From: Streptomyces sp. NRRL B-1347
GTDB taxonomy: Bacteria; Actinomycetota; Actinomycetes; Streptomycetales; Streptomycetaceae
Reading direction: 5' to 3'
Length of the DNA stretch: 64,000 bases
NCBI RefSeq assembly: GCF_000720325.1
Contig: NZ_JOJM01000003.1
Coordinates: 434,001 to 498,000 of the forward strand
Shown: piece by piece, positions 1-64,000 of the stretch
Position numbering within the stretch: position 1 is the stretch's first letter
How the letters are laid out: every line of letters begins with the position of its first letter
Position numbers and translations under genes: made by a program
Notes under the pieces: model-generated
The model's input: only the letters and a program-made list of their open reading frames with translations
What the model was told of the DNA's origin: nothing
The model's database searches: none

Positions 1-127
1 GAGGCACCAGAGATTCCACTGCGAGACCGCACACTTTCTGTAGCCTCTCTGAGATACGGCCACCGAATTCGCTCGCTTACCGACCTTGAAGAAACTCAAG
101 GAAACAGCGCACGCATAGACCGAACGA

Positions 128-156
128 GCCCTTTCCCGCGAACGCGAGAAAGGGGC
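128..156 (-). terminator. Hairpin downstream of the first gene
   Basis: An inverted repeat (arms ccctttc and gaaaggg, closed further by cgcg/cgcg around a tiny loop) lies about 50 bases beyond the stop of the minus-strand gene ending at 203. There is no clear T tract on either strand, which is common for actinomycete terminators. Read as a terminator by position and stem strength only. Confidence 0.5.
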
Positions 157-202
157 ATGGACCAGTCGGCCCACGCCCCAGGCAAATCCACCTGTCACCC
201 TT

Positions 203-991
203 CTACGATTGAGCGCTGCGGTAGATCAATTCATCGCGCGCGGCATCAAGGGCGGCAGATAGCGCGTGCCACTCCTTGACTGCCACATCCCGGGTGCGCT
301 GCACCTTGGATGACGAGTTACGCGGGCCCCCGTACATCTCTTGCGCCGTTTTGCCCATGACACCAGCTCGCCCCAGGTCAGCGGCTCCACTCGCGTGACG
401 GAGAATGCTGCGCAGCGTCGGGTAGTCGCTTCCGTCACCCCACGCAGAGCGGAAGAGCACTTCACTGTTGCTCGACAAATAGGGCGCCACCGCGAGAGTG
501 GACAGGTTGTCGGCATGAGGTATGCCGCGTGTGACCTGTTTGCCCGGTACAGCGTCAAGCTCATCGGGCGCGACGTCGAGCCGGTACCCATTCCGCGCGG
601 CAGCGTCCCGCACCGCCCAGTAGTGAATTGTTGAGCGAGTGACGACGATCGTCTCGCCATCCCGACGAACGTACTGCCAGGCCGAAGGCTCACGGTTTTC
701 CACCCAGACGGCTGATATCTCGCACGTGGCGGTGATTTTCTCCAGACGTTTGGCGAATATCAGGACCGCATCTTGCGTGACGTCGTCACTCACATCGTCC
801 GTGCCATACGGCGCGATGCCACCCCTCAGGACACTCGCGCTCCCATCCATCCGCTTGCGCGAACGCGTGGAGTCGACGGTGCGGCAGTACCCACGCGCAA
901 TCCTCCGGAGATCAGCGAAATCCTCCTCCGTTACGCGCTTCACGGCTTCCGCCGTGACTCCTCCCGCGCGGCGGTCAATTGAATTGGGCAC
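203..991 (-). CDS. Unassigned protein with weak sigma-factor-like features
   Basis: About 262 residues from a GTG at 991, chosen because a GGAG sits six bases upstream; an in-frame TTG at 1057 has poorer spacing. I do not recognise the family. The N-terminal half has an acidic stretch, DDVTQDAVLIFAKRL, reminiscent of the region-2 helix of ECF sigma factors, and the C-terminal third (LRSILRHASGAADL...) could be a helical DNA-binding segment. No membrane helix or signal peptide is seen. It stands alone, followed by a hairpin. The sigma-like reading is inference and weak; a phage- or plasmid-derived regulator is equally possible. Confidence 0.55.
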   Translation of the reverse strand: MPNSIDRRAGGVTAEAVKRVTEEDFADLRRIARGYCRTVDSTRSRKRMDGSASVLRGGIAPYGTDDVSDDVTQDAVLIFAKRLEKITATCEISAVWVENREPSAWQYVRRDGETIVVTRSTIHYWAVRDAAARNGYRLDVAPDELDAVPGKQVTRGIPHADNLSTLAVAPYLSSNSEVLFRSAWGDGSDYPTLRSILRHASGAADLGRAGVMGKTAQEMYGGPRNSSSKVQRTRDVAVKEWHALSAALDAARDELIYRSAQS

Positions 992-1520
992 GATCGTCTC
1001 CGATCGTCCGTGACGCGCGCCTTGTGCGCTACGCCTCGTAATTCCATTCTCCCGCAATCCGTCATTAAAGCAAGAGAATCCGGAAGATTTTCCAGTTCAT
1101 TCCAGAGAAGTAATCATGCCCGCTTGGCATCTCGAATGCACTACGCAATTTACGCGCCGCCGAATCCCTCGAAATGCGAGAATTCAAAGTATGCAATAAG
1201 AGAGGAAGGTGCAGGTAAGGCAGACGGACGAAGCCTCTGACCGCGCCCCCCGAACTCTCCCTCGTCCGATACCCAGCAAACAGCCCGCCTCCACACCATG
1301 ACTGCAACAGCGACCACCGGTGGGCCAGTTGCAGGCTGCTCCGGCAGGGGCGCCACGGCCCGTGGCTCGCGACTTGGCCCTTAGGTGGGGCTGCCTCTCT
1401 AATGGGAAGCCAGGTGGGCTCCCGTGACGGTAGGGAGAGAGGAATGCCGAATCGACGAGGGCGCGAGAAGTGAGTTCGACTTCGCCGCGGGCGACCGTGC
1501 CGCCGGAGCTCTCAGCCTTT
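992..1520. other. Gene-free stretch between the first gene and alaS
   Basis: Open frames here on both strands are short, overlap one another and have neither a ribosome binding site nor a recognisable product. The part nearest 1060-1240 is noticeably richer in A and T than the rest of the window and could hold the promoter of the minus-strand gene that starts at 991. No repeat or RNA gene is visible. Confidence 0.4.
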
Positions 1521-1547
1521 GCTTGGGCCCGCCGAGCGGGCCCAAGC
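1521..1547. terminator. Perfect 12-bp hairpin terminator after alaS
   Basis: Arms gcttgggcccgc and gcgggcccaagc surround a CGA loop, starting six bases past the alaS stop codon. The pairing is perfect and the position is exactly where an intrinsic terminator of the minus-strand operon should be. It could act in both directions. Confidence 0.85.
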
Positions 1548-1552
1548 AAGGG

Positions 1553-4210
<2,658 letters not shown>

Positions 4211-4277
4211 GACGGCATGGCCTCACGGAAGAGTCGTGGGAGATGGGGGAAGAACACGCCGAGCCGGGCCGAGAACT

Positions 4278-4303
4278 AGGACTGAGAGGGTTCTCAGTTC
4301 TCC
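4278..4303 (-). promoter_or_regulatory. Hairpin in the alaS leader
   Basis: ACTGAGA and TCTCAGT pair around a GGGT loop, and the stem extends by a few more pairs including a G-T wobble. It lies about 70 bases upstream of the alaS start on the transcribed strand and has no T run after it, so an attenuator or mRNA-stabilising leader element is more likely than a plain terminator. Confidence 0.45.
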
Positions 4304-4341
4304 AGCTCGACGCAGGTAGCTCGCGCCCCCATGGGCCGCAC

Positions 4342-4440
4342 CTTGACTCCAGATCCGTTGATCACACCAGTGCTGCGACAGACCGTGCCCAGCCTGGGGC
4401 GGTCTGCCGCAGCACCGACTGTAGCGAATCCAGAGTCAAG
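4342..4440 (-). promoter_or_regulatory. Two-tier rod-like RNA structure upstream of alaS
   Basis: Read on the minus strand, the outer arms (4425-4440 with 4342-4357) pair over 16 consecutive positions, three of them G-T wobbles. They enclose a second stem (4400-4414 with 4371-4385) of 15 pairs with a single wobble and a 14-base loop that can itself fold. The 5' arm includes the stop codon of the upstream HAD gene. No T tract follows. It may terminate the upstream operon, control readthrough into alaS, or be an unrecognised leader RNA. It lacks the AGGGUGG-type box of a T-box. Confidence 0.6.
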
Positions 4441-5122
4441 ATCGCTTAGCGTACGAGGCCGGCCTTCGATGCCACACCTGCGCGCCCGGGCTCAGACAGA
4501 GCAGGCCAGGACCGATCTCGGACGGCTCGCTCAGCACCACCTGGCAGCCCACCGCCGCAAGCGCGTCCGGCCCGGCATACCCCCAGCCGGCTCCGGCGAA
4601 GCAGATCCCGGCCTGGTCAGCGGCCGCCCGATCGGTGAGGGTGTCGCCGATGAACACCGCGTCATGCGGAGCGACCGCGAGCCGGGCCAGGGCCAGGAAG
4701 ATCCCGTCCGGGGCGGGCTTGGGCGCCGCGTCCTCCCTGCAGACCGTCGTGTCCAGCAGGTCCAGGGCAGCTGGGGGCAGCAGCCAGGCCAGCCGACTGC
4801 GCCTCTGCAGCGTGACAAGTCCGGTGGCCGCCCCTGCCTCCTTGAGGGCCACGAGCCCTTCCATGACGCCCGGGAAGAGCCGGGTGCCCATGGCAGTGGC
4901 CAGCGCGACATCCCACCAGGTCTCGCAGAGCTCGTCCGGCTCGGTGACGCCGAGCGCGGACAGCACCTCGACCCTCGGCGTCGTCACCGCGTCGGACGGC
5001 AGGTCCGCGACGGTGATCCGGCGTCCGAGTGCGGCGGTAGCGACTCCTGCGAGGGTGGTCAGCACCGCCTGCTTGCTGTCCAGCAGCACCCCGTCCAGGT
5101 CGAACAGCACCGCCCGCGTCAC
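4436..5122 (-). CDS. HAD-superfamily phosphatase (phosphoglycolate-phosphatase-like)
   Basis: 228 residues. Motif I is FDLDGVLLD (nucleophile Asp8, acid Asp10), a helical cap follows, the motif III lysine lies in KPAPDGI and motif IV is FIGDTLTDRAA. The fold removes phosphate from small sugar or nucleotide phosphates in the cytoplasm; the substrate cannot be read from the sequence. The start overlaps the stop of the phosphoribosyltransferase gene by four bases (ATGA), so the two are translationally coupled. Neighbours (LOG, PRTase, nucleotidyltransferase) suggest a nucleotide monophosphate or phosphosugar substrate, which is inference. Confidence 0.85.
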   Translation of the reverse strand: MTRAVLFDLDGVLLDSKQAVLTTLAGVATAALGRRITVADLPSDAVTTPRVEVLSALGVTEPDELCETWWDVALATAMGTRLFPGVMEGLVALKEAGAATGLVTLQRRSRLAWLLPPAALDLLDTTVCREDAAPKPAPDGIFLALARLAVAPHDAVFIGDTLTDRAAADQAGICFAGAGWGYAGPDALAAVGCQVVLSEPSEIGPGLLCLSPGAQVWHRRPASYAKRS

Positions 5123-5667
5123 GAGACTGCCCTCGAGGTCCCCCCGGGCAGGTCGTCCTCGGTCAGCAGCGGGCGCAGGGTGACGCCATGCTGGCTCAAC
5201 AGCAGCCTGCCGCCCAGCGGCCGCTCGAGGACGCAGAGCGCGTCGGCCACCGGGGCTCCCGCGACGCGCAGCATCTGGACCATGGCCAGCAGCTGGCCCC
5301 CGGAGCGGACCACGTCATCGACCAGGACGACCCGCCGCCCCTCAACCGTCGGTCCTTCGACTTGCCGCCTGGCGCCGTGGCGTTTCGGCAGCCGTCGTAG
5401 GAACGCCGCCGGGAGTCCGGTCACTGCGGACAGAGCGACGACGAGGGGGATCCCTCCAAGCTCCACCCCTGCCAGCACCTCGGCGCCCTTAGGGATAAGG
5501 CCAGCCATGGCGTCGACGACGTCGTGCAGCAGATGTGGGTCAGCGGCCAGCTGGTACTCGTCGAAGTACGAATCCAGCACCCGCCCGTCCGGCAGCTCGA
5601 AGGATCCGCTGACGCAGGCCACGGTGGCGATTCGGACCGCGAGGTGTCCAGCTGTGGCGACGGTCAT
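5119..5667 (-). CDS. Orotate-phosphoribosyltransferase-like protein
   Basis: 182 residues from an ATG that overlaps the LOG gene stop by four bases. The PRPP-binding signature VVLVDDVVRSGG (Asp117, Asp118) is intact. The VELGGIPLV segment near residue 68 and the flexible-loop-like lysine and arginines in LRRLPKRHGARR resemble OPRTase (PyrE) rather than purine PRTases. It would exchange a base with PRPP. It is not next to other pyr genes and is embedded with LOG, HAD and nucleotidyltransferase genes, so a role outside de novo pyrimidine synthesis is likely; the base is unknown. Confidence 0.8.
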   Translation of the reverse strand: MTVATAGHLAVRIATVACVSGSFELPDGRVLDSYFDEYQLAADPHLLHDVVDAMAGLIPKGAEVLAGVELGGIPLVVALSAVTGLPAAFLRRLPKRHGARRQVEGPTVEGRRVVLVDDVVRSGGQLLAMVQMLRVAGAPVADALCVLERPLGGRLLLSQHGVTLRPLLTEDDLPGGTSRAVS

Positions 5668-6236
5668 GCGGCGTCCCCGTCCCCGCTGATCGACAACCCG
5701 GACAGGGCCTCGGTGAAGTCCGGTGTCGTCGGGATCTCGGTGATGAAGTCCAGCGGCCTGGTCGGCGACTCGAACAGCCACTTCTCCTGTCTGAGGAACG
5801 ACAGCAGGTTCAGCGCGGCCGATCCCGTGATCCAGACGGGGAGGCGCCGGATGTTGCCCGCGTAGTAGAGGGCGGCGGCCAGTTCGTGCAGAGTGCCGAC
5901 CCCGCCGCCCATCGCTACGACCACGTCCGCGTGCTCGAAGTAGTGATCGAGCCGAGCACCGAGCGTCTTGAGATGGGTCGCCTCGGTGACGTACTTGTTG
6001 AACTCGCCCCACTCCGTGCGCTTGCCCGCCAAGGTCAAGGCTGCGACGGTGCCGCCCTTGGCGGCGGCACCGCGGGCGGCGGCCTCCATCATGCCGTTGT
6101 AGCCGCCGTGCAGCAGTGAGAACCCGGCCGCCGCCAGCAGCCCGCCGATCTGCTCGGCCATGCGTTCTTCGGGATCGGACGGCGGGACGACACCGCCGAG
6201 GAACACCGCGATCCCGCTCTCGCCTCTCGTGGTCAT
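5664..6236 (-). CDS. LOG family protein (nucleoside 5'-monophosphate phosphoribohydrolase type)
   Basis: 190 residues, a complete Rossmann-like LOG domain. The family signature is present as MGGGVGTLHE (residues 109-118) with the catalytic glutamate, and the conserved arginine lies in GARLDHYF near residue 95. HGGYNGMMEAAARGA near residue 43 matches the first glycine-rich loop. LOG enzymes release free base from adenosine-type 5'-monophosphates (cytokinin activation in plants and some actinomycetes). Here it sits directly upstream of a PRTase, which could run the opposite half-reaction. It is coupled by four-base overlaps to both neighbours. Confidence 0.85.
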   Translation of the reverse strand: MTTRGESGIAVFLGGVVPPSDPEERMAEQIGGLLAAAGFSLLHGGYNGMMEAAARGAAAKGGTVAALTLAGKRTEWGEFNKYVTEATHLKTLGARLDHYFEHADVVVAMGGGVGTLHELAAALYYAGNIRRLPVWITGSAALNLLSFLRQEKWLFESPTRPLDFITEIPTTPDFTEALSGLSISGDGDAA

Positions 6237-7135
6237 GGCAACTCCAGGTAGGTGCGATAGGCGGTGACGGCGGGCGCCAGGCCGTCCAGGGCGCTCGGGC
6301 AGGCTCGCCGGGTCAGCGCCAGCACCCGGTCCAGGGCCGCTTCGACGTCGGCCGTGCTAGGCACGGCCGGTGAAGTGATCGCAGCGTCCAGGTCGCCCAG
6401 GCAGGCCCGGCCGATCGGGGTGAGCGCCAGCTCCTCGCGCAGGTGGTACCAACCCCAGAAGAGCGAGCCCGGGACGAGCGCGGTCTTGATCAGGTCCTTC
6501 GTCGCGGTGTGCAGCAGGTGCCATTCGGCGTAGGCGACGAACCGCTGACCACGCTGAATCCGCTTGTGCAGTAGCACCGACAGCACCAGGTGCTCGATCA
6601 GCAACTCGGTGCATGACCTGGGACGTCGGGTGCGCTCGGCGACGCAGGAACGTGCCGCGTCGGCCTGGGAGGCGGTGACGGTTCCCAGCGGCCTCTCCAG
6701 CAGCACCTTCCCGGCGACTTCCCGGCGGATCATAGGGATTCGGGACGCGGGAGCGAGATAGAGATCGACCTGCTGCATCACGCCTTCGTGCTGCACGAGG
6801 AAGACGTACCCGATGCCGCCTAGGTCCGCGACGATGGTGTCGCGCCAACCAGGCAGCAGAGCACCGGCCGCGACCGTCATCAGGTCGTCCAAGGCCGCGG
6901 CGAACGCGGGCAGCGCCCCGTCATGGACGCCGACGAGGAAGTCCACGTCGGAGAGCCGGTCGGCGGTGCCTGAGGCCAGCGACCCGCGGACGATCAAGTG
7001 CTTCACCTTCGGGGACAGGGCGAGGAGTTCGGCGATGCGGGTCAGCAGCGGCAGCTGCCGGGGCCGGTTCGCCTCGGTGAGAGCGGCCAGCTTCAGTTCA
7101 TCGGGTGCCGGAGGCACGGGCAGAGCAGTGGGCAT
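6233..7135 (-). CDS. Nucleotidyltransferase-domain protein
   Basis: 300 residues from an ATG at 7135 preceded by GGAA. The pol-beta-type nucleotidyltransferase motif is clear: GS at 51-52, G56, and DVD at 63-65, with the third acidic residue probably in QQVDLYLA near 126. The C-terminal half is all-helical with conserved aromatic residues (WGWYHLREEL). Such proteins transfer NMP to small molecules, proteins or RNA ends; minimal versions also occur in toxin-antitoxin and antibiotic-modifying enzymes. The stop overlaps the LOG start by four bases. Substrate unknown. Confidence 0.75.
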   Translation of the reverse strand: MPTALPVPPAPDELKLAALTEANRPRQLPLLTRIAELLALSPKVKHLIVRGSLASGTADRLSDVDFLVGVHDGALPAFAAALDDLMTVAAGALLPGWRDTIVADLGGIGYVFLVQHEGVMQQVDLYLAPASRIPMIRREVAGKVLLERPLGTVTASQADAARSCVAERTRRPRSCTELLIEHLVLSVLLHKRIQRGQRFVAYAEWHLLHTATKDLIKTALVPGSLFWGWYHLREELALTPIGRACLGDLDAAITSPAVPSTADVEAALDRVLALTRRACPSALDGLAPAVTAYRTYLELP

Positions 7136-7182
7136 GAACGGTTCCTTCCGGGCTGAGGGACGCGCGGACAGAGGAAACGAGG

Positions 7183-8031
7183 TCAGCGGGCGGCGCGGGC
7201 CAGGAGCTTGTCCTTCACGGCCCTCCACCGGTCGGCGGCCTCGGCGTCGCCGAGCGCGGTGTGCAGGTCGGCGATCAGGTCGTAGCTGGTGCCCTCCGGC
7301 AGAGCGACGGAGTAGAACAGCCGAAGCAGCAACTGTTCGGCTGCGTCCACGTAGCCGAGGTCCGCCAGGCAGCGCGCGGCGGCCAGCTTGTCCGCCAGCT
7401 CGGCCCGGGAAGCTCGCGGCAGCGGCTCGGCCGCTGCCGGAAGCACCTGTGCCCGCTTGGCGAGGTGGCCGTAGGCGTCGTCGGCGTAGACGTCCGCGAT
7501 CAGGTGGATCCGGTCCGGGCCGAGCAGATTGCAGACCCCGTGGGGAAACGTCGGGGTCAGCCGCCAGATCCGTCCACCGGCCAGGTGGACCTTGGCTCCA
7601 CCGGTGACCAGGAACGCGGAAGAGTTGGTGTGCAGCGGGATGTGCAGGCGGTGCCGTTCAACCTGCTCGAGCTCGTCGTAGTCCCGGTGTTCCCAGAGGA
7701 ACGCGTTCGCCTCCAGCCGTGCGAGCCGTACCCACATGTACGAAAGGCCGAGATCGGACAGCAGTCCAGCTGTCGTGGGCATCTGGGCCAGCAGGTCAGT
7801 GGGGCGAGCGGTGCAGTCGCCGATTCGCACATCGGCGGCTTCGCCGGTTTCGTTCATCAGCGACGTGGTCCACCAGCCGCCGGACTGGTATTCGTCATAG
7901 GCGGCCTTCCAAGGGGCCTGGGCGGTCAGGGCCTCGTGGCGCAGCCGCTCGACCAACGAGCCGTCGAGCTGGTCCAACTGAGCGACCTGACCGGACAGGG
8001 CATGCGGAGTCCGTACTTCGTCGTCATTCAT
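7183..8031 (-). CDS. Aspartyl/asparaginyl beta-hydroxylase-like 2-oxoglutarate dioxygenase
   Basis: 282 residues, first gene of the minus-strand operon; the start at 8031 lies just after GGGACGTC. The Asp/Arg_hydrox fold is recognisable: likely iron ligands His115 (LWEHRDY) and His164 (FPHGVCN), the RHRLHIPL strand at 126-133 and Arg174 in DRIHLIAD for 2-oxoglutarate. Human AspH uses the same two-histidine arrangement. The C-terminal 80 residues are an extra helical region absent from minimal members. It could hydroxylate a free amino acid, a peptide, a carrier-bound residue or a protein; the sequence does not say which. Confidence 0.8.
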   Translation of the reverse strand: MNDDEVRTPHALSGQVAQLDQLDGSLVERLRHEALTAQAPWKAAYDEYQSGGWWTTSLMNETGEAADVRIGDCTARPTDLLAQMPTTAGLLSDLGLSYMWVRLARLEANAFLWEHRDYDELEQVERHRLHIPLHTNSSAFLVTGGAKVHLAGGRIWRLTPTFPHGVCNLLGPDRIHLIADVYADDAYGHLAKRAQVLPAAAEPLPRASRAELADKLAAARCLADLGYVDAAEQLLLRLFYSVALPEGTSYDLIADLHTALGDAEAADRWRAVKDKLLARAAR

Positions 8032-8225
8032 GACGTCCCTCTCGAGCTCGCGCCCCGGAACCGATGAGGAGGGGCGGCGGCGGATGGGGATCCAGGCGCG
8101 ACACGTCCGGCCGGATGCCCGGTTCACCGTCGGAGGAGCCATCCGATGTTGACGAGGGTTCGTCGACCGGACGCGTCGCCGTCACTAGAGTGAGCCGACG
8201 CCGTTGCCACAGGTAGTGAGAGGTC

Positions 8226-8266
8226 CTCGCCCGCTCTGGGCGGTGACACCGCCCAGAGCGGGCGAG
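8226..8266. promoter_or_regulatory. 18-bp perfect dyad in the divergent intergenic region
   Basis: The arms 8226-8243 and 8249-8266 are exact inverted complements around a TGACA centre. The dyad lies midway in the 345-base gap between the minus-strand operon (start 8031) and the XRE/TPR regulator (start 8377), so both promoters flank it. It may be an operator for the regulator, a bidirectional terminator or insulator, or a remnant of a small palindromic mobile repeat. No other copy was noticed in the window. Confidence 0.55.
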
Positions 8267-8376
8267 CAGGTCGCCCGGCAGCGGGGGTTTCACCTTCCGG
8301 TGGAGCAGGCAAGCAGTGTTCAGTCAGCATCAGCGGCGCAACCTGGCGCCGTCCGCGCGCCGTTGGGGAGGGTCCC

Positions 8377-9945
8377 ATGAGAGCCGCAGCAGCCAGACGT
8401 TCACAGCCGGTCCACGACGTCTCCTGCGGACGGGCCCTGCGTGAACGCGCGCTGGGCCAGACCGGCGCCACCGACCCCGCCTCGCCGCTCGTGGTCGCGC
8501 GGATCGCCGCCGCGATCCACGACCACTGCGGTCATCATCTGCTCAAGTGCCGTCGCCTCGCGATGGGCTGGACCGTCGCCCAGGCAGTGGCCGCTACCCA
8601 CGAGCTCGTCCGCGACGCAGGCCTACGCAAGGTCGGTCTGTCCGACCGCTCGTGGAAGGACTGGGAAGCCGGCCACCCGCCCAGCCCCGACTATCAGGAC
8701 CTGCTGTGCCGTCTGTTCAGCACCCATCCTGTCTCGTTGGGCTTCGCCCGCGACTACTCGCCGCCAGAGTCTGATCGGCTTTGGAGCGGAACCAGTACGG
8801 GTGCGACACTCCCCATAGGGCAGGCAGACGCTGGCGGAACCAGCCCGGACGACGGGACGGAGGTGGCGGAGACGAAGCGTCGCGACGCGGTGAAGCTAGC
8901 GGGACTGGCCCTCACGGCCCCGGCCACCGCGGCACAGATTCTGGAAGCCGCCGCAGCCGAAGCGATGGAATTCACCCGGCAGGCCGAGGCGACCTCGCTC
9001 GGCTCCGGCACCCTCGACCATCTCGACCTGGCGGTCACCGAGTTCCACCGCGCGTACTCCCTAAAGCCCCCGGACAAGGTCTTCGAGGCCGCCCTGGACT
9101 ACCGCCGCAAGGTCGACCGGTTCCTCAAGGACGACCACACACACCGCCAGGAGCGCGACCTGCGGGCGTACGCCGGGTGGCTGTCCGAACTCCTGGCGTG
9201 GCTCGCCCACGACCTCGGGAACGCGGGCACCGGGCTCGCGTTCGCCACCGACGCGTTCGTCCAGGGCCAGCAAGCCGGACACGGCCAGCTGTGCGCGTGG
9301 GCCATGGACGCCGCCTCCTCGATCAACCTGTACGAACAACGGCCCGTCAAGGCCCGCGAAGCCGCCCTCGCCGGCCTCAGCGAAGCGCCAGCCGGGCATC
9401 CGCTCACCGTGCGGCTGCATGCCCAGGCCGCCAGGGCTGCCGCCGCCGATGGCGACTCGGAAGGATTCACCGCCGCTTTCCACGCTGCCGAGGACGCCTA
9501 CCGGGCCCTGCCGTCCCGCCCGCCCAGCTGCTTCGGCTTGGACACCGCTCCACTCGCCGACTATGCCCTCACCTCCTATCCGGCGACCGCGTTCATCTGG
9601 CTCGGCGAGGCCGAACAGGCCCGCGACGCCGCCGAACACGCCCTGCACATCTACGAATCGGCGCCCGAAGCCTCCCGATCGCCCAGCCGCGAGGCAATCG
9701 CTCGCATCGACCTGGCCCTCGCCCACGCCCAACTCGGCTCCCCTGACGACGCCGTGGCCCTCGGCCACCAGGCCCTCGGCTCCGCGCGGGTGGTCGACTC
9801 CGTCCGCAACCGGGCCGCAGACCTCACCGCCTGCCTGACCCGCCGCTATCCCCGCCAGTCCGCAGTCCAAGGACTGCGTGAACGGCTCGCCGCCCTGGAC
9901 GCGGCCGCCCGCCCTGCCCTGCCCGCAGCAGCGACTGGAGCGTGA
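8377..9945 (+). CDS. XRE-type regulator with C-terminal TPR-like domain
   Basis: 522 residues. Residues about 40-130 hold a helix-turn-helix-like segment (IAAAIHDHCGHHLLKCRRLAMGWTVAQ... then SDRSWKDWEAG), and from about 190 a TAT-like phrase (KRRDAVKLAGLALTA) leads into a long all-helical repeat region with alanine-rich TPR-like helices. This architecture is typical of Streptomyces regulators that sense a ligand or peptide through the TPR part. The stop lies 11 bases before the ATG of the ASCH gene, so the two form an operon. Its divergent position makes it the likely controller of the operon at 1553-8031. Confidence 0.8.
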   Translation: MRAAAARRSQPVHDVSCGRALRERALGQTGATDPASPLVVARIAAAIHDHCGHHLLKCRRLAMGWTVAQAVAATHELVRDAGLRKVGLSDRSWKDWEAGHPPSPDYQDLLCRLFSTHPVSLGFARDYSPPESDRLWSGTSTGATLPIGQADAGGTSPDDGTEVAETKRRDAVKLAGLALTAPATAAQILEAAAAEAMEFTRQAEATSLGSGTLDHLDLAVTEFHRAYSLKPPDKVFEAALDYRRKVDRFLKDDHTHRQERDLRAYAGWLSELLAWLAHDLGNAGTGLAFATDAFVQGQQAGHGQLCAWAMDAASSINLYEQRPVKAREAALAGLSEAPAGHPLTVRLHAQAARAAAADGDSEGFTAAFHAAEDAYRALPSRPPSCFGLDTAPLADYALTSYPATAFIWLGEAEQARDAAEHALHIYESAPEASRSPSREAIARIDLALAHAQLGSPDDAVALGHQALGSARVVDSVRNRAADLTACLTRRYPRQSAVQGLRERLAALDAAARPALPAAATGA

Positions 9946-9956
9946 AGGAGGCCCCG

Positions 9957-10289
9957 ATGGCTGAGTACACCCTCAACATCCGCAAGCCCTACTTCGATCT
10001 GATCGCCAGCGGCGCCAAGACCATCGAGGTCCGCGTCGGCTACCCCAAAATCCGCAAGATCGAAGCCGGCGACTTCCTGCGGATCAGCTGCGGCGACGAC
10101 ACGCTAACCACCCGCGTCACCGAGGTGAAGGAGTACGAGTCCTTCGAGACAATGCTGGAGTCGGAGGAGGCGGCAGCGATCGGCGACCCGGACATGCCCC
10201 ACGACCAGCTCGTCACCGCGATCCGCGACATCTATCCTCCCGAGAAGGAAGCCCTCGGCGTCTTCGCCCTCCATCTCATCCTCGCCTAA
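9957..10289 (+). CDS. ASCH-domain protein
   Basis: 110 residues. The ATG at 9957 follows a textbook AAGGAGG (9945-9951) that overlaps the stop of the upstream gene. The opening (LNIRKPYFDLIASGAKTIEVRV) matches the ASCH/PUA-like fold, with the basic loop YPKIRKI and the strand GDFLRISCGDD. ASCH proteins bind RNA or modified nucleosides, and one small group hydrolyses N4-acetylcytidine. Linkage to a regulator facing an alaS operon fits an RNA- or nucleotide-related job, but no activity can be assigned. Confidence 0.8.
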   Translation: MAEYTLNIRKPYFDLIASGAKTIEVRVGYPKIRKIEAGDFLRISCGDDTLTTRVTEVKEYESFETMLESEEAAAIGDPDMPHDQLVTAIRDIYPPEKEALGVFALHLILA

Positions 10290-10332
10290 GAACTCCTAAC
10301 GCAACGTAGGTAGCCGTGTCCTCCTGATGTGC

Positions 10333-10597
10333 TCGGCGGTTGTTTGAGTGTGAGCAAGCGGAACCCTCAACCCTGGCTGGTCGATGACGAGTTGTGGGCG
10401 AGAATCGGGCCTCTGCTGCTGGCACCATCGCCTGGGGGACGGTGGCCGGGCCGGAAGAAGGTGTTGGATGACCGTTCGGTGCTGTGCGGCATCCTGTTCG
10501 TCCTCTACACCGGCATCCAGTGGGAGTGGCTGCCTCAGGAGCTCGGGTTCGGCTCGGGGATGACCTGCTGGCGACGGCTGCGGGACTGGAACAACGC
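10333..10597 (+). mobile_element. IS5-family transposase fragment, N-terminal part
   Basis: The frame encodes the start of an IS5/DUF4096-type transposase (PWLVDDELWARIGPLL, GILFVLYTGIQWEWLP, WRRLRDWNN) and stops being homologous after about 88 residues, where it runs into an unrelated WD40 sequence. The catalytic domain and the right end are missing, so it cannot move. It is probably the scar of an insertion followed by a deletion. Confidence 0.85.
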
Positions 10598-10972
10598 TGC
10601 GTCTACAGCGTGGCGTTCAGTCCGGACGGAGGTTTCCTGGCCAGCGGCGGGGGTGACAAGACGGTCCGCCTCTGGGACGTGAGCGACCCTGCGGCGCCGA
10701 AGCCGGCGGGCCGGCCGATGACCACCACGGAGGAGGTCTACTCCGTAGCCTTCGCCAGGGGTGGAAAACTCCTCGCCGGGGGATGCAAACACGGGAAGGT
10801 CCATCTCTGGAACACGGCCACCCCGGCGAAGCCGATACCACTCGGCACCGTGCTGACCACCCCGCACACCCTGAACTCCATCGCCTTCGCCACAGCCGGC
10901 GAGCTTCTCGCCGCAGGCTGCAACGACCGGACCATCCGGCTCTGGGAGATCACCCGCCCGGTCAGCCCTTGA
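10594..10972 (+). pseudogene. Truncated WD40-repeat protein gene
   Basis: About 125 residues of WD40 repeats remain: VYSVAFSPDGGFLASGGGDKTVRLWD, then two more degenerate blades (VHLWN and IRLWE) and a natural stop. The 5' part, which would have held an N-terminal domain and other blades, has been replaced by the IS5 fragment. There is no ribosome binding site for the remainder. WD40 tails of this kind occur on large Streptomyces NTPase or kinase proteins; which one was lost cannot be told. Confidence 0.8.
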
Positions 10973-11035
10973 GACTTGCCGGAAGCCATGCAGCCAGGCG
11001 ACGCTCCGCTCGATCACCCCGTCGATGGGAACCCC

Positions 11036-11053
11036 AGCCCCCCGGGGGGGGCT
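11036..11053. terminator. GC-only palindrome between WD40 remnant and BTAD gene
   Basis: Six C followed by eight G, bordered by AG and CT, forms a short very stable stem. It lies nine bases past the stop of the minus-strand gene at 11062 and 60 bases after the WD40 remnant, so it may end both transcripts. Loop geometry is tight, hence modest confidence. Confidence 0.4.
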
Positions 11054-11061
11054 ATGGCCCC

Positions 11062-13776
11062 TTACTCTGCCTGCCCGCCTGGGTGCTCCTGGAACTGCCC
11101 GAACTGCAGGTCTTCGTACCAGTCGACCGCGCTACGGCTCGGCGACTCCCCCAGCTCCGCCAACGCTCGCCGGAGAAGGTCGAACGTGCGCGAGACAGCG
11201 TCGGACAGCCCCATTCGTGCTTGCATCCGCGCGATGTCGCGGTAGATGGCCTCGTTGTACGGGTCCAGCACACGGGCCTGTTCGAGCAGGTCCAGTGCCT
11301 CTCGAGGGTCGGTGCCGCATCGCATGTGCACGAGGGCGCTCACGGCGTCCAAGTAGTCCCGACGCAGGGCCTCACGGGGCGCCAGGAGCCATTCAGCCGT
11401 GAGCTCCGCCGCGAAGTCGCCGACGTAGAGTCGCGTTGCCTGGCGCAGGCTCTCCTCGTGCGCCGCTTCGTCGATGCCGGGCTCACGTGCGGCACGTACC
11501 GCCTGCTCGAACTCCCAAAGGTCAACGGTCAGGTGCTCGCTGTTGAGCACGTACTGCGTACCGGTGTGCGTAGGGATGTCGGCGATCTCGTCGTGTGTGG
11601 CCAGACGCAGCGCTCGGCGTAGTTGGCTCAGTGTCGCGTGGAGGCTGTTGTAGGGGCGCTCGCGGGGTGCGTCGGGCCAGATCGTCGCTGTCAGGGCCTC
11701 GCGTCGGGCTCCGTCTTCGTGCAGGGCGAGGTAGGCAAGGACTTCACGCTGCTTCGGTGCCAGCGCCTGGGTGAGTTCTACTAGGCCGGCTGGCCCCTGC
11801 GGTTGATAGGTGAGTCGCACGTGTCCAAGTACGACGAGTCGCAGAGCTCTCTGCTCCGGATGTCTGGACTGCCAGGGTCGGCCACCATGCCCTTGGGGCT
11901 GCGGGGTTGCAACAGGCCCCTGGGATGTTTGGGACTGCACTTCAGGGCGTGCAGGAGGTGCCGCTGGGGGTGCTTCGACGTCCCGATGTGACTCATGGTC
12001 CTTTGTCAGAGGAGCAGTTGCTGCTCCGAGGAGGAGGTCGTACAGGTCTTGCGTGTCAGTGGCGGGGAGTGTGAACAGGCGTGCCCCGTTGAAGGGCACC
12101 GCGTGCGGCCCGCTGGCCGCCGCGACACTGCCGTCGGTGTCGATGCGAAGTGTCTCTCCGGGCCGCCACTGGCCGAGGAGAATGCCGCACACGCCGACCA
12201 CCGACCCACTGTCGAGGACGGATTGAAGCCGCCCCTCCTCCGCTGGCGAGGGCGTGGCGAGGAGCACCACCTCGCCGGGCTTCTCACCGACGAGTCGGTC
12301 CGGGTCTTCGGCCAGGCGGGTGCGTGTGAGGAGTTCCGCCTCGATCATGTGCAGTGCTTCGTCCAGGGTCGCGACGATGTGGAGTCCGGCGGGTTGTGTG
12401 CCGTGCGCAGTGTTGGTCCCTAGGAGTCGGCGGGCATCCTTCAGGGGAATCACGAGCTCCGCTCCGCGCTGCGCTGTCGCGTGGTGCTCGGCCAGGAGGT
12501 GGATCAGCAGTGCTCGGGCGGCATCGAGGGCGCCCGGCCCAGCCAGCCCCAGCCCGCGGCTGCGGGCCAAGTCCCATGCAAGGGCCTGGCCTTCCTTCGT
12601 TCCGATGACACGTTGGCCTGTCGGTTCAGCGGAGCGCTGCTTCAAGCCCTCCGCCCGGCTGCCGTCGCCGCCCTGGCTGCCAGGCGGTGCTGTGGCGCTG
12701 GTGGAGTCGTCCGCCTCGGGCCGCAGCTCTTCGCTCGCCGCACGAAGGGCGCGCACGACCGGCGCAAGGCGTACATCGCTTCGCTCGCCACTGCCCGGCT
12801 GATAGCGGATTCGGCGTCGCCGCAGAACGACAGCCGCAGCGGCAGCCACGGCCACAGTCAGCCCGGCCCCGATGAACGCACCACTGGGCAGGTCGAGGCC
12901 GGGCTCGGCTCCTGATCCGTCGCGCCCGTGGGTGGATGGCTCGTGCGGCGGTGCCGGAGACTGAGGTCCGCCGCCTGAAGTGGGCGGAGACGAGGGCGTT
13001 GGAGGTTCCCGGTCCCGCTCGGGGGTGCGGTCCCCGTCGGGGTCGGCTGGGGTATTGGGCAGACGGAGGATCCAGCCGGGCCGGATGAGGTGAGGCTGAA
13101 CGAGGGTGCGGCCATCCGGCTGGGGACGTCCACGATTCAGTGCGTAGACCTCGGGCCAGCGGCTGCCATCGCCCAGATGTCGCTCAGCAATGCGCCAGAG
13201 GCTCTCATGCACGCCATCGTGTGGTGCGCGGACGACGACGGTCCTCGGCCGTCCACCCGCTGAGTACAGGCCCTCCTCACCCAAGTCCTCCGTCGACGAC
13301 GCTGTACGTACCTCACCGACGGGCATGCAGACGGCCGCTGGGCGCCGGTGCGAGGCGGCTGCGAGGTGTGGATCCCGATAGGGCAACAGCGCCAGAACGA
13401 CGGCTCCCACCAGCGCCGTGGCCATCGTGTGGACAGACCCGTTCTCGGGTCGGCGAGGTGACCGCGTGATCCCTTGCGCGGCTTCACCCGCCGTGCGCAG
13501 GACGTCCACGACGAAGGACGCCCACGCCGCCCAAAGGAGGCACGCCAACGTGTTCAGCAGAAGTGACGTGCTCATCGGTGAGGCGAGTGCGGCTGTGATC
13601 TCCTCGCCGACGGGCACGCGATCAGGCAGTGGCCAGCCGACGTACCGCAACAGGCCCCAAGGGATTCCGGCGATCAGCAGAATCAAGAGAGCTCCGGCCA
13701 GCACACCGCGCACCAGCAGCATTGCGGGGTGCCCGTTCCGGTGGTGTCCGACCGAGGTGACGTGACGTGCGGCCAT
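11062..13776 (-). CDS. Membrane LysM-BTAD transcriptional regulator of the Tad cluster
   Basis: 904 residues. The N-terminus has three hydrophobic segments (about 20-45, 70-92, 115-135), followed by a LysM-like domain (about 180-240, SLWRIAERHLGDGSRWPEVYALN), a Pro-rich linker, another membrane helix near 310-335, and a long cytosolic part. The last 250 residues form a winged helix plus bacterial transcriptional activator domain (REVLAYLALHEDGARREALTATIW, then helical BTAD repeats). Such proteins are often the last gene of actinobacterial Tad clusters. The layout suggests it links wall or pilus status to gene expression; that role is inferred. Confidence 0.85.
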   Translation of the reverse strand: MAARHVTSVGHHRNGHPAMLLVRGVLAGALLILLIAGIPWGLLRYVGWPLPDRVPVGEEITAALASPMSTSLLLNTLACLLWAAWASFVVDVLRTAGEAAQGITRSPRRPENGSVHTMATALVGAVVLALLPYRDPHLAAASHRRPAAVCMPVGEVRTASSTEDLGEEGLYSAGGRPRTVVVRAPHDGVHESLWRIAERHLGDGSRWPEVYALNRGRPQPDGRTLVQPHLIRPGWILRLPNTPADPDGDRTPERDREPPTPSSPPTSGGGPQSPAPPHEPSTHGRDGSGAEPGLDLPSGAFIGAGLTVAVAAAAAVVLRRRRIRYQPGSGERSDVRLAPVVRALRAASEELRPEADDSTSATAPPGSQGGDGSRAEGLKQRSAEPTGQRVIGTKEGQALAWDLARSRGLGLAGPGALDAARALLIHLLAEHHATAQRGAELVIPLKDARRLLGTNTAHGTQPAGLHIVATLDEALHMIEAELLTRTRLAEDPDRLVGEKPGEVVLLATPSPAEEGRLQSVLDSGSVVGVCGILLGQWRPGETLRIDTDGSVAAASGPHAVPFNGARLFTLPATDTQDLYDLLLGAATAPLTKDHESHRDVEAPPAAPPARPEVQSQTSQGPVATPQPQGHGGRPWQSRHPEQRALRLVVLGHVRLTYQPQGPAGLVELTQALAPKQREVLAYLALHEDGARREALTATIWPDAPRERPYNSLHATLSQLRRALRLATHDEIADIPTHTGTQYVLNSEHLTVDLWEFEQAVRAAREPGIDEAAHEESLRQATRLYVGDFAAELTAEWLLAPREALRRDYLDAVSALVHMRCGTDPREALDLLEQARVLDPYNEAIYRDIARMQARMGLSDAVSRTFDLLRRALAELGESPSRSAVDWYEDLQFGQFQEHPGGQAE

Positions 13777-13788
13777 GACTGCACCTGC

Positions 13789-14229
13789 TTACCGTTCTGG
13801 TGCTTCGACTCCCTGAACGGGGTGAGCGGTCCCGGTCGCGGTGACAGTGAGGGTGTCCAAGCCAAGCAGACCGAGGAACTGCGTGCGCTGATGCGCGGTG
13901 ATCGTCACGGTGACCGTGCTCGTCGTGGTCTTCACCCTCCCGGTGTCGCCGGTGGCGGCCACGTACTCGTGGGCCCGGCGACGAGCCTCAGCCGGGAGCA
14001 GGCGCACGGATCCGTTGTTCCGGTAGGCGGCCAAGTCGATGGCTTGTGCTCCCGAGCGAGCCGCTTCCTGGGCCTCGCCGATGGCGCGGACCTTGGCAGC
14101 CAGGGCGAGTCCGCCGTCGACCACGAGACCGGCGAACATGACCACGGCCACAGTGACCAGAACGACGAAGACGGCGACTTGCCCCTCGTCGCGGCGTGAA
14201 CGAGCGCGCTGGAGACCGCGGTGCGTCAC
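13789..14229 (-). CDS. TadG/TadE-like pilus assembly protein
   Basis: 146 residues. A short basic N-terminus, the glycine-terminated phrase RRDEGQ and one long hydrophobic helix (VAVFVVLVTVAVVMFAGLVVDGGLALA) give the pseudopilin-like form of TadG family proteins, with a small external domain after it. Its start overlaps the stop of the TadE gene upstream by four bases. It lies between TadE-type genes and the BTAD regulator, as is usual in actinobacterial Tad operons. Confidence 0.8.
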   Translation of the reverse strand: MTHRGLQRARSRRDEGQVAVFVVLVTVAVVMFAGLVVDGGLALAAKVRAIGEAQEAARSGAQAIDLAAYRNNGSVRLLPAEARRRAHEYVAATGDTGRVKTTTSTVTVTITAHQRTQFLGLLGLDTLTVTATGTAHPVQGVEAPER

Positions 14230-14672
14230 GAGTTCTCGCCTCCCCGGGCGGCCGTCGTGCCTGCGATGCCGCGGTAGGTGTCGACTGGTGCGGTGAAGTC
14301 CGCCTGGAGGGTCTGTGTGCCCCGGACGTGCAGGAGCGCCAGGTCATGCACGTCGACGCGGCAGGTGACCTTGGCCGTGAGCGACGCACCGGGCTGCACG
14401 CTGCCACTGGTGGTGACGGCGAGGGACCGGCAGATGATGCCGGCCTCGCTCAGTGACGAGGCAGCAGTGGTGCGAGCACGAGAGGTGGCTGCGGATGCCG
14501 TTCTCTCCAGGCTGGCCGCACGGGCGGCTTGATGGGCAGTGTCCTCGATGCGCAGCCGGGAGTCGGTCATGCGCCCGCAGAAGACCAGGAACCACAGCAT
14601 CAGGACCAACACGGGGATGGTGAGGACGAGTTCGACCGTCGCGGAACCGCCGTCGTACCGTGGGCGCCTCAT
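14226..14672 (-). CDS. tadE: TadE-like minor pseudopilin
   Basis: 148 residues. The N-terminus DGGSATVELVLTIPVLVLML fits the prepilin rule: a glycine before the cleavage point, a glutamate at +5 and a hydrophobic helix. The exported part has two cysteines (GIICRS, VTCRVD) that could form a disulfide. Overlaps of four bases join it to its neighbours on both sides. Minor pseudopilins of this kind are thought to prime or cap Flp pili. Confidence 0.8.
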   Translation of the reverse strand: MRRPRYDGGSATVELVLTIPVLVLMLWFLVFCGRMTDSRLRIEDTAHQAARAASLERTASAATSRARTTAASSLSEAGIICRSLAVTTSGSVQPGASLTAKVTCRVDVHDLALLHVRGTQTLQADFTAPVDTYRGIAGTTAARGGENS

Positions 14673-15070
14673 GGCGAGCTCACCCCAGGTTCGAAGTTCT
14701 CGATCGGCCCGACGGCACGGGCCCGGATAGGCAGTCGCAGAAGGGGCAGGACGCTGGTGGCGGTCCCGCGTACGTGTACTTCGGCACGCTCGGCACGACG
14801 GTCGATCGCAACCCGGGTGCCGCGCAGCGGGCCGCGGCCGAGCTGGTCGAGGACGCGGCCCGCTGCACGTCGGCCGGCTGCTTCGTCACCGGTGTGGACG
14901 CGGGTGGCCGCCAGGGCGTGCGATGCGGTGGTCTGGGCGACGTGAACGGCGTGAATGTACAAGGCGGTCTGGGCGAGGAGGAGTACGAAGGTGAGGATCA
15001 GCGGCATGACTATCACCATCTCCGTGGTGACAGTGCCGCCTTCGTCGTAGCGTCGCGCCAGGCGTCTCAG
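14669..15070 (-). CDS. Second TadE-like minor pseudopilin
   Basis: About 133 residues. The start is uncertain: no ATG or GTG lies at the right place, and a CTG overlapping the pilin stop (15068-15070) or a CTG at 15061 would give the expected short basic lead. The signature EGGTVTTEMVIVMPLILTFVLLL has Glu at +5 after the glycine pair, as in TadE. The rest is a small soluble domain rich in Arg and Ala. It is coupled to the downstream TadE gene by a four-base overlap. Confidence 0.7.
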   Translation of the reverse strand: MRRLARRYDEGGTVTTEMVIVMPLILTFVLLLAQTALYIHAVHVAQTTASHALAATRVHTGDEAAGRRAAGRVLDQLGRGPLRGTRVAIDRRAERAEVHVRGTATSVLPLLRLPIRARAVGPIENFEPGVSSP

Positions 15071-15261
15071 CGGAAGCGGACGCTGCGCGCCGCGGCCATG
15101 ATGTCCGGGCCGAACAATCCTGTCACGGCCAGGGCGAGGGCGGCGCCGAAGGCGATCCAGATGACGTGCTCGGTGGTCATACCTCGATCGTCCTGGGCCA
15201 AAGCGCGAAGGGCTTTCCCGAGTCGGCCTCGCCAGGTCCAAGAGAAAGGGTGCAGGGACAC
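15067..15261 (-). CDS. Flp-type major pilin candidate
   Basis: 64 residues. A basic leader ends at DDRG, followed by MTTEHVIWIAFGAALALAVTG, the single hydrophobic helix of Flp pilins, with the glutamate at +4 of the predicted processed form and only a dozen residues after the helix. It lies between the TadC and TadE-type genes, the usual place for a pilin. No prepilin peptidase (TadV/CpaA) gene is in the window, so processing would need one elsewhere. If it is the major subunit, the filament would be built of very small subunits. Confidence 0.75.
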   Translation of the reverse strand: MSLHPFSWTWRGRLGKALRALAQDDRGMTTEHVIWIAFGAALALAVTGLFGPDIMAAARSVRFR

Positions 15262-15290
15262 GGTCAGTCTCCTTCAGCGTCGTGGGGGCG

Positions 15291-16187
15291 TCATAGTGAA
15301 GCGGTGATCTGGGTGAGGGCCGGATAGAAGACGAACAGGACGAAGCCGAAGGCCATGAGCATGCCGGGCAAGGCCATGCGTTCGGTGGCAGCGTTGGCCT
15401 GGCCTTCGGCAGCGGCCCCGTCCCGGCTGCGCAGCGCGGCAGCCTTCGCTGCGAGCGATGCACGGATCTTCGAGCCTTCGGTGCTGGCGAGGGAGAGCGC
15501 CGCGGCGAGTTCCGTCAGCTCGGTGACGTCCAGCTCCTCCCCGAGCTGCCTCAGGGTGGTCCAGGGCGAGCTGCGGGAGAGGCGCGCGGTGTTGAGTGCG
15601 CGGCGCAGCTGCTGGAATGCCCACCCGTGACCCGTCTGCGCGGCGTCATGCAGAGCGGCATCTATGCCTGAGCCTCCGGCGAGCAGGATGTGGATGAGGT
15701 TCAGGTAGGCGCTGAGGGCATGACGGAAGGCCTCTCTGCGGCGCAGGGCCTGGGCTCGTACGGTCAGGTCGGGAAGCAGGAAGCCGCCCACCGCCAGGGC
15801 GAGGGCGAGGGATGCAGGCACGGGCCACGGCAGTGCCCTGCCTCCGGTGACAAGTACAAGATCGACGGCCAGGGGCAGAAGGAGGCCGACCAGGGCGAGT
15901 GCGGCCTTCTCCGCGAGGTGTGCGTCCGCCGAGCGCCCGGTGATGGCCAGGTCCTTCTCGCTCTCCTGGTGCGGTAGCCCAAGCGCCCGCAAAGCAGCGG
16001 TGAACGGAGCACTCACACGGACCGCCCAGCCACCGGTCGGCGGAAGGAGCAGAGGCTGCTGCTGCGGCTCGGGGTGCAGCCGGGCCATGAGGTCGGACAG
16101 TCTCGGGCTGGGCGGGCGCAGCCACACCAGCAGCGACCAGAGGCCCAGACCGGCCCCCATACCCAGCACAGCGAAGGTGGCGGTCAC
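15291..16187 (-). CDS. tadC: Type II/IV secretion F-domain membrane protein TadC
   Basis: 298 residues. The T2SSF domain occupies the C-terminal two thirds (HALSAYLNLIHILLAGGSGIDAAL..., AALSLASTEGSKI), with hydrophobic helices at the N-terminus, near the middle (ALVGLLLPLAVDLVLV) and at the very end (MLMAFGFVLFVFYPAL). It forms the inner-membrane platform of the Tad pilus with TadB. Start overlaps the tadB stop by four bases. Confidence 0.85.
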   Translation of the reverse strand: MTATFAVLGMGAGLGLWSLLVWLRPPSPRLSDLMARLHPEPQQQPLLLPPTGGWAVRVSAPFTAALRALGLPHQESEKDLAITGRSADAHLAEKAALALVGLLLPLAVDLVLVTGGRALPWPVPASLALALAVGGFLLPDLTVRAQALRRREAFRHALSAYLNLIHILLAGGSGIDAALHDAAQTGHGWAFQQLRRALNTARLSRSSPWTTLRQLGEELDVTELTELAAALSLASTEGSKIRASLAAKAAALRSRDGAAAEGQANAATERMALPGMLMAFGFVLFVFYPALTQITASL

Positions 16188-17086
16188 GAGGACGCCTCCC
16201 GTCGTCCGGCCGGGTCGCTCTCAGCGGTGGCGGAGCCGTCCCGAGAGACCAGAAAACGCTCAGGGCCGTCCATCCGGGCCAGTCGGCGCAGCCAGGAGAA
16301 CGCGACGGTGAACAGAGCGCCGATGAGCAGCAGCACCAGTTGCCCGGCGGCCGCGTCGTAGGGGGTGAGGAACGTGGGGTTGAACACGACCAGGCCGCCG
16401 GCGAAGGAGAGCGTGGTCGTCACGACGACGCGCAGGGTCGTGCGCATCCGTGCTCGCGCGGCGTCGATCCGCTGACGCATGGCGACCTGCGCCCGGGCCG
16501 TAGCCGCGAGCTCTCCGAGCAGCGAGGCAAGCTGACGGGCCTGATGTTGCGATGCGAGCGTAAGGGCGGCGAGCACGAGATCGGCCGTCGGGTCGTCCAA
16601 GTCTCCGGCGAGACGGCTCAGGGCTGGCGCAAGGCGCTCGCCCCGCTCCAGGCGAGCGGACAGCTCCAGGATCTGGGGACGCACGGCCTTCGGCGCCGCG
16701 TCCGCGGTGGCTGTGATGGCCTGTTCCAGGCCCGCGGCCGCGGCCAAGGTGTCGCGCACCATCTCGGTCCAGCCAGCCACTCCCTCGATCCTGGCCAGCT
16801 CTTCCTTGTCGACCGCTCCTACGGCGAGCATCCGTGGCAGGGACCAGGTCGCCATTGCAGCCAGCAGCCCGCCGGCTACCCAGCCGGTGAACGCTCCGGT
16901 GAGGAGGCCCGCGGCCAGGGATCCCGCGAGCCAGCTCCCATGGTGTTCCCGCTGGCGGTGCCGTGCCGCGCGCACGACTGTCGCTGGCGGCGGCTCGTGC
17001 CCTCCGCGTACGACCAGCAATACTCCGACACCGATGCCAACTCCGAGCAGGGCCGCCAGGGGCACGTACACACTCATGGCGACCAC
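16184..17086 (-). CDS. tadB: Type II/IV secretion F-domain membrane protein TadB
   Basis: 300 residues, the partner platform protein. An N-terminal helix (VPLAALLGVGIGVGVLLVV), a helix pair near 55-85, a cytosolic T2SSF domain (GLEQAITATADAAPKA..., DLVLAALTLASQHQARQLASLL) and two C-terminal helices are seen. It begins inside the end of the tadA gene (13-base overlap), again indicating coupled translation. Confidence 0.85.
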   Translation of the reverse strand: MVAMSVYVPLAALLGVGIGVGVLLVVRGGHEPPPATVVRAARHRQREHHGSWLAGSLAAGLLTGAFTGWVAGGLLAAMATWSLPRMLAVGAVDKEELARIEGVAGWTEMVRDTLAAAAGLEQAITATADAAPKAVRPQILELSARLERGERLAPALSRLAGDLDDPTADLVLAALTLASQHQARQLASLLGELAATARAQVAMRQRIDAARARMRTTLRVVVTTTLSFAGGLVVFNPTFLTPYDAAAGQLVLLLIGALFTVAFSWLRRLARMDGPERFLVSRDGSATAESDPAGRREASS

Positions 17087-18543
17087 CAGTGGCCCAAGCT
17101 CAGCCCGTCGAAGTCCAGGCCCACGGCCAGCAGGGCGTCCAGGGTCTCCGCGCGTACGGGCACACCCGGCTTGGCACGGAGATCAGGTCCGGGCCGGAAG
17201 ATTTCGTTGGAGACGACCTGCTGGCCGTCGGCGTCGATCACCTCCCGTACGGAGGACACCACGCGCTTGCCAGGCTCACCGCGCGGCCGTTCCAGGTGGA
17301 TGACGAAGTCCAAGGCGGAGGCGACGAGCGCGTTGGTGGCTTCCAGGGGCAGGTGTTCGGGCCCTTGGACGGCGTACGCGGCGAGCCGGGTGAACGCGCC
17401 ACGACTGGTGGAGGCGTGCAGGGTGGCCATGGAGCCGTCGTTGCCCTGGCTCATGGCGTTGCACATCGGGATCACCTCGGGGCCTCGGACTTCGCCGACG
17501 ATGACGCGGTCCGGGGACATTCGCAGGGCCCACCGGACCAACTCGGCCTGAGTAATGGCACCTTGGCCCTCGATGTTGGCCTCGCGGGCCTGCATCGCGA
17601 TCACGTCCGGGTGGGTCACGACGTCGGCGTCCAGGCCGAGCTCGAAGACGTCCTCGACGGTGATCAGACGTTCCCAGGGCGGGATCTCCGCGGCCAGGGC
17701 GCGCAACAGCGTGGTCTTGCCGATGGTGGTGCCGCCGGTGACCAGGAGGTTCTTGCGGGCCCTGACCACCGCGCCCAGGAATGCCTCCAGATCGCGGTCG
17801 ACGGTGCCGAGGCGGCGCAGTTTGCCGAGCGAGACGGTCTGGTAGCGATGCCGGCGGATGGACACCGATGGCCGCGTGGTCACCGCCATCACCGCGAAGA
17901 CCCGCTCGCCACCGGGAAGCTGGAAACTCACTCCTGGACTACCGCGGTCGAAGCGACGCTCCTGCACCCCCGAGCGGGCAGCCAGGCCCCGGATGAGCTG
18001 CACCAGTTCCTCGTCCGAGCCCACCACGGGCGGCAGCTGCTCACGGCGGCCGTCCGCGTAGCGCACGAAGACCCGGTCGCCGTTGATGTTGATGTTCTCG
18101 ATGTCCTGGTTGCGGAGCAGCGGCTCCAGTCCGGCCTGGCCGAAGACCTCGTTCAGCACCGCCTGAACCACCTGCTGCTCGACTTCGCGCGGCGTGACCT
18201 GGCGGCCCTTGGTCAGCTGCTCCCGGGCGTGCTCCTCCGCTGCGTCGGCGAGGATCACTTCGGCCGCGGCACGCCGTTCGACCTCCGGCCACTGAGATTG
18301 CCCGGCTGCCTCACGGGCCTGGACGTGCTCGGCGAGCTGCGCGGAGACCCGCTGACGGAGCCGCTGCCGCAGCTGCTCAGTCATCTGATCCTTGTACATG
18401 CGCCCGCCGGGGAGCCCGGCCGGGTCGGGCACGCCTCCACCTTGCTGGGGCCCGGCCCCTCCACCACTCGACTCGACGGACACGGGAGTCGAGCCTGCGG
18501 TGCCGCCTCTTCGCAGCGGCGTTCCTCGCTCGAAGCCGTTCAT
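17074..18543 (-). CDS. tadA: Tad pilus secretion ATPase (TadA/CpaF)
   Basis: 489 residues. After a disordered Gly/Pro-rich start comes an N-terminal domain and then the RecA-like ATPase core: Walker A GGTTIGKTT (usual form GGTGSGKTT), Asp box near LITVEDVFELGL, Walker B-like PDRVIVGEVRGPE, and the His box region SMATLHAST. The hexameric ATPase drives pilin assembly. The changed P-loop residues leave the catalytic GKTT intact, so it should be active. It overlaps the TadZ gene by four bases upstream. Confidence 0.9.
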   Translation of the reverse strand: MNGFERGTPLRRGGTAGSTPVSVESSGGGAGPQQGGGVPDPAGLPGGRMYKDQMTEQLRQRLRQRVSAQLAEHVQAREAAGQSQWPEVERRAAAEVILADAAEEHAREQLTKGRQVTPREVEQQVVQAVLNEVFGQAGLEPLLRNQDIENININGDRVFVRYADGRREQLPPVVGSDEELVQLIRGLAARSGVQERRFDRGSPGVSFQLPGGERVFAVMAVTTRPSVSIRRHRYQTVSLGKLRRLGTVDRDLEAFLGAVVRARKNLLVTGGTTIGKTTLLRALAAEIPPWERLITVEDVFELGLDADVVTHPDVIAMQAREANIEGQGAITQAELVRWALRMSPDRVIVGEVRGPEVIPMCNAMSQGNDGSMATLHASTSRGAFTRLAAYAVQGPEHLPLEATNALVASALDFVIHLERPRGEPGKRVVSSVREVIDADGQQVVSNEIFRPGPDLRAKPGVPVRAETLDALLAVGLDFDGLSLGHWWSP

Positions 18544-19385
18544 GGCGTCGCTCCGTCGGTGGAGGGCGCAGGACGCACGGGCCGCCCATCAGCAGGCAGG
18601 GTGAAGCGGAGCGAGGGAGCGGCGAGTTCCTCCACCGTAACGTCCACCTCTACTTGCTCCGAGGCCCTCAGCCCCCGCTCGGCCAACTGCCTGGCCACGG
18701 ACGTCAGGACCTTTCCGAGCGCCGAGCGGGTGGTGGCTGCTCGGCGCCCCGCAGTACCTCGCAGGAGTGCCGCACCGCGGGGGTCTTCAGGGAGCCTGGC
18801 CAGCACCGTAATGCCCAGTTCGCTGGTCACTTCGTCCGCTCCGTAGCCGTCTCCCACCAGCACCAAGACAGGCTCACTCGACCAGCCCCGAAGTGCGTCC
18901 ACCTCCACGGCCACGTGCGCCAATGCATCGTCACGGGCTCGCGCGAGCACAAGCGTGACGTCGGCTTGCCGCAGGACCGGCATCGCCAATGAGTGCGCCT
19001 CGGCCCGACCGCAATCCGCGATGACAACCGTCCCTGCCCGCTCCGCCGGGCCTCGCAGCAGGGTCTCTCCATCGCGGATGAGCTGCTCCAGCGCCGCACG
19101 GGCCTGTTCCGCTCCGGGCGGCCCGACGACCACTCTCAATCCACCCCGAAGTCGTTGGATGTGCTGCCACAGCAAGTCAGGGTCGTCTGCTCGGCGTGCC
19201 GCGGCGGCCAGGCTGACGAGACCGGGAAAGAGGCCGAGCCGGAAACGCGCCAGTACATCACCGCCTGCTGGATCACACTCGACGACCACCGGAGTCTGCC
19301 CCGTCGGCCAGTGACTGGCGAGCCCGAGCGCGGTGGTCGTCACCCCGGGCGAGCCCTTCAGGCTGCACAGCGCCACCAGAGTCAC
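18540..19385 (-). CDS. TadZ/CpaE-like ParA-fold protein with a degenerate P-loop
   Basis: 281 residues of MinD/ParA fold: start MTLVALCSLKGSPGVTTTALGLA, switch region VVVECDPAGGDVLARF, and a later VIADCGR strand. The deviant Walker A motif is normally KGGxGKTT; here the lysine of GKT is replaced (PGVTT), so ATP binding or hydrolysis may be weak or absent. TadZ proteins place the Tad machine in the cell and some are catalytically poor, so a structural role is likely. Four-base overlaps on both sides. Confidence 0.8.
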   Translation of the reverse strand: MTLVALCSLKGSPGVTTTALGLASHWPTGQTPVVVECDPAGGDVLARFRLGLFPGLVSLAAAARRADDPDLLWQHIQRLRGGLRVVVGPPGAEQARAALEQLIRDGETLLRGPAERAGTVVIADCGRAEAHSLAMPVLRQADVTLVLARARDDALAHVAVEVDALRGWSSEPVLVLVGDGYGADEVTSELGITVLARLPEDPRGAALLRGTAGRRAATTRSALGKVLTSVARQLAERGLRASEQVEVDVTVEELAAPSLRFTLPADGRPVRPAPSTDGATP

Positions 19386-20083
19386 CGCCCTCCACCTCCC
19401 CGCACCATGACCACGCGGAGTGTTCCCTCCTGCGCGGCGGCCAGTTCACGAGCCTGGTCCTCACCCAGCTCCAAAGTCACCACGGTCAACTGATCGTCGT
19501 TGTCAATCCGAACCGCAGTGACCACTGCCGCCCAGGACTCAGCGGAAGAGGACGGACCACCAGTCGCGTCCTCGTCGGCAGTGGTGACGACCTCGACGCG
19601 ATGACCGGCCTGCAGACCGGTAGGAAACTGCCCCGTCTTCAGCCCCACCGCCGCGACAGCTCGCCCGGCGGGCGGCACCTCGGGGCTACCAAGAGAGCCC
19701 TTCGTCAACAGCATCCCGGCAGGCAAGCTGTAGGCCACCCGGCGACCCACAACAGCCCCACGCTGGTCGGCGGCCACAGCGTCGAGCCCACCGCCGCGCG
19801 CAATGCTCGCCTCCCTCAGGTCCGCGCCCTCCAGCTCCTGGCCGACGGACACGGACCGCCGGAGCACCAGCACGGGCTCACGGTCCCCCAGGCTCAGCGT
19901 GAGCAGCACTCCACCGGTTGCGCAACCAAGGACCAGCAGCACGCCGATCAGGAGATACGGAACGCGCCGCCGGGAGGTCCCGGCTACCCGCGACGAGGCC
20001 CGCTCGGCATCGGACCCTCCCCTCCTCTGGGACTTCTGACTCATGGAGCCGGAACTCCCGAGCGCGCGTAGCCGGGTGCTCAT
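19382..20083 (-). CDS. SAF-domain pilus assembly protein (CpaB/RcpC-like)
   Basis: 233 residues. AAGGAGG precedes the ATG at 20083. A cytosolic basic N-terminus is followed by one membrane helix (YLLIGVLLVLGCATGGVLLTL, about 43-63) and a periplasm-side SAF domain (VLRRSVSVGQELEGADLREA, then LPAGMLLTKGSL). CpaB proteins form part of the outer Tad assembly and bind pili or wall. In a Gram-positive cell it would act at the membrane-wall interface. Confidence 0.8.
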   Translation of the reverse strand: MSTRLRALGSSGSMSQKSQRRGGSDAERASSRVAGTSRRRVPYLLIGVLLVLGCATGGVLLTLSLGDREPVLVLRRSVSVGQELEGADLREASIARGGGLDAVAADQRGAVVGRRVAYSLPAGMLLTKGSLGSPEVPPAGRAVAAVGLKTGQFPTGLQAGHRVEVVTTADEDATGGPSSSAESWAAVVTAVRIDNDDQLTVVTLELGEDQARELAAAQEGTLRVVMVRGGGGR

Positions 20084-20128
20084 CAGCCGCCCTCCTTCTA
20101 CATCGTCGATCGAACACTCGCGGTGCCC

Positions 20129-21172
20129 TCAGCCCTCGCTGTTCAGCGCTTGGCTCTCCGCAACACGGAATCGGGCGTTCGCCGTGGTGGTCATGCCGGG
20201 AAAGACCCCGCTCTCCCCTGCGCCGGACCAGCTGACCGTCCAGTGGACTGTCACCGACACCGCGTACGCGTTTCCGGGCTGGCCGGCCGATGACGAGCGG
20301 TAGGTATGCCCACAATCCGGCGACGAACCACCAGGCCCCCAGGCGCGCCTCTTTCCGCGCGCGTCGGCGGCGTACGGGGTCCCCGGTCCGCGGCACGTCA
20401 CCGACCGGCCGTCGCCCAGCTTCCAGACGACCTTGCTCGGCCGTGCCACCGCCGTCACCGAGACCCCGGGCACGGAGGCCGTCGCCGACACCGGCCGCCA
20501 GGCCCTACGGGCCACCCAGAGCCATGTCGGAAGATTGACCAGCTGCTCATCGGACGGATTGGTGCGGATTCTTACGTTGGGAAGCCGGAGCTGGCTGCGG
20601 GCACGCCGCGCCACCTGGGCGGGCGAGGGCGTGACGGGTCCGACGCGGCCCTCCTGAGCAGCGTCCGGAATCCACACCGGCGGCCGGTAGAAGGCATCCC
20701 GGAAGCCGTTCGACGAGCACTTGTAGACGTACCAAGCACCCTTCCTCCCTGGAGTGTGGTCGGCTGATTGCCCTGCCGGGCTGAGCCGGGCTTCCGATTC
20801 CCACACGGCGCGTGCGGCGCTCGGTGCGCCAGTGTCGGCAGACTCCTGAAACGATGCGTTGGCCACCGGCCCGGGCGCCTCGTAGTCGCTGCGCTCGTAG
20901 GCACAACGAGCCAGATTTGGGTCACGCTCACCGGTTCCCTCTCGGCCGCCGCCACTCCTGCCGCCACGCAGGTGGGGCCCGAGGCCGTGCCCCTCCGACT
21001 CAGGAACTTCCCGCCCGCTCCTTCCGCCCTTTCCGGCTTCCAGGTCGCACCCCGGGTGCGGGTTCTGCGAGCAGTCGACGCTCCCCCACCCTGGGTCGGC
21101 CAGTGCAGGAACACCACTCGCCACGATCAGGGTGGCGGTCATGACGACCACGGCCCTGGTCCGCCTCAGCAC
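20129..21172 (-). CDS. Secreted protein of the Tad operon
   Basis: About 347 residues from a GTG at 21172 that overlaps the end of the upstream lipoprotein gene (GTGCTGA). A signal peptide is evident (RRTRAVVVMTATLIVASGVPALA) with probable cleavage before DPGW. Six or more cysteines occur in the exported part, and the C-terminal half contains Trp-rich strands (LPTWLWVARRAWRPVSATA, VHWTVSWSG) suggesting a beta-sandwich. I do not recognise the family; position implies a wall-exposed component or adhesin of the Tad apparatus. Confidence 0.7.
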   Translation of the reverse strand: MLRRTRAVVVMTATLIVASGVPALADPGWGSVDCSQNPHPGCDLEAGKGGRSGREVPESEGHGLGPHLRGGRSGGGREGTGERDPNLARCAYERSDYEAPGPVANASFQESADTGAPSAARAVWESEARLSPAGQSADHTPGRKGAWYVYKCSSNGFRDAFYRPPVWIPDAAQEGRVGPVTPSPAQVARRARSQLRLPNVRIRTNPSDEQLVNLPTWLWVARRAWRPVSATASVPGVSVTAVARPSKVVWKLGDGRSVTCRGPGTPYAADARGKRRAWGPGGSSPDCGHTYRSSSAGQPGNAYAVSVTVHWTVSWSGAGESGVFPGMTTTANARFRVAESQALNSEG

Positions 21173-21771
21173 GATCCGACCTCCCAGACTGCGAACCGCG
21201 TGACCTTCCACCCGCCGCCCTTCTGCTTCTTCACCTCAGCCGTTATGGACTGGCGGCCACCGGGTTCGTCGTCCGCCAACTTTCCGTTCTGCATGCGGTA
21301 CTTCAGCCAGTGGGTGGAATCACCGCAGTCCGTGATCACCACCGTGGTGGGATCGGACGCTGGGGCGAGTTTGGTGGCCCTCGGGGAGTTCTCCGGCCTT
21401 CCTTTAGTGATCAGGCCGTTCCGGTGGTCGGCGTACATTCCACGCGTGATCGCCTTGAGTGCTTCGCCTGTCGCGTATCGGGCGAGCCGAGGAGACTTCC
21501 AGTCGGAGGTCCTTGCCGCGTCCGCCATGTCGCGCCACATGCCCAGATAGGCTTCGGCCGCCTGCTCTCGTGCCGTGTCTGCGGTCGACGCCGATCGTGA
21601 GGCTGTCGACAACTTCCTGCTCGGAGTCTGGGCGCCACCCGAGTCGACGCTTTCAGGCGCTTTCGTGGCGGACGAACTGCTGCATCCTCCAAGGAAGAGA
21701 AGGGCCGCAGCGCTCAACCCAGTGCATCTGAGGCGACGTTCGCCTCGTCGGCAACTCTCTCCGGTCACCAT
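21166..21771 (-). CDS. Putative lipoprotein, first gene of the Tad operon
   Basis: About 201 residues from an ATG at 21771 (an in-frame GTG at 21837 would add 22 residues). A basic start, a short hydrophobic stretch (TGLSAAALLFLGGC) and the lipobox LGGC mark a lipoprotein signal peptide. The C-terminal part (ARYATGEALKAITRGMYADHRNGLITKG..., WLKYRMQNGK) resembles the small-ligand-binding alpha/beta form of many streptomycete lipoproteins. It is followed by the secreted protein with overlapping codons. Confidence 0.7.
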   Translation of the reverse strand: MVTGESCRRGERRLRCTGLSAAALLFLGGCSSSSATKAPESVDSGGAQTPSRKLSTASRSASTADTAREQAAEAYLGMWRDMADAARTSDWKSPRLARYATGEALKAITRGMYADHRNGLITKGRPENSPRATKLAPASDPTTVVITDCGDSTHWLKYRMQNGKLADDEPGGRQSITAEVKKQKGGGWKVTRFAVWEVGSC

Positions 21772-21863
21772 GGTCACATCACCCCATGAACAACACAGGC
21801 TCATGCCGGACGCACATGCGTACACCGACGCATCCACCTTTACTCCGGCTGCGCCCCCTCAGC

Positions 21864-21902
21864 GCAAGGTGGGCCTGCGGACCGACTTCGAAGTGAGTAC
21901 GA
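21864..21902 (-). promoter_or_regulatory. Shared upstream element, copy 1 (before the Tad operon)
   Basis: On the minus strand this reads CGTACTCACT, two variable bases, then GAAGTCGGTCCGCA and ACCTTGCG. The same arrangement recurs at 25646-25683 on the plus strand, 33 of 39 positions identical, with a further GGAGTA 17 bases after TTGC in both. Each copy faces a gene start 90-150 bases downstream. It may be a promoter or operator for a common regulator. Confidence 0.55.
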
Positions 21903-22072
21903 GGCCCTCGATCGAGGAAATGCGCATGGAATGCGATAAATGCCATGCAGGGGACGGCCGAGACCCCAAGGATCGGCCGCCCCCTACACCAGCCTGGCGA
22001 ACGAGAATCCAGTCATGCTGCGGCCGCACTGCAGGAACGGCCTGGCGACGTCGCGACCATCTGGGGCCGCCC

Positions 22073-23293
22073 TCACTCCCAGGTGACGGGAAGTTCAACG
22101 AGGCTGCAGATGCGACTGCCAGTCGTCCATTTCAGGCCCTCGGGCGCAACTGCTAGAGCGAGCCCAGGAAGACGCTCGACGAGCGAGCCGATCGCCACTT
22201 CCAGTTCCACGCGCGCGAGGTTGGCCCCCAGGCAGAAGTGGGGGCCGTGCCCGAACGCGAGATGCCTGCTCTCGGCACTCCGGTGGATGTCGAACTCGTC
22301 CGGGGCGGCGAACTGCTGCGGGTCGTAGTTGGCGGCCACCACTGGCGCCAGAACAGCCTGCCCCTTGGGCACCGTGCCACCGGACGGCAGCGACAGGTCC
22401 TCGGTGGCCACGCGCAGCAGACCTCCGTGCCCGGGTACCTCCGTGCGGAGGATCTCCTCGACGGCCCCATGAAGGAGTTGCGGATTCTGCCGGAGCTCGG
22501 CCAGTTGATCAGGATGGCGCAGCAGGGTGAGGACGCCGCGGCCGACGACGTGCCCTGTGGTTTCGTGTCCCGCGATGATCAGCCCTCGGACCATGCGGGC
22601 CAGCTCGCCCTCGCTCAGCCGGTCTTCCGCATCGTGGGCGTTGATGAGTTCGTCGAGGAGATCCGCGCCCGGGTTCCTGCGGCGGTCTGCTATCAGCGCG
22701 TCCGTATAGGCGGCAAATTCCGCACCGGCCCGCGCACGCTCGTCAGCAGTAGCCGTACTGGTGGAAAGGAACACGTCCGACCACGCCCGGAACCGCGGGC
22801 TGTCCTCTTCAGGGACGCCCAGCAGCCGGCAGATGATGTGGATCGGGAGAGGGAGGGCGTAGGAGTCGAGCAAGTCGACCGGCGGGGAGCCCGCGATGAC
22901 GGCGTCGAGGAGACCGTCGGCCAGCTCCTGAATGCGCGGTCGCCACCCCTCGGCTCGTCGCGGCGTGAAGGCCGACTGCACGATGCGCCGGAGCCGAGTG
23001 TGCTCCGGTGGGTCCATGTTGACAAGGGCGTGCGGATCATCAGGGATGTCACGGCCTGCGAGCAGGCGAGGGGCGCCCGGGTAGCGAAGGTTGCGCGTGA
23101 AGCGCGTGTCGGCGTGCACGTCCCGGATGTCTTCGTACGTCGTGGCCAGGAGCACCTCGTCACCGCTCGGCAACACGATCGGCTCGAGCGGGCAGCTGCT
23201 GCGCCTTTGGGCGTACTCATCTGGGGGGCCGCCGTACGCCCGGGGCGCGAACGGAAACTCTGCGTGAGGCTCAGCCTCCTTGCCCATTGTCAA
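22073..23293 (-). CDS. Cytochrome P450, bacterial class I
   Basis: 406 residues, full length. The I-helix has the complete oxygen-activating motif (IIAGHETTGHV), the ExxR is EEILR, and the heme loop is FGHGPHFCLGANLAR with the axial cysteine near residue 354. The N-terminal substrate region is typical of CYP105/107-like streptomycete enzymes acting on secondary metabolites. It lies 22 bases downstream of a tandem HxlR regulator on the same strand and is probably cotranscribed with it. No ferredoxin gene is adjacent. Confidence 0.9.
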   Translation of the reverse strand: MTMGKEAEPHAEFPFAPRAYGGPPDEYAQRRSSCPLEPIVLPSGDEVLLATTYEDIRDVHADTRFTRNLRYPGAPRLLAGRDIPDDPHALVNMDPPEHTRLRRIVQSAFTPRRAEGWRPRIQELADGLLDAVIAGSPPVDLLDSYALPLPIHIICRLLGVPEEDSPRFRAWSDVFLSTSTATADERARAGAEFAAYTDALIADRRRNPGADLLDELINAHDAEDRLSEGELARMVRGLIIAGHETTGHVVGRGVLTLLRHPDQLAELRQNPQLLHGAVEEILRTEVPGHGGLLRVATEDLSLPSGGTVPKGQAVLAPVVAANYDPQQFAAPDEFDIHRSAESRHLAFGHGPHFCLGANLARVELEVAIGSLVERLPGLALAVAPEGLKWTTGSRICSLVELPVTWE

Positions 23294-23315
23294 CTCCTGA
23301 CTGCAACGGTCGAGT

Positions 23316-24212
23316 TCACCACGCCACTGTACCTGATGACCCGTCAGGTGACTGCCGATCAGCCGAGGGATTCCCGGAGCGACGAAGACGGGCTCGCATG
23401 ATGTCGACTAGCCACTCCTCATGGCGCACCGCCCAGACGCCCAGGGGAGCGAGAGCCACCAACAGGTCGTGCCCCGAGTCGGTCAGCGAACAGTGAGCGG
23501 CAGAAGCGAACCCCGGCCCTCTCCCCTCATGCTCGATCACACCGTCGGTGGACAGTCGACGCAGGGTGCCCCACAGCACCTTGTCCGACAGATGACGGCG
23601 GCCGGTGATGTGGCGATCGCGATCAACGTCTTCGTTGATCACCAGAGCCAGCTCCGTAGGACGCATGGGTCCGTTGCGCAGGCTCGCGATGACCGAGAAG
23701 CTCCAGCGCAGGCGGAGCATCGTGAGGGCTACGCCGAGATTGCGCCAACGCTCCTGACTCGGCGTGCGCTTGCCGCCCTCGAACTTCAGTCGGCGTGCGG
23801 GTGCTGGACCCGCGCTGCCCACACCCCGGCGAACCCGCAGATTGGCCAGCAGAAGGTCTGCATGACGTGTCGCCCATACCGCGGGCTCGTGAAGCGCCTC
23901 CAGCAGCTCCTCAGACATGGACGTCAACCTTCGAGCCGCGCTCTTCACCTGCGGCTCAACCAACTGCTGCCGCACGATCAGCCCTTCGCCCTCCAGTCGC
24001 CGCAGCGTTTCGAGCAAGGTCTTCTCGTGAAGTACCCATTCGTTCAGCAAGTCCGCATTGCGCACATTACCCTTGTTTATGTGCACCAGAAGCTCCGTCG
24101 GGCTCATCGACCCATCCAGCAGAGCGACGAGCACGGCGTACGTCCACTTGTTTCGTATGAGCTCGATAGCCATCCCGATTCCGCGCAGGTGGCGGAGCTC
24201 TTCGTTCAGCAA
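23316..24212 (-). CDS. Tandem-domain HxlR-type regulator
   Basis: About 298 residues from a TTG at 24212 preceded by a G-rich ribosome site; the frame is open further upstream, so the start is uncertain. Two winged-helix HxlR domains lie in one chain: IRNKWTYAVLVALLDGSMSPTEL near the start and LRLRWSFSVIASLRNGPMRPTEL in the second half, each followed by a LRRL..DG/EG..wing. HxlR proteins normally work as single-domain homodimers, so this looks like an internal duplication forming a covalent pseudo-dimer. The redox-sensing cysteine of classical HxlR is absent. Confidence 0.8.
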   Translation of the reverse strand: MLNEELRHLRGIGMAIELIRNKWTYAVLVALLDGSMSPTELLVHINKGNVRNADLLNEWVLHEKTLLETLRRLEGEGLIVRQQLVEPQVKSAARRLTSMSEELLEALHEPAVWATRHADLLLANLRVRRGVGSAGPAPARRLKFEGGKRTPSQERWRNLGVALTMLRLRWSFSVIASLRNGPMRPTELALVINEDVDRDRHITGRRHLSDKVLWGTLRRLSTDGVIEHEGRGPGFASAAHCSLTDSGHDLLVALAPLGVWAVRHEEWLVDIMRARLRRSGNPSADRQSPDGSSGTVAW

Positions 24213-24538
24213 TGACCTACCCCCTTGAGCGAGCCGTGCCCGCGCATCCTGCTCCGCCCGGCGAGGGGAAGCATAGGAGCGCGGAGGGAAATCTCGATGC
24301 CGCCCACGCCCACGGGTTGCGCCAACGCTGCTGGCTGGAATTCGCCGACCCCTTGGCACTGGCTTTGAAGTTAGAGTGCTCCGACGGTGTAGCACTTAGG
24401 ACGGTGCGGAGATGGCGTCCGCCCCCAGCACCACCCAAAGATCCAGCGAAAGTAGCGCCATGCGTGACAGCGGATGGGGAACATCACCGTCTTGATATCG
24501 AGAGGAAGTCAGGAAGGATCAAGAGAAGGGAGGGCCCC

Positions 24539-24883
24539 TTGCCTTCAGGAGTACGCAAGTTGAAAGAGGAAGCGCAGCAGGCTTCCTCTCCGAAGAAGGC
24601 CAAGCGCCGCGCGAGGAGAACTGGCTACCTCGCAGCAGCACCGGCTTCCCGGTTCAAGCGCGCACTATGCAGCATGGCCAGTGATCCCTCCATGCGCACT
24701 GACGCCGGGCGAGAACTGCTGCAGCTCTTGATCAGCCAGGCGTCGCTCACCGAAAGGCGGTGGCGCAGGCTCATCGACTGCGTGCCTGCACACCGTGCTC
24801 CGACAGTGGCTGACGCTGCTGAGGCATGCGCTCATCACTGGCTGACGGTTGCCAAGGAACTTGACCAGAGGGAAGCCAAGTAG
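24539..24883 (+). CDS. Small basic protein, unassigned
   Basis: About 114 residues from a TTG at 24539 that follows GGGAGGG; the frame is open upstream. The protein is rich in Lys and Arg at the N-terminus (KLKEEAQQASSPKKAKRRARR) and helical after that (GRELLQLLISQASLTERRWRRLIDCV). No family recognised. It lies on the plus strand between two HxlR genes and may be real because the helical part has normal actinomycete composition, but support is thin. Confidence 0.35.
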   Translation: MPSGVRKLKEEAQQASSPKKAKRRARRTGYLAAAPASRFKRALCSMASDPSMRTDAGRELLQLLISQASLTERRWRRLIDCVPAHRAPTVADAAEACAHHWLTVAKELDQREAK

Positions 24884-24989
24884 AAGCCACGCCCGTTAAG
24901 CTCACGCGCCCGCCCTCACCGCGTCAGGCCGGTGCAGCTGCACCCGCGGGCTTGCCGAGCCGCACAGACACAGCCGGTTAGGGAAATTC

Positions 24990-25496
24990 ATGCCTCAAAA
25001 CTCTGATGTCTCAGGAAGAACCTCGCATACCGAGAAATGGCATCGACGCCTCGCTTCCCGCCTACCGTACGTCCGGTACTCCACCCCTGTCGGAATTTCG
25101 CCGAGGGATGAGCGATACCTGCAGAGGGTTCACGACTTTCTTCGCCTGCTCAACGGCGAATGGTACTGGGATGTCTTCGTTGCCCTCAACGGTGGGCCAC
25201 TGCAGTACACGGACCTCCTGGCAACGATGCGCGCGCAGATTCCCACCAACAACTGGCCAGGGCGCACCCATCGTCACCTTCAGGAAGGCACGCTCTGCCG
25301 AACCCTGCAGCGTCTGACGCAAACCGAACTGATCGAACGCGAAAGAACAGCACGTTTCCCCTTCCCCACTACCTATCGACTGACGCCTCCGTCCCAGGAA
25401 CTCCTGACCGCGATGGCGCCTGCTGCTACATGGGCGGAGGCACATGCCGCACTCCTGGTTCGTGCCCAGCGGGGGCACGAAGCATCAGACGCATAG
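24990..25496 (+). CDS. HxlR-like winged-helix regulator
   Basis: 168 residues. The core (FLRLLNGEWYWDVFVALNGGPLQYTDLL, then LCRTLQRLTQTELIERER and YRLTPPSQELL) is a single HxlR winged helix with the W..D.. recognition pattern. It differs from the tandem HxlR protein 800 bases away by having a longer charged N-terminus. Cysteine-based sensing residues are not at the usual position. Transcribed away from the tandem gene. Confidence 0.75.
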   Translation: MPQNSDVSGRTSHTEKWHRRLASRLPYVRYSTPVGISPRDERYLQRVHDFLRLLNGEWYWDVFVALNGGPLQYTDLLATMRAQIPTNNWPGRTHRHLQEGTLCRTLQRLTQTELIERERTARFPFPTTYRLTPPSQELLTAMAPAATWAEAHAALLVRAQRGHEASDA

Positions 25497-25645
25497 CGGC
25501 CGCAGCCCACTTGGTGCTGGCTCCCATTGCCCCGGGCCCCCGCAGTGCCGTCATCGCCTCCGTGGCAGCGATTGCTGCTCGCGTGCCCGCCAGCTGCCTG
25601 GTGAGCCATCCCTCCAGGTCAGCCTCGACGGTCCAGCAGCACGCC

Positions 25646-25683
25646 CGTACTCACTCTGAAGTCGGTCCGCACACGCACCTTGC
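25646..25683 (+). promoter_or_regulatory. Shared upstream element, copy 2
   Basis: Plus-strand copy of the element described at 21864-21902: CGTACTCACT, two variable bases, GAAGTCGGTCCGCA, then ACCTTGCG, with GGAGTA at the same 17-base spacing. It lies 150 bases before the ATG at 25833, in a 336-base stretch (25497-25832) that otherwise holds nothing recognisable. Confidence 0.55.
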
Positions 25684-25832
25684 GGCCGGGTGCCCCAGAA
25701 GGAGTACTGACTCTTCCCGCATTTCCGAGCTCCCTGCTCCGGGGGCCCATCCGAAGTCGCGTTCTACTCCCCCGCGCGCTGAGGCTGCGTACTCCGGAGC
25801 AGGGGCCCTCTTGCCACCCAAGAGGCCAACCC

Positions 25833-26756
25833 ATGTTGATCACTCTTGACACACACCCAGCCAGAGACGACGAAGCACTCCGGCACGTGCTCGAGGATGC
25901 CTCGATGGGCCGCTGGGAAGGGCCACGAGACATGCTCGTCGCCACCGGGCCGGACTGGGACCGGCGGATCTTCCGCCTCCAAGTCCTGGCGGAGGCCGGG
26001 GCCCGTCTCAGGTTCGCCGACACCTGGGCCGAGGCCGAGCCGCACTCCCCTCACGCCCTCGCCCTACTCGGGAACGTGCAGGCCCTGCGCGCGATGATCG
26101 CCGGCCGCGTCAGGGGCCAGACCTTGATGGAAGAGGCGTGGGCGACGTGCTGTGCCGCGCTGGACACGTGGCCCCAGGACGTAGCCCCTTTGGTCGTCAT
26201 GCTCGCGCTGCTGCGCACCCACGTCCCCGACCGCAGCACGTTGAACCATGTGTGGTCGGAGATCAAGCAACGTGATCCCTGGAACCGCGAAGCCCACCAT
26301 GAGTTCGTCACGTACCTCTTCGTCCGTCACCACGGCAAGCCGGGCGAGGCGATGTGGTGGGCCGAGGAGCAGGTCTCCATCGCTCCGAAAGGCCTGCCCA
26401 TCGCGGTCCTGCCTCTGGTGGTACTCGCCGAGGTCCACCGTTGCCGGCAGGAGCAGGACCAGGACTCGTACGGGCTGATGATTCACCCCTGGGTGGACTG
26501 CCCGCAGATCGATCTCGCGCTGGAACGCTGGTGGCGCTACCGGGCACCACGCCCGCACGCCTGCTTCGCTGACGACGCCAACTACCTCGCGCACGCTCTG
26601 TCCTTCGCCAACCGTCACCACGAGGCTTCAGAGGTCTTCGACGCGATCGGCCCGTACGCCACACGCGTCCCGTGGGCATACTGCGGCCGTGCCCGCGAGC
26701 TGTTCCTACGCCATCGCGCGTGGGCCTACAGCCCGCCCCGGCGACGCCGCCGTTGA
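25833..26756 (+). CDS. Helical-repeat (TPR-like) protein of unknown function
   Basis: 307 residues from an ATG at 25833; longer in-frame starts upstream lack a ribosome site. The sequence is a run of helix pairs (HALALLGNVQALRAMIAGRVRG, MEEAWATCCAALDTWPQDVAPLVVMLALL, WNREAHHEFVTYLFVRHHGKPGEAMWWAEE) typical of TPR/SEL1-like scaffolds. No membrane helix. I do not know its partner. It shares an upstream element with the Tad operon, which may mean common control. Confidence 0.65.
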   Translation: MLITLDTHPARDDEALRHVLEDASMGRWEGPRDMLVATGPDWDRRIFRLQVLAEAGARLRFADTWAEAEPHSPHALALLGNVQALRAMIAGRVRGQTLMEEAWATCCAALDTWPQDVAPLVVMLALLRTHVPDRSTLNHVWSEIKQRDPWNREAHHEFVTYLFVRHHGKPGEAMWWAEEQVSIAPKGLPIAVLPLVVLAEVHRCRQEQDQDSYGLMIHPWVDCPQIDLALERWWRYRAPRPHACFADDANYLAHALSFANRHHEASEVFDAIGPYATRVPWAYCGRARELFLRHRAWAYSPPRRRRR

Positions 26757-26812
26757 GAGGGACGCACCGCATCAAGCACCCCAACCGCCTACGAGGGAAG
26801 GACGGAAAGCAC

Positions 26813-28227
26813 GTGCCTCTCGATGTCTCCCGCGTCTCCGACGAGGAGCGCCTCCAGCAGCTCGGCTACCGACAGACGCTGTCCCGGTCGATGTCCGGCC
26901 GTGCCAACTTCGGTGTCAGCTTCACCATCATCTCCATCTTGTCGGGCTGCATGACGCTCTACGGCTACGGCATGGACACCGGCGGCCCCTCCGTCATCAT
27001 GTGGGGGTGGTTGTTCGTCGGGCTGATGACTTTGTTCGTGGGTCTGTCCATGGCCGAGGTCTGTTCGTCCTATCCGACCAGCGCGGGCCTGTACTTCTGG
27101 GCGCATCGCATGGCTCCCGCACGGTCGGCGGCGGCGTGGGCGTGGTTCACCGGCTGGTTCAACACCCTCGGGCAGATCGCGGTCACCGCGGGCATCGACT
27201 TCGGCGCCGCCACCTTCCTCAACGCCCTGCTCGACAGGTATCCATCTGGTGGCACATCCTGGGCGTCCTCGTGATCAGCGGCGCTCTGGTGTTCGTCCCC
27301 GACCACCACCAGTCAACCCACTTCGTCTTCGGGGAGTTCACCAACCACACCGGTTTCGCCTCCAGCGCCTACGTGGTACTGGTCGGCCTGCTGATGGCGC
27401 AGTACACGTTCACCGGGTACGACGCCTCCGCCCACATGACCGAGGAGACCATCGATGCGGCCGTCGCCGGGCCCAAGGGCATCGTCCGTTCGATCGCGGT
27501 CTCCCTGGTAGCCGGGTTCGTCCTGCTCTTCGGCTTCACCTACGCCATACAGTCCTACCGCGGGGCCCTGGACTCCGACATAGGCGTACCTCCGGCGCAG
27601 ATCCTCATGGATGCCCTTGGCGCGGCCACCGGCAAGTGCCTTCTCGTTGTGATCATCGTCGCGCAGCTGTTCTGCGGCATGGCCTCGGTGACCGCCAACT
27701 CCCGCATGATCTACGCCTTCTCCCGCGACGGCGCGCTGCCCTTCTCCAAGACGTGGCACAAACTCCACCCGGGCACCCGGACTCCCACGCACGCCGTCTG
27801 GCTCGCCACCGGCGGCGCCTTCTGTCTGGGCCTGCCCTACCTGTGGAACACCACGGCGTACGCCGCTGTCACCTCGATCGCGACCATCGGCCTGTACATC
27901 GCCTACGTGATCCCCACGTTCCTCCGGCTGCGGCAAGGTGACCGGTTCGAGCGCGGCCCGTGGCACCTCGGCTCGTGGTCCACCATCGTCGGCACCATCG
28001 CCGTCGTGTGGGTTCTCGTGATCACGGCGCTGTTCATGCTGCCGCAGAGGTCACCGATCACAGCGAGCACCTTCAACTATGCCCCCATCGCCGTCGGCAC
28101 CGTCATCGCCTTCTGCGGCACCTGGTGGCTGGCATCAGCTCGGAAGTGGTTCCTCAACCCCTCTCACCCCCGCAACGTCACACTGCACCATGTGCAGATC
28201 GTCGGGCAGCAAGCGCACCATTCATAA
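26813..28227 (+). pseudogene. Broken APC-family amino-acid permease
   Basis: The first part, from a GTG at 26813, encodes the N-terminal helices of an APC permease (MSGRANFGVSFTIISILSG..., WGWLFVGLMTLFVGLSMAEV, TAGIDFGAATFLNALLD). At about 27235-27245 the reading frame changes and the remainder (SIWWHILGVLVISGALVFV..., TANSRMIYAFSRDGALPFS) continues in the next frame to a natural stop. Compared with the usual 500-residue family length, roughly one membrane helix with its loops is missing at the join, so a deletion caused the shift. A functional transporter is unlikely. Confidence 0.85.
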
Positions 28228-28238
28228 ACACGAGACGC

Positions 28239-28753
28239 ATGCTGGTCATCCTGTCCGCTACCGCAGCGCTCCTGGTCCTGGCCAACGCCAGCCAGCGGCG
28301 GAGAGCGCGCTGGCGCGGCCGATAGCGCTCGGAGACAGCGGCCGAGGGCCGCGGGTGTGTCGGCCCTTGCATCCTGGCTGGCTTCGGGACACTGTGCTTC
28401 TTCCTGTCGCAACAGCTGCTCGGCCGCCTTCGCTCGATCGCGAGCGGCATCGCCGTGAAAGGCCGCTGCATACGCAGGTACTCGACCGAAAGCAGCGAGG
28501 GCAACACCTACTGGCACCACGTCCACAGCTTCACGACCCTCGACGGCCAGAACATCGAGTTCAAGGAAGACGCCGTGCTCCTCGCCCAGGGCGACACCAT
28601 GACCGTTCGCTACCGCCCCGCCCCCCGAACCGCGACCATCATGGGCCCGGCGGGACCTGGTCGCCCCTCTTTGGAAGCCTCTTCGGTATCCTGATCTCCG
28701 GCATCTTCACCATGCTGGGCATGCTGTTCGTCGTGCTGAGCTTCACCCCGTAA
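28239..28753 (+). pseudogene. Broken DUF3592-like membrane protein
   Basis: Pieces of a small membrane protein follow each other: MLVILSATAALLVLANASQ, an in-frame TAG at 28323-28325, then FGTLCFFLSQQLL and the DUF3592 core (VKGRCIRRYSTESSEGNTYWHH..., GDTMTVRYRPAPRTATI), a frame change near 28650, and a C-terminal helix (LFGILISGIFTMLGMLFVV). One stop and one frameshift make it a pseudogene, or two sequencing errors. It follows the broken permease. Confidence 0.75.
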
Positions 28754-28882
28754 CCGCCCCCGAGCTGGCCGAGCAGGCGAAGCAGCACTATCCGGACCAG
28801 GTCGGGCTCTCGTCAACTCCCCGGCTCATGCCGCGCCCTGATAGCGCGCCCATTACATCGCCGCTGCAGCCAAGCTCGATGA

Positions 28883-29449
28883 TCAGTAGCCCGGTGCGTC
28901 CTCAGCGATCTCCTGCCATATCCAGGCGTTGGCCGCCGCAAAGGCTGCGACGGCTTCGGTCGGCGCGGTGCGCCAAGCCGGAATCCGCGCGGTCCACGCC
29001 TCATCCTCCCGCGGAGATCGCTTGCCGGTCGCAATCAGCCAAACCGCGCAGACAGCGGAGTCGATCCAAGGTGCTCCTACCGTGGCCCATGCCCAGTCGG
29101 CCAGCCGTACCCGTCCGCCAGCCACCAGCACGTTCACCGGGTTGAAATCGGTATGGCACAGCGAGTTCCCTGCGAAGAACCGGAGTATCTCCGCCTCATC
29201 AACATACGGCCGCCACCGGTCCTCGGCCCGCTTGAGATCGAGACCCGGCGCCTGGAGGCGGCCAAGGGCAGCAAGCGTGTCAGCGAGCAGGAGCAGGTCC
29301 GGTGATCCTTCGGAGGAGTCCGCAGGGCGCGCGCTGACGAATTCGAAGCCAAGGAGATCCCAATCGGTCGCCTCCAGGCGCCAGAGCAGCCGGGGAGCAA
29401 AGCCGTCCGTCGGCGCGGCGACTGCGCCTCCGGCCCTCGGCACTCTCAT
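28883..29449 (-). pseudogene. 5'-truncated aminoglycoside-phosphotransferase-family gene
   Basis: About 188 residues. The catalytic loop HTDFNPVNVLV and the following strand RLADWAWATVG match APH/choline-kinase-like enzymes, but the nucleotide-binding N-lobe that should come first is missing, and the usual metal-binding Asp of the DWE/DFD motif appears as DWAW. It is therefore probably a dead fragment of an APH-like kinase. No ribosome site was found at the first available ATG (29449). Confidence 0.65.
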
Positions 29450-29794
29450 GGCCAGACGCGATTCCCACCTTCTGTGACCTGTACGACTTTCTGTCTTGTG
29501 TCCCTCTGCACCTGATGGCGAGTATGAACCTGCCCCAAGGAGCAGGGTTCTCGGTCGTCGGCATCGGCAGGCACGCAGATCTGAAGTCCTGGCAGATCTT
29601 CCACCAGGCCCAGTAAAACTCGAATCGAATGTCGTCAATTGCCGCAGCCAGCTTCACTCTGGAGCGGCAACACTGAAAGGCTTCATTTCCTACATCCCCC
29701 CAATTCCGTTGCCCCATAAGGGTATTCGCTTACCTTTGCGACAGTGTGAAGTTCTGGGGGGGATGCACTCGACCGGAGATCAGGAGTGGACTTC
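29450..29794. other. Gene-free region upstream of the secreted/cytosolic pair
   Basis: 345 bases less GC-rich than average. It probably contains the promoter of the plus-strand pair beginning at 29795, as it ends with a GGAG ribosome site (about 29780). No repeat, hairpin or RNA gene was recognised. Confidence 0.4.
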
Positions 29795-30253
29795 ATGAGA
29801 CGTTCCTCGCTGAAGAAGATCACGGCGCTCATGTCGCCAGTGGCAGCAGCAACGATCCTCCTCACTGGAGCCGCCGCGCCCACGAGCGCGGCACCGCGGT
29901 GGAACAAGAAGGAAAGGCGCGGCGCGGTCGACCCCGACGGCCGGCAGATACTGACGCGCATCGGCAATGCCGAACTGGGCTGGAACCACTTCGCCGGTCG
30001 GCACAACATCCGTAAGTGCGATCTGCTGAACATCCCTCTCGGCGGTAAGGTCGACAAGAAGAGCGGGGCCAACCTGGAGTACCGGGGCGTCGCCTCGAAT
30101 CGCCAGTACGGACGGGTGACAATCGTCGTCAAGGCCCGCTACGCACGGAAGACGGACGACGGGCGTTACGACGCGGGAAAGGGCAATAAGATCGGCGTGA
30201 TCACCGCATACTGCAAGGGCATGCAGAAGTGCCCGAACTGGGTAAATCAATGA
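29795..30253 (+). CDS. Small secreted protein, unassigned
   Basis: 152 residues from an ATG at 29795 eight bases after GGAG (a GTG at 29786 is also possible). A Sec signal peptide is clear: MRRSSLKKITALMSPVAAAT..., ending TSAAP. The mature part is basic with three cysteines (RKCDLLNI, AYCKGMQKC). No family recognised. Its stop overlaps the start of the next gene by four bases (ATGA), so the secreted protein and a cytosolic partner are made together, as in toxin-immunity or exported enzyme-chaperone pairs. Confidence 0.65.
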   Translation: MRRSSLKKITALMSPVAAATILLTGAAAPTSAAPRWNKKERRGAVDPDGRQILTRIGNAELGWNHFAGRHNIRKCDLLNIPLGGKVDKKSGANLEYRGVASNRQYGRVTIVVKARYARKTDDGRYDAGKGNKIGVITAYCKGMQKCPNWVNQ

Positions 30254-30900
30254 CATGCGAGCATGAAGAGATTGTGGAGCAGCAGGCCCACATCACGGGC
30301 CTGATGCTCCACCACGTCTACGCGCCCCTCGTTGAGGACCAACACGTACGTGGCGTCCTCCCTGCACCCCCCACGACGGACGCCGTACGCGTCGTCCTCG
30401 GTGACAAGGGCGAGTACGCCCCCGAGCGACTCGCCGCATACGAGATCCCCCTACGCACGGGCGACGAACTGCGCACACCGCACGACATTGCCGCGCTCCT
30501 GCGCACCGTCCACACGGGAACCCACATCTACCCTCGCGACAAGGTCAGCACCGTCATGGGAATGACCCTGTTCACCGTGGACCCCGCGACCGTGACTCCA
30601 GCCCCTTTCACCAACGACGACTGGACCCACACGCTCCTGCGCTGCCTGGCCTCCCCCTCCACCGAGGAACGCCCACAGGCGCGCTTGTGTGGCTTCCTGT
30701 TCCTGGCCCCGGACCGGCTCCGTCTCTACCTCGACACCGAGGAGGCTCTCCCCGGGATAACAGCTGCCGACGTACGTCCCGGTGGCGTCCTCACAGCGCT
30801 GCTGGCGGCCCTGCCGTCGCTGCTCGACGAACAGTGGCTCACAACGACCGATACCGACGACCCGCACTGTTCACGCGTGGTCGACCTCACCGACTGGTGA
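30250..30900 (+). CDS. Cytosolic protein coupled to the secreted protein
   Basis: 216 residues from the ATG at 30250 that overlaps the previous stop. It has no signal or membrane helix. Acidic overall, with segments EQQAHITGLMLHHVYAP, PLRTGDELRTPHDIAALLRT and LCGFLFLAPDRLRLYLD. I do not recognise the fold. Tight coupling to an exported protein suggests a joint task; an immunity role is possible but not supported by any motif. Confidence 0.6.
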   Translation: MTCEHEEIVEQQAHITGLMLHHVYAPLVEDQHVRGVLPAPPTTDAVRVVLGDKGEYAPERLAAYEIPLRTGDELRTPHDIAALLRTVHTGTHIYPRDKVSTVMGMTLFTVDPATVTPAPFTNDDWTHTLLRCLASPSTEERPQARLCGFLFLAPDRLRLYLDTEEALPGITAADVRPGGVLTALLAALPSLLDEQWLTTTDTDDPHCSRVVDLTDW

Positions 30901-30959
30901 CCACCGCCGTCGACGGCTGAACGCAAAGGAGCACCCCTCCTCGTCCCGGCGGATTCCAG

Positions 30960-31475
30960 TGATCGTCGCAACACGTGATCAGTGCTGGGCGGTCGCAAGC
31001 AGTGCATGCAGGCGCTCGGCCGGGGTTTACCAGCCGAGCGGCTTGCGTGGTCGGCCATTGAGTTCGTCCGCGACGGCATCGAGGTCCTCGCGCGTGCACG
31101 GAGGCCGGCGCCCTTGGGAACGTACTGCCGCAGCGGGCTGTTGGTGTTCTCGTTCGAACCGCACTGCCAGGGACTAGCCGGATCGTAAGAAGACCGGAGC
31201 GTCGGTGGCGACGGTGAACTCGTGGTGCCGTCCCATCGCGCTGCCTTGATCCGAGTGGGCGACCGTCCGAAATGGACCGGCAGGGTCGTCACAGCCTCCA
31301 CCCGCGCGTCGCGGTCGAGCTCGGTGCCGCGTCGGCTGACAGGCACAGGAGCATCACGTAGCGCGTGAAGCGTTCGACCAGTGTGCCGATGGCAGAGCCA
31401 CTGTCCTTGCCGATGATCAGGTCGCCTTCCCGGCAACCGGGGGCGGCCGGGTCGGCGACCTCGGCGGACGTTCAC
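30960..31475 (-). mobile_element. IS30-family transposase remnant
   Basis: On the minus strand, short pieces of an IS30 transposase are recognisable in shifting frames, best at YDPASPWQCGSNENTNSPLR (near 31140-31190) followed by QYVPKG. The DDE core is interrupted by frameshifts and no intact ends are visible. It is dead. Confidence 0.75.
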
Positions 31476-31643
31476 TGATCATGAACATGGGCTGGCCCTG
31501 CTGGGCCTGGCGGCGGGGCTTGCGGCGGCACGCAGCAGCGACACAGCCCGGCGGTGTCGGCGTCGGTGGGCTGGTCCTCCTCGGGCGCCCCTGGCGCCCG
31601 TGTGCCTCCGCCGCTCCGCCTCGGGGGGGGGCTGGGCCAGCAT

Positions 31644-32123
31644 ATGCTCGCCCTCCTCGTCCAGCTGGAGGCCGCCTGCACCACCGCCGATCAGCTCGCC
31701 GAGTCGGTGTCAGAGGTGTTCCCTCAGCACCCGGACGCCGAGATCCTGCTGAGTTTCCCCGGGCTCGGCATCCAGCTCGCCGCCCGGATCCTGGCTGAGA
31801 TCGGGGACGACCACACTCGCTTCGCCGACGCCCGCGGCCTCAAGGCCTACGTTGGTTCCTCGCCCGTCACCAGGGCCTCCGGCAAGAAGTCCTCCATCAC
31901 CCGGCGGTGGGTGAAGAACGACCGGCTCAACCACGCGGGCTACCTCTGGGCCTCCGCCGGAGCCAACGCCCACTACCGGCGACGACGCGAGATCGGCGAC
32001 TGGCACGCCGCCACCCAGCGCAACCTCTTCAACCAAGCTCGGCCAGCTCTACCACTGCCTCCAGCACCACAAGCCGTTCGACGAGCACACCGCCTTCCCG
32101 ACCCAACTTGCCACCGCCGCTTG
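31644..32123 (+). mobile_element. IS110-family transposase remnant, C-terminal part
   Basis: The frame gives the C-terminal Tnp20 domain of IS110/IS902 transposases: LLSFPGLGIQLAARILAEIG, FADARGLKAYVGSSPVTRAS, GKKSSITRRWVKNDRLNHAG. Near 32035 the frame shifts and continues as LGQLYHCLQHHKPFDEHT to a natural stop. The N-terminal DEDD catalytic half is absent. Confidence 0.85.
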
Positions 32124-32185
32124 ACCCGTTGGCATCGTGAGGTGTCTGGCGCTGCGTGCCCCACGATTTCCCTCACTGGCGCACT

Positions 32186-32653
32186 ACTACCTACGGCTAC
32201 TTCTTCGCGGCCTGGCAAGAGGGCGGCGTCCTCGAACAGCTCGGCAGCCTGCTGCGGCGCCTGGTCCGGGAGGCCGAGGGCCGCAACGGCGAGCCGTAGG
32301 CCTGCGTGCTGGACTCCCAGACCATCAAGACGTCGGCCAACGTGCACCTGGCCAACCAAGGCACCGACGCCGGAAAGCGGATCATCGGGCGCAAGCGACA
32401 CCTGGGCTGCGACACCCTCGGCCTGCTGCTGACTGTCCTGGTCACGGCCGCGAGCGTGTCCGACACCGCGGCCGGGGTGACCCTGCTGACCCGCATCGCC
32501 GCCGCCCACCCGCGCATCACCAAGGCGTGGGTCGACGCCGGCTACCGCACCACCGCCATCGACCACGGCGCCCGCCTGGGCATCGACGTCCACCCCGTCC
32601 AACGCGACCTGGGAGTCAATGGCTTCGCCGTCTCACCGGCGAAGCCACCCTGA
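32186..32653 (+). mobile_element. IS5-family transposase remnant
   Basis: An IS5-type (DDE_Tnp_1) fragment: FFAAWQEGGVLEQLGSLLRR, an in-frame TAG at about 32297, then VLDSQTIKTSANVHLANQG (first catalytic Asp), GKRIIGRKRHLGCDTLGLLL and AWVDAGYRTTAIDHGARLGI (second Asp), stopping before the glutamate region. Fragmented and inactive. Together with the IS30 and IS110 pieces this forms an insertion hot spot. Confidence 0.85.
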
Positions 32654-32851
32654 ACTGGCGCGGAACCTGACCCGGGACCAAACACCAACCACCGGACCAA
32701 AAGCTCAGTGAGGCCCGTTTGGTAGTTTCGAGCGGCCAGAGGCTCCGCCCCGGCGCTGAACCGTCTACGCAGGCCATGGCGCGCCGGCTGCGGTGCGGCA
32801 GCGAGTCTTGGGCTACCGCACGCCGGGGAAGCAATCCGGTCACGTTCTCCG

Positions 32852-32980
32852 CTGCTTGACGTGAACGGCGAGGTCAGCAGCACCTACAACGAGCTGGGCC
32901 TAAAGGAGGTCTGGCCGGAGGGCGCCATCAAGGTGGCCGCCCCTTCCACCGTCAAGTGGTCTCTCATCGCTGGACAGTAA
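32852..32980 (+). pseudogene. C-terminal fragment of a lost gene
   Basis: About 42 codons with good actinomycete composition end in TAA: LLDVNGEVSSTYNELGLKEV and WPEGAIKVAAPSTVKWSLIA. There is no start or ribosome site; upstream is IS debris. It is followed after 75 bases by a strong terminator hairpin, as expected for the true 3' end of a gene cut off by the insertions. The parent family is not recognised. Confidence 0.5.
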
Positions 32981-33054
32981 CCCGTCTTGGCCGAGAGTCA
33001 CCGTGGACTCACATCCCGCACTCACCGCAGCAGGTCAGCGGATGCGCTGTTCAG

Positions 33055-33084
33055 AAGGGGCGCCTCGCCGCCGGGGCGCCCCTT
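33055..33084 (+). terminator. Intrinsic terminator after the truncated gene
   Basis: AAGGGGCGCC and GGCGCCCCTT pair perfectly over ten bases around a ten-base loop, followed by TCATCATGG. It lies 75 bases beyond the TAA of the gene fragment at 32980. Confidence 0.75.
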
Positions 33085-33199
33085 CATCATGGTCGCTGTC
33101 TCACCTTGATCAGCAGCCACACATGGAGCGCCGGAGTCGAGGAACACCTCGCCCCAGCCTTCTCTGGAGCGAGCCACGGAGCATCTGGCGAACACCAAA

Positions 33200-33233
33200 A
33201 TGGTCGCCTCCGCTTTTGAGCGGAGGCGACCAT
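33200..33233 (-). terminator. Intrinsic terminator of the small membrane-protein gene
   Basis: A perfect 15-bp stem (arms ATGGTCGCCTCCGCT and complement) with a four-base loop. On the minus strand it is followed by TTTTGG, giving a classical stem plus U-tract. It lies about 105 bases after the stop of the gene at 33339. Confidence 0.85.
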
Positions 33234-33338
33234 GGCGCGCTCCTGGCAACGACTGGCCAGAATCGCGGAGCGAACAGCCTTCGATCGCTTGCATTCATGG
33301 CAGTCCGAAGCCTGCCCCGCCCATCGCGCCTATGAATA

Positions 33339-33710
33339 CTAGAGCGTGACGCCTGACATGCCTGCTAGAGCTCCTAGCCCGATGGGAATCAACAGAGCGA
33401 CCTGTCGCGCCATGTTCCATCGCTTTCGGCGCATCAGAGTGAGCAGTCCAGCGGTTGAGAAGCCGAAGACAGCTGAAAACACAATGAGTTCGTGCCAGCC
33501 GAAGGTGTTCCAGTGGTGCGTTGCCAGCGCCAGGACTGTCATGGCCCCTCCGACCAGCAGTCCTGAGACGATGACATCCGACCCTGTGAACACTGTGGGC
33601 TCGGGGCCTCCGTGTCGGCTGTGGCTCCACATTTCGCGAACGAAGGCTACGACGAGCACCGTCTGAACCACCACAGCGATGATGAACACGGCGACGAAAG
33701 CAGTCTGCAT
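33339..33710 (-). CDS. Small membrane protein, possible immunity partner
   Basis: 123 residues with about four hydrophobic helices: TAFVAVFIIAVVVQTVLVV, VIVSGLLVGGAMTVLALA, ELIVFSAVFGFSTAGLLTL and ALLIPIGLGALAG, with a basic loop MRRKRWNMAR. No transporter or enzyme motif. It lies 26 bases after a secreted protein whose tail looks bacteriocin-like, and the two are probably one transcript ending at the terminator 33200-33233. Small multi-helix proteins in this position are often immunity proteins; that is inference. Confidence 0.65.
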   Translation of the reverse strand: MQTAFVAVFIIAVVVQTVLVVAFVREMWSHSRHGGPEPTVFTGSDVIVSGLLVGGAMTVLALATHHWNTFGWHELIVFSAVFGFSTAGLLTLMRRKRWNMARQVALLIPIGLGALAGMSGVTL

Positions 33711-33736
33711 AGTCTCTCCTCCGCCTTGCGCACTCT

Positions 33737-34321
33737 TCAGCCGCAGCTCTTGGCGACCGCGCTGATGCCCGTGACCTCTCCGAACATGGCGACCAAAATC
33801 TTCAGCCGCTCCTGCTTGTTACCGGCCTGGACGATCAGCTTGGCACCCTTGAGCACGCCACCGTACTTCTTTGCCTTGGTGATCAGCAGGGCATTGCCGG
33901 CGACGAAACCGCCGATTGTGCCCACGCACGCAGTGACCTTCCACGCCTTCGACCACGAGATGCCGGACGGGGCGACCCCTTGTGGACCACCCTTGCCTGC
34001 GGCACTCTCCGTCGCGGACCCCTTCAGGGCCGGCAGGGCAGCCTCCTGGGCCTTCTGGTCCTCCGGGTACATGGCCTTCGCTACCTGCTCAGGCGAAGGG
34101 TCCTTGGGCAGGTCCAGAAGTCGCTCCTCGAAGCCCTCTTCCTCAAGTGCGGCCAGCGGGTCGGCTTCACCCTGAGCCTGGGCGGCCTGGGCGGCTTCCT
34201 GGGAAGGGTGTATCCCAGCCCGGTGCTCCGCCTGATCTGCGAAGGCCACAGGCCCCGAAACTGCCATGACGACGGCAGCGCAGACGCCGATCGTGGTAAC
34301 GCGTATGGACTTGCTGTTCAC
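33737..34321 (-). CDS. Secreted protein with a bacteriocin-like C-terminal region
   Basis: 194 residues. The signal peptide (RVTTIGVCAAVVMAVSGPVAFA) is followed by an acidic, Ala/Glu-rich pro-region (about 30-110), then a sharply different C-terminal 75 residues: basic, Gly-rich and amphipathic (SWSKAWKVTACVGTIGGF, AKKYGGVLKGAKLIVQAG, ending SCG), with just two cysteines. An acidic propart before a basic, hydrophobic tail is how many secreted antimicrobial peptides are built. No protease gene is adjacent. I cannot place it in a known bacteriocin class. Confidence 0.65.
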   Translation of the reverse strand: MNSKSIRVTTIGVCAAVVMAVSGPVAFADQAEHRAGIHPSQEAAQAAQAQGEADPLAALEEEGFEERLLDLPKDPSPEQVAKAMYPEDQKAQEAALPALKGSATESAAGKGGPQGVAPSGISWSKAWKVTACVGTIGGFVAGNALLITKAKKYGGVLKGAKLIVQAGNKQERLKILVAMFGEVTGISAVAKSCG

Positions 34322-34663
34322 GTTCCCTCTTCTTCAATTGGAGACAACGCACGCCTTCATCGAGCTTTCCAAATCCGATGCAGCACGCGTCTGCCCACCG
34401 CCGTATGCGAGGGAAGAGGCCCCATGGGGCTTCCCCGGCACGACGCGGTTGCTTGTTGCTACGTGGAGCATCGCGCCCCTGTGATCACTTGCCAACCCCA
34501 CCCTTGGGGGGTCCCGATACCCGCTGGGTGGGGGGCTGTCAGCCGAAGTCCGTCGGACCACAGGTCGTTGAGCGCGAGCCAGGTGCTACGTCTTGGTGGA
34601 TGCACTTGATTCCGCCGACACGGAGGGGTGCTGAGGAGCGAAAGGAATCTGATGTCTGCGATG
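34322..34663. other. Intergenic stretch with a GC hairpin
   Basis: No supported gene. CCCCACCC (34496-34503) pairs with GGGTGGGG (34526-34533), with a second G run between; this may end the minus-strand nucleoside hydrolase transcript whose stop is at 34664. The promoter of the secreted protein at 34321 should also be here. Confidence 0.4.
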
Positions 34664-35653
34664 TCAGACCGTGGGGCAGCGCAGCAGGGTCTCGACGAAG
34701 TGGGCGCTGAAGTCGCGCGGCCCGGTGCCCAGCGCCACACGGCCCGTGTGCTTCTCCCGGTCGAGGATGTGCGGCGGGTAGGCGTAGCTTCCGGCCCTCT
34801 CCTCGGGCAGGAACGCCGTCTGACCGCGCCCGAGTTGGCTGGCGCACTCGACGGCGACCGTGCCGGATCCGGTGGTGACGAACGACTCGTCGGCCGCGAC
34901 GCCCACCGCCAGCGGGTCGTGCAGGGGGCAGTCTCCCTGCCCGCGGTTCGACTCGTACGCCTTCAGATACGTGCGCATGATCCGGACCGTCAGCTCCTGC
35001 CCGGGGCCGGCGGCGTCGAGGCGGGCCAGGTCCTCGTACGTGAAGCGCCAGCCGTGCGTGGCGTCGAGGCCAACCATCGTGTAGGGGATGCCGCTGGAGA
35101 CCACGATGTCGGCGGCGTCCGGATCCGCCCAGACGTTGAACTCGGCCAGCGCCGTGACGTTGCCCGGCGCCTGGGCGGCTCCGCCCATGAACACCAGCCT
35201 GCGCACCCGGTGGGCGAAGCCCGGGTCCTGGAGGAGGGCCATGGCGACGTTGGTGAGCGGTCCGGTGGCGACGACGGTGAGCTCGCCCTCGTACCGCCGC
35301 GACAGCCGCAGGAGCGCGGCGGCCGCCGGTTCGCTCTGCTCGGGCGCGGTGGAGTCCGCGAGCACCTCGTCACCGAGGCCGGTCGGGCCGTGGAAATCCG
35401 AGGCGCTGTCGACCCGGCTGATGGTGCGCCCCGCACCGGGATGCACCGGGACGTCGCCGTCGATGCCGAAGGCGCGGGCGAGGCCGCGGGCGTTACGGAA
35501 GACCTGTGCCATCGGGGCGTTGCCGCCCACGGCGGTGTACGCCTTGAGGTCCCACAACCCGCTGCCCAGCAGGTACTGCAGGGCGACGGCGTCATCCAGA
35601 CCGGGATCGCTGTCGAGGACTATCGGCGAAAGAGCCACACCACACCTCTTCAT
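34664..35653 (-). CDS. Inosine-uridine-type nucleoside hydrolase
   Basis: 329 residues, normal for the family. The calcium-binding N-terminal motif is PIVLDSDPGLDDAVAL and later conserved blocks include VATGPLTNVAMAL, RRLVFMGGAA, AEFNVWADPDAADIV and the C-terminal CPLHDPLAV with the last metal Asp. It would cleave a ribonucleoside to ribose and base in the cytoplasm. It is divergent from a LuxR-type regulator across 159 bases, suggesting control by that protein. Confidence 0.85.
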   Translation of the reverse strand: MKRCGVALSPIVLDSDPGLDDAVALQYLLGSGLWDLKAYTAVGGNAPMAQVFRNARGLARAFGIDGDVPVHPGAGRTISRVDSASDFHGPTGLGDEVLADSTAPEQSEPAAAALLRLSRRYEGELTVVATGPLTNVAMALLQDPGFAHRVRRLVFMGGAAQAPGNVTALAEFNVWADPDAADIVVSSGIPYTMVGLDATHGWRFTYEDLARLDAAGPGQELTVRIMRTYLKAYESNRGQGDCPLHDPLAVGVAADESFVTTGSGTVAVECASQLGRGQTAFLPEERAGSYAYPPHILDREKHTGRVALGTGPRDFSAHFVETLLRCPTV

Positions 35654-35812
35654 TTCTCTCTGAGGGAGTTCACCTGGATAACCTTTTCGTCGATGCGCCT
35701 ATCCGGTGAGGTAATTTCCAGTGACATCTATACGTTAGACTGCCAGCGAAATAACGGGTGACTGCCAGCGGGTCGCATTACCGCCTGGCAGTGAAATGAG
35801 GGGCACACCACG

Positions 35813-36838
35813 ATGTCGGACGGGTCGCACGTCTTCCTTCAGGACGCGGACCGGTGGGTCTATGGCTGGATTTCCGGGACCGCGCACTGCGGTGTCGAGG
35901 AAGTCGCCGCGGGCACCGGTTTTCGACAGCAGGACGTGGAGGAGTCGATCGGCCGCCTGATCCGGCTGCGTCTCGTGCGCGTGGAGCCTGGGTCGCCCTC
36001 CGAATACTTCGCGGTGGCACCCGACATGGCCCGGGTCGAGGTGCTGGGGCCGCTGCAGCGTGAAATCGACCAGCGGCAGCAAGTGGTCGACCGCACCCGG
36101 GCCGCGCTGCTCGAACTCGCCGACGTGTACCAAGAAGGAGTGGCGGGCTTCATGGGGCCGGCGCCGGTGGAGATCGTCGCCTCACCGTCCCAGGCGGCGG
36201 AGCTGACCCTGGAGCTGGCCGCCTCCTGCCGTTCGGAGATCCTGCTTTCCCAGCCCGACGCGAATGCCGCCGTCGAATCCCTGTATTTCCAGTCGGACGG
36301 CAAGCGCCTGCTGAGCCCGGAGGTCCGGGTCCGCACACTTTTCGCGCACACGGCCCGCTTCCGGCGGGAACTTGTCGAGCATATGCAGACCCAGACACAG
36401 AGAAATGCCTCGTACCGCACCCGCAGCGACGGCTTCATGCCGCTGACCGTCTTCGACCAAGAGGTCGCCGTCTTTTCTCATCAAACGCGTTCCGGCGGAA
36501 TCGTGCTGGTTCGGGATCCTTCCGTGGTCGCCTTCACCGTCGCCGCTTTTGAACGGGCGTGGAACCGCGGGATCGAGTTCCACACCTCGTACGAGCCTCA
36601 TGTGGTGGACGAGCTCTCCGAGAGCACCAAGCGCACCATCCTGCATCTCATGGTGCAGGGCGTCGAGGACCGGTTGATCGCACGGCGGGTGCACATGTCG
36701 CTGCGCTCCTGCCAGCGTCACATTGAGGTCATCATGCGACGCCTGGGGGCCAAGAACCGTATGCACGCCGGCTTCCTCGTCAGCGAGCGCGGACTCCTGC
36801 ACGAGCAGGAGATGGCGGAGGAGCCTTGCCGCCGTTGA
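35813..36838 (+). CDS. LuxR-type regulator with N-terminal TrmB-like winged helix
   Basis: 341 residues. The N-terminal 70 residues form a winged helix (GVEEVAAGTGFRQQDVEESIGRLIRL) of the TrmB type; a middle ligand domain follows; the C-terminus is a LuxR helix-turn-helix (LHLMVQGVEDRLIARRVHMS..., RLGAKNRMHAGF). This double-HTH design is common in streptomycete pathway regulators. It is divergent from the nucleoside hydrolase and convergent with the LacI gene. Confidence 0.8.
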   Translation: MSDGSHVFLQDADRWVYGWISGTAHCGVEEVAAGTGFRQQDVEESIGRLIRLRLVRVEPGSPSEYFAVAPDMARVEVLGPLQREIDQRQQVVDRTRAALLELADVYQEGVAGFMGPAPVEIVASPSQAAELTLELAASCRSEILLSQPDANAAVESLYFQSDGKRLLSPEVRVRTLFAHTARFRRELVEHMQTQTQRNASYRTRSDGFMPLTVFDQEVAVFSHQTRSGGIVLVRDPSVVAFTVAAFERAWNRGIEFHTSYEPHVVDELSESTKRTILHLMVQGVEDRLIARRVHMSLRSCQRHIEVIMRRLGAKNRMHAGFLVSERGLLHEQEMAEEPCRR

Positions 36839-36850
36839 CGGCGCTGTCCG

Positions 36851-37909
36851 CTACGGCTCGCAGCCGCACGAGCCGCCGGGTTGCAGGCGTGGACGCCCCG
36901 GCGGCTCGTGCGGCGATGACGGTGCTTCGTGCGAGGTGGCGGACCGGTCCACGTTCGTCGTTGCGCCGCGCAGCGCGTCCAGAGCCGCTCGTACCGAACG
37001 GTGCAGATCAGTGGTCACGGTGGTCAGGGCAGGCATGTGGAAAGCCGCCTCCCTGATGCCGTCCTGACCCACGACGGCGAGTCCGGCCGGGACCGGAACT
37101 CCCAGGGAACGCGCCGCCCCGATGACGCCGAGCGCCTGCTCGTCGGTGCCGCACACGACGGCTACGGGGCGCCTTTGCCCTGTTCGCCCGCCGAGCAGCG
37201 CCCGTGCCACCTCGAAGGCGCCGTGCCGGTCGCCGGGTACGGCGAACAGCCGCCCGTGCGCCCCCGCGTCGGTGACCGCCGCCCGCCAGCCCTCCGCTCG
37301 CTGTGCGGCCACCGGATTGTCTGGCTCCGCGAACAGACAGACCTCCCGGTGCCCGTGGTCCAGCAGATGCGCGGTGGCGAGGCGGCCACTCTCGTTCTCG
37401 TCGCAGGTGACCTGCGTGGCGATGGGCTCGGCGGGTGCCGGGCCGTACAACTGCACAACGGGGGTATCTTCGCTTTCGGCCAGTTCGACGGTCGCGGGCA
37501 GCGGAGCGGCCCCCACCACGACGAGTCCGGCGACCCGCATACCGAGGAAGACATTCCGGTAGTACGGCTCCCGTTCGGACCGGAGTCCCGAGTTGCCGGC
37601 GATCAGCGTCAGCCCGCGCCGACTCGCCGCCTGTTCGAGCGCGTAGACCGCCTCCGCGAGGAAGGTCCGCCGCATGTCCGGGGCGATCACACCGACGAGA
37701 CCGGTGCGATGGTGGCGGCCGAGGGCCTGGGCCAAGCGGTCCGGGCGGTAACGAAGTTGGAGTATCGCCTCCTCCACGCGACGGCGTGTTTCCGGGGCAA
37801 CAGCTCGTGGCCCGTCGTTGATGACGTAACTCACCACCGCTGTCGACACACCGGCGAGGCGCGCCACATCATTCCGGGTCGCCCGTCTCGACGGTGCGCC
37901 ATGGGCCAT
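36851..37909 (-). CDS. LacI-family repressor
   Basis: 352 residues. The N-terminal HTH and hinge are canonical (RNDVARLAGVSTAVVSYVIN, then YRPDRLAQALGR). The periplasmic-binding-protein-like domain follows (TGLVGVIAPDMRRTFLAEAV) and ends at GQDGIREAAFHMPALTTV, after which a 45-residue Ser/Pro tail is unusual. Such repressors respond to sugars or nucleosides. It begins one base after the HAD gene and should be the last gene of the P450-HAD-LacI operon; autoregulation is likely. Confidence 0.85.
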   Translation of the reverse strand: MAHGAPSRRATRNDVARLAGVSTAVVSYVINDGPRAVAPETRRRVEEAILQLRYRPDRLAQALGRHHRTGLVGVIAPDMRRTFLAEAVYALEQAASRRGLTLIAGNSGLRSEREPYYRNVFLGMRVAGLVVVGAAPLPATVELAESEDTPVVQLYGPAPAEPIATQVTCDENESGRLATAHLLDHGHREVCLFAEPDNPVAAQRAEGWRAAVTDAGAHGRLFAVPGDRHGAFEVARALLGGRTGQRRPVAVVCGTDEQALGVIGAARSLGVPVPAGLAVVGQDGIREAAFHMPALTTVTTDLHRSVRAALDALRGATTNVDRSATSHEAPSSPHEPPGRPRLQPGGSCGCEP

Positions 37910-37910
37910 G

Positions 37911-38627
37911 TCAGGCGGTCGTGTTCACGGCTGCGGAGCGCGTCGACAAGGGAACGTCCAGCAGCCGGGCGGCTTGCTCAACAGCGCCGTACAAGCTCTC
38001 ACTGACCGGCACGCCGATATCGACGAGGCAGTCGGCGTGCTCGGCACCGCCGGAGTACAGGGCCGCCCGCACTCCGGCGGCAGCGGCGGACCTGGCGTCG
38101 TCGCGGGTGTCGCCGATGGCCACGATCCGGGCCGGGGGCAGCTCAAGCCGCTCGACATGGCGCCGCATGGCTTCCGCCTTGGTCCCGCCGGTGGGGCCGC
38201 GGCGCCCGTCGACCCGGACCAGCCAGGGAGACAGGCCGAGTCGGCCCACTTCACCCGCCAGCTCCTGGTGCGTGTGGAGCGACAGCAGCGAGGCGGTGTG
38301 CCCGGCGGTGGTCCAGGCGGCCAGCGCGTCCAGGGCACCGGGGGCCAGCTCTGCCTGGGCCGGCGCGTACTCCAGGTAGTTGCGTTGGAAGACGCCGTCG
38401 GCCGTGAGCCACTCCTCCTGCGTCAGCTCCCGTCCTATCAGCGCGGCGTAGAAGCGGGGCACGGGAACGCAGAACGTCCTGCGGAAGGTCTCCATGTCGA
38501 TCGCCGGGACGCCCAGAGCGATCAGCGAGTCGTTGAGCGCCCGCAACCGCGGCGCGTTGTCGTCGAGGAGGGTTCCGTTGAAGTCGAAGACGAGGTGGGC
38601 GGTGGGCGCGACCCCTGCCCGGCTCAC
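37911..38627 (-). CDS. HAD-superfamily phosphatase
   Basis: 238 residues. Motif I is VFDFNGTLLDDN (the second Asp is replaced by Asn, as in some phosphatases), motif II is LLSLHTH, the lysine is in GGTKAEAMRRH and motif IV is IVAIGDTRDDARSA. The cap domain is helical. It overlaps the P450 stop by four bases. Reaction probably removal of a phosphate from a small metabolite; substrate unknown. The Asn in motif I may lower turnover. Confidence 0.8.
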   Translation of the reverse strand: MSRAGVAPTAHLVFDFNGTLLDDNAPRLRALNDSLIALGVPAIDMETFRRTFCVPVPRFYAALIGRELTQEEWLTADGVFQRNYLEYAPAQAELAPGALDALAAWTTAGHTASLLSLHTHQELAGEVGRLGLSPWLVRVDGRRGPTGGTKAEAMRRHVERLELPPARIVAIGDTRDDARSAAAAGVRAALYSGGAEHADCLVDIGVPVSESLYGAVEQAARLLDVPLSTRSAAVNTTA

Positions 38628-39940
38628 TCGCTCGCCCCGGTGGCCAGTGCCGCGCCCGTCTCCGGCAGGACGTCCGACGCGGCCACGCTGACCGGCATGT
38701 CCAGAATCCCGTGGAAGGTGGGATTGCTGGTCCAGCGGGGGCCGTCGAGGTCATAGCGCGGCCGGATGTCAGGCACCCGGGCCAGGACACCCCTGAGCAC
38801 TTCCTCGACCTCCACGCGCGAGAACGCGGCGGCGATGCACGCGTGGTAGCCACCGCCGAATCCCAGGTGCCTGCGGCCCGAACGGTCGAGGCGGAAGGCC
38901 TCCGGTGCGTCGAAGGCATCCGGGTCGCGCCCCGCCGCACCCAGGTAGAAGTAGACGGAGTCGCCCTTCTTGATGGTCTTGCCGTGCAGCTCCACGTCCT
39001 CGGCGGCGTGCCGGGTGATGAACTGCGTCGGTCCCTCCAGCCGGATGGCCTCCTCCACGGCGGGCGTGAGGAGCTTCTCCGGGACCCGCCTCACCGCGTC
39101 GAGGGCATCCGGTGTGCGGAACAGCAAGTGCAGGCAGTTGCTCAGCAGGAACTGCGGAATCTTGTGCCCGCCGAAGATCAGATGGATCACCTGGGTCATG
39201 ACCTCGCTGTCAAGCAGCTGGCCGCCCTCACCGGGCTGCTCGGAGATCAGCCGCGACAGCAGGTCGTTCCTGGGGGTCGCCCGGCGCTCCGCGATGGCAT
39301 CCGTCAGATACGACACGATCTCACGCATGCTCTGCCTGGTCCGGTCGCTGATCTCCCGGTCAGGCACCGGCGAGACGACGAAATCCTGCATGAAGTCCGC
39401 GATGTCGTCCGACCACCGGATGAAGCGCTTGACCTCGTCACCGGGTATGCCGAGCATCTTGCACAGCACCAGCGCCGGAATGGGATGAGCGACCTCGGCG
39501 ACGAATTCGAATTCGGTGCCGTTGCGCAGCAGTACGTCATCCAGCTGCTCGGACACGATCTTCGCGATCTCGGGCTGGATCAGGGCGATCTCCGCACTCA
39601 GGAACGCACGGTTCATGTGGCCGCGCAGCTGGGCGTGACGGGGACGGTCGTTGTAGACCATCCACGTCGAGATGATGTCGATGATGTCCGAGAACTCCGC
39701 ACGCTCGGCTTCGGGGACGAGGTCCATCTTGGCGGGCACGAGCCGACTGGTGATGAAGCGTTCACCGACCAGGAGCTTGGAGACGTCTTCGTATCGGGTG
39801 ATGAACCAGGATTGGGTCTCCTCATGCCAGAACAGTGGTTCGTTCTCACGGAGTTCCCGATAAATCCGGTAGCGGTCCTCTTCGAACTCGGGTGCGTTGA
39901 CGCTGAATTGGGCGACGCCGCTGTTGTACTCGGTACTCAT
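38624..39940 (-). CDS. Atypical cytochrome P450 lacking the acid-alcohol pair
   Basis: 438 residues from the ATG at 39940 (MSTEYNSG). ExxR (EEAIRLEG) and the heme loop (FGGGYHACIAAAFSR, Cys near 368) are present, but the I-helix reads IFGGHKIPQFLL where AGxET or AGHETT is expected, so the proton-delivering Asp/Glu and Thr are both missing. P450s without this pair often do non-hydroxylating chemistry such as dehydration, rearrangement, coupling or peroxide-driven steps. It heads an operon with a HAD phosphatase and a LacI repressor and is divergent from an MFS exporter. Confidence 0.85.
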   Translation of the reverse strand: MSTEYNSGVAQFSVNAPEFEEDRYRIYRELRENEPLFWHEETQSWFITRYEDVSKLLVGERFITSRLVPAKMDLVPEAERAEFSDIIDIISTWMVYNDRPRHAQLRGHMNRAFLSAEIALIQPEIAKIVSEQLDDVLLRNGTEFEFVAEVAHPIPALVLCKMLGIPGDEVKRFIRWSDDIADFMQDFVVSPVPDREISDRTRQSMREIVSYLTDAIAERRATPRNDLLSRLISEQPGEGGQLLDSEVMTQVIHLIFGGHKIPQFLLSNCLHLLFRTPDALDAVRRVPEKLLTPAVEEAIRLEGPTQFITRHAAEDVELHGKTIKKGDSVYFYLGAAGRDPDAFDAPEAFRLDRSGRRHLGFGGGYHACIAAAFSRVEVEEVLRGVLARVPDIRPRYDLDGPRWTSNPTFHGILDMPVSVAASDVLPETGAALATGASE

Positions 39941-40127
39941 AGGACAGGACGCTAGGTGCGCATACCGCTCGCCACAGCCCCGGTCGCATGTCGCATTGCC
40001 GCCATGCGTTGACACGACATGCGTCGTCGGGCGGGCGGAACCATCGGAGATGCGACGGTGTTGCGGACCGGCCCCTGGCGTCGCCCGGCCGGTGCACCTC
40101 ACCAACCTCGCCCGCACGGAGAACTCC

Positions 40128-41345
40128 TTGACCGACGCCGAAGCCGGCCCGGCCGACATATCCACGCTGCCCTCGAACCCTCAGAGCCTCCCCACTCTCC
40201 GGCTCCTCGCCTTCACCGCGGCCGGATTCCTGGCGATCACGACGGAGACCATACCGGCCGGACTACTGCCCCGGATCGGGCAGGGGCTCGGCGTCTCGGA
40301 GAGCCTCGTGGGCCAGTTCGTCACGAGTTACGCCCTGGGGGCCGTGGTCGCGGCCGTACCGGTGATCGCGGCGACCCGTGGGATGCGACGCCGTCCCGTA
40401 CTCATATCGGCCATCGCCGGGCTGCTGGTGTTCAACGCGGTGACGGCGCTCTCCACCAGCTACCACCTGACGCTGGCGACACGCTTTCTGGCGGGCATGG
40501 CCGCAGGCGTCGTATGGGGCGTACTGGTCGGGTACGCGCGGCGGCTGGTCCCGGAACGGCTCCAGGGGCGCGCACTTGCCGTCGTCGGCGTGGGCCAGCC
40601 CGTCGCGCTGACACTGGGAATCCCGCTCGGCACCCTTCTCGGCGGCCTGGTCGGCTGGCGGGGCGTGTTCTGGATCATCTCCGGGGTCTCCCTGGCACTC
40701 CTCGCCTGGATCCGCACGCTGGTGCCCGACCTCCCCGGCCAGAAAGCATCCGCGCGGCGGCCGATCACGTCCGTGGCCACGCTGCCGGGTGTCCGGCCCG
40801 TCCTCCTGGTGGTGCTCCTGTGGATCCTGGCCCACAACGTCCTCTACACCTACATCTCCCCCTACCTGGACGCCGCCGGGCTCGGCGGACGCGTCGACGC
40901 GGTGCTGTTCGTCTTCGGCTCCGGTGCGATCGTGGGGATCTGGTGGATCGGTGCCCTGGTGGACCGGGCACCGCGCGCCGTGACGCTGGCGAGCCTGGGG
41001 GGCTTCGCGGTGGCAGCCCTTCTGCTCGGAATCGGCTCGCACTCCGCCCCGGCCGCCGTGATCGGTGTCGCCTGCTGGGGGATCACCTTCGGCGGCGCCC
41101 CGACGCTGATGCAGACGGCGCTCGCCGACGCCGCGGGCGAGGACGCGGACATCGCCCAGTCCATGCTGGTGACGGTCTTCAACCTCGCCGTGGCGGGCGG
41201 GGGTGCGGTGGGCGCTCTCCTGCTCGACGCGGCCGGTGCGACCGCCCTCCCGTGGGTGCTGCTGACCCTTTCCGTGGCGGGAGGTGCGGTGGTCCTCACC
41301 GCACGGGCGCACGGCTTTCCGCCGGGTGGGCGAAGGGGGAGCTGA
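40128..41345 (+). CDS. MFS exporter, DHA1-like
   Basis: About 405 residues. Best start is the TTG at 40128 six bases after GGAG; a GTG at 40092 is possible. Twelve hydrophobic helices can be traced; the motif A loop is IAATRGMRRRPVLI and the antiporter-like helix 5 segment is GVGQPVALTLGIPLGTLLGG. This is the layout of drug/sugar proton antiporters (AraJ/YdhP type). Divergent from the P450-HAD-LacI operon across 187 bases, so a common control is plausible; the cargo is unknown. Confidence 0.8.
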   Translation: MTDAEAGPADISTLPSNPQSLPTLRLLAFTAAGFLAITTETIPAGLLPRIGQGLGVSESLVGQFVTSYALGAVVAAVPVIAATRGMRRRPVLISAIAGLLVFNAVTALSTSYHLTLATRFLAGMAAGVVWGVLVGYARRLVPERLQGRALAVVGVGQPVALTLGIPLGTLLGGLVGWRGVFWIISGVSLALLAWIRTLVPDLPGQKASARRPITSVATLPGVRPVLLVVLLWILAHNVLYTYISPYLDAAGLGGRVDAVLFVFGSGAIVGIWWIGALVDRAPRAVTLASLGGFAVAALLLGIGSHSAPAAVIGVACWGITFGGAPTLMQTALADAAGEDADIAQSMLVTVFNLAVAGGGAVGALLLDAAGATALPWVLLTLSVAGGAVVLTARAHGFPPGGRRGS

Positions 41346-41458
41346 CCAGAGGGCGCGGTCGCCGACACCATGCTGCCGCTGTCCACGAACTGCGCCGCAG
41401 CACGTGCTCGCATCGCCGGACCGCTTACACACGGCCACTGGGCGGGCGTACTGGTGCT

Positions 41459-41760
41459 ATGCCTGATCGGGCACGCTATGCGGACATTCGCCCGTACGCC
41501 GTCCCGGCGTCGCTCACCGAGCCGACCGGGCCGGTGGACGGCTTCGTAGAGTTGCCCATCGACCTGGACTGGTCCCAGCAGCGACGCTACGACCTCTGCC
41601 CGGCGCCGTCTGTACGAGACCGTCATCCGGGAAGCCATGAGCGCGGCCGACCTGACCCGATTCTCAACGCGGACCTCCTGCGCATGCCGTGGTCCACACT
41701 GTGGCTGCCCGCGCGGGCCGAGTCGCTGTGGCTGAAGAAGTTCCCCGACGCGGACACCCC
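41459..41760 (+). pseudogene. Remnant of a short conserved hypothetical gene
   Basis: Pieces reading DRARYADIRPYAVPASLTE, VDGFVELPIDLDWSQQRRYDL, LYETVIREAMSAADLTRF and NADLLRMPWSTLWLPARAES follow one another but in different frames, implying at least two frameshifts. The order and style match a short hypothetical protein seen near transposases in streptomycetes. No function known. The rest of 41346-41921 holds nothing else recognisable. Confidence 0.45.
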
Positions 41761-41921
41761 CCGCCCCCAGTCCCCCTCGACAGAACCGCCGCACGGACGC
41801 CTCCCCCCGTCGTCCAAGGCTCTGGACCAGCACGGCGGCCAGGAGCGGCGCACCCCGGCGGGTTACTGGCTCCGCCGCAATGCCCACGGAGAAGAGGCCG
41901 TCCCGGCCGTTCCGCGGCGAG

Positions 41922-42962
41922 TCAGAAGCGCTCGCGGAACTGAGCCGGGGAGAGGGAGAACTCGTTCTGGAAGGCGCGGCGCATGGCCGTGGGCGTCGGA
42001 TAGCCGCTGGCGCGGGCGACCTGCTCGATGCTGTCGTGGGTTTCCTCCAGGAGACGGCAGGCGGTCTCCAGCCGGGCCCGGCTGACATAGCGGCCGGGCG
42101 GCACCCCGGTCTCGGCGGTGAAGGCGCGGGTGAAGTGGCGTGGCGAGAGGCGGGCGCGCCGGGCGAGGCTCTCGATCCTGAGGTCGGACTCGGGGTGGTC
42201 CGCGATCCATTGCTGCACGTCACGCAGGCTGTCGCGCTGGGCCGTCTGGGCCATCAGCTGGGTGCTGAACTGCCGCTGGTTGCCTGAGCGGCGCAGGAAG
42301 ACGACCAGGTCACGGGCGATGGCCAGGGAAGCGGACCGTCCGAGGTCCTCCTCGACCAGCGCCAGGGCGAGATCGATACCACTGGTCACCCCGGCCGAGG
42401 TGGAGATCCTGCCCTCCCTGATGAAGATGGGGTCGGCGTCGACGGTGATGTCGGGATGGGCCCGGGCCAGATCCGCGGCCTTGCGCCAGTGCGTGGTGAC
42501 GCGCCGCCCCGTCAGCAGCCCCGCCTCGGCGAGCAGGAACGCACCCGTGCAGATGGACACGATCCGCTGGTAGCGCCCCGCGTGCCGGGCCAGCCACGGT
42601 ACGACCACCTGCGACCCGGCGGCACGGACGCGCCGCGCGTCGATCTCTCCTCCCGGGACCACCAGAGTGTGCCAGGCGTCCGCCTCGTCGAGGGCGCAGT
42701 CCGGCACGAGAGTGATACCGCCGCCGGCGCTCACCGGCGCACCGTCCGCGCTGGCCGTCCGGACACGGTAGGCCGCGTCGCCGGGCGAGCGGTGGTCCAT
42801 CACCGCGTTGGCCCGGACGAACACCGACACCGGGCCGGTCACGTCCAGTGCCTCCACCCCGTCGAACAGCACGACCAGCACACCGAGGGTTCTCACCCCG
42901 TTCAGCCTGACCCATCCAGGAGCTGTCCGCAACGCCACTTTTCTTGGCTTTTGACCCATCAT
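41922..42962 (-). CDS. GlxA-type AraC-family regulator
   Basis: 346 residues from the ATG at 42962, six bases after GGAG. The N-terminal DJ-1/PfpI-like domain (VLVVLFDGVEALDVTGPVSV) includes VSICTGAFLLAEAGLLTGRR with the family cysteine; the C-terminus carries two AraC helix-turn-helix motifs (ESLARRARLSPRHFTRAF, IEQVARASGYPTPTAMRRAF). Its start lies 160 bases from the divergently transcribed glycocin precursor, so it is a candidate regulator of that locus. A second, similar protein is at 60507-61472. Confidence 0.85.
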   Translation of the reverse strand: MMGQKPRKVALRTAPGWVRLNGVRTLGVLVVLFDGVEALDVTGPVSVFVRANAVMDHRSPGDAAYRVRTASADGAPVSAGGGITLVPDCALDEADAWHTLVVPGGEIDARRVRAAGSQVVVPWLARHAGRYQRIVSICTGAFLLAEAGLLTGRRVTTHWRKAADLARAHPDITVDADPIFIREGRISTSAGVTSGIDLALALVEEDLGRSASLAIARDLVVFLRRSGNQRQFSTQLMAQTAQRDSLRDVQQWIADHPESDLRIESLARRARLSPRHFTRAFTAETGVPPGRYVSRARLETACRLLEETHDSIEQVARASGYPTPTAMRRAFQNEFSLSPAQFRERF

Positions 42963-43122
42963 GCGATGCTCCGACAAGCGCTGGCGAACACGCCCGTACT
43001 CAACGGACGTTGACATCCGACGGCAGTGGCCGCGGCCCGGCCGGGCGCGCAGGATCGCTCCCGTATCCGCCGTACGGGACGGGAAAAGCCGGCCCGGCGG
43101 TCCTGGCAGAAGGAGAAACCGC

Positions 43123-43317
43123 ATGAGTCTGTCCACCCTGCGTTCCCTCCAGTTCCCCGCACTGGACGCGGACGCGTCGGAGTCCACGACCGGAGAAGGT
43201 CTCAGCCCGGCCCAGTGCGCGTACATCTGGACGCTGGCCTCGACGAGCGCCGTCATCTCCTGTGGCGGGACGCCGAGCGACTACATGGCCATCTACAACC
43301 GCGAATGCCGCTACTGA
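43123..43317 (+). CDS. Sublancin-like glycocin precursor peptide
   Basis: 64 residues; AGAAGGAG (43108-43115) precedes the ATG by seven bases. Leader about residues 1-25 (ending STTGE), core about 26-64 beginning GLSPAQCAYIW. Compared with sublancin, the start (GLxxAQCAxxW), the central CGG and the C-terminal CR coincide. Core Cys7, Cys22 and Cys37 are kept, matching sublancin Cys7, Cys22 (S-glucosylated) and Cys36. Positions 14 and 29, which form the inner disulfide in sublancin, are Ala and Tyr here. Predicted product: one Cys7-Cys37 disulfide and a glycosylated Cys22. The last base of codon 64 and the stop come from the IS630 element inserted here. The -1 residue Glu is unusual for C39 cleavage sites. 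Confidence 0.9.
   Translation: MSLSTLRSLQFPALDADASESTTGEGLSPAQCAYIWTLASTSAVISCGGTPSDYMAIYNRECRY
43312..43313. repeat. TA target duplication, left flank of the IS630 element
   Basis: The dinucleotide TA directly before the left inverted repeat matches the TA after the right end (44465-44466), as expected for IS630 insertion. This TA was part of the glycocin gene's original TAG stop codon. Confidence 0.85.
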
Positions 43318-43369
43318 TCTTTGCGGTTCGGGGTGATGGTGATGTTGCTCGGGGGTGTATCCCGGTGGC

Positions 43370-43864
43370 ATGAGGTATCCCGATGGGGGTGGCCTGACCG
43401 CGAAGCAGCGGGCCCGGCGGGAGCAAGTACGCTTCGAGGCAGCCGAGTTGTTCGCGCAAGGGGTGAGGCCGCCGCAGGTCGCACGGCGGTTGCGGGTCTC
43501 CCGCAAGTCCGCCTATGCCTGGCATGCCAACTGGCGGGACCGCGGCATGGATGCCTTGCGGTCGAGGGGGCCGTCCGGGCGTCCGTCGCGGATGAAGCCG
43601 CAGTGGCGGGCCTGGCTGGCCGCGGAGCTGGGGAAGGGGCTGGCCGCGCACGGGTGGGTGGAAGACCAGCGGTGGACGCTGGCCCGGGTGGCCACCGTGA
43701 TCGCCCGCCGGTTCCACGTGCGTTTCAGCGCGGCGCAGACCTGCCGCATCCTGCACCAGATGGGCTGGACGGTGCAGGTCCCGGCGCGTCGGGCCGCCGA
43801 GCGCGACGAGGACGCGGTGACCACCTGGGTCAAGGAGACCTGGCCCTTGGTGGAAAGACGGTGA
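43370..43864 (+). CDS. IS630 transposase, N-terminal part (OrfA)
   Basis: About 164 residues from an ATG at 43370. Contains a helix-turn-helix (LFAQGVRPPQVARRLRVSRKSAYAWHANW) and a second winged helix-like region (VATVIARRFHVRFSAAQTCRIL) that bind the element ends. The frame stops at 43864 with TGA; OrfB starts with a GTG overlapping that stop (GTGA), or is made by a -1 frameshift around 43845-43860 to give the full transposase. Confidence 0.85.
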   Translation: MRYPDGGGLTAKQRARREQVRFEAAELFAQGVRPPQVARRLRVSRKSAYAWHANWRDRGMDALRSRGPSGRPSRMKPQWRAWLAAELGKGLAAHGWVEDQRWTLARVATVIARRFHVRFSAAQTCRILHQMGWTVQVPARRAAERDEDAVTTWVKETWPLVERR

Positions 43865-44439
43865 GGGACCAGGACGCCTGGCTGTGCTTCGCGGATGAGT
43901 CGGGGCAGCTCCTGCGACCGCCCAGGGCGCGCACCTGGTCCCGACGCGGACACACCCCCCTGGTCACGGTCCGCGCGGCGGGCTCGGGCCGTATCTCGCT
44001 CGCCGGACTCGTGTGCCGCAGACCCGGTCGCCGCACCCGGCTCATCTTCCGGATGCTGGTGCACCACGGCCGCAAGGGCGAGAAGAAAGGCTTTCGGGAG
44101 AAGGACTTTGCCCGTCTGCTGGACGCGGTCCACCAGCAGCTCGGCGGCAGCATCGTGCTGTTGTGGGACAACTACACCCACCACATCGATGCCGCGATGC
44201 GCGAGCTGATCGAGGCCCGGCGGTGGCTGACGGTCTTCCGCTTCCCGTCCTACGCACCCGACTTGAACCCGGCCGAGGGGGTGTGGTCCCACCTGAAGCG
44301 CAGCCTGGGGAACCTGGCGCCGTGCAGCATCGACGAACTGGCCGCGCTGGCCCGCACCCGCCTCAAACGGATGCAGTACCAGCCCGGCCTGCTCGACGGA
44401 TTCATCGCCGAGACCGGACTGATCTCGGCGCCACCATGA
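43861..44439 (+). CDS. IS630 transposase, catalytic part (OrfB)
   Basis: About 192 residues if started at the GTG at 43861. The DDE_3 catalytic residues are visible: Asp in LCFADESGQ, Asp in VLLWDNYTHH, and Glu in YAPDLNPAEGVWSHLK. It catalyses cut-and-paste transposition into TA. The catalytic triad is intact and the ends are perfect, so the element is probably active or recently active. Confidence 0.9.
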   Translation: MRDQDAWLCFADESGQLLRPPRARTWSRRGHTPLVTVRAAGSGRISLAGLVCRRPGRRTRLIFRMLVHHGRKGEKKGFREKDFARLLDAVHQQLGGSIVLLWDNYTHHIDAAMRELIEARRWLTVFRFPSYAPDLNPAEGVWSHLKRSLGNLAPCSIDELAALARTRLKRMQYQPGLLDGFIAETGLISAPP

Positions 44440-44464
44440 CGTCACCCCGAACCGCAAAGATCAG

Positions 44465-44466
44465 TA
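44465..44466. repeat. TA target duplication, right flank of the IS630 element
   Basis: Right-hand copy of the duplicated TA; followed by GCCGC. Joined to the left-hand codon CGC it recreates CGC TAG. Confidence 0.85.
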
Positions 44467-44551
44467 GCCGCAACGGTCCCGGCCCCGCGAGCCGCGTGGG
44501 GCCGGGTCACCCGCTCCTGACTCGCGACCGGCTCCGAAAGGGAAACCGCCC

Positions 44552-46678
44552 ATGCCCCGCACCCACCACACCCAGCAGATCGGGGAGAGCGACTGCGGCC
44601 CCGCGTGCGTGCGGACCGTGCTGCGCGGGCACGGGATCGCCGTCGACGCCGCCGTGCTCCGTGAATCCGTCGGCCTCGGTGCCGGCGGTTCCAGCATGCT
44701 GCGGCTGCGCGAGGTGCTGACGTCGTACGGGATCGACTGCGAGGTGCTGCTCCTGGACGTGGGGCAGCTGCGTACAGCTGTGGAGCTGGCCGGACCCGCC
44801 GTCATCCGGGTGCGTGTGGAAGCGTCCGCGCACTTCATCGTGGTGCACTCGGCGCACCAGTCGGGCGGTTTCCTCGTCAGCGACCCGCTGTTCTCCCGCC
44901 CCCACCTGGTCAGTGAGCAGGACATGGCCCTCATGTTCGAAGGTCAGGCCCTCGTCACCGAACGCCCGGCAAGCCGTCGGCTGCCGCTGCGCGAACGGCT
45001 GTCCGGGACGCGCTCCGCGAACCTGGCCTGGGAGATCGTCAGCGCGCGGCGCGGGGCGCTGACCGGGATCCTGGCCCTCACCTGCGCCCTGTCCCTGGTG
45101 GCCCTGCTCACCAGCCTCTACCTCCAGATGGCGGTGGACCGCGTGGCCAGGCGAGGGTCCATGGGCGCGATCACGGGGCTGACAGGCGCGGTCCTGCTCG
45201 CGGTGCTGGCCGCCGCGGGAGTGCAGTACCTGCGCGGGCGGATGACGGTCGCCCTCGGGCAGTCATTGCAGCGTGAACTGTCCGAACGCTATGTGGGCAA
45301 GCTGCTGCGGCTGCCCCTGTCCTTCCATCACGGACGCCGTGCGGGCGATCTGGTGAACAGGCTGAACGACATAGCGGAAATCCAGACGCTGGTGGCCACC
45401 GTCACCGTCCGGGCCGCCGTCGGCGTCTTCGTCGTGCTGACGGTCGGCCTCTACCTGCTGTGGACGCAGCCCCTCCTGCTGCTGGTCCTGACGCTCTCGG
45501 CTGCCATCAACCTTCTCGGCTCGTGGCTTCTGTACGGGCCGATCAGACGGGCCTCCGAGGAGGCGCTGCAGCGGGACGCGACGCTCAAGGCGGAGACGTT
45601 CAACACCCTGCACAAGTACGAGAGCGTGGCGGCGTTCGCCAGGCGCGAGTTCGCCGCCGCCCGCATCTCCCGGAGCCTGGGGCGCAGGATCGCAGCCGAG
45701 ACGCGCCTGGGACGTCTGGAGAATCTGAACACGGCCCTCAAGGCGGCGAACATGGGCGCCTTCACCATCCTGATCGCCTGGGTGCTGCTGAGCCAGGCGC
45801 TCGCGGGCCGCATCACCATCGGCCAGGTCTTCTCCCTGTTCGCCGTCTCCGGCTACTTCCTGAGCTCCGCCGACGCGATCGCGGCCGTCCAGGTCGCCCT
45901 GCAACGTCTCTCGGTCGCGGGCTCCCGCTACCGCGACATCATGGCCCAACGCGAAAACACCCGAACCCTTCGCGCGGGGCCGTCCGACTCCGCCCAGCAC
46001 GGGGAGCCGGGCCTCGCGGACCTCGACATGCGCGACCTGGACATCTTCTATCCCGCCGGGCGTCGGTCGGCGGTCTCCGGCTTCAGCGCCGCCCTTCCGC
46101 AGGGCTCGACCGCCCTCCTGCAGGGCGCCAACGGCTCCGGGAAGAGCACCGTGCTCAGGACGGCGGCCGGGCTCCACACCGAGTACGCGGGCACGATCAC
46201 GGTCGGCGGCGCGGACCTGCGGAATCTCGACGAGGACACCCTGCGCCGCCACGTGCTCTACGTACCCGAAGACCCCCTCCTCGTGGCCGGGGACGTGCAC
46301 GAGAACCTGACGCTGGGAGCCACCCACGAGGCCGCCGACATCGCCCGCGCCTGCCACATCGCATGCTTCCAGAGCGTGGTGGACACGCTCCCGACGGGAC
46401 TGGCCGAGCCCGTGCGGGAAGACGGTGCGGGCCTGTCCCGGGGGCAGGTGCAGCGCCTCGGGCTCGCCCGCGCCCTACTGCACAACCCTCGCATCTACCT
46501 CTTCGACGAGTCGTTCAGCGGCATCGACCGCGACACCATGGCCACGATCTGGCGCCGGCTGATGCGCCTCGACGCCACCAAACTCCTCGTCTCCCACGGT
46601 GCGCTGCCGCACATCTCCTTCGACCACGTCATACGGATCGGACCGGCCGCAGCGGACACATCCGAAAGGACCTCCTGA
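44552..46678 (+). CDS. C39-peptidase ABC transporter (SunT-type PCAT)
   Basis: 708 residues. The N-terminal 145 residues are a C39 protease: catalytic Cys15 in GESDCGPACV, His94 in AHFIVVHS and Asp111 in VSDPLF. Six membrane helices (about 165-420) follow, then an ATPase with Walker A LLQGANGSGKST, signature LSRGQVQRLGLA and Walker B RIYLFDESFSGID (consensus LDEP becomes FDES). Such proteins cut the leader from ribosomal peptides and export the core in one step. It lies 85 bases after the IS630 right end and one base before the glycosyltransferase gene, so it originally followed the glycocin gene directly. Confidence 0.92.
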   Translation: MPRTHHTQQIGESDCGPACVRTVLRGHGIAVDAAVLRESVGLGAGGSSMLRLREVLTSYGIDCEVLLLDVGQLRTAVELAGPAVIRVRVEASAHFIVVHSAHQSGGFLVSDPLFSRPHLVSEQDMALMFEGQALVTERPASRRLPLRERLSGTRSANLAWEIVSARRGALTGILALTCALSLVALLTSLYLQMAVDRVARRGSMGAITGLTGAVLLAVLAAAGVQYLRGRMTVALGQSLQRELSERYVGKLLRLPLSFHHGRRAGDLVNRLNDIAEIQTLVATVTVRAAVGVFVVLTVGLYLLWTQPLLLLVLTLSAAINLLGSWLLYGPIRRASEEALQRDATLKAETFNTLHKYESVAAFARREFAAARISRSLGRRIAAETRLGRLENLNTALKAANMGAFTILIAWVLLSQALAGRITIGQVFSLFAVSGYFLSSADAIAAVQVALQRLSVAGSRYRDIMAQRENTRTLRAGPSDSAQHGEPGLADLDMRDLDIFYPAGRRSAVSGFSAALPQGSTALLQGANGSGKSTVLRTAAGLHTEYAGTITVGGADLRNLDEDTLRRHVLYVPEDPLLVAGDVHENLTLGATHEAADIARACHIACFQSVVDTLPTGLAEPVREDGAGLSRGQVQRLGLARALLHNPRIYLFDESFSGIDRDTMATIWRRLMRLDATKLLVSHGALPHISFDHVIRIGPAAADTSERTS

Positions 46679-46679
46679 C

Positions 46680-47978
46680 ATGCGCTTCGCGGAACTGATG
46701 GAGCAGGCCGGACGGTCCGGACCGGACGGCGGCGGCCCGCTCGCCGCCGACCTGCGCCTGATCACCGCAGTCAGCCGCGCCTTGCACGAAGCGCCCGTCG
46801 CCCCGCCCGGGGACTGGCCCTCGCTCACGGCGCGGTACGCAAGGGAGGGCCGGCCGCCGCCGGTCACCGCGGTGGTCCTGACCCGGGACGAGGAGGCGTC
46901 CATCGGGTCCTGCCTGCACGCCCTTGAGGACGAGGTGGACCGCGTCCTGCTGATCGACTCGGGTTCCACCGACCGCACTTTGGACATCGCGGCGGACGCG
47001 ACGGACGCGCTGACGGTGCTCGCCGCCCCGTGGGCCGACGACTTCGCCCACCACCGCAACCTCGCCTTCGCGCACGTGTCCGCCGGATGGCTGATCCACG
47101 TGGACGCCGACGAATCCCTCAACGCCGCCACCAGCGGCCGCATCCGCCGGGCCCTGGCCGTACTGGACTACCTCCTGCCAGACACCGATCTCGCCGTCTG
47201 CCCCCGCGTCACCGACACCGACGGCCGCAGCTACCCCGACCTGCCCCGCGCCGTCCGTGCAGGTACCGCGCTCCGCTTCCGCGGCCGGGTGCACGAACAC
47301 CCCTACGACATACGGGGGAACGCGGCCCCGGCCGTCCACGTCGACGTGCGCTTCGAGCACACCGGCTACGAACCCGCCGTCATCGAGCGGAAGGACAAGC
47401 TCGCCGCCCGCGAGCGGCTGGTGGAGCTATGTCGCAGCCAGGAGCCGGACAACCCCAAGTGGGCGTTCTACCAGGTCCGGGCCGCGCTGCGGGCTCCCAC
47501 CTCACCGGCCCGGTCGCGGGAGCTGTTCACCCGCCTTCAGAGCGCCCTGTCCCGGTGCCCGACCGATGCCCCGGACTACGCACGCGAGCGGGTGCCCGAC
47601 TCGTGGGCCCTGCTGTGTGAACTCGCCCTGCGCTACGGCTCGGAGCAGGACGTCCATACGTACGCCGCGCGGCTGGACGATGCGCACCGGGCGCTGGAGG
47701 CCACGTACTACCGCACCCTCGTCGAGTCCAGTCACGCGGTGACCGCGCTCTCCCGAATGGTGGATGACATCGGCGCCGTCACCGAGCACGGGCACGGGCA
47801 TGAGCCCTGGCCTGCCACCGGACGGCTGCACGAGTTGCGGAGCATGCTGGCCCTGGCGTGCGGCCGCTACGACGACGCCCGGCGGGCTCTCGCGGACGCA
47901 CGGGCCCACGGGACAGGCGATGGCGTCGCCGCCCAGCTCTCGGCGCTGGCCCGCCTGGCAGCGGACCAGCGCCCATGA
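46680..47978 (+). CDS. SunS-type glycocin S-glycosyltransferase
   Basis: 432 residues (SunS is about 420). A GT-A family 2 domain starts near residue 60: VTAVVLTRDEEASIGSCL, VLLIDSGSTDRTLDIA, DDFAHHRNLAFAHVSAGWLI and the metal-site phrase HVDADES. The C-terminal 200 residues are helical, TPR-like (NPKWAFYQVRAALRAPT..., LALACGRYDDARRAL), as in SunS, where this part binds the acceptor peptide. It should transfer a hexose from a UDP-sugar to the Cys22 equivalent in the precursor, in the cytoplasm before export. The start overlaps nothing but follows the transporter stop by one base. Confidence 0.88.
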   Translation: MRFAELMEQAGRSGPDGGGPLAADLRLITAVSRALHEAPVAPPGDWPSLTARYAREGRPPPVTAVVLTRDEEASIGSCLHALEDEVDRVLLIDSGSTDRTLDIAADATDALTVLAAPWADDFAHHRNLAFAHVSAGWLIHVDADESLNAATSGRIRRALAVLDYLLPDTDLAVCPRVTDTDGRSYPDLPRAVRAGTALRFRGRVHEHPYDIRGNAAPAVHVDVRFEHTGYEPAVIERKDKLAARERLVELCRSQEPDNPKWAFYQVRAALRAPTSPARSRELFTRLQSALSRCPTDAPDYARERVPDSWALLCELALRYGSEQDVHTYAARLDDAHRALEATYYRTLVESSHAVTALSRMVDDIGAVTEHGHGHEPWPATGRLHELRSMLALACGRYDDARRALADARAHGTGDGVAAQLSALARLAADQRP

Positions 47979-48000
47979 CAGCTTCCGCTGGGGCGGCGGT

Positions 48001-48210
48001 TCAGATGACCTGCCGCCAACCCTCCGGAGACATCGTCATGTTGGCGATGCCGCGATAGACGCGCCGCTTCCACACGGTGGCGCCCTCGCCGTACTCGGGG
48101 AGCGCCTCCACCGCCTCCTCGCGGGTGTCGAACACGTACTCCTTGCCCTTGGCCGTGCGGACCTTCCACTCGTCCATGGGCATGCCCGCCAGTCCGGGAC
48201 CGATCAACAT
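48001..48210 (-). CDS. Small cytosolic protein beside the glycocin locus
   Basis: 69 residues from an ATG at 48210 preceded by GGAGATCACC. Sequence features MDEWKVRTAKGKEYVFDTRE and VWKRRVYRGIANMTMSPEGW; mixed charge, no membrane helix or cysteine. Not recognised. It ends 23 bases from the glycosyltransferase stop on the opposite strand. An immunity or accessory role cannot be excluded, but there is no positive evidence. Confidence 0.6.
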   Translation of the reverse strand: MLIGPGLAGMPMDEWKVRTAKGKEYVFDTREEAVEALPEYGEGATVWKRRVYRGIANMTMSPEGWRQVI

Positions 48211-48328
48211 GGTGATCTCCTTGTCTCTGTTACCCCCCAGCTCTGTGGCACAGCACCTCACGCGCCCCGTGGGAACCAGGGCGGTGCCCTCGTCCGCTTC
48301 CGGCTCGCACCGCTCACGCCGGAGCTCC

Positions 48329-49012
48329 TCAAGGCCCCCGGCTCGGCGGCGCCCCACCCGGCTCCCCGGCGGAACGGCCATCGCTCTCCCGGCCCACCAG
48401 GCCGGCTTCGTAGCCCACCAGCGCCGCCTGGACCCGATTGTCCGCACCGATCTTGGCCATCATCCGGCTGACGTGGCCCTTCACCGTGCCCTCACTCATC
48501 CGGAGCCTGTCCGCGATCTGCCGGTTGCTCCGCCCCTGTGTCACGAGTACGAGGACCTGACGTTCCCGGTGCGTGAGACGCCCGAGCGCCTCGTGGGCCG
48601 ACGACCGTCTCTGGGATTGCCCGAACAGTTGCCGGGCGGCACCGGCCGAATGGACCGCCGCACCGCACGTCACGGCCTCGATCACCTCCGCAGGGGCCTG
48701 TCTGAGCAGAACCGCCGACGCCCCGGCCCGCAGCCAGACGGACACCTCCATGCCCGGCTCGGACGGCGCCAGCACGATCACCCTCGGCACTACCGACAGA
48801 GAGGCAACCGCCCTGAGCACGGCCAGGGTGGGGGCGCCCGGCAGACACGCATCGAGCAGCACGAGGTCCGCACCGAGGCCGCGCACGCCAGAAGCGACAG
48901 CGGCGCCGTCCCGGACGACCCCCGCCCGCACAATCCCCTCCCGAGGACGAAAAACCGGCTCAAGCGCACCGAGCAGGAACCGGTCGGCCACGGCAACCAG
49001 CACACGAGGCAT
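48329..49012 (-). CDS. Atypical NarL/LuxR-type response regulator
   Basis: 227 residues. A receiver-like domain keeps the phosphoacceptor-type Asp in LVLLDACLPG but has a single acidic residue in the first loop (VAVADRFL) and Arg where the conserved Lys is expected (AVLLRQAP), so phosphorylation may be absent. The C-terminal LuxR HTH is complete (LTHRERQVLVLVTQGRSNRQIADRLRMSEGTVKGHVSRMMAK). No histidine kinase is adjacent. It may regulate the glycocin genes or its small neighbour at 49019-49249. Confidence 0.8.
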   Translation of the reverse strand: MPRVLVAVADRFLLGALEPVFRPREGIVRAGVVRDGAAVASGVRGLGADLVLLDACLPGAPTLAVLRAVASLSVVPRVIVLAPSEPGMEVSVWLRAGASAVLLRQAPAEVIEAVTCGAAVHSAGAARQLFGQSQRRSSAHEALGRLTHRERQVLVLVTQGRSNRQIADRLRMSEGTVKGHVSRMMAKIGADNRVQAALVGYEAGLVGRESDGRSAGEPGGAPPSRGP

Positions 49013-49018
49013 CGTCGA

Positions 49019-49249
49019 TCAGCCGATGGCCCAGACAGAGACACGAGGACGCTTCCTCACCGTGACGGCGGAAAAGTCAACTACAGCGCCCCGCCGGTGA
49101 CGCCTCGCACGGCTGGTACGAGCCTCCCCCACCGCCCGCTCCATCGCATCGGCACGCGAACAGGCATCGACGACCCAGATCTGGAACCCGCACACACCCT
49201 GCTCCCCGAGAGAGCGACGCGTACGGAAGGTGACATCCCACAACGGCAT
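49019..49249 (-). CDS. Small protein upstream of the response regulator
   Basis: 76 residues from an ATG at 49249 with GGAGG upstream. Segment MPLWDVTFRTRRSLGEQGVC then FQIWVVDACSRADAMERAVG followed by a basic tail. Not recognised. It ends six bases before the response regulator start and is likely cotranscribed with it. Confidence 0.55.
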   Translation of the reverse strand: MPLWDVTFRTRRSLGEQGVCGFQIWVVDACSRADAMERAVGEARTSRARRHRRGAVVDFSAVTVRKRPRVSVWAIG

Positions 49250-49630
49250 GAAGAGCCTCCTGACCTCAGGTTCCGGCCGCCAGTTAGACCGTGAGCAACC
49301 GGAAACGCGATTGCTGATCAAGACCAGGGTCCCCAATTCCCGGAATATCCGAAAGGACGTAAAGAGATACATTTAAGCCATCGCTATCACTGTCGGCAGC
49401 TGGGCCACGCGCCCGCCTCACCGCCGAGGACATGCGCGTCGGCCACGACTCCTCCCGTGCCACCGGGTGCCGTCCCGGACGGTGGACAAGGGTCACCGGA
49501 AACCACCCCCGACAGCCTCCAGAACTGCCATTCCACGCGTTTCCGCAGATCAGAGGCCCCACAAGCCGTCAAGCCCCACGCGATTCCCAAGCTCGGAACG
49601 CCGGTTCTATTTCAGGCACTCGCTCTTGAA
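49250..49630. other. Gene-free stretch
   Basis: No supported coding frame, RNA gene or repeat. It probably contains the promoter of the minus-strand genes starting at 49249 and some debris downstream of the nuclease-like gene. Confidence 0.35.
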
Positions 49631-49661
49631 CGAGGGCCCAGGTCAGAGACCTGGGCCCTCG
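49631..49661. terminator. Perfect 14-bp hairpin overlapping the nuclease-like gene end
   Basis: Arms CGAGGGCCCAGGTC and its complement around an AGA loop. The stop codon of the minus-strand gene (49643-49645) lies inside the stem, so the last codons of that gene form half of the hairpin. Confidence 0.75.
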
Positions 49662-50662
49662 TCGTCTAGCGGTAGATGCTCGCGACGCGGGGGGGGCTGC
49701 CCTTTGCGCTTGCCGGTGAGGATGATCGGTCGGGCTGGTTCCGCTCGATCGACTCGCCGCCGCGCCGAGCCCTTCGAGGGCCGGCTCGCGGATGCTTTCC
49801 CGCCCGAGGCGCGCTCCAGGTCCCGCTCCGTACGCAGCTGCAGCTCCAGGTCGCCCGTGCCGTGGTGGCCGAGCCCTGTCACGTCCCGGGTGAAGCCAGG
49901 GACGAGGTCGACCTCCTTCGGGTCGGCCTTGAGGTAGACGAGGAGCTTGGTCTGCTGCGGCGGGCAGACGCTGGCGAAGTTCCGCAGCCGTCGGTAGGCC
50001 CGGTACTGCTTGCGCTGCACCCGGGTGATGCCGTCCCCGAGTCCCACCAGGGCCTCGTCCACCGCCTCGGTCAGCTCGGCCATCGCACCGCCCCGACCTC
50101 GAGCCGGGGGTCCCCCGTCGACACGGCGCCGCATCCGCTTGGCCTCGGCCGAGTGCCCCATGACGGAGGCCACTGTCTCCAGGCCGAAGTGGTCGCTGCC
50201 GAAGTACCGGTAGCGGACCAGGTCGATGGAGCGCCGGTGCTCGCGAACGGCGTGCGCGTCGTAGCGGGTGAAGTCGCCGGCCACGCAGATCAGCCTCGGT
50301 GCGCTCCACAGGATCTGGGACGCGGCCGTGGCCCCGAGCCGGTCGCGGACCAGGTTCCGGAAGGCGTCCTTGTGGTTCGTCAGCCAGGCCATGCAATAGA
50401 AGCCCTGGTTGATCACGCCTGCGTCGGTGCCGCGCTTGTACTCCACGATCACGGGTGCGCCGTTCTCGTCGAGGCCCAGCGAGTCGATCCGTCCCCCGTC
50501 GACGCAGTCGATGACGTACTCGCTCGCGAGGAACGTGACGCCCAGCATGGTCTCCATGTGCGCCTCGACGAGGTCCTGTACGTCAGCCTCGACCTCAGCA
50601 AGACGCGGCATGACCTCGGTCACGCCGCTATGCGTCGTGTGGAACAGCTTCAGGCCTGACAC
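49643..50662 (-). CDS. DUF5655-type nuclease-like protein
   Basis: 339 residues. An N-terminal PD-(D/E)XK-like core is suggested by DSLGLDENGAPVIVEYKRGTD (Asp, then E-x-K). The C-terminal DUF5655 part is recognisable (QTKLLVYLKADPKEVDLVPG, then GLGHHGTGDLELQLRTERDLERA). After that come about 60 residues of Arg/Pro-rich sequence ending inside a terminator hairpin; family members usually end soon after DLERA, so this tail looks like a frameshift or fusion product. The nuclease activity is inferred from the fold only. Confidence 0.8.
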   Translation of the reverse strand: MSGLKLFHTTHSGVTEVMPRLAEVEADVQDLVEAHMETMLGVTFLASEYVIDCVDGGRIDSLGLDENGAPVIVEYKRGTDAGVINQGFYCMAWLTNHKDAFRNLVRDRLGATAASQILWSAPRLICVAGDFTRYDAHAVREHRRSIDLVRYRYFGSDHFGLETVASVMGHSAEAKRMRRRVDGGPPARGRGGAMAELTEAVDEALVGLGDGITRVQRKQYRAYRRLRNFASVCPPQQTKLLVYLKADPKEVDLVPGFTRDVTGLGHHGTGDLELQLRTERDLERASGGKASASRPSKGSARRRVDRAEPARPIILTGKRKGQPPPRREHLPLDDEGPGL

Positions 50663-50870
50663 CTACCCTTCCTTGGCTCGGAGATCACCAACGCCCATGA
50701 GGTGCAGGATTGTTTCCACGCGGGGCTTCGGAGGCGTGAAGATAGTGTGAGGCCCTACGTACGGCTCGGCCACAGGCTGCTCGCGCCCCCAGTCACAGGG
50801 ATCTACGATTCCCACATGTGTCCCCCGCGCCCCGGGGAATAGCGCCAGGAAGCTGCGTTTTCACAGGTCA

Positions 50871-50913
50871 GCCCTCGTAGCTCAGTGGATAGCGCGCGTG
50901 CCTTCTAGACACC
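50871..50913 (+). tRNA. Partial tRNA-Arg(UCU)-like remnant, 5' half
   Basis: GCCCTCGTAGCTCAGTGGAT matches a tRNA acceptor 5' strand and D arm, and CCTTCTA matches the anticodon loop with anticodon TCT. The 3' half (variable region, T arm, acceptor 3' strand) is missing, the D stem has a mismatch (GCTC versus GCGC) and the anticodon stem pairs only over GTG/CAC. It is not a working tRNA. Such 5' halves are left by integrases that recombine inside tRNA anticodon loops. Confidence 0.6.
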
Positions 50914-51506
50914 TCCTCTTAAAGCCGCAGCACAGCCGGGGTGGCGGGTCACGCTGTGGACTTCTCCGGGTTGCCGAACGCGCCCCCGATGACGCCCACA
51001 GTCACGCCGCCCCACACCACATCCCAGACCACGTGGGGGGGCAAGGGCTCGTCCTGGGGAGCCGGGTTGGTCAGGTTGCTGTACTGCGGGACAGCCGGGC
51101 CGCATTGCCGTCAGCCTCCTCACCGTCCTCACCGACGCCCCGCTCGCCGCCGCCATCAACCTGTCGGCCCGGCTGGTGCTCCTGAGGGTCCTCGACGGCC
51201 GTCCCCACGCACCGGGCACGAGCGTGTGACGCCACACCTCCGGTAGCGGCCCGGGAAGCGTACGAGCCCTGGGAGGTGCCAGTGACAGCTGCGGTACGAC
51301 TACTCACTGGTGCGAGTGAACCTGTGCCTACCTGCGAGGACGCCCGGGGAAGAACTCCTTGTATCTCCCCCCGTCACCCCTGGAGGCCTCGTGCGGCACC
51401 CGGCCGCGGCGCACGTCACCGCCCCCACAACGGTCGCCCCGACCGCACTCGGCGGCGCCCCCGAGGCCGCTTCGTCCACCGGACCACTCACAGCGACCAC
51501 CGCCAG
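50914..51506. other. Gene-free stretch with small gene debris
   Basis: Two short, oppositely oriented peptide fragments are readable: VVWGGVTVGVIGGAFGNPEK on the minus strand ending near 50950, and GRIAVSLLTVLTDAPLAAAI on the plus strand ending at 51229. Neither has a start. They fit debris beside an old integration site. Nothing else is seen up to the lipoprotein at 51507. Confidence 0.35.
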
Positions 51507-52058
51507 GTGAGGCCGGGCCCGCTGCCGCAACGTCGCCGAACCCGGCAACAGCTCCCGCGTGCCGCCTCCTTGTTCGCGGTCGCCTGTCTGCTCACCGGCC
51601 TGACGGGACTCACCGGCTGCGGCAGGCCCCGTGAGCCGACCGTCTCGCTCAGCCCGGCCGACACACTCAAGGCCGCCCAACTCCTGCTCACCGAACGCTG
51701 TCTGACCCGCCAGGGGCTCACCCCGCCGCGTCCCGGCGAACGGCCCACACGCGTGACCGAGGCCCGCCGGGTCGACCGCGCGCTGTTCGGCACCGGGCGG
51801 GCCGAGCTCACCCTCAAGCTGCCCAGCGGGCACGTCATCGGCCACCACACCGACGGCTGCCTGGCCGCCGCCGAGCGGCGCCTCTACGGAGACCAGGACC
51901 GCTGGTTCCGAGCAGTCACGAACGTCAACAACCTCAAGTCCAAGGCCCCGTCGCGCGACCGCGCCGCCTACCGGGAGCTGCGTGCCCACGCGCTCACCAA
52001 GGCGAGGGCTCTGCTGTCCGCCGAGGCGAAAGCCGAAACAAGCTCGAACAAGAGCTGA
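51507..52058 (+). CDS. Putative lipoprotein
   Basis: 183 residues from a GTG at 51507. A basic start leads to a hydrophobic stretch and lipobox (LFAVACLLTGLTGLTGCG). The rest contains two cysteines (ERCLTRQGL, DGCLAAAERRLYG) and is mostly helical. Family not recognised; similar small lipoproteins of unknown function are common in Streptomyces. It ends 33 bases before the I36 inhibitor gene, so the two exported proteins are probably cotranscribed. Confidence 0.65.
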   Translation: MRPGPLPQRRRTRQQLPRAASLFAVACLLTGLTGLTGCGRPREPTVSLSPADTLKAAQLLLTERCLTRQGLTPPRPGERPTRVTEARRVDRALFGTGRAELTLKLPSGHVIGHHTDGCLAAAERRLYGDQDRWFRAVTNVNNLKSKAPSRDRAAYRELRAHALTKARALLSAEAKAETSSNKS

Positions 52059-52091
52059 AGCACACCCTCACAACCAGAAAGGGACCCCTTC

Positions 52092-52499
52092 ATGAAGCAT
52101 CCAGTAGTCCTGCTGAAACAGCCCGTGGCCCTGCTCGCCGCCGCCCTGCTCGCCACCGGCATGGGCCTGACCACCGCAGCGCCCGCGTCGGCGGCGGACT
52201 GCCCGAGCGGCAACTTCTGCGCCTGGACCGACGCCGACTTCGGCGGCCAGCGCGTCAGCTGGTCCGGTGACGACGATTGGTGGGATACGTCGATCGCCGA
52301 CGAGGACTCCTCCTGGGCGAACCACAGGGTCCCAGGGCCGGGCGTCAAGGACCACGTCAGGGTGTACGAGAGCGCCATCCAGTTCCCGTCCACCGGCGGT
52401 GACATGACGATCTGTCTCCGCCCGGGCGACGAAGTCCGCTACAACGCCACCGCCAACGACCGGGGCGACGCCCACGTGGGGTTCATGGGCTGCGGCTGA
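52092..52499 (+). CDS. Peptidase inhibitor family I36 protein, secreted
   Basis: 135 residues with AAGGGACC before the ATG. Signal peptide with cleavage after ASA (LLAAALLATGMGLTTAAPASA). The mature part begins DCPSGNFCAWTDADFGGQRV, the typical I36 opening (CPxGxFCxW), with four cysteines for two disulfides as in the metalloprotease inhibitor SMPI, and a crystallin-like beta fold. It would act outside the cell; the target protease is unknown. Confidence 0.85.
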   Translation: MKHPVVLLKQPVALLAAALLATGMGLTTAAPASAADCPSGNFCAWTDADFGGQRVSWSGDDDWWDTSIADEDSSWANHRVPGPGVKDHVRVYESAIQFPSTGGDMTICLRPGDEVRYNATANDRGDAHVGFMGCG

Positions 52500-52839
52500 G
52501 GGCTCAGTAGTCGCCCAAATAGCCACAGCCCACCATGCCGGTGCGAAAGGTGCGCAGGTGAGGGCCACATGCATGGCGTCATCCGCACACCTCGCAGGCG
52601 CTCGTACACACAAGGAGGGGCGCCGTCCACGCACCGGACGGGGCTCCACTTGCGTAACCGCCACGAGCACCCTCACCCGAATCGACACCCCCACACCCAA
52701 CCCCCCGGCGATCGTGCGGACGATCAGGCGCCGGTCCGGTCGAACGGGTCGCACCCTGTCGGTCGATTCGACCGCGTCGATCCAGGAGAACGCGTCATAC
52801 CCGCCGACCCCACCGTCCTCGCCGCAGGCCAGGCGCCGA
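52500..52839. other. Gene-free stretch before IS debris
   Basis: 340 bases with no supported gene. Possible frames are repetitive in Arg/Pro/His and have no ribosome site. The terminator of the inhibitor gene should be in the first part, but no strong hairpin stood out. Confidence 0.3.
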
Positions 52840-53740
52840 CGGTCACCTGCCGTGAAGGACGTACCCCCGCTCGTCGAAGCGCATGGCCACGGCCCGGTAG
52901 ATCTTCAACTGGTCGGTCAACCAATCGACTTCGTTCCCGCGGGCATAGCCTGCCGCGTAGCACCTGGTGGGCCTGCCCCCGTTGCCGTCCCGGCGTTGGC
53001 GGTGGGCCCGCTGGTCGCGACGTTCGGGAATGGTGTGTTTGATCTGCCGACGCCGCAGGTACCGGCGGTTGCGGTGCGATGAGTACGCTTTGCCGTCGCT
53101 GAGGTGGTCTGGCCGGGGGCGGGGCGGCCACCGGCCGGGCGGGGGACGCGAACGCGTTCCAGGACCGCGACCATCTGCGGGGATCACCCTACTGGCCGGG
53201 GCGAGCAGCACGGCCAGGGGCCGTAGCCTGCCCGCCCCGGCCAGGTGGATCTTCGTTGTCAGCCCGCCGCGTGAACGGCCGAGGGCTTCGTCCGGCCGGT
53301 GCTGGGCAAGCCGGGGCACGTGTGCCGGGCTTGCACGGCGCCAGTGCGCGGGCACCAGCCGCGTGCTGGTGAGCGCGGCACACGGTGGAATTCGCGCTCA
53401 CCGTCGACCAGTCGATACGCCCTTCCGTGTCGGCGTCCGCCTGGATCGCACGCAGGACCTGCTCCCACGTGCCGCCCGCGGATCAGCAGCGGCGATGACG
53501 GTCGCACACCATCTGCCACGTCCCGAAGCGCGCGGCGGATCCCGCCACGCGGCGCCGTTCCGCAGCCGGAAGAGAATCGCATCGACCACCGTGCGGTGGC
53601 GCTTCCCACTGCCTCCGCGGCCAACGTGCTCTAGCAGGTGCGGCTCCAGCCGAGACCACTCCGCATCGCCCAGATCGCCCCGCCTCACATGCCTCGAACG
53701 ATCCGCCCACCAGCACGTCCCCGGCCCATCGGGCAGGCCC
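52840..53740 (-). mobile_element. IS5-family transposase remnant in pieces
   Basis: On the minus strand the order is: N-terminal GDLGDAEWSRLEPHLLEHVG..., FRLRNGAAWRDPPR; middle DEALGRSRGGLTTKIHLAGA; C-terminal SDGKAYSSHRNRRYLRRRQI and LTDQLKIYRAVAMRFDERGY. The pieces are in different frames and parts are missing. It seems to lie directly after the end of a LuxR-type gene remnant. Confidence 0.8.
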
Positions 53741-54230
53741 TGGATCAGCCCGGCCCGCTCCGCGACGAGTGCGGCCTGGCGGCGGCGCTCGACGTGCAGC
53801 TTGCGGAAATTTGCCCGGGCGCGTTCCTTCACTGTGCCGAGGCTCAGGTGCAGCCTCAGGAAGATCTCCGCGTTCGAGAGGCCGCAGGCTACGACTACCA
53901 GGACGTAGCGTTCGCGGGGCGAGAGTTGAGCGAGTGGGTCGCGAGGAACGCCGGGCGACGTGCGTGAGCACCCGCGAGGCGACCTTCCGGCTGGTGCCGG
54001 CCGACATCATGGTCCAGCCTTCCGCCAGGCGGAGTGCCCTTGAGGACGTATCCGGCCGCCCGGCGGCGAGGGCGAGGGCCGCGTTCTCTTCCCGGTGGGA
54101 GGCGAGGAGCACGCGGACGAGCGGCGGCCCAGCCATCGCCAAGGTTCCGGTGGACAGCCCCTCCGCTTCCCAGACGCAGCGCTACCGCCGCCTGCCTGGC
54201 CGACTTCGGCCTCTGGGAGACCCGGCTGGG
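53741..54230 (-). pseudogene. Remnant of a LuxR/NarL-type response regulator gene
   Basis: Scattered over three frames of the minus strand are GYVLKGTPPGG and LAEGWTMMSAGTSRKVASRV (end of a receiver and linker) and then the HTH: VVVACGLSNAEIFLRLHLSL, GTVKERARANFRKLHVERRR, ending ALVAERAGLIQ. Several frameshifts separate them, so the gene is dead. The IS5 remnant follows immediately. Confidence 0.65.
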
Positions 54231-54269
54231 CCTCCGCCCCGCTCGCCATCGCCTCACTCGTCTCCAACC

Positions 54270-54826
54270 CTGGGCGCCACGCTCGGCCAGAAGCTCGGCA
54301 ACCGCGTCATGCTGGCGACGGGTCTGGCGATCATCGCGGCGGGCTTCTTCACCCGACTCTGGAGCGCGGTGACGGTTTCGGCATCGTCACCCTCGCGATG
54401 GTCCTCACGGGCAAAGCGGCGGCCTCGCGATGCCGACCGCGCTGATGGGCGCGGCCCCCGCCGAGCACGCGGGGATCGGCTCCGCCCTCAACGACACCGT
54501 CCAGCAGGCGGGCGCCGCCCTCGGGCTCGCGGCCCTCGGTCCATCCTCTCCCGCACGTACGGCAAACGCGATGCCGGAGGACGCGCCCGGCAAGGCCGAC
54601 GAGTCCATCGTCGAGGCCTTCGTGGAGGCCGTCCGCACTGGGACGCGGCGCGCTGCTCAACGCGGCTCGGGACGCCTTCACCGACGCGATGTCCGCGAGC
54701 TTCGTGGTGGGCAGGACCGGTGTCCTCGTAGCCGCGGTCCTCTCCGTCTCCCTGATGCGGCCTCGGCCGGAGACCGACACCCCGGCGCCCACGCCGGACG
54801 ACGAGACGGCTCGTGTGGGCCCCTGA
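54270..54826 (+). pseudogene. Remnant of an MFS transporter gene
   Basis: The C-terminal half of a DHA2-type exporter can be read across frames: GATLGQKLGNRVMLATGLAI, FGIVTLAMVLTGKA, MPTALMGAAPAEHAGIGSAL, NDTVQQAGAALGLAALG, FTDAMSASFVVGRTGVLVAA, then VLSVSLMRPRPETDTPAP and TGA. At least three frameshifts and a missing N-terminal half. A terminator follows at 54856. Confidence 0.75.
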
Positions 54827-54855
54827 TTTCCCCCACCCACCCGCCCTTCCTTGGA

Positions 54856-54893
54856 GCCGCAGCCCCAGCCTTCACCGGGTATGGGGCTGCGGC
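54856..54893 (+). terminator. Hairpin terminator after the MFS remnant
   Basis: GCCGCAGCCCCA pairs with TGGGGCTGCGGC over 12 bases around a 14-base loop, about 30 bases beyond the MFS stop. Confidence 0.7.
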
Positions 54894-54939
54894 CGGCCAG
54901 GGCGCTTACGGGCGGCCCGGTGGGGAGTTCACCGGCTGC

Positions 54940-55353
54940 CTACTCCGGGATATAGACCGAGAACACGGGCGTGCTGAGAATCGGGTGGATGCCGACTTCT
55001 TGGGTGCCGGTCTTCTGGTACCTGATGGTCTCAGGAGTTTGGGTGTCGTCGCAGCCTAGAGTGTCGTAGGCGGTGACGTTACGGGTTGCGTTGATGACGT
55101 TGTTGGTCACGGTGCCATGGTCGGCCCCAGCCGGGATGAGAGGAGCATCCACGCACCACGAGCCCGTGGTGAAGGGGGGCTCCAACGTGCTCGTGCCGAC
55201 GACGTTACCGTGGCCGTCGTGCCAGACGATGGTGACGCTGCCCGTGGAGGCCTGGGCGGCCGGGGCCTCGACGGCCATCACGCCGGTGGCGGCGAGCAGC
55301 ATTGCGAACGCCGACAGCGCGGCGCGGCTCCTGGTACTGAAGCGTTTGGTCAC
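54940..55353 (-). CDS. Small secreted protein
   Basis: 137 residues with an AGGGAGAA ribosome site. Signal peptide ending AAQAS (ALSAFAMLLAATGVMAVEAPAAQA). The mature part is beta-rich with two cysteines (SWCVDAPLI, TLGCDDTQ) and no recognisable family; strands such as GSVTIVWHDGHGNVVGTST suggest a small beta-sandwich. Stands alone between the MFS remnant and the regulatory module. Confidence 0.65.
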   Translation of the reverse strand: MTKRFSTRSRAALSAFAMLLAATGVMAVEAPAAQASTGSVTIVWHDGHGNVVGTSTLEPPFTTGSWCVDAPLIPAGADHGTVTNNVINATRNVTAYDTLGCDDTQTPETIRYQKTGTQEVGIHPILSTPVFSVYIPE

Positions 55354-56226
55354 GGGTGTTCTCCCTTACGGGGTGGGCGGATCTCTCTGACGGGCGGTCC
55401 GGGGCACCGCTGGGCGCACCGGTTCAAGGCCCCCGCACGAGGCCTGTTCAAGGGGGTGTGCTGCACAGCGCGGGCAGCACTCTGGTGTCAGCTCAGGAGC
55501 CGACCAGCGGTAACCGGCCCGATGGCCAGTGGAGTGGGGGTGGGGGGCTGGCGCCCAGCGCCGGTGGTGGCACCGGCTGAGGTGGGGGGAGGGGGGCGAC
55601 AGGTGTGAGGATCAACCCGCAGGCCGGATCCATTCCATCTGAGGACATTCTGTAGTCGATCCATTGCACGTGGCAACAGGTACTGGCGCGCCCCGGCGAG
55701 GCGGCCACCGAGCCGCCCATCGCTGCATCGCGATTGAAACCCGCAGCTCACACGGCAGTTCGCCATCCGCAACGCACGGGAGAAGCCCCCCATCCCGAGT
55801 AAAGAGACGGTCAATTCGTCCGAGTACCTGCACTCGGAAACTTGCTGTTCGTCCTACTGCCGCGCAGGCAGCGACCGCTCTCATCTGAGCCATGCCAGGC
55901 GCACATCCCGGCGCGGCCTCGATGAGGACGCTCCATGACAAGTGGTTCGCCGTCCCGCTCAACCGGTTCGTGGCGGAAGCCGACCTCCCGGCGCTGTTCG
56001 CTTCGCGTCAGACGCCGCACGGAGCCACGGCCCACCCGCGCCCAGCCCCCTGGCGGACGCGGGCCCGCCCTCGTCCATGCTCGCCGAGCCGGGGAAGCGC
56101 GCGTCACCACCGTGGCCGCGGCGGCCGGGGCCGTTGAAACCCGATCGCTCCGGGTGTACACCTTCGAGCGAAGCAAGCCCGTTCGCGCTCATTCGCGTAC
56201 AGAGCGTCTCCTTTACCGTCGGCCGT
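55354..56226. other. Long region without a supported gene
   Basis: 873 bases. A G-rich stretch at about 55530-55600 is followed by AT-richer sequence to 55680. A plus-strand frame at 55922 (MRTLHDKWFAVPLNRFVAEA) runs into arginine/proline-rich nonsense, so it may be a gene tail or chance. The promoter of the XRE/TPR gene at 56227 should lie in the last 100 bases. No repeat or RNA gene was recognised. Confidence 0.35.
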
Positions 56227-57507
56227 ATGGCCAGCACGCGCAATCAGGCGCTCGCCGACTGGATGACCGAACACATACTGACCGCGGGCGCGGTCGCCGC
56301 CCTGGTCAACGCCCAACTCTCCGCCCTCACCGGGCGACCCGGCACCGCCACCGATCGCACCATCCGCCGATGGCTCTCCGGCGAGGTGACCTGGCCGCAG
56401 GCCAACCAGCGCATGGCTCTGGCGCGGCTCACGGGCCTGCCCCTGCACACCCTGGGCTTCGCCCCCCGGCACCCCCGTCCGGACATCCCGGGCGCGGAGC
56501 GCACGGGAGCCCCGCGAAGAGGCATGCCTCTCTCCCCGGCACAGGACGTCGCCGCCCCCGTGTTCCGGGGGCCATCGGCCCGGGTGGGCCACAGCGATGT
56601 CGCCCGTCTGGCCACGAAGCTGACCGAGGTCGTGGACAGCGACCACCGGTACGGCGGAACCGAGGCCGTGGAGAACGGTGCCGCCGCACTCGTCCGGCAA
56701 GCCCTCGACCTCCAGCAGCGCGGCACCATGAGCACCCGCGTGCGGAACGACCTCTACGCCCTGGCCGCCGCGTTCGCGGCCAGCGCCCTGCACGCGGCCA
56801 CCGACGGACACCGCTTCCCCGCCGCACAGGAACACCTGCACCAGGCGGTGACCCTCGCCGGCCTGTCCACCGACTCGGCCGCGCAGTACCTCGCTTGGGG
56901 ACTGGCCGGCGGGCTCTACCGCCAACTCGGCCGGCACACCGACGCCCTCGCCGCCGCGGACGTCAGCCGCTCGCTCTCGATCAACCGCCGCGATGCGCTC
57001 TTCGCCTCACTCGCGTTCATGCAAACCGCCGTCCACCGTGGTGGCATGAGGGACGAAGCAGCTGCCTTGCGCAGCATCGGCCGGGCCCAGGACGCGCTCG
57101 GCCGCGCCGACCTCGCGCTGCCCCGGCCCCCCTGGATCCGCTTCTACGACCAGGCCGGGCTCGACCTCTTCGCCGTCACCACCCTGGTAACCCTTGAACG
57201 CTGGCCGGATGCCGAGGCGCGGGCGCACCATGCCCTCGCCCTCCTGCGCCATCGTCCCGCCCTGGCGCGCAACCGCCATCGCGGTGTGGTCCACCTCGCG
57301 CGCGCACAACTCGAACAAGGCGCCCTGGAACCGGCCGCCATCACCATCGCAACCATCCCGAGCGACGCCTGGCACGGACGCACCGGCCGACTCGTCACCG
57401 CCTTCACCGCACGCATGCGCACCCTCGCGCCCGACGCCCCCGAAACCGGGACATGGACCGCCTACGCGCGACACCACGGCATCACCGTGAAGCGGAAGGA
57501 CGGATGA
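56227..57507 (+). CDS. XRE/TPR-type regulator, copy 1
   Basis: 426 residues from an ATG at 56227. The N-terminal 75 residues are an HTH-like domain (NQALADWMTEHILTAGAVAAL, RTIRRWLSGEVTWPQ), followed by a linker and TPR-like helical repeats (ALYALAAAFAASALHAATDG-like, AQEHLHQAVTLAGLSTDSAAQ). It is closely similar in order and sequence to the partial gene at 63022. Such proteins in Streptomyces commonly partner with RsbW-like ATPases, and a broken one follows directly here. Confidence 0.8.
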   Translation: MASTRNQALADWMTEHILTAGAVAALVNAQLSALTGRPGTATDRTIRRWLSGEVTWPQANQRMALARLTGLPLHTLGFAPRHPRPDIPGAERTGAPRRGMPLSPAQDVAAPVFRGPSARVGHSDVARLATKLTEVVDSDHRYGGTEAVENGAAALVRQALDLQQRGTMSTRVRNDLYALAAAFAASALHAATDGHRFPAAQEHLHQAVTLAGLSTDSAAQYLAWGLAGGLYRQLGRHTDALAAADVSRSLSINRRDALFASLAFMQTAVHRGGMRDEAAALRSIGRAQDALGRADLALPRPPWIRFYDQAGLDLFAVTTLVTLERWPDAEARAHHALALLRHRPALARNRHRGVVHLARAQLEQGALEPAAITIATIPSDAWHGRTGRLVTAFTARMRTLAPDAPETGTWTAYARHHGITVKRKDG

Positions 57508-57675
57508 CCGGGGAGCGATGAGAGCGGGCGGACCCGTTTCGTCCGGGTGCGCGCACGCCGAAACCCCGAGTTCGGCCTAGCGCCACGAGGTCGACGGCCA
57601 GTAGTCCTTTAGCCATGCCACGTGCACACACTCCGCGGCACGCCGAGACAGCGTCACCGAGCCTGCGAGCGGCGG

Positions 57676-58245
57676 ATGAACGATCCGTCACCGCGGTGCG
57701 AACCAGCGTTGACGCTGGGCAGCCTGCTGTGCTTCTGCCAGGAGAGCACCCCTCTACCGCTGGGCGATGCCTCCTGCCGCCATGCACGGCTCGTACTGCG
57801 TCTCGCCCCCGAGGACCAGCACACCGTGGCGGGTGTCCCCCAACACCACGGCCGTCGCACGGATGCGGCGCACACTCGCCGGCGCCCTGCGCGCCTGGGG
57901 CCTTGCCCACTGGACGGACGACGTGGTCCTCGTGGCCACGGAACTCGTGACCAACACCCTTGTCCACGCGGCTCCTTGAGGTGAGACGGCCCTGCGTCAC
58001 GGTCACGGACTACTGCTCATCGAGGTCGCCGACGCCTCCGCGTCGCACCGGTCCGGGTGCGCGTACCGCGCGAATCCGGAGGGCGGGGCCTGATCCTCGT
58101 ACACGCCCTGTCCCGTCACCGGGGCTGGGCGCCGCATCGTCACGGCAAACAGGTCTGGGCACTCCTGTCCGCCCACGACACCGAACTCGCCTTCCACCAC
58201 AGGAACACAGCCCTGCACTCCGCCCAGCAGGCCGGTGCGGGGTGA
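57676..58245 (+). pseudogene. Broken RsbW-like ATPase gene, paralogue of 59461-60390
   Basis: The sequence follows the intact paralogue at 59461 step by step but in shifting frames: NDPSPRCEPALTLGSL, DASCRHARLVLRLAPEDQHT, then VARMRRTLAGALRAWGLAHW and VLVATELVTNTLVH, then GHGLLLIEVADAS, then SGGRGLILVHALSRHRGWAP and KQVWALLSAHDTEL before a stop. At least three frameshifts and a missing patch after TLVH. The C-terminal domain of the paralogue is gone. Confidence 0.8.
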
Positions 58246-58411
58246 TCGGGGTGGTCAGGATGCGCATGGGCCTGAGCGGGAAGTTCCGAAGAAGGATCGG
58301 CGGAGGGCGTAACCGATGGTCGCATCGTGCGGTTACCTGACTGAACATACGGAAGAACATATTCCACTTTCTGGCTTCGTCCTCCATCACATCGCTCTCG
58401 TAAGGGAATTC

Positions 58412-58705
58412 ATGAACTCCAACCTGACCAAGCGCCTGGCCACCGTTGTGGGCGCTGCCGCCCTCGTCGCGGGCGGCGCGGTCATCACGGCCCCGGCCGC
58501 ACAGGCCGACGGGGACGCCTGCGCGCAGTACCTCGCCAACGAGCCCAACAACCGCACCACCATCGACGGCAACATTGCTTGCGGGGTCGGCGGGCTCAAG
58601 GTCCCAGCGGTGAGCCCCCTCACGTGCGAGACGCTCCTGCAGCACATCTCCCAGGTGCCGTCCTACACGGCCGAGCTCGCGTGCTACGGGGCCACGGACC
58701 TGTAA
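58412..58705 (+). CDS. Small secreted Cys-containing protein
   Basis: 97 residues from an ATG at 58412 with AAGGGA upstream. Signal peptide MNSNLTKRLATVVGAAALVA... ending AAQAD. The mature 65 residues contain four cysteines (DACAQYL, NIACGVGG, LTCETLL, LACYGAT), suitable for two disulfides. Not recognised; the size and Cys content resemble small exported peptides of streptomycetes such as chaplin-like or inhibitor-like proteins, but no family motif is present. Confidence 0.7.
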   Translation: MNSNLTKRLATVVGAAALVAGGAVITAPAAQADGDACAQYLANEPNNRTTIDGNIACGVGGLKVPAVSPLTCETLLQHISQVPSYTAELACYGATDL

Positions 58706-58738
58706 CCCCGTCGGCACCCGGGACATGCCCTTGCCCAA

Positions 58739-58790
58739 GGTGATCCGCCTCGTTCCTCGCAGGTGATCTGCTCCGCTCCTGGCAGGTGAT
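58739..58790. repeat. Three short direct repeats
   Basis: AGGTGATC occurs three times at about 22-base spacing, each followed by YGC and a CTCSTSGC-like spacer. The repeat lies 35 bases after the small secreted gene. It may be a binding array or simply a local duplication. Confidence 0.45.
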
Positions 58791-58890
58791 CCGCTGCCGG
58801 AACGGGACGGTCCAGCCGACCGGGTCGGTGAAGGCGTGCTCCGCAGTCGTCCGAAGCTCCCACTGGCGACATGGTGTGTGACGATGCCGC

Positions 58891-58920
58891 AGGCTCTGTC
58901 CGGATCTCCGGACAGAGCCT
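58891..58920. terminator. 30-bp palindrome
   Basis: AGGCTCTGTCCGGA and its complement with only TC between, 185 bases downstream of the small secreted gene. Stem strength suits a terminator, though distance and lack of a T tract make an operator equally possible. Confidence 0.5.
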
Positions 58921-59460
58921 GCGCGCGTGACTGCGCCACCCGGTCGGTGACGGGGCGGATAGGCCCTCCGCCTGATGCTCGATAGGGAAAACGATAATCC
59001 GCACTGCGGTTCTCCCCGGGGAGAGCCCCTGGATACGCCGGTTTCCGAAGCGGACGCGAAACGTTCATGCGCGCCAAGGGCGGCAGCTGAGTGCGGTCGG
59101 CGACGGCCGCGTAGAGAGCCGACAAGATGTCCGGTTGCTCGCAGCCGGACAGCCCTGACTTCGTCCTACCGATCACCATCTCCAACGTGCTCTTCTAGCC
59201 ACTGCTCACCCACCGCAAGCAGGCCACGGGAACACCTGACGGACACTCAGTGGACTCCCGGGGCCACCCCCACTGCGAGAGCGGAACAACGATGAACGAC
59301 ACCAGCCCCTCACTCACGGGACTGCCGGTGAACCAGCGCATCGCGAAGGACCTCACCCGCCGATCGGACGGCCCCGTAGATCTCGGCGCGCCGAGATCGG
59401 GCCTGCGCACACGCGCTCATCATGCCGACGAGGCCATCGACCGACCAGTGAGGGTTGCAC
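58921..59460. other. Region without a convincing gene
   Basis: 540 bases. A plus-strand frame from 59292 (MNDTSPSLTGLPVNQRIAKD) runs past the start of the ATPase gene in another frame; composition is plausible but there is no clear ribosome site or family. Probable promoter region of the gene at 59461. Confidence 0.35.
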
Positions 59461-60390
59461 ATGACCATGACCGATCCATCACACCAGTGCGGACCGGCAC
59501 TGGCGCTGCGCAGTGAACAGGGCCACGGCCGGGAGGACAGTCCGTCGTCGTCGGCTTCGCCCGGCTGTCGCGACGCGCGGCTCGTCCTGCGCCTCGACTC
59601 AGCGCATCAGCTCGCCATGGACGGCGTCCCCCACCTCGCGGCCGTCTCAGGCCTGCGGCACGCCTTCACCGATGCCCTGCGCACATGGGGAGTGGCCCAG
59701 ATGGTCGACGACGTAGGCCTGGTCGTCACGGAACTCGTGACCAACGCCCTCATCCACGGGACTGCCTGCGACGGGGCGGTGCTCAGCCACGGCCACGGCC
59801 TCCTGCTCGTCGAGGTCGCCGACACCTCTGCCGTCGCGCCCGTCCAGGTACGCGTGCCGAGCGGGTCCGGGGGGCGCGGACTGGCCCTCGTGGGAACCCT
59901 GTCCCAGGACTGGGGCTGGACGCTGCATCGTCACGGCAAACGCGTCTGGGCCCTCCTGGCCGTCCACGGCACCGAACACGCCGGGAGCCACATGGATACG
60001 GCCCGGCGCCCCGCCCACCAGACCGTGGCCGACGCGCTGCCCGCCGACCGCGGCCTGGCCGCCACCATCGACTGCGTGCTGGACGTGTGGAACCCGCGGC
60101 GCCCAGGGTCCTTGCCTCGCGTCGCCGACGCCCAGCGCGTAGCGGCCCTCCTCGGCAGCCACCTTCAGCTCCTGATCATGGACACTAGACGCCGCGCGAA
60201 CCGGCTCCCCAGGGTGTCGTCGGCCCGTGACGTCGCCGAGCAGACCGTCAACGAGGCCCGGCGCCGCATGAGTTGGTCACCCGGTACGGATCTGCTGGCC
60301 ACCGTGGGTCATGCCCAGCGCCTGGCTCGTTCCGTCCGCGCTCTGCTGCTCGTCCGGCATACCGTCGACGAGGCCATGGGGTGGCAGTGA
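59461..60390 (+). CDS. RsbW-like ATP-binding protein (anti-sigma-type), intact copy
   Basis: 309 residues from an ATG at 59461 (a TTG at 59455 is also in frame). The HATPase_c domain spans about 40-170: DDVGLVVTELVTNALIHG is the N box, followed by HGLLLVEVADTSAV and SGGRGLALVGTLSQDWGW (G boxes). A C-terminal helical domain of 130 residues follows (DRGLAATIDCVLDVWNPRRP, SARDVAEQTVNEARRRM), unusual for simple anti-sigma factors. It probably binds a sigma factor or a regulator such as the XRE/TPR proteins nearby. Confidence 0.85.
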   Translation: MTMTDPSHQCGPALALRSEQGHGREDSPSSSASPGCRDARLVLRLDSAHQLAMDGVPHLAAVSGLRHAFTDALRTWGVAQMVDDVGLVVTELVTNALIHGTACDGAVLSHGHGLLLVEVADTSAVAPVQVRVPSGSGGRGLALVGTLSQDWGWTLHRHGKRVWALLAVHGTEHAGSHMDTARRPAHQTVADALPADRGLAATIDCVLDVWNPRRPGSLPRVADAQRVAALLGSHLQLLIMDTRRRANRLPRVSSARDVAEQTVNEARRRMSWSPGTDLLATVGHAQRLARSVRALLLVRHTVDEAMGWQ

Positions 60391-60506
60391 CCCGTCCCAG
60401 TGGCGGCGTCACACCGCGGCCAGCCGCGCCCAGACATGGGAAAACGGCATAAAAGGCGGGAATCCTGTCATTGCGGTCATGCGCGCGGGTGCGCACACTG
60501 GGGTGT

Positions 60507-61472
60507 GTGAGAACCCGGAGTGTGCTCTTCGTGCTCTACGACGGTATGGACTCGCTGGACGTGGCCGGCCCCATGGACGTGTTCACCGGGGCCAATGCTT
60601 ACGCGGCCCGCAGGTCACCGGGGGCGGCGCCCTATGCGCTGACCACGGCGGCCTGCGGTGGCGCGCCGGTGCGCGCGTCCAGCGGCATGACCGTCGTACC
60701 GGACGCGGACCTCAATGCCGTCGGCGCACCGCACACGCTCCTCGTGCCCGGCCTTGAGACCGGTCCCCAGGGCGACTTCGTGCGGCCGGACGTCGTGACC
60801 TGGCTCAAGCGACACGCACCACGATCAGAACGGATCGTCTCCGTCTGCACCGGGGCCTTCCAACTGGCGGAAGCCGGGCTGCTGAGCGGTCACCGGGTGA
60901 CGACGCATTGGAGCGCGGCGGAGAAGCTGACCCGGGCATACCCCCGAGTGGAGGTGGACCCCGACCCCATCTTCATCAGGGACGGCAAGGTGTCCACGTC
61001 CGGAGGCGTCACCAGCGGCATCGACCTGGCCCTGGCCCTCGTCGAGGAGGACCTCGGGCGCGACGCGTCCTTGACGGTCGCCCGTCACCTCGTGGTCTTT
61101 CTCCGCCGTCCCGGCAATCAGCGGCAGTTCAGCACGCAACTGCGCGCCCAGGTCGCTCACCGGTCACCCCTGCGCGACGTGCAGCAGCGGATCACCGACC
61201 ACCCTGACGCCGATCTCTCCGTGAAGGCACTCGCCCAGCGGGCCAGTCTCTCGCCCCGACAGTTCAACCGGGCCTTCACCGCTGAAACCGGAATGCCGCC
61301 AGGACGCTACGTGGAACAGGCCCGTCTTGAGACCGCACGCCGCCTCCTCGAGGACCACCGCGACAGCATCAATCAGGTCGCCGAGAGCAGTGGGTTCACC
61401 CCCGAGGCCCTGCGCCGCGTCTTCCACCGCAACCTGGGCCTCTCCCCCACCGAGTACCGAGACCGCTTCTGA
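60507..61472 (+). CDS. GlxA-type AraC-family regulator, second copy
   Basis: About 321 residues from a GTG at 60507 (an ATG at 60471 is possible). The DJ-1/PfpI domain (VLFVLYDGMDSLDVAGPMDV) has VSVCTGAFQLAEAGLLSGHR with the cysteine, and the AraC double HTH is complete (VKALAQRASLSPRQFNRAFT, QVAESSGFTPEALRRVFHRN). Similar over its whole length to 41922-42962. It is followed by a convergent P450 gene. Confidence 0.85.
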   Translation: MRTRSVLFVLYDGMDSLDVAGPMDVFTGANAYAARRSPGAAPYALTTAACGGAPVRASSGMTVVPDADLNAVGAPHTLLVPGLETGPQGDFVRPDVVTWLKRHAPRSERIVSVCTGAFQLAEAGLLSGHRVTTHWSAAEKLTRAYPRVEVDPDPIFIRDGKVSTSGGVTSGIDLALALVEEDLGRDASLTVARHLVVFLRRPGNQRQFSTQLRAQVAHRSPLRDVQQRITDHPDADLSVKALAQRASLSPRQFNRAFTAETGMPPGRYVEQARLETARRLLEDHRDSINQVAESSGFTPEALRRVFHRNLGLSPTEYRDRF

Positions 61473-61512
61473 CCGGCCCCTCGCAACGACTGCGACGGCG
61501 TCTTCGTCGGCG

Positions 61513-62880
61513 TCAGCGGCTTCCGTCGACCCCTCGCACGGTGGCATGCACCGGCTCGGCCGGCTGCATGAGCAGTCCTGTCATCAAGGCTGGGGCGCCG
61601 GGCGCGCAATCCAGCACGAAGCGCTGCGTCAGGGTGGCGACCACGAGTACCGCCTCGACCAGGGCGAACCGCGCCCCGAGGCAGGTACGTCGACCTCCCC
61701 CGAAGGGGAACCACGTGTGGTCGGGCACCACGTCCGGGGCGTCAGCGGCCCAGCGCTGCGGGCGGAAGACCGTCGGGGCGGGGAACCAGCGCGGGTCCCG
61801 GTGGGTGGACCACTGACTGCACCAGACCAAGGTCCCCGCCCTGATCGCTCTCCCACCCAGCGTCGCTCCCGGCCGTGCGGTCGCGATCAGCGCCCAGGCA
61901 GGCGGGTACAGGCGCAGCGCCTCCTTGACGACGCACTGAGTCCACGTCAGCCGGTCGTAGTCGTCGGCGGTCGGGAGACGGCCTCCGAGAACCCTACTCA
62001 GCTCCTCAATGAGCTCGGCCCTGCTGCTCGGGGATGTCGACAGGAGATACCAGACCCAGGTCAGTGCGATGGACGTGGTCTCGTGCCCGGCGATCCACAG
62101 TGTCATGGCCTCGTCCCGCACCTCCTTGGCCGTCAGGTGCCGCCCCTGGTCGTCCCGGGCCGCGAGCAGCCTGTCCAGCAGGTCCTCGCCCGTGTGCGCG
62201 CTGTGCGCGTCGGCACGCCGCGCGCTGATCAGCCGGTGGATCTCGGCGTCGAGGATCGCCCCGGCGCGCAGCAGACGACGACGGCCAGGGGTGCGGGCCC
62301 AGGACGGCAGGTGCAGGCCGATGCCCCTGGCTTCGACACTGATCTCCCGCTGGGCCACCGTCATCGCGTCGCCCAGCGCACGGACGTTGGCACCGAGGTC
62401 GTTGCCGAACAGCGTACGGAGGATGATGCGCTGGGTCAGTTCGGTCATCTCTCTGTGCACGTCGACGCGTTCACCGTCCTGCCATCGGTCGGTGAGCGCC
62501 GTGCTGCACTCGACCATGTTCGCCGCGTACGCACGCACCTGGCGGGGACGGACGACCGGCTGGACCAGGCCGCGCTTGCGCCGCCAGTCCTCTCCCCGGC
62601 TCATCAGGACGCTGTCGCCAGCGATTTGCTTGAACGACCAGCTGATGGGGCGGACGTCGTAGCACTGCTCGACACCGCTGATCACCTCCGCGATGAGTTC
62701 GGGGTGGGACACGAGCATGCAGCGCTTCGGTCCGAGCGACCACGTCACCCAGTCTCCGAAGTCCTCGCGCAGCCGGACGAAGAAGGCGAGCGGATCCCTG
62801 CCGAACGCCCGCAGGTTGCCCAGCAGCGGCAGGCCGCGCGGGCCGGGAACAGGGCGGAAGGGCAGAGCGGCGGAAGTCAA
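61513..62880 (-). CDS. Cytochrome P450 with a CYP4/CYP102-like pattern
   Basis: 455 residues from a TTG at 62880 after GGAAGGGACC; the frame is open far upstream but the FRPVPGPRGLPLLGNL entry should be near the N-terminus. The I-helix is IAGHETTSIALTW, ExxR is EALRLYPP and the heme loop is FPFGGGRRTCLGARFALVE with Cys near 399. This resembles the fatty-acid or terpene-oxidising CYP4/102/110 type rather than typical streptomycete CYP105. Convergent with the GlxA-type regulator and separated from the second XRE/TPR gene by 140 bases. Confidence 0.88.
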   Translation of the reverse strand: MTSAALPFRPVPGPRGLPLLGNLRAFGRDPLAFFVRLREDFGDWVTWSLGPKRCMLVSHPELIAEVISGVEQCYDVRPISWSFKQIAGDSVLMSRGEDWRRKRGLVQPVVRPRQVRAYAANMVECSTALTDRWQDGERVDVHREMTELTQRIILRTLFGNDLGANVRALGDAMTVAQREISVEARGIGLHLPSWARTPGRRRLLRAGAILDAEIHRLISARRADAHSAHTGEDLLDRLLAARDDQGRHLTAKEVRDEAMTLWIAGHETTSIALTWVWYLLSTSPSSRAELIEELSRVLGGRLPTADDYDRLTWTQCVVKEALRLYPPAWALIATARPGATLGGRAIRAGTLVWCSQWSTHRDPRWFPAPTVFRPQRWAADAPDVVPDHTWFPFGGGRRTCLGARFALVEAVLVVATLTQRFVLDCAPGAPALMTGLLMQPAEPVHATVRGVDGSR

Positions 62881-63021
62881 CGAAGGTCCCTTCCTACTGG
62901 CCAAGGCGCTGGCAGCAGCAGAGCACGGATCCGCCGGCAGACCTTCCGTAACCCTTGGTAATGCCTCGGTTGAGGGGTGCCGTCCCCGTGCGTGGGGCTG
63001 AAGTCCGCCTACCGTCGTCCC

Positions 63022-64000
63022 ATGGCACGCACGCGCAATCAGGCGCTCGCCGACTGGATGGCCGAACAGGGAATGACGGAGGAGGAGTTCGCCGAACGGT
63101 TCAACGGCCAGGTGGCCGAGCTCACCGGACGCTCCGGCAACGCCACCTGCCGTACGGTCCGGCGGTGGCTCTCCGGCGAGGTGACGTGGCCTCAGGCGAA
63201 GCAGCGAGCAGCTCTGGCACGACTGACCGGGCGCACCGCGGAAGCCCTCGGGTTCGCGCCGCGAAGCGCCTCCCCGGCCTCGGCCCCGGGCCTGGACCTC
63301 GACTCGGACTCGGGCTCGGGGTCGGGGTCGGGGTCGGGGTCGAACGAGGCATCGCGGCAGGCGCCCGAGCGGCACCTCAAGTCCCTCACGACCGCTACGG
63401 GAACCGCGCTGACCACCACGGGAACCGCGGCGCCCCCCACGTCCCGAGGGCCGAACTCACGAGTCGGCGTAAGCGACGTCGAGCGCCTCACCGCGGCACT
63501 GGCCGACCTCGTATCCGCCGACGACCGGCACGGCGGCACCACCGAGGTGGAGACACGCGCCTTGTGCCTGGCGCAGGAGGCGCTCGACCTCCAACAGTGC
63601 GGCAGCGCGAGCACCCGCGTACGCAACATGCTCTACTCGCTTGCCGCCGCGGCCACTTGCTCGGCCCTGTGGGCCGCCACCGAGGGCCACCGGCTCGACG
63701 CCGCTCAGCGGCATCTGCAGCAGTCCGTGGTCCTCGCCGGGCTGTCCACCGATACGGCGGTGCAGTTCCGCGTCTGGGGACACGCGTCGGTGCTGTACCG
63801 CAGGCTCGGCCGGCTCACCGACGCACTTGCCGCGGCCGACGCGGGCCGCTCGGTCGGCATCGTCCGCAATGACCCGGTCTACGCCTCGCTCGGACTCGCC
63901 CACACCGCCGTCCACCAAGGCCTCTTCGGCGACCGCACCGCTGTCCAGCGCAGCCTCGGCCACGCCCAGGACGCCCTGTGCCGAGCCGACCTCGCCCTGC
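63022..64000 (+). CDS. XRE/TPR-type regulator, copy 2 (partial, runs off the window)
   Basis: At least 326 residues from an ATG at 63022; the 3' end lies beyond the window. It follows copy 1 (56227) closely: NQALADWMAEQGMTEEEFAE, RTVRRWLSGEVTWPQAKQRA, then after a linker STRVRNMLYSLAAAATCSA and LQQSVVLAGLSTDTAVQFRV. The linker differs by an inserted Ser-Gly repeat. The HTH should bind DNA and the TPR-like part a partner or ligand. Confidence 0.8.
   Translation, partial: MARTRNQALADWMAEQGMTEEEFAERFNGQVAELTGRSGNATCRTVRRWLSGEVTWPQAKQRAALARLTGRTAEALGFAPRSASPASAPGLDLDSDSGSGSGSGSGSNEASRQAPERHLKSLTTATGTALTTTGTAAPPTSRGPNSRVGVSDVERLTAALADLVSADDRHGGTTEVETRALCLAQEALDLQQCGSASTRVRNMLYSLAAAATCSALWAATEGHRLDAAQRHLQQSVVLAGLSTDTAVQFRVWGHASVLYRRLGRLTDALAAADAGRSVGIVRNDPVYASLGLAHTAVHQGLFGDRTAVQRSLGHAQDALCRADLAL
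63304..63342 (+). repeat. Hexanucleotide repeat coding for a Ser-Gly linker
   Basis: Four exact TCGGGG units (63316-63339), preceded by two imperfect ones, encode alternating Ser and Gly in the linker between the HTH and helical-repeat domains of the regulator at 63022. Six-base units keep the frame, so the linker can lengthen or shorten by slippage. Confidence 0.8.

Follow-up and report, generated by a model that had tools for sequence, protein, structure and literature searches.

The window analysed here, a 64,000-nucleotide stretch of the Streptomyces sp. NRRL B-1347 genome, carries on its forward strand a gene for a sublancin-like precursor of 64 amino acids (43123..43317), recognized by Pfam PF19151, by its relatives and by dN/dS, and preceded by a likely ribosome binding site, AAGGAG, at 43110..43115 (+). 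On the same strand follow a SunT-type C39 peptidase-ABC exporter of 708 amino acids (44552..46678; PF03412, PF00664 and PF00005) and a 432-residue SunS/ThuS-kind peptide glycosyltransferase (46680..47978; TIGR04195 and the structures 7msk, 7msn and 7msp). An IS630-type element (43314..44464, +), bounded by terminal inverted repeats of 23 bp, sits between the precursor and its exporter and transferase. Divergent from the precursor, at 41922-42956 on the reverse strand, lies a gene for a DJ-1/AraC-type, FtrA-like regulator; a relative of this regulator is absent from all 12 loci compared.

A sublancin-like precursor with three cysteines

The original prediction, made from the sequence of the window, named this open reading frame as sublancin-like, and the assignment has held up. 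Pfam model PF19151 (Sublancin) scores 29.1 bits on the precursor with a cut-off of 26.9, and a profile (A1) built from 13 family members ranks sublancin (2mij) first in the PDB at E 0.0023 and brings the three cysteines into register. Among 14 control genomes PF19151 exceeded its cut-off in one, Bacillus subtilis. Across 336 genomes of the phylum it gave five matches at E<=0.01, the window's and four below the cut-off that we rejected as chance on the basis of their translations. A comparison of the precursor with NCBIfam gave zero matches up to E 0.001.

Gly-Ser-Gly is described as the cleavage site of SunA, ThuA and PalA (PMC6405829). By analogy, we infer cleavage before G26, giving a predicted leader of 25 amino acids (43123..43197, +) with a G-E end ahead of that glycine, and a predicted core of 39 residues (43198..43314, +; G26-Y64, GLSPAQCAYIWTLASTSAVISCGGTPSDYMAIYNRECRY). 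The register to 2mij and the sequence itself place the three cysteine codons of the core at 43216-43218 (core position 7), 43261-43263 (22) and 43306-43308 (37), all on the forward strand; position 14 is Ala and position 29 Tyr. Cys7, Cys22-Gly-Gly and the last Cys-Arg match sublancin as foreseen, and the inner cysteines are indeed absent, the counterpart of sublancin Cys29 being either Tyr29 or Met30. The gapless alignment to position 32 that had been put forward is one choice only, because a 39-residue core set against the 37-residue sublancin requires one gap ahead of the last Cys; HMMER places it after sublancin residue 28.

The precursor is under coding constraint in comparison with two relatives (dN 0.26 and dS 1.24 against L031; dN 0.23 and dS 0.80 against L087); the pair L036 and L084 was left out because an indel throws it out of register. 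The predicted structure of the precursor has a mean pLDDT of 66.5, with helices at core positions 4-15, 17-22 (short) and 26-36. A Foldseek search of the PDB with this model gave four matches, the best at E 1.0, and sublancin was absent from them. Since the model is weak and without a PDB match, a hairpin and a Cys7-Cys37 contact are unproved; the model neither proves nor excludes the hairpin.

Exporter and transferase of the SunT and SunS kinds

The two neighbors expected of a sublancin cluster are both present. The exporter carries PF03412, PF00664 and PF00005, in line with the SunT-type transporter named in the original prediction. For the transferase, TIGR04195 (the SunS equivalog) scores 132.7 bits, below its curated cut-off of 350, and a profile (A2) built from 12 relatives finds ThuS (7msk) and SunS (7msn and 7msp) as its best PDB matches (E 4e-63 to 2e-56). 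The AlphaFold2 model of the transferase has a mean pLDDT of 90.3; with it, Foldseek again ranks ThuS and SunS best, at E values between 7e-26 and 5e-24; another fold follows only at 1e-7. By sequence and by predicted fold the transferase is thus of the SunS/ThuS kind, though it stands outside the NCBI equivalog rule. Next in line for the transferase profile was GmaR (PDB 22ao, E 2e-29), a match that hints at a wider kinship among peptide and protein glycosyltransferases.

An IS630-type element within the final precursor codon

The element that parts the precursor from its partners has the IS630 features tested, namely a DDE transposase, terminal inverted repeats (43314-43336 and 44442-44464, with TA at both flanks) and a TA target duplication, whose left copy (43312..43313, +) occupies codon positions 1 and 2 of Tyr39 and whose right copy lies at 44465-44466. 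Its transposase is split over two overlapping frames, the first with the HTH part (43355..43864, +) and the second with the DDE_3 part (43321..44439, +), and because of this split each frame by itself scores below what NCBIfam requires (82.9 and 76.0 bits, with a cut-off of 100). The element went into the precursor gene precisely at its final codon, and the gene keeps an open frame while gaining one residue and a new stop. Because the base following the right TA is G, the last codon would read TAG without the element; in the five genomic relatives L002-L006 a TAG stop comes right after Cys-Arg, and the nearest relative, P0002 (76%), has a Cys-Arg terminus. Other tails exist among relatives, for example Cys-Lys-Gly-Lys in P0003. 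From these comparisons, Tyr39 and the TGA stop would have been supplied by the element. Joint expression of the three genes in this strain is uncertain, since the element separates the precursor from the other two. In the assembly, a draft of 362 contigs that may hide copies, one complete copy was found along with three partial matches of 66-67%, and the ends of the element were found in one of 199 genus genomes, the window's own. The insertion was missed by the original prediction, as were the exchange of the middle Cys for Ser and the PTS neighborhood of most relatives, both described below.

Distribution of the family

When the precursor was searched against 392 genus genomes (E<=0.1), 82 had a match, and the 30 loci of the stronger hits were read. 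Thirteen of these hold true precursors, the window and 12 further loci; the remainder (e.g. L009, L013, L014, L016 and L018-L030) were rejected as stretches of other frames. The order precursor, exporter, transferase is kept in all 12 genus relatives. In one of them, L032, the first ~46 residues of the exporter (~7623-7991, reverse strand) are in a different frame from the rest, reflecting either a frameshift or a sequence error. The transferase profile, which is blind to the precursor, found 13 of the 392 genomes, identical to the 13 precursor genomes. A transferase-based search for related loci in the genome contigs returned no relative.

Beyond the genus set, a transferase search of 249 family genomes gave ten matches, seven of them full-length; the other three were discarded as weak, incomplete matches (E 4e-24 to 5e-22). 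Three of the seven were already known and four represent new loci (L084-L087). Two of these, L084 and L087, have all three genes; L085 has a truncated exporter and, by eye, transposase-like ORFs, a precursor not being found, and L086 has the transferase alone, at the PTS site described below. In a class sample of 394 genomes, 16 had a transferase match, full-length in G000 and G192 only, with at most 122 bits for the others; none of these 394 genomes had a full-length transferase outside the genus. Database searches added 31 precursors as well as 53 transferases among 7997 candidates scored, and all database relatives with a named organism belong to Streptomyces or Kitasatospora.

The middle cysteine alternates with serine

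Forty distinct precursors (the 31 from the database, the window's and genome-derived ones, with P0025 trimmed to the conserved start) were aligned. The outer Cys pair is invariant (40/40). Thirty-three precursors have a middle Cys, 31 of them in one column and two shifted by one, and the other seven have Ser there (P0011/L037, P0014, P0020, P0027, P0029, P0030 and P0031, with two Cys each); in the one alignment made, this Ser aligns with the shifted Cys. None of the 40 has the inner pair or any additional Cys, so the set seen in characterized glycocins, sufficient for two nested disulfides plus a sugar-bearing Cys, is absent from these peptides, whose core in the window has three. Position 29 is aromatic throughout (38 Tyr, two Trp), and position 14 holds Ala, Ser or Ile.

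These counts divide the original argument for paired loss under selection. Selection rather than decay is supported by dN/dS; loss in this organism is not, because no distinct relative among the 40 has the pair. The inner pair was either lost in the Streptomyces/Kitasatospora family or gained in Bacillota, a direction that these data do not polarize. The original prediction also treated Cys22-Gly-Gly as conserved among homologs. The motif proves to vary, with Cys-Gly-Gly in 20 precursors, Cys-Ser-Tyr/His in ten, Cys-Ala-Gly in one, HGC-VP in two and Ser in seven, which weakens the claim of a fixed motif. We read this spread as a variable acceptor loop whose acceptor would remain Cys or Ser. 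The Cys/Ser pattern as a whole fits an assignment of the outer two cysteines to a disulfide and of the middle residue to an S- or O-glycosyl acceptor. An exchange of Cys and Ser at the glycosylated loop position is also described between orniglycocin and thermoglycocin (PMC12457901).

Most relatives lie beside PTS genes

Seventeen loci were compared for their neighborhood (the window, L031-L042 and L084-L087). Twelve of them, including L086 with its transferase only, are sited at paired PTS EIIC genes, in the interval from the gene for RNase PH to that for a metallo-beta-lactamase-fold protein. In the commonest arrangement (i) the locus is downstream and co-directional (L033-L035, L038-L042 and L086); in (ii) it occupies the same gap in the opposite orientation (L036 and L084), and in (iii) it lies between the two EIIC genes (L037). 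The EIIC identity was confirmed with Pfam, and for six EIIC proteins from four loci the GlcNAc-specific model was best, at 428 to 479 bits with a cut-off of 553. The window clade accounts for the five loci away from PTS genes, and the window genome's own EIIC pair sits on another contig. In the transferase tree these five loci form one group (98/98), and the labels need three changes on it. In-place inheritance with local inversion could explain much of the PTS arrangements, so independent insertions are unproved. At eight loci of arrangement (i) there is no gene-sized gap near the three genes for an immunity or oxidoreductase gene.

DasR-like sites were scored against a DasR consensus of 16 positions. 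By this consensus, L036 and L084 each have a 13/16 site, located 73 bp ahead of the precursor, and 14/16 is reached in L037, within its shared upstream region; the best upstream of the arrangement (i) precursors is 11/16. The five loci away from PTS genes have no site of at least 13/16 by the same consensus, and a DasR-like operator upstream of the window precursor was rejected (best 11/16).

Discussion

On the evidence of its genes, the family described here would work like a glycocin, yet it is non-canonical by the nested-disulfide criterion. We propose that the three-gene locus probably directs the synthesis of a sublancin-like peptide with one sugar on Cys22 and a single Cys7-Cys37 disulfide. 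The transferase would attach a hexose or HexNAc to Cys22 of the inter-helix loop, and in the seven Ser-type relatives the sugar would go onto the aligned Ser. The exporter would then cleave within the G-x-G leader end and secrete the core, whose Cys7 and Cys37 would join outside the cytoplasm. Packing may stand in for the inner disulfide clamp, since the residue at position 29 is aromatic in all 40 precursors. Finally, the product would be an antibacterial peptide acting via a sugar PTS, as reported for sublancin and glycocin F. In the window strain the IS630 element would add Tyr39 and might uncouple the exporter and transferase from the precursor promoter. Pallidocin is reported to lose its activity with its disulfides (PMC6405829), so activity need not carry over to a scaffold with one disulfide.

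The closest known systems differ from this one mainly in their cysteines and accessory genes. Sublancin 168 of Bacillus subtilis (SunA, SunT, SunS) has Cys7, Cys22 and the final Cys-Arg in the same register and shares the C39-ABC exporter and the SunS-fold transferase, whereas its inner Cys pair is missing here; it is also described with BdbA, BdbB and SunI (PMC6405829), while oxidoreductase and immunity genes were not found at the eight arrangement (i) loci. Thurandacin is close through ThuS (7msk), the best match of the window transferase in sequence and fold, but it is given five core Cys and two disulfides (PMC6405829), as against three Cys here. Thermoglycocin and orniglycocin, of the glycocin F type, share the Cys/Ser exchange and a leader end without double Gly, but are described with three disulfides and two GlcNAc (PMC12457901), compared with one predicted disulfide here. 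More generally, an account of 2019 gives characterized glycocins two disulfides and five Cys in the core (PMC6405829), and one of 2025 gives them two disulfides that are nested (PMC12139839); glycocins with a third disulfide were described later (PMC12457901).

Several other readings have to be weighed. The cluster may be real in the family and dead in this strain, the IS630 element blocking co-transcription and the tailed peptide remaining unmatured. The position of the element between precursor and exporter/transferase favors this, as does the decay of related clusters, with an exporter truncated and a precursor not found in L085 and a transferase left alone in L086; nevertheless, we hold it to be unlikely, if a serious possibility, given that all three reading frames are intact, that the co-directional transposase leaves room for read-through or a new promoter, and that the added residue falls after the last Cys-Arg. 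That the sugar is instead on a Ser or Thr of the loop, with the middle Cys free or paired with another molecule, seems improbable. Seven of the 40 relatives do have Ser in place of Cys there, and glycocin transferases with dual S/O activity are known (PMC12457901), but the loop Cys is kept in 33 despite varying flanks, and ThuS reportedly favors Cys over Ser (PMC12457901). A different connection of the three cysteines, such as Cys22 in a disulfide or a thioether made by an enzyme encoded elsewhere, we consider highly improbable: three Cys permit alternative pairings, and the precursor model has no PDB match to argue with, but the middle Cys swaps for Ser while the outer two are invariant, and at eight tightly bounded loci the exporter and transferase are all that lies beside the precursor.

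The PTS genes bear on a further alternative, in which the peptide is no bacteriocin but bears its sugar as a tag and serves GlcNAc uptake as a signal or a metabolic peptide. Twelve of the 17 loci lie at EIIC genes, eight leave no room for an immunity gene, and two (L036 and L084) have a DasR-like site of 13/16 upstream of the precursor. Set against this are the homology of the precursor to sublancin, the location of the window clade away from PTS genes and upstream DasR-like scores of 11/16 at best for arrangement (i) and the window, and we give such a role little credence. An antibacterial, sublancin-like product is the reading that we prefer, and for it the PTS neighborhood suggests a functional link. 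PTS transporters are described as influencing the activity of both sublancin and glycocin F (PMC6405829). It is tempting to speculate, tentatively and with more doubt than belief, that a minimal three-gene, one-disulfide class of glycocins evolved beside a GlcNAc PTS permease and works via it, the EIIC being docking receptor or self-protection partner. Either role would explain the missing immunity gene in the commonest form and the same permease pair in three arrangements.

The mechanism by which glycocins reach their target has been called far from understood (PMC6405829), and the recurrent position at a GlcNAc-type PTS offers a direct genetic test of how the target is found. A family predicted to have a single disulfide, with an acceptor site that can be Cys or Ser, would likewise test what a glycocin scaffold truly needs, and a tractable genus offers a small peptide S-glycosyltransferase system. 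By their titles, Sharma et al. in 2021 reportedly dealt with an S/O-HexNAc-transferase of Actinobacteria, and Singh and Rao in the same year are said to have treated glycocin clusters beyond Firmicutes. Precursor P0006 carries the name Streptomyces gardneri and may be linked to the strain of Sharma et al., whose enzyme might act on a peptide of this precursor family. Among the titles and abstract openings listed, with the two 2021 papers covered by title only, we found no published description of a one-disulfide glycocin scaffold. One precursor of the family is annotated as a sublancin family glycopeptide and one as a hydrolase, and the other named ones are called hypothetical.
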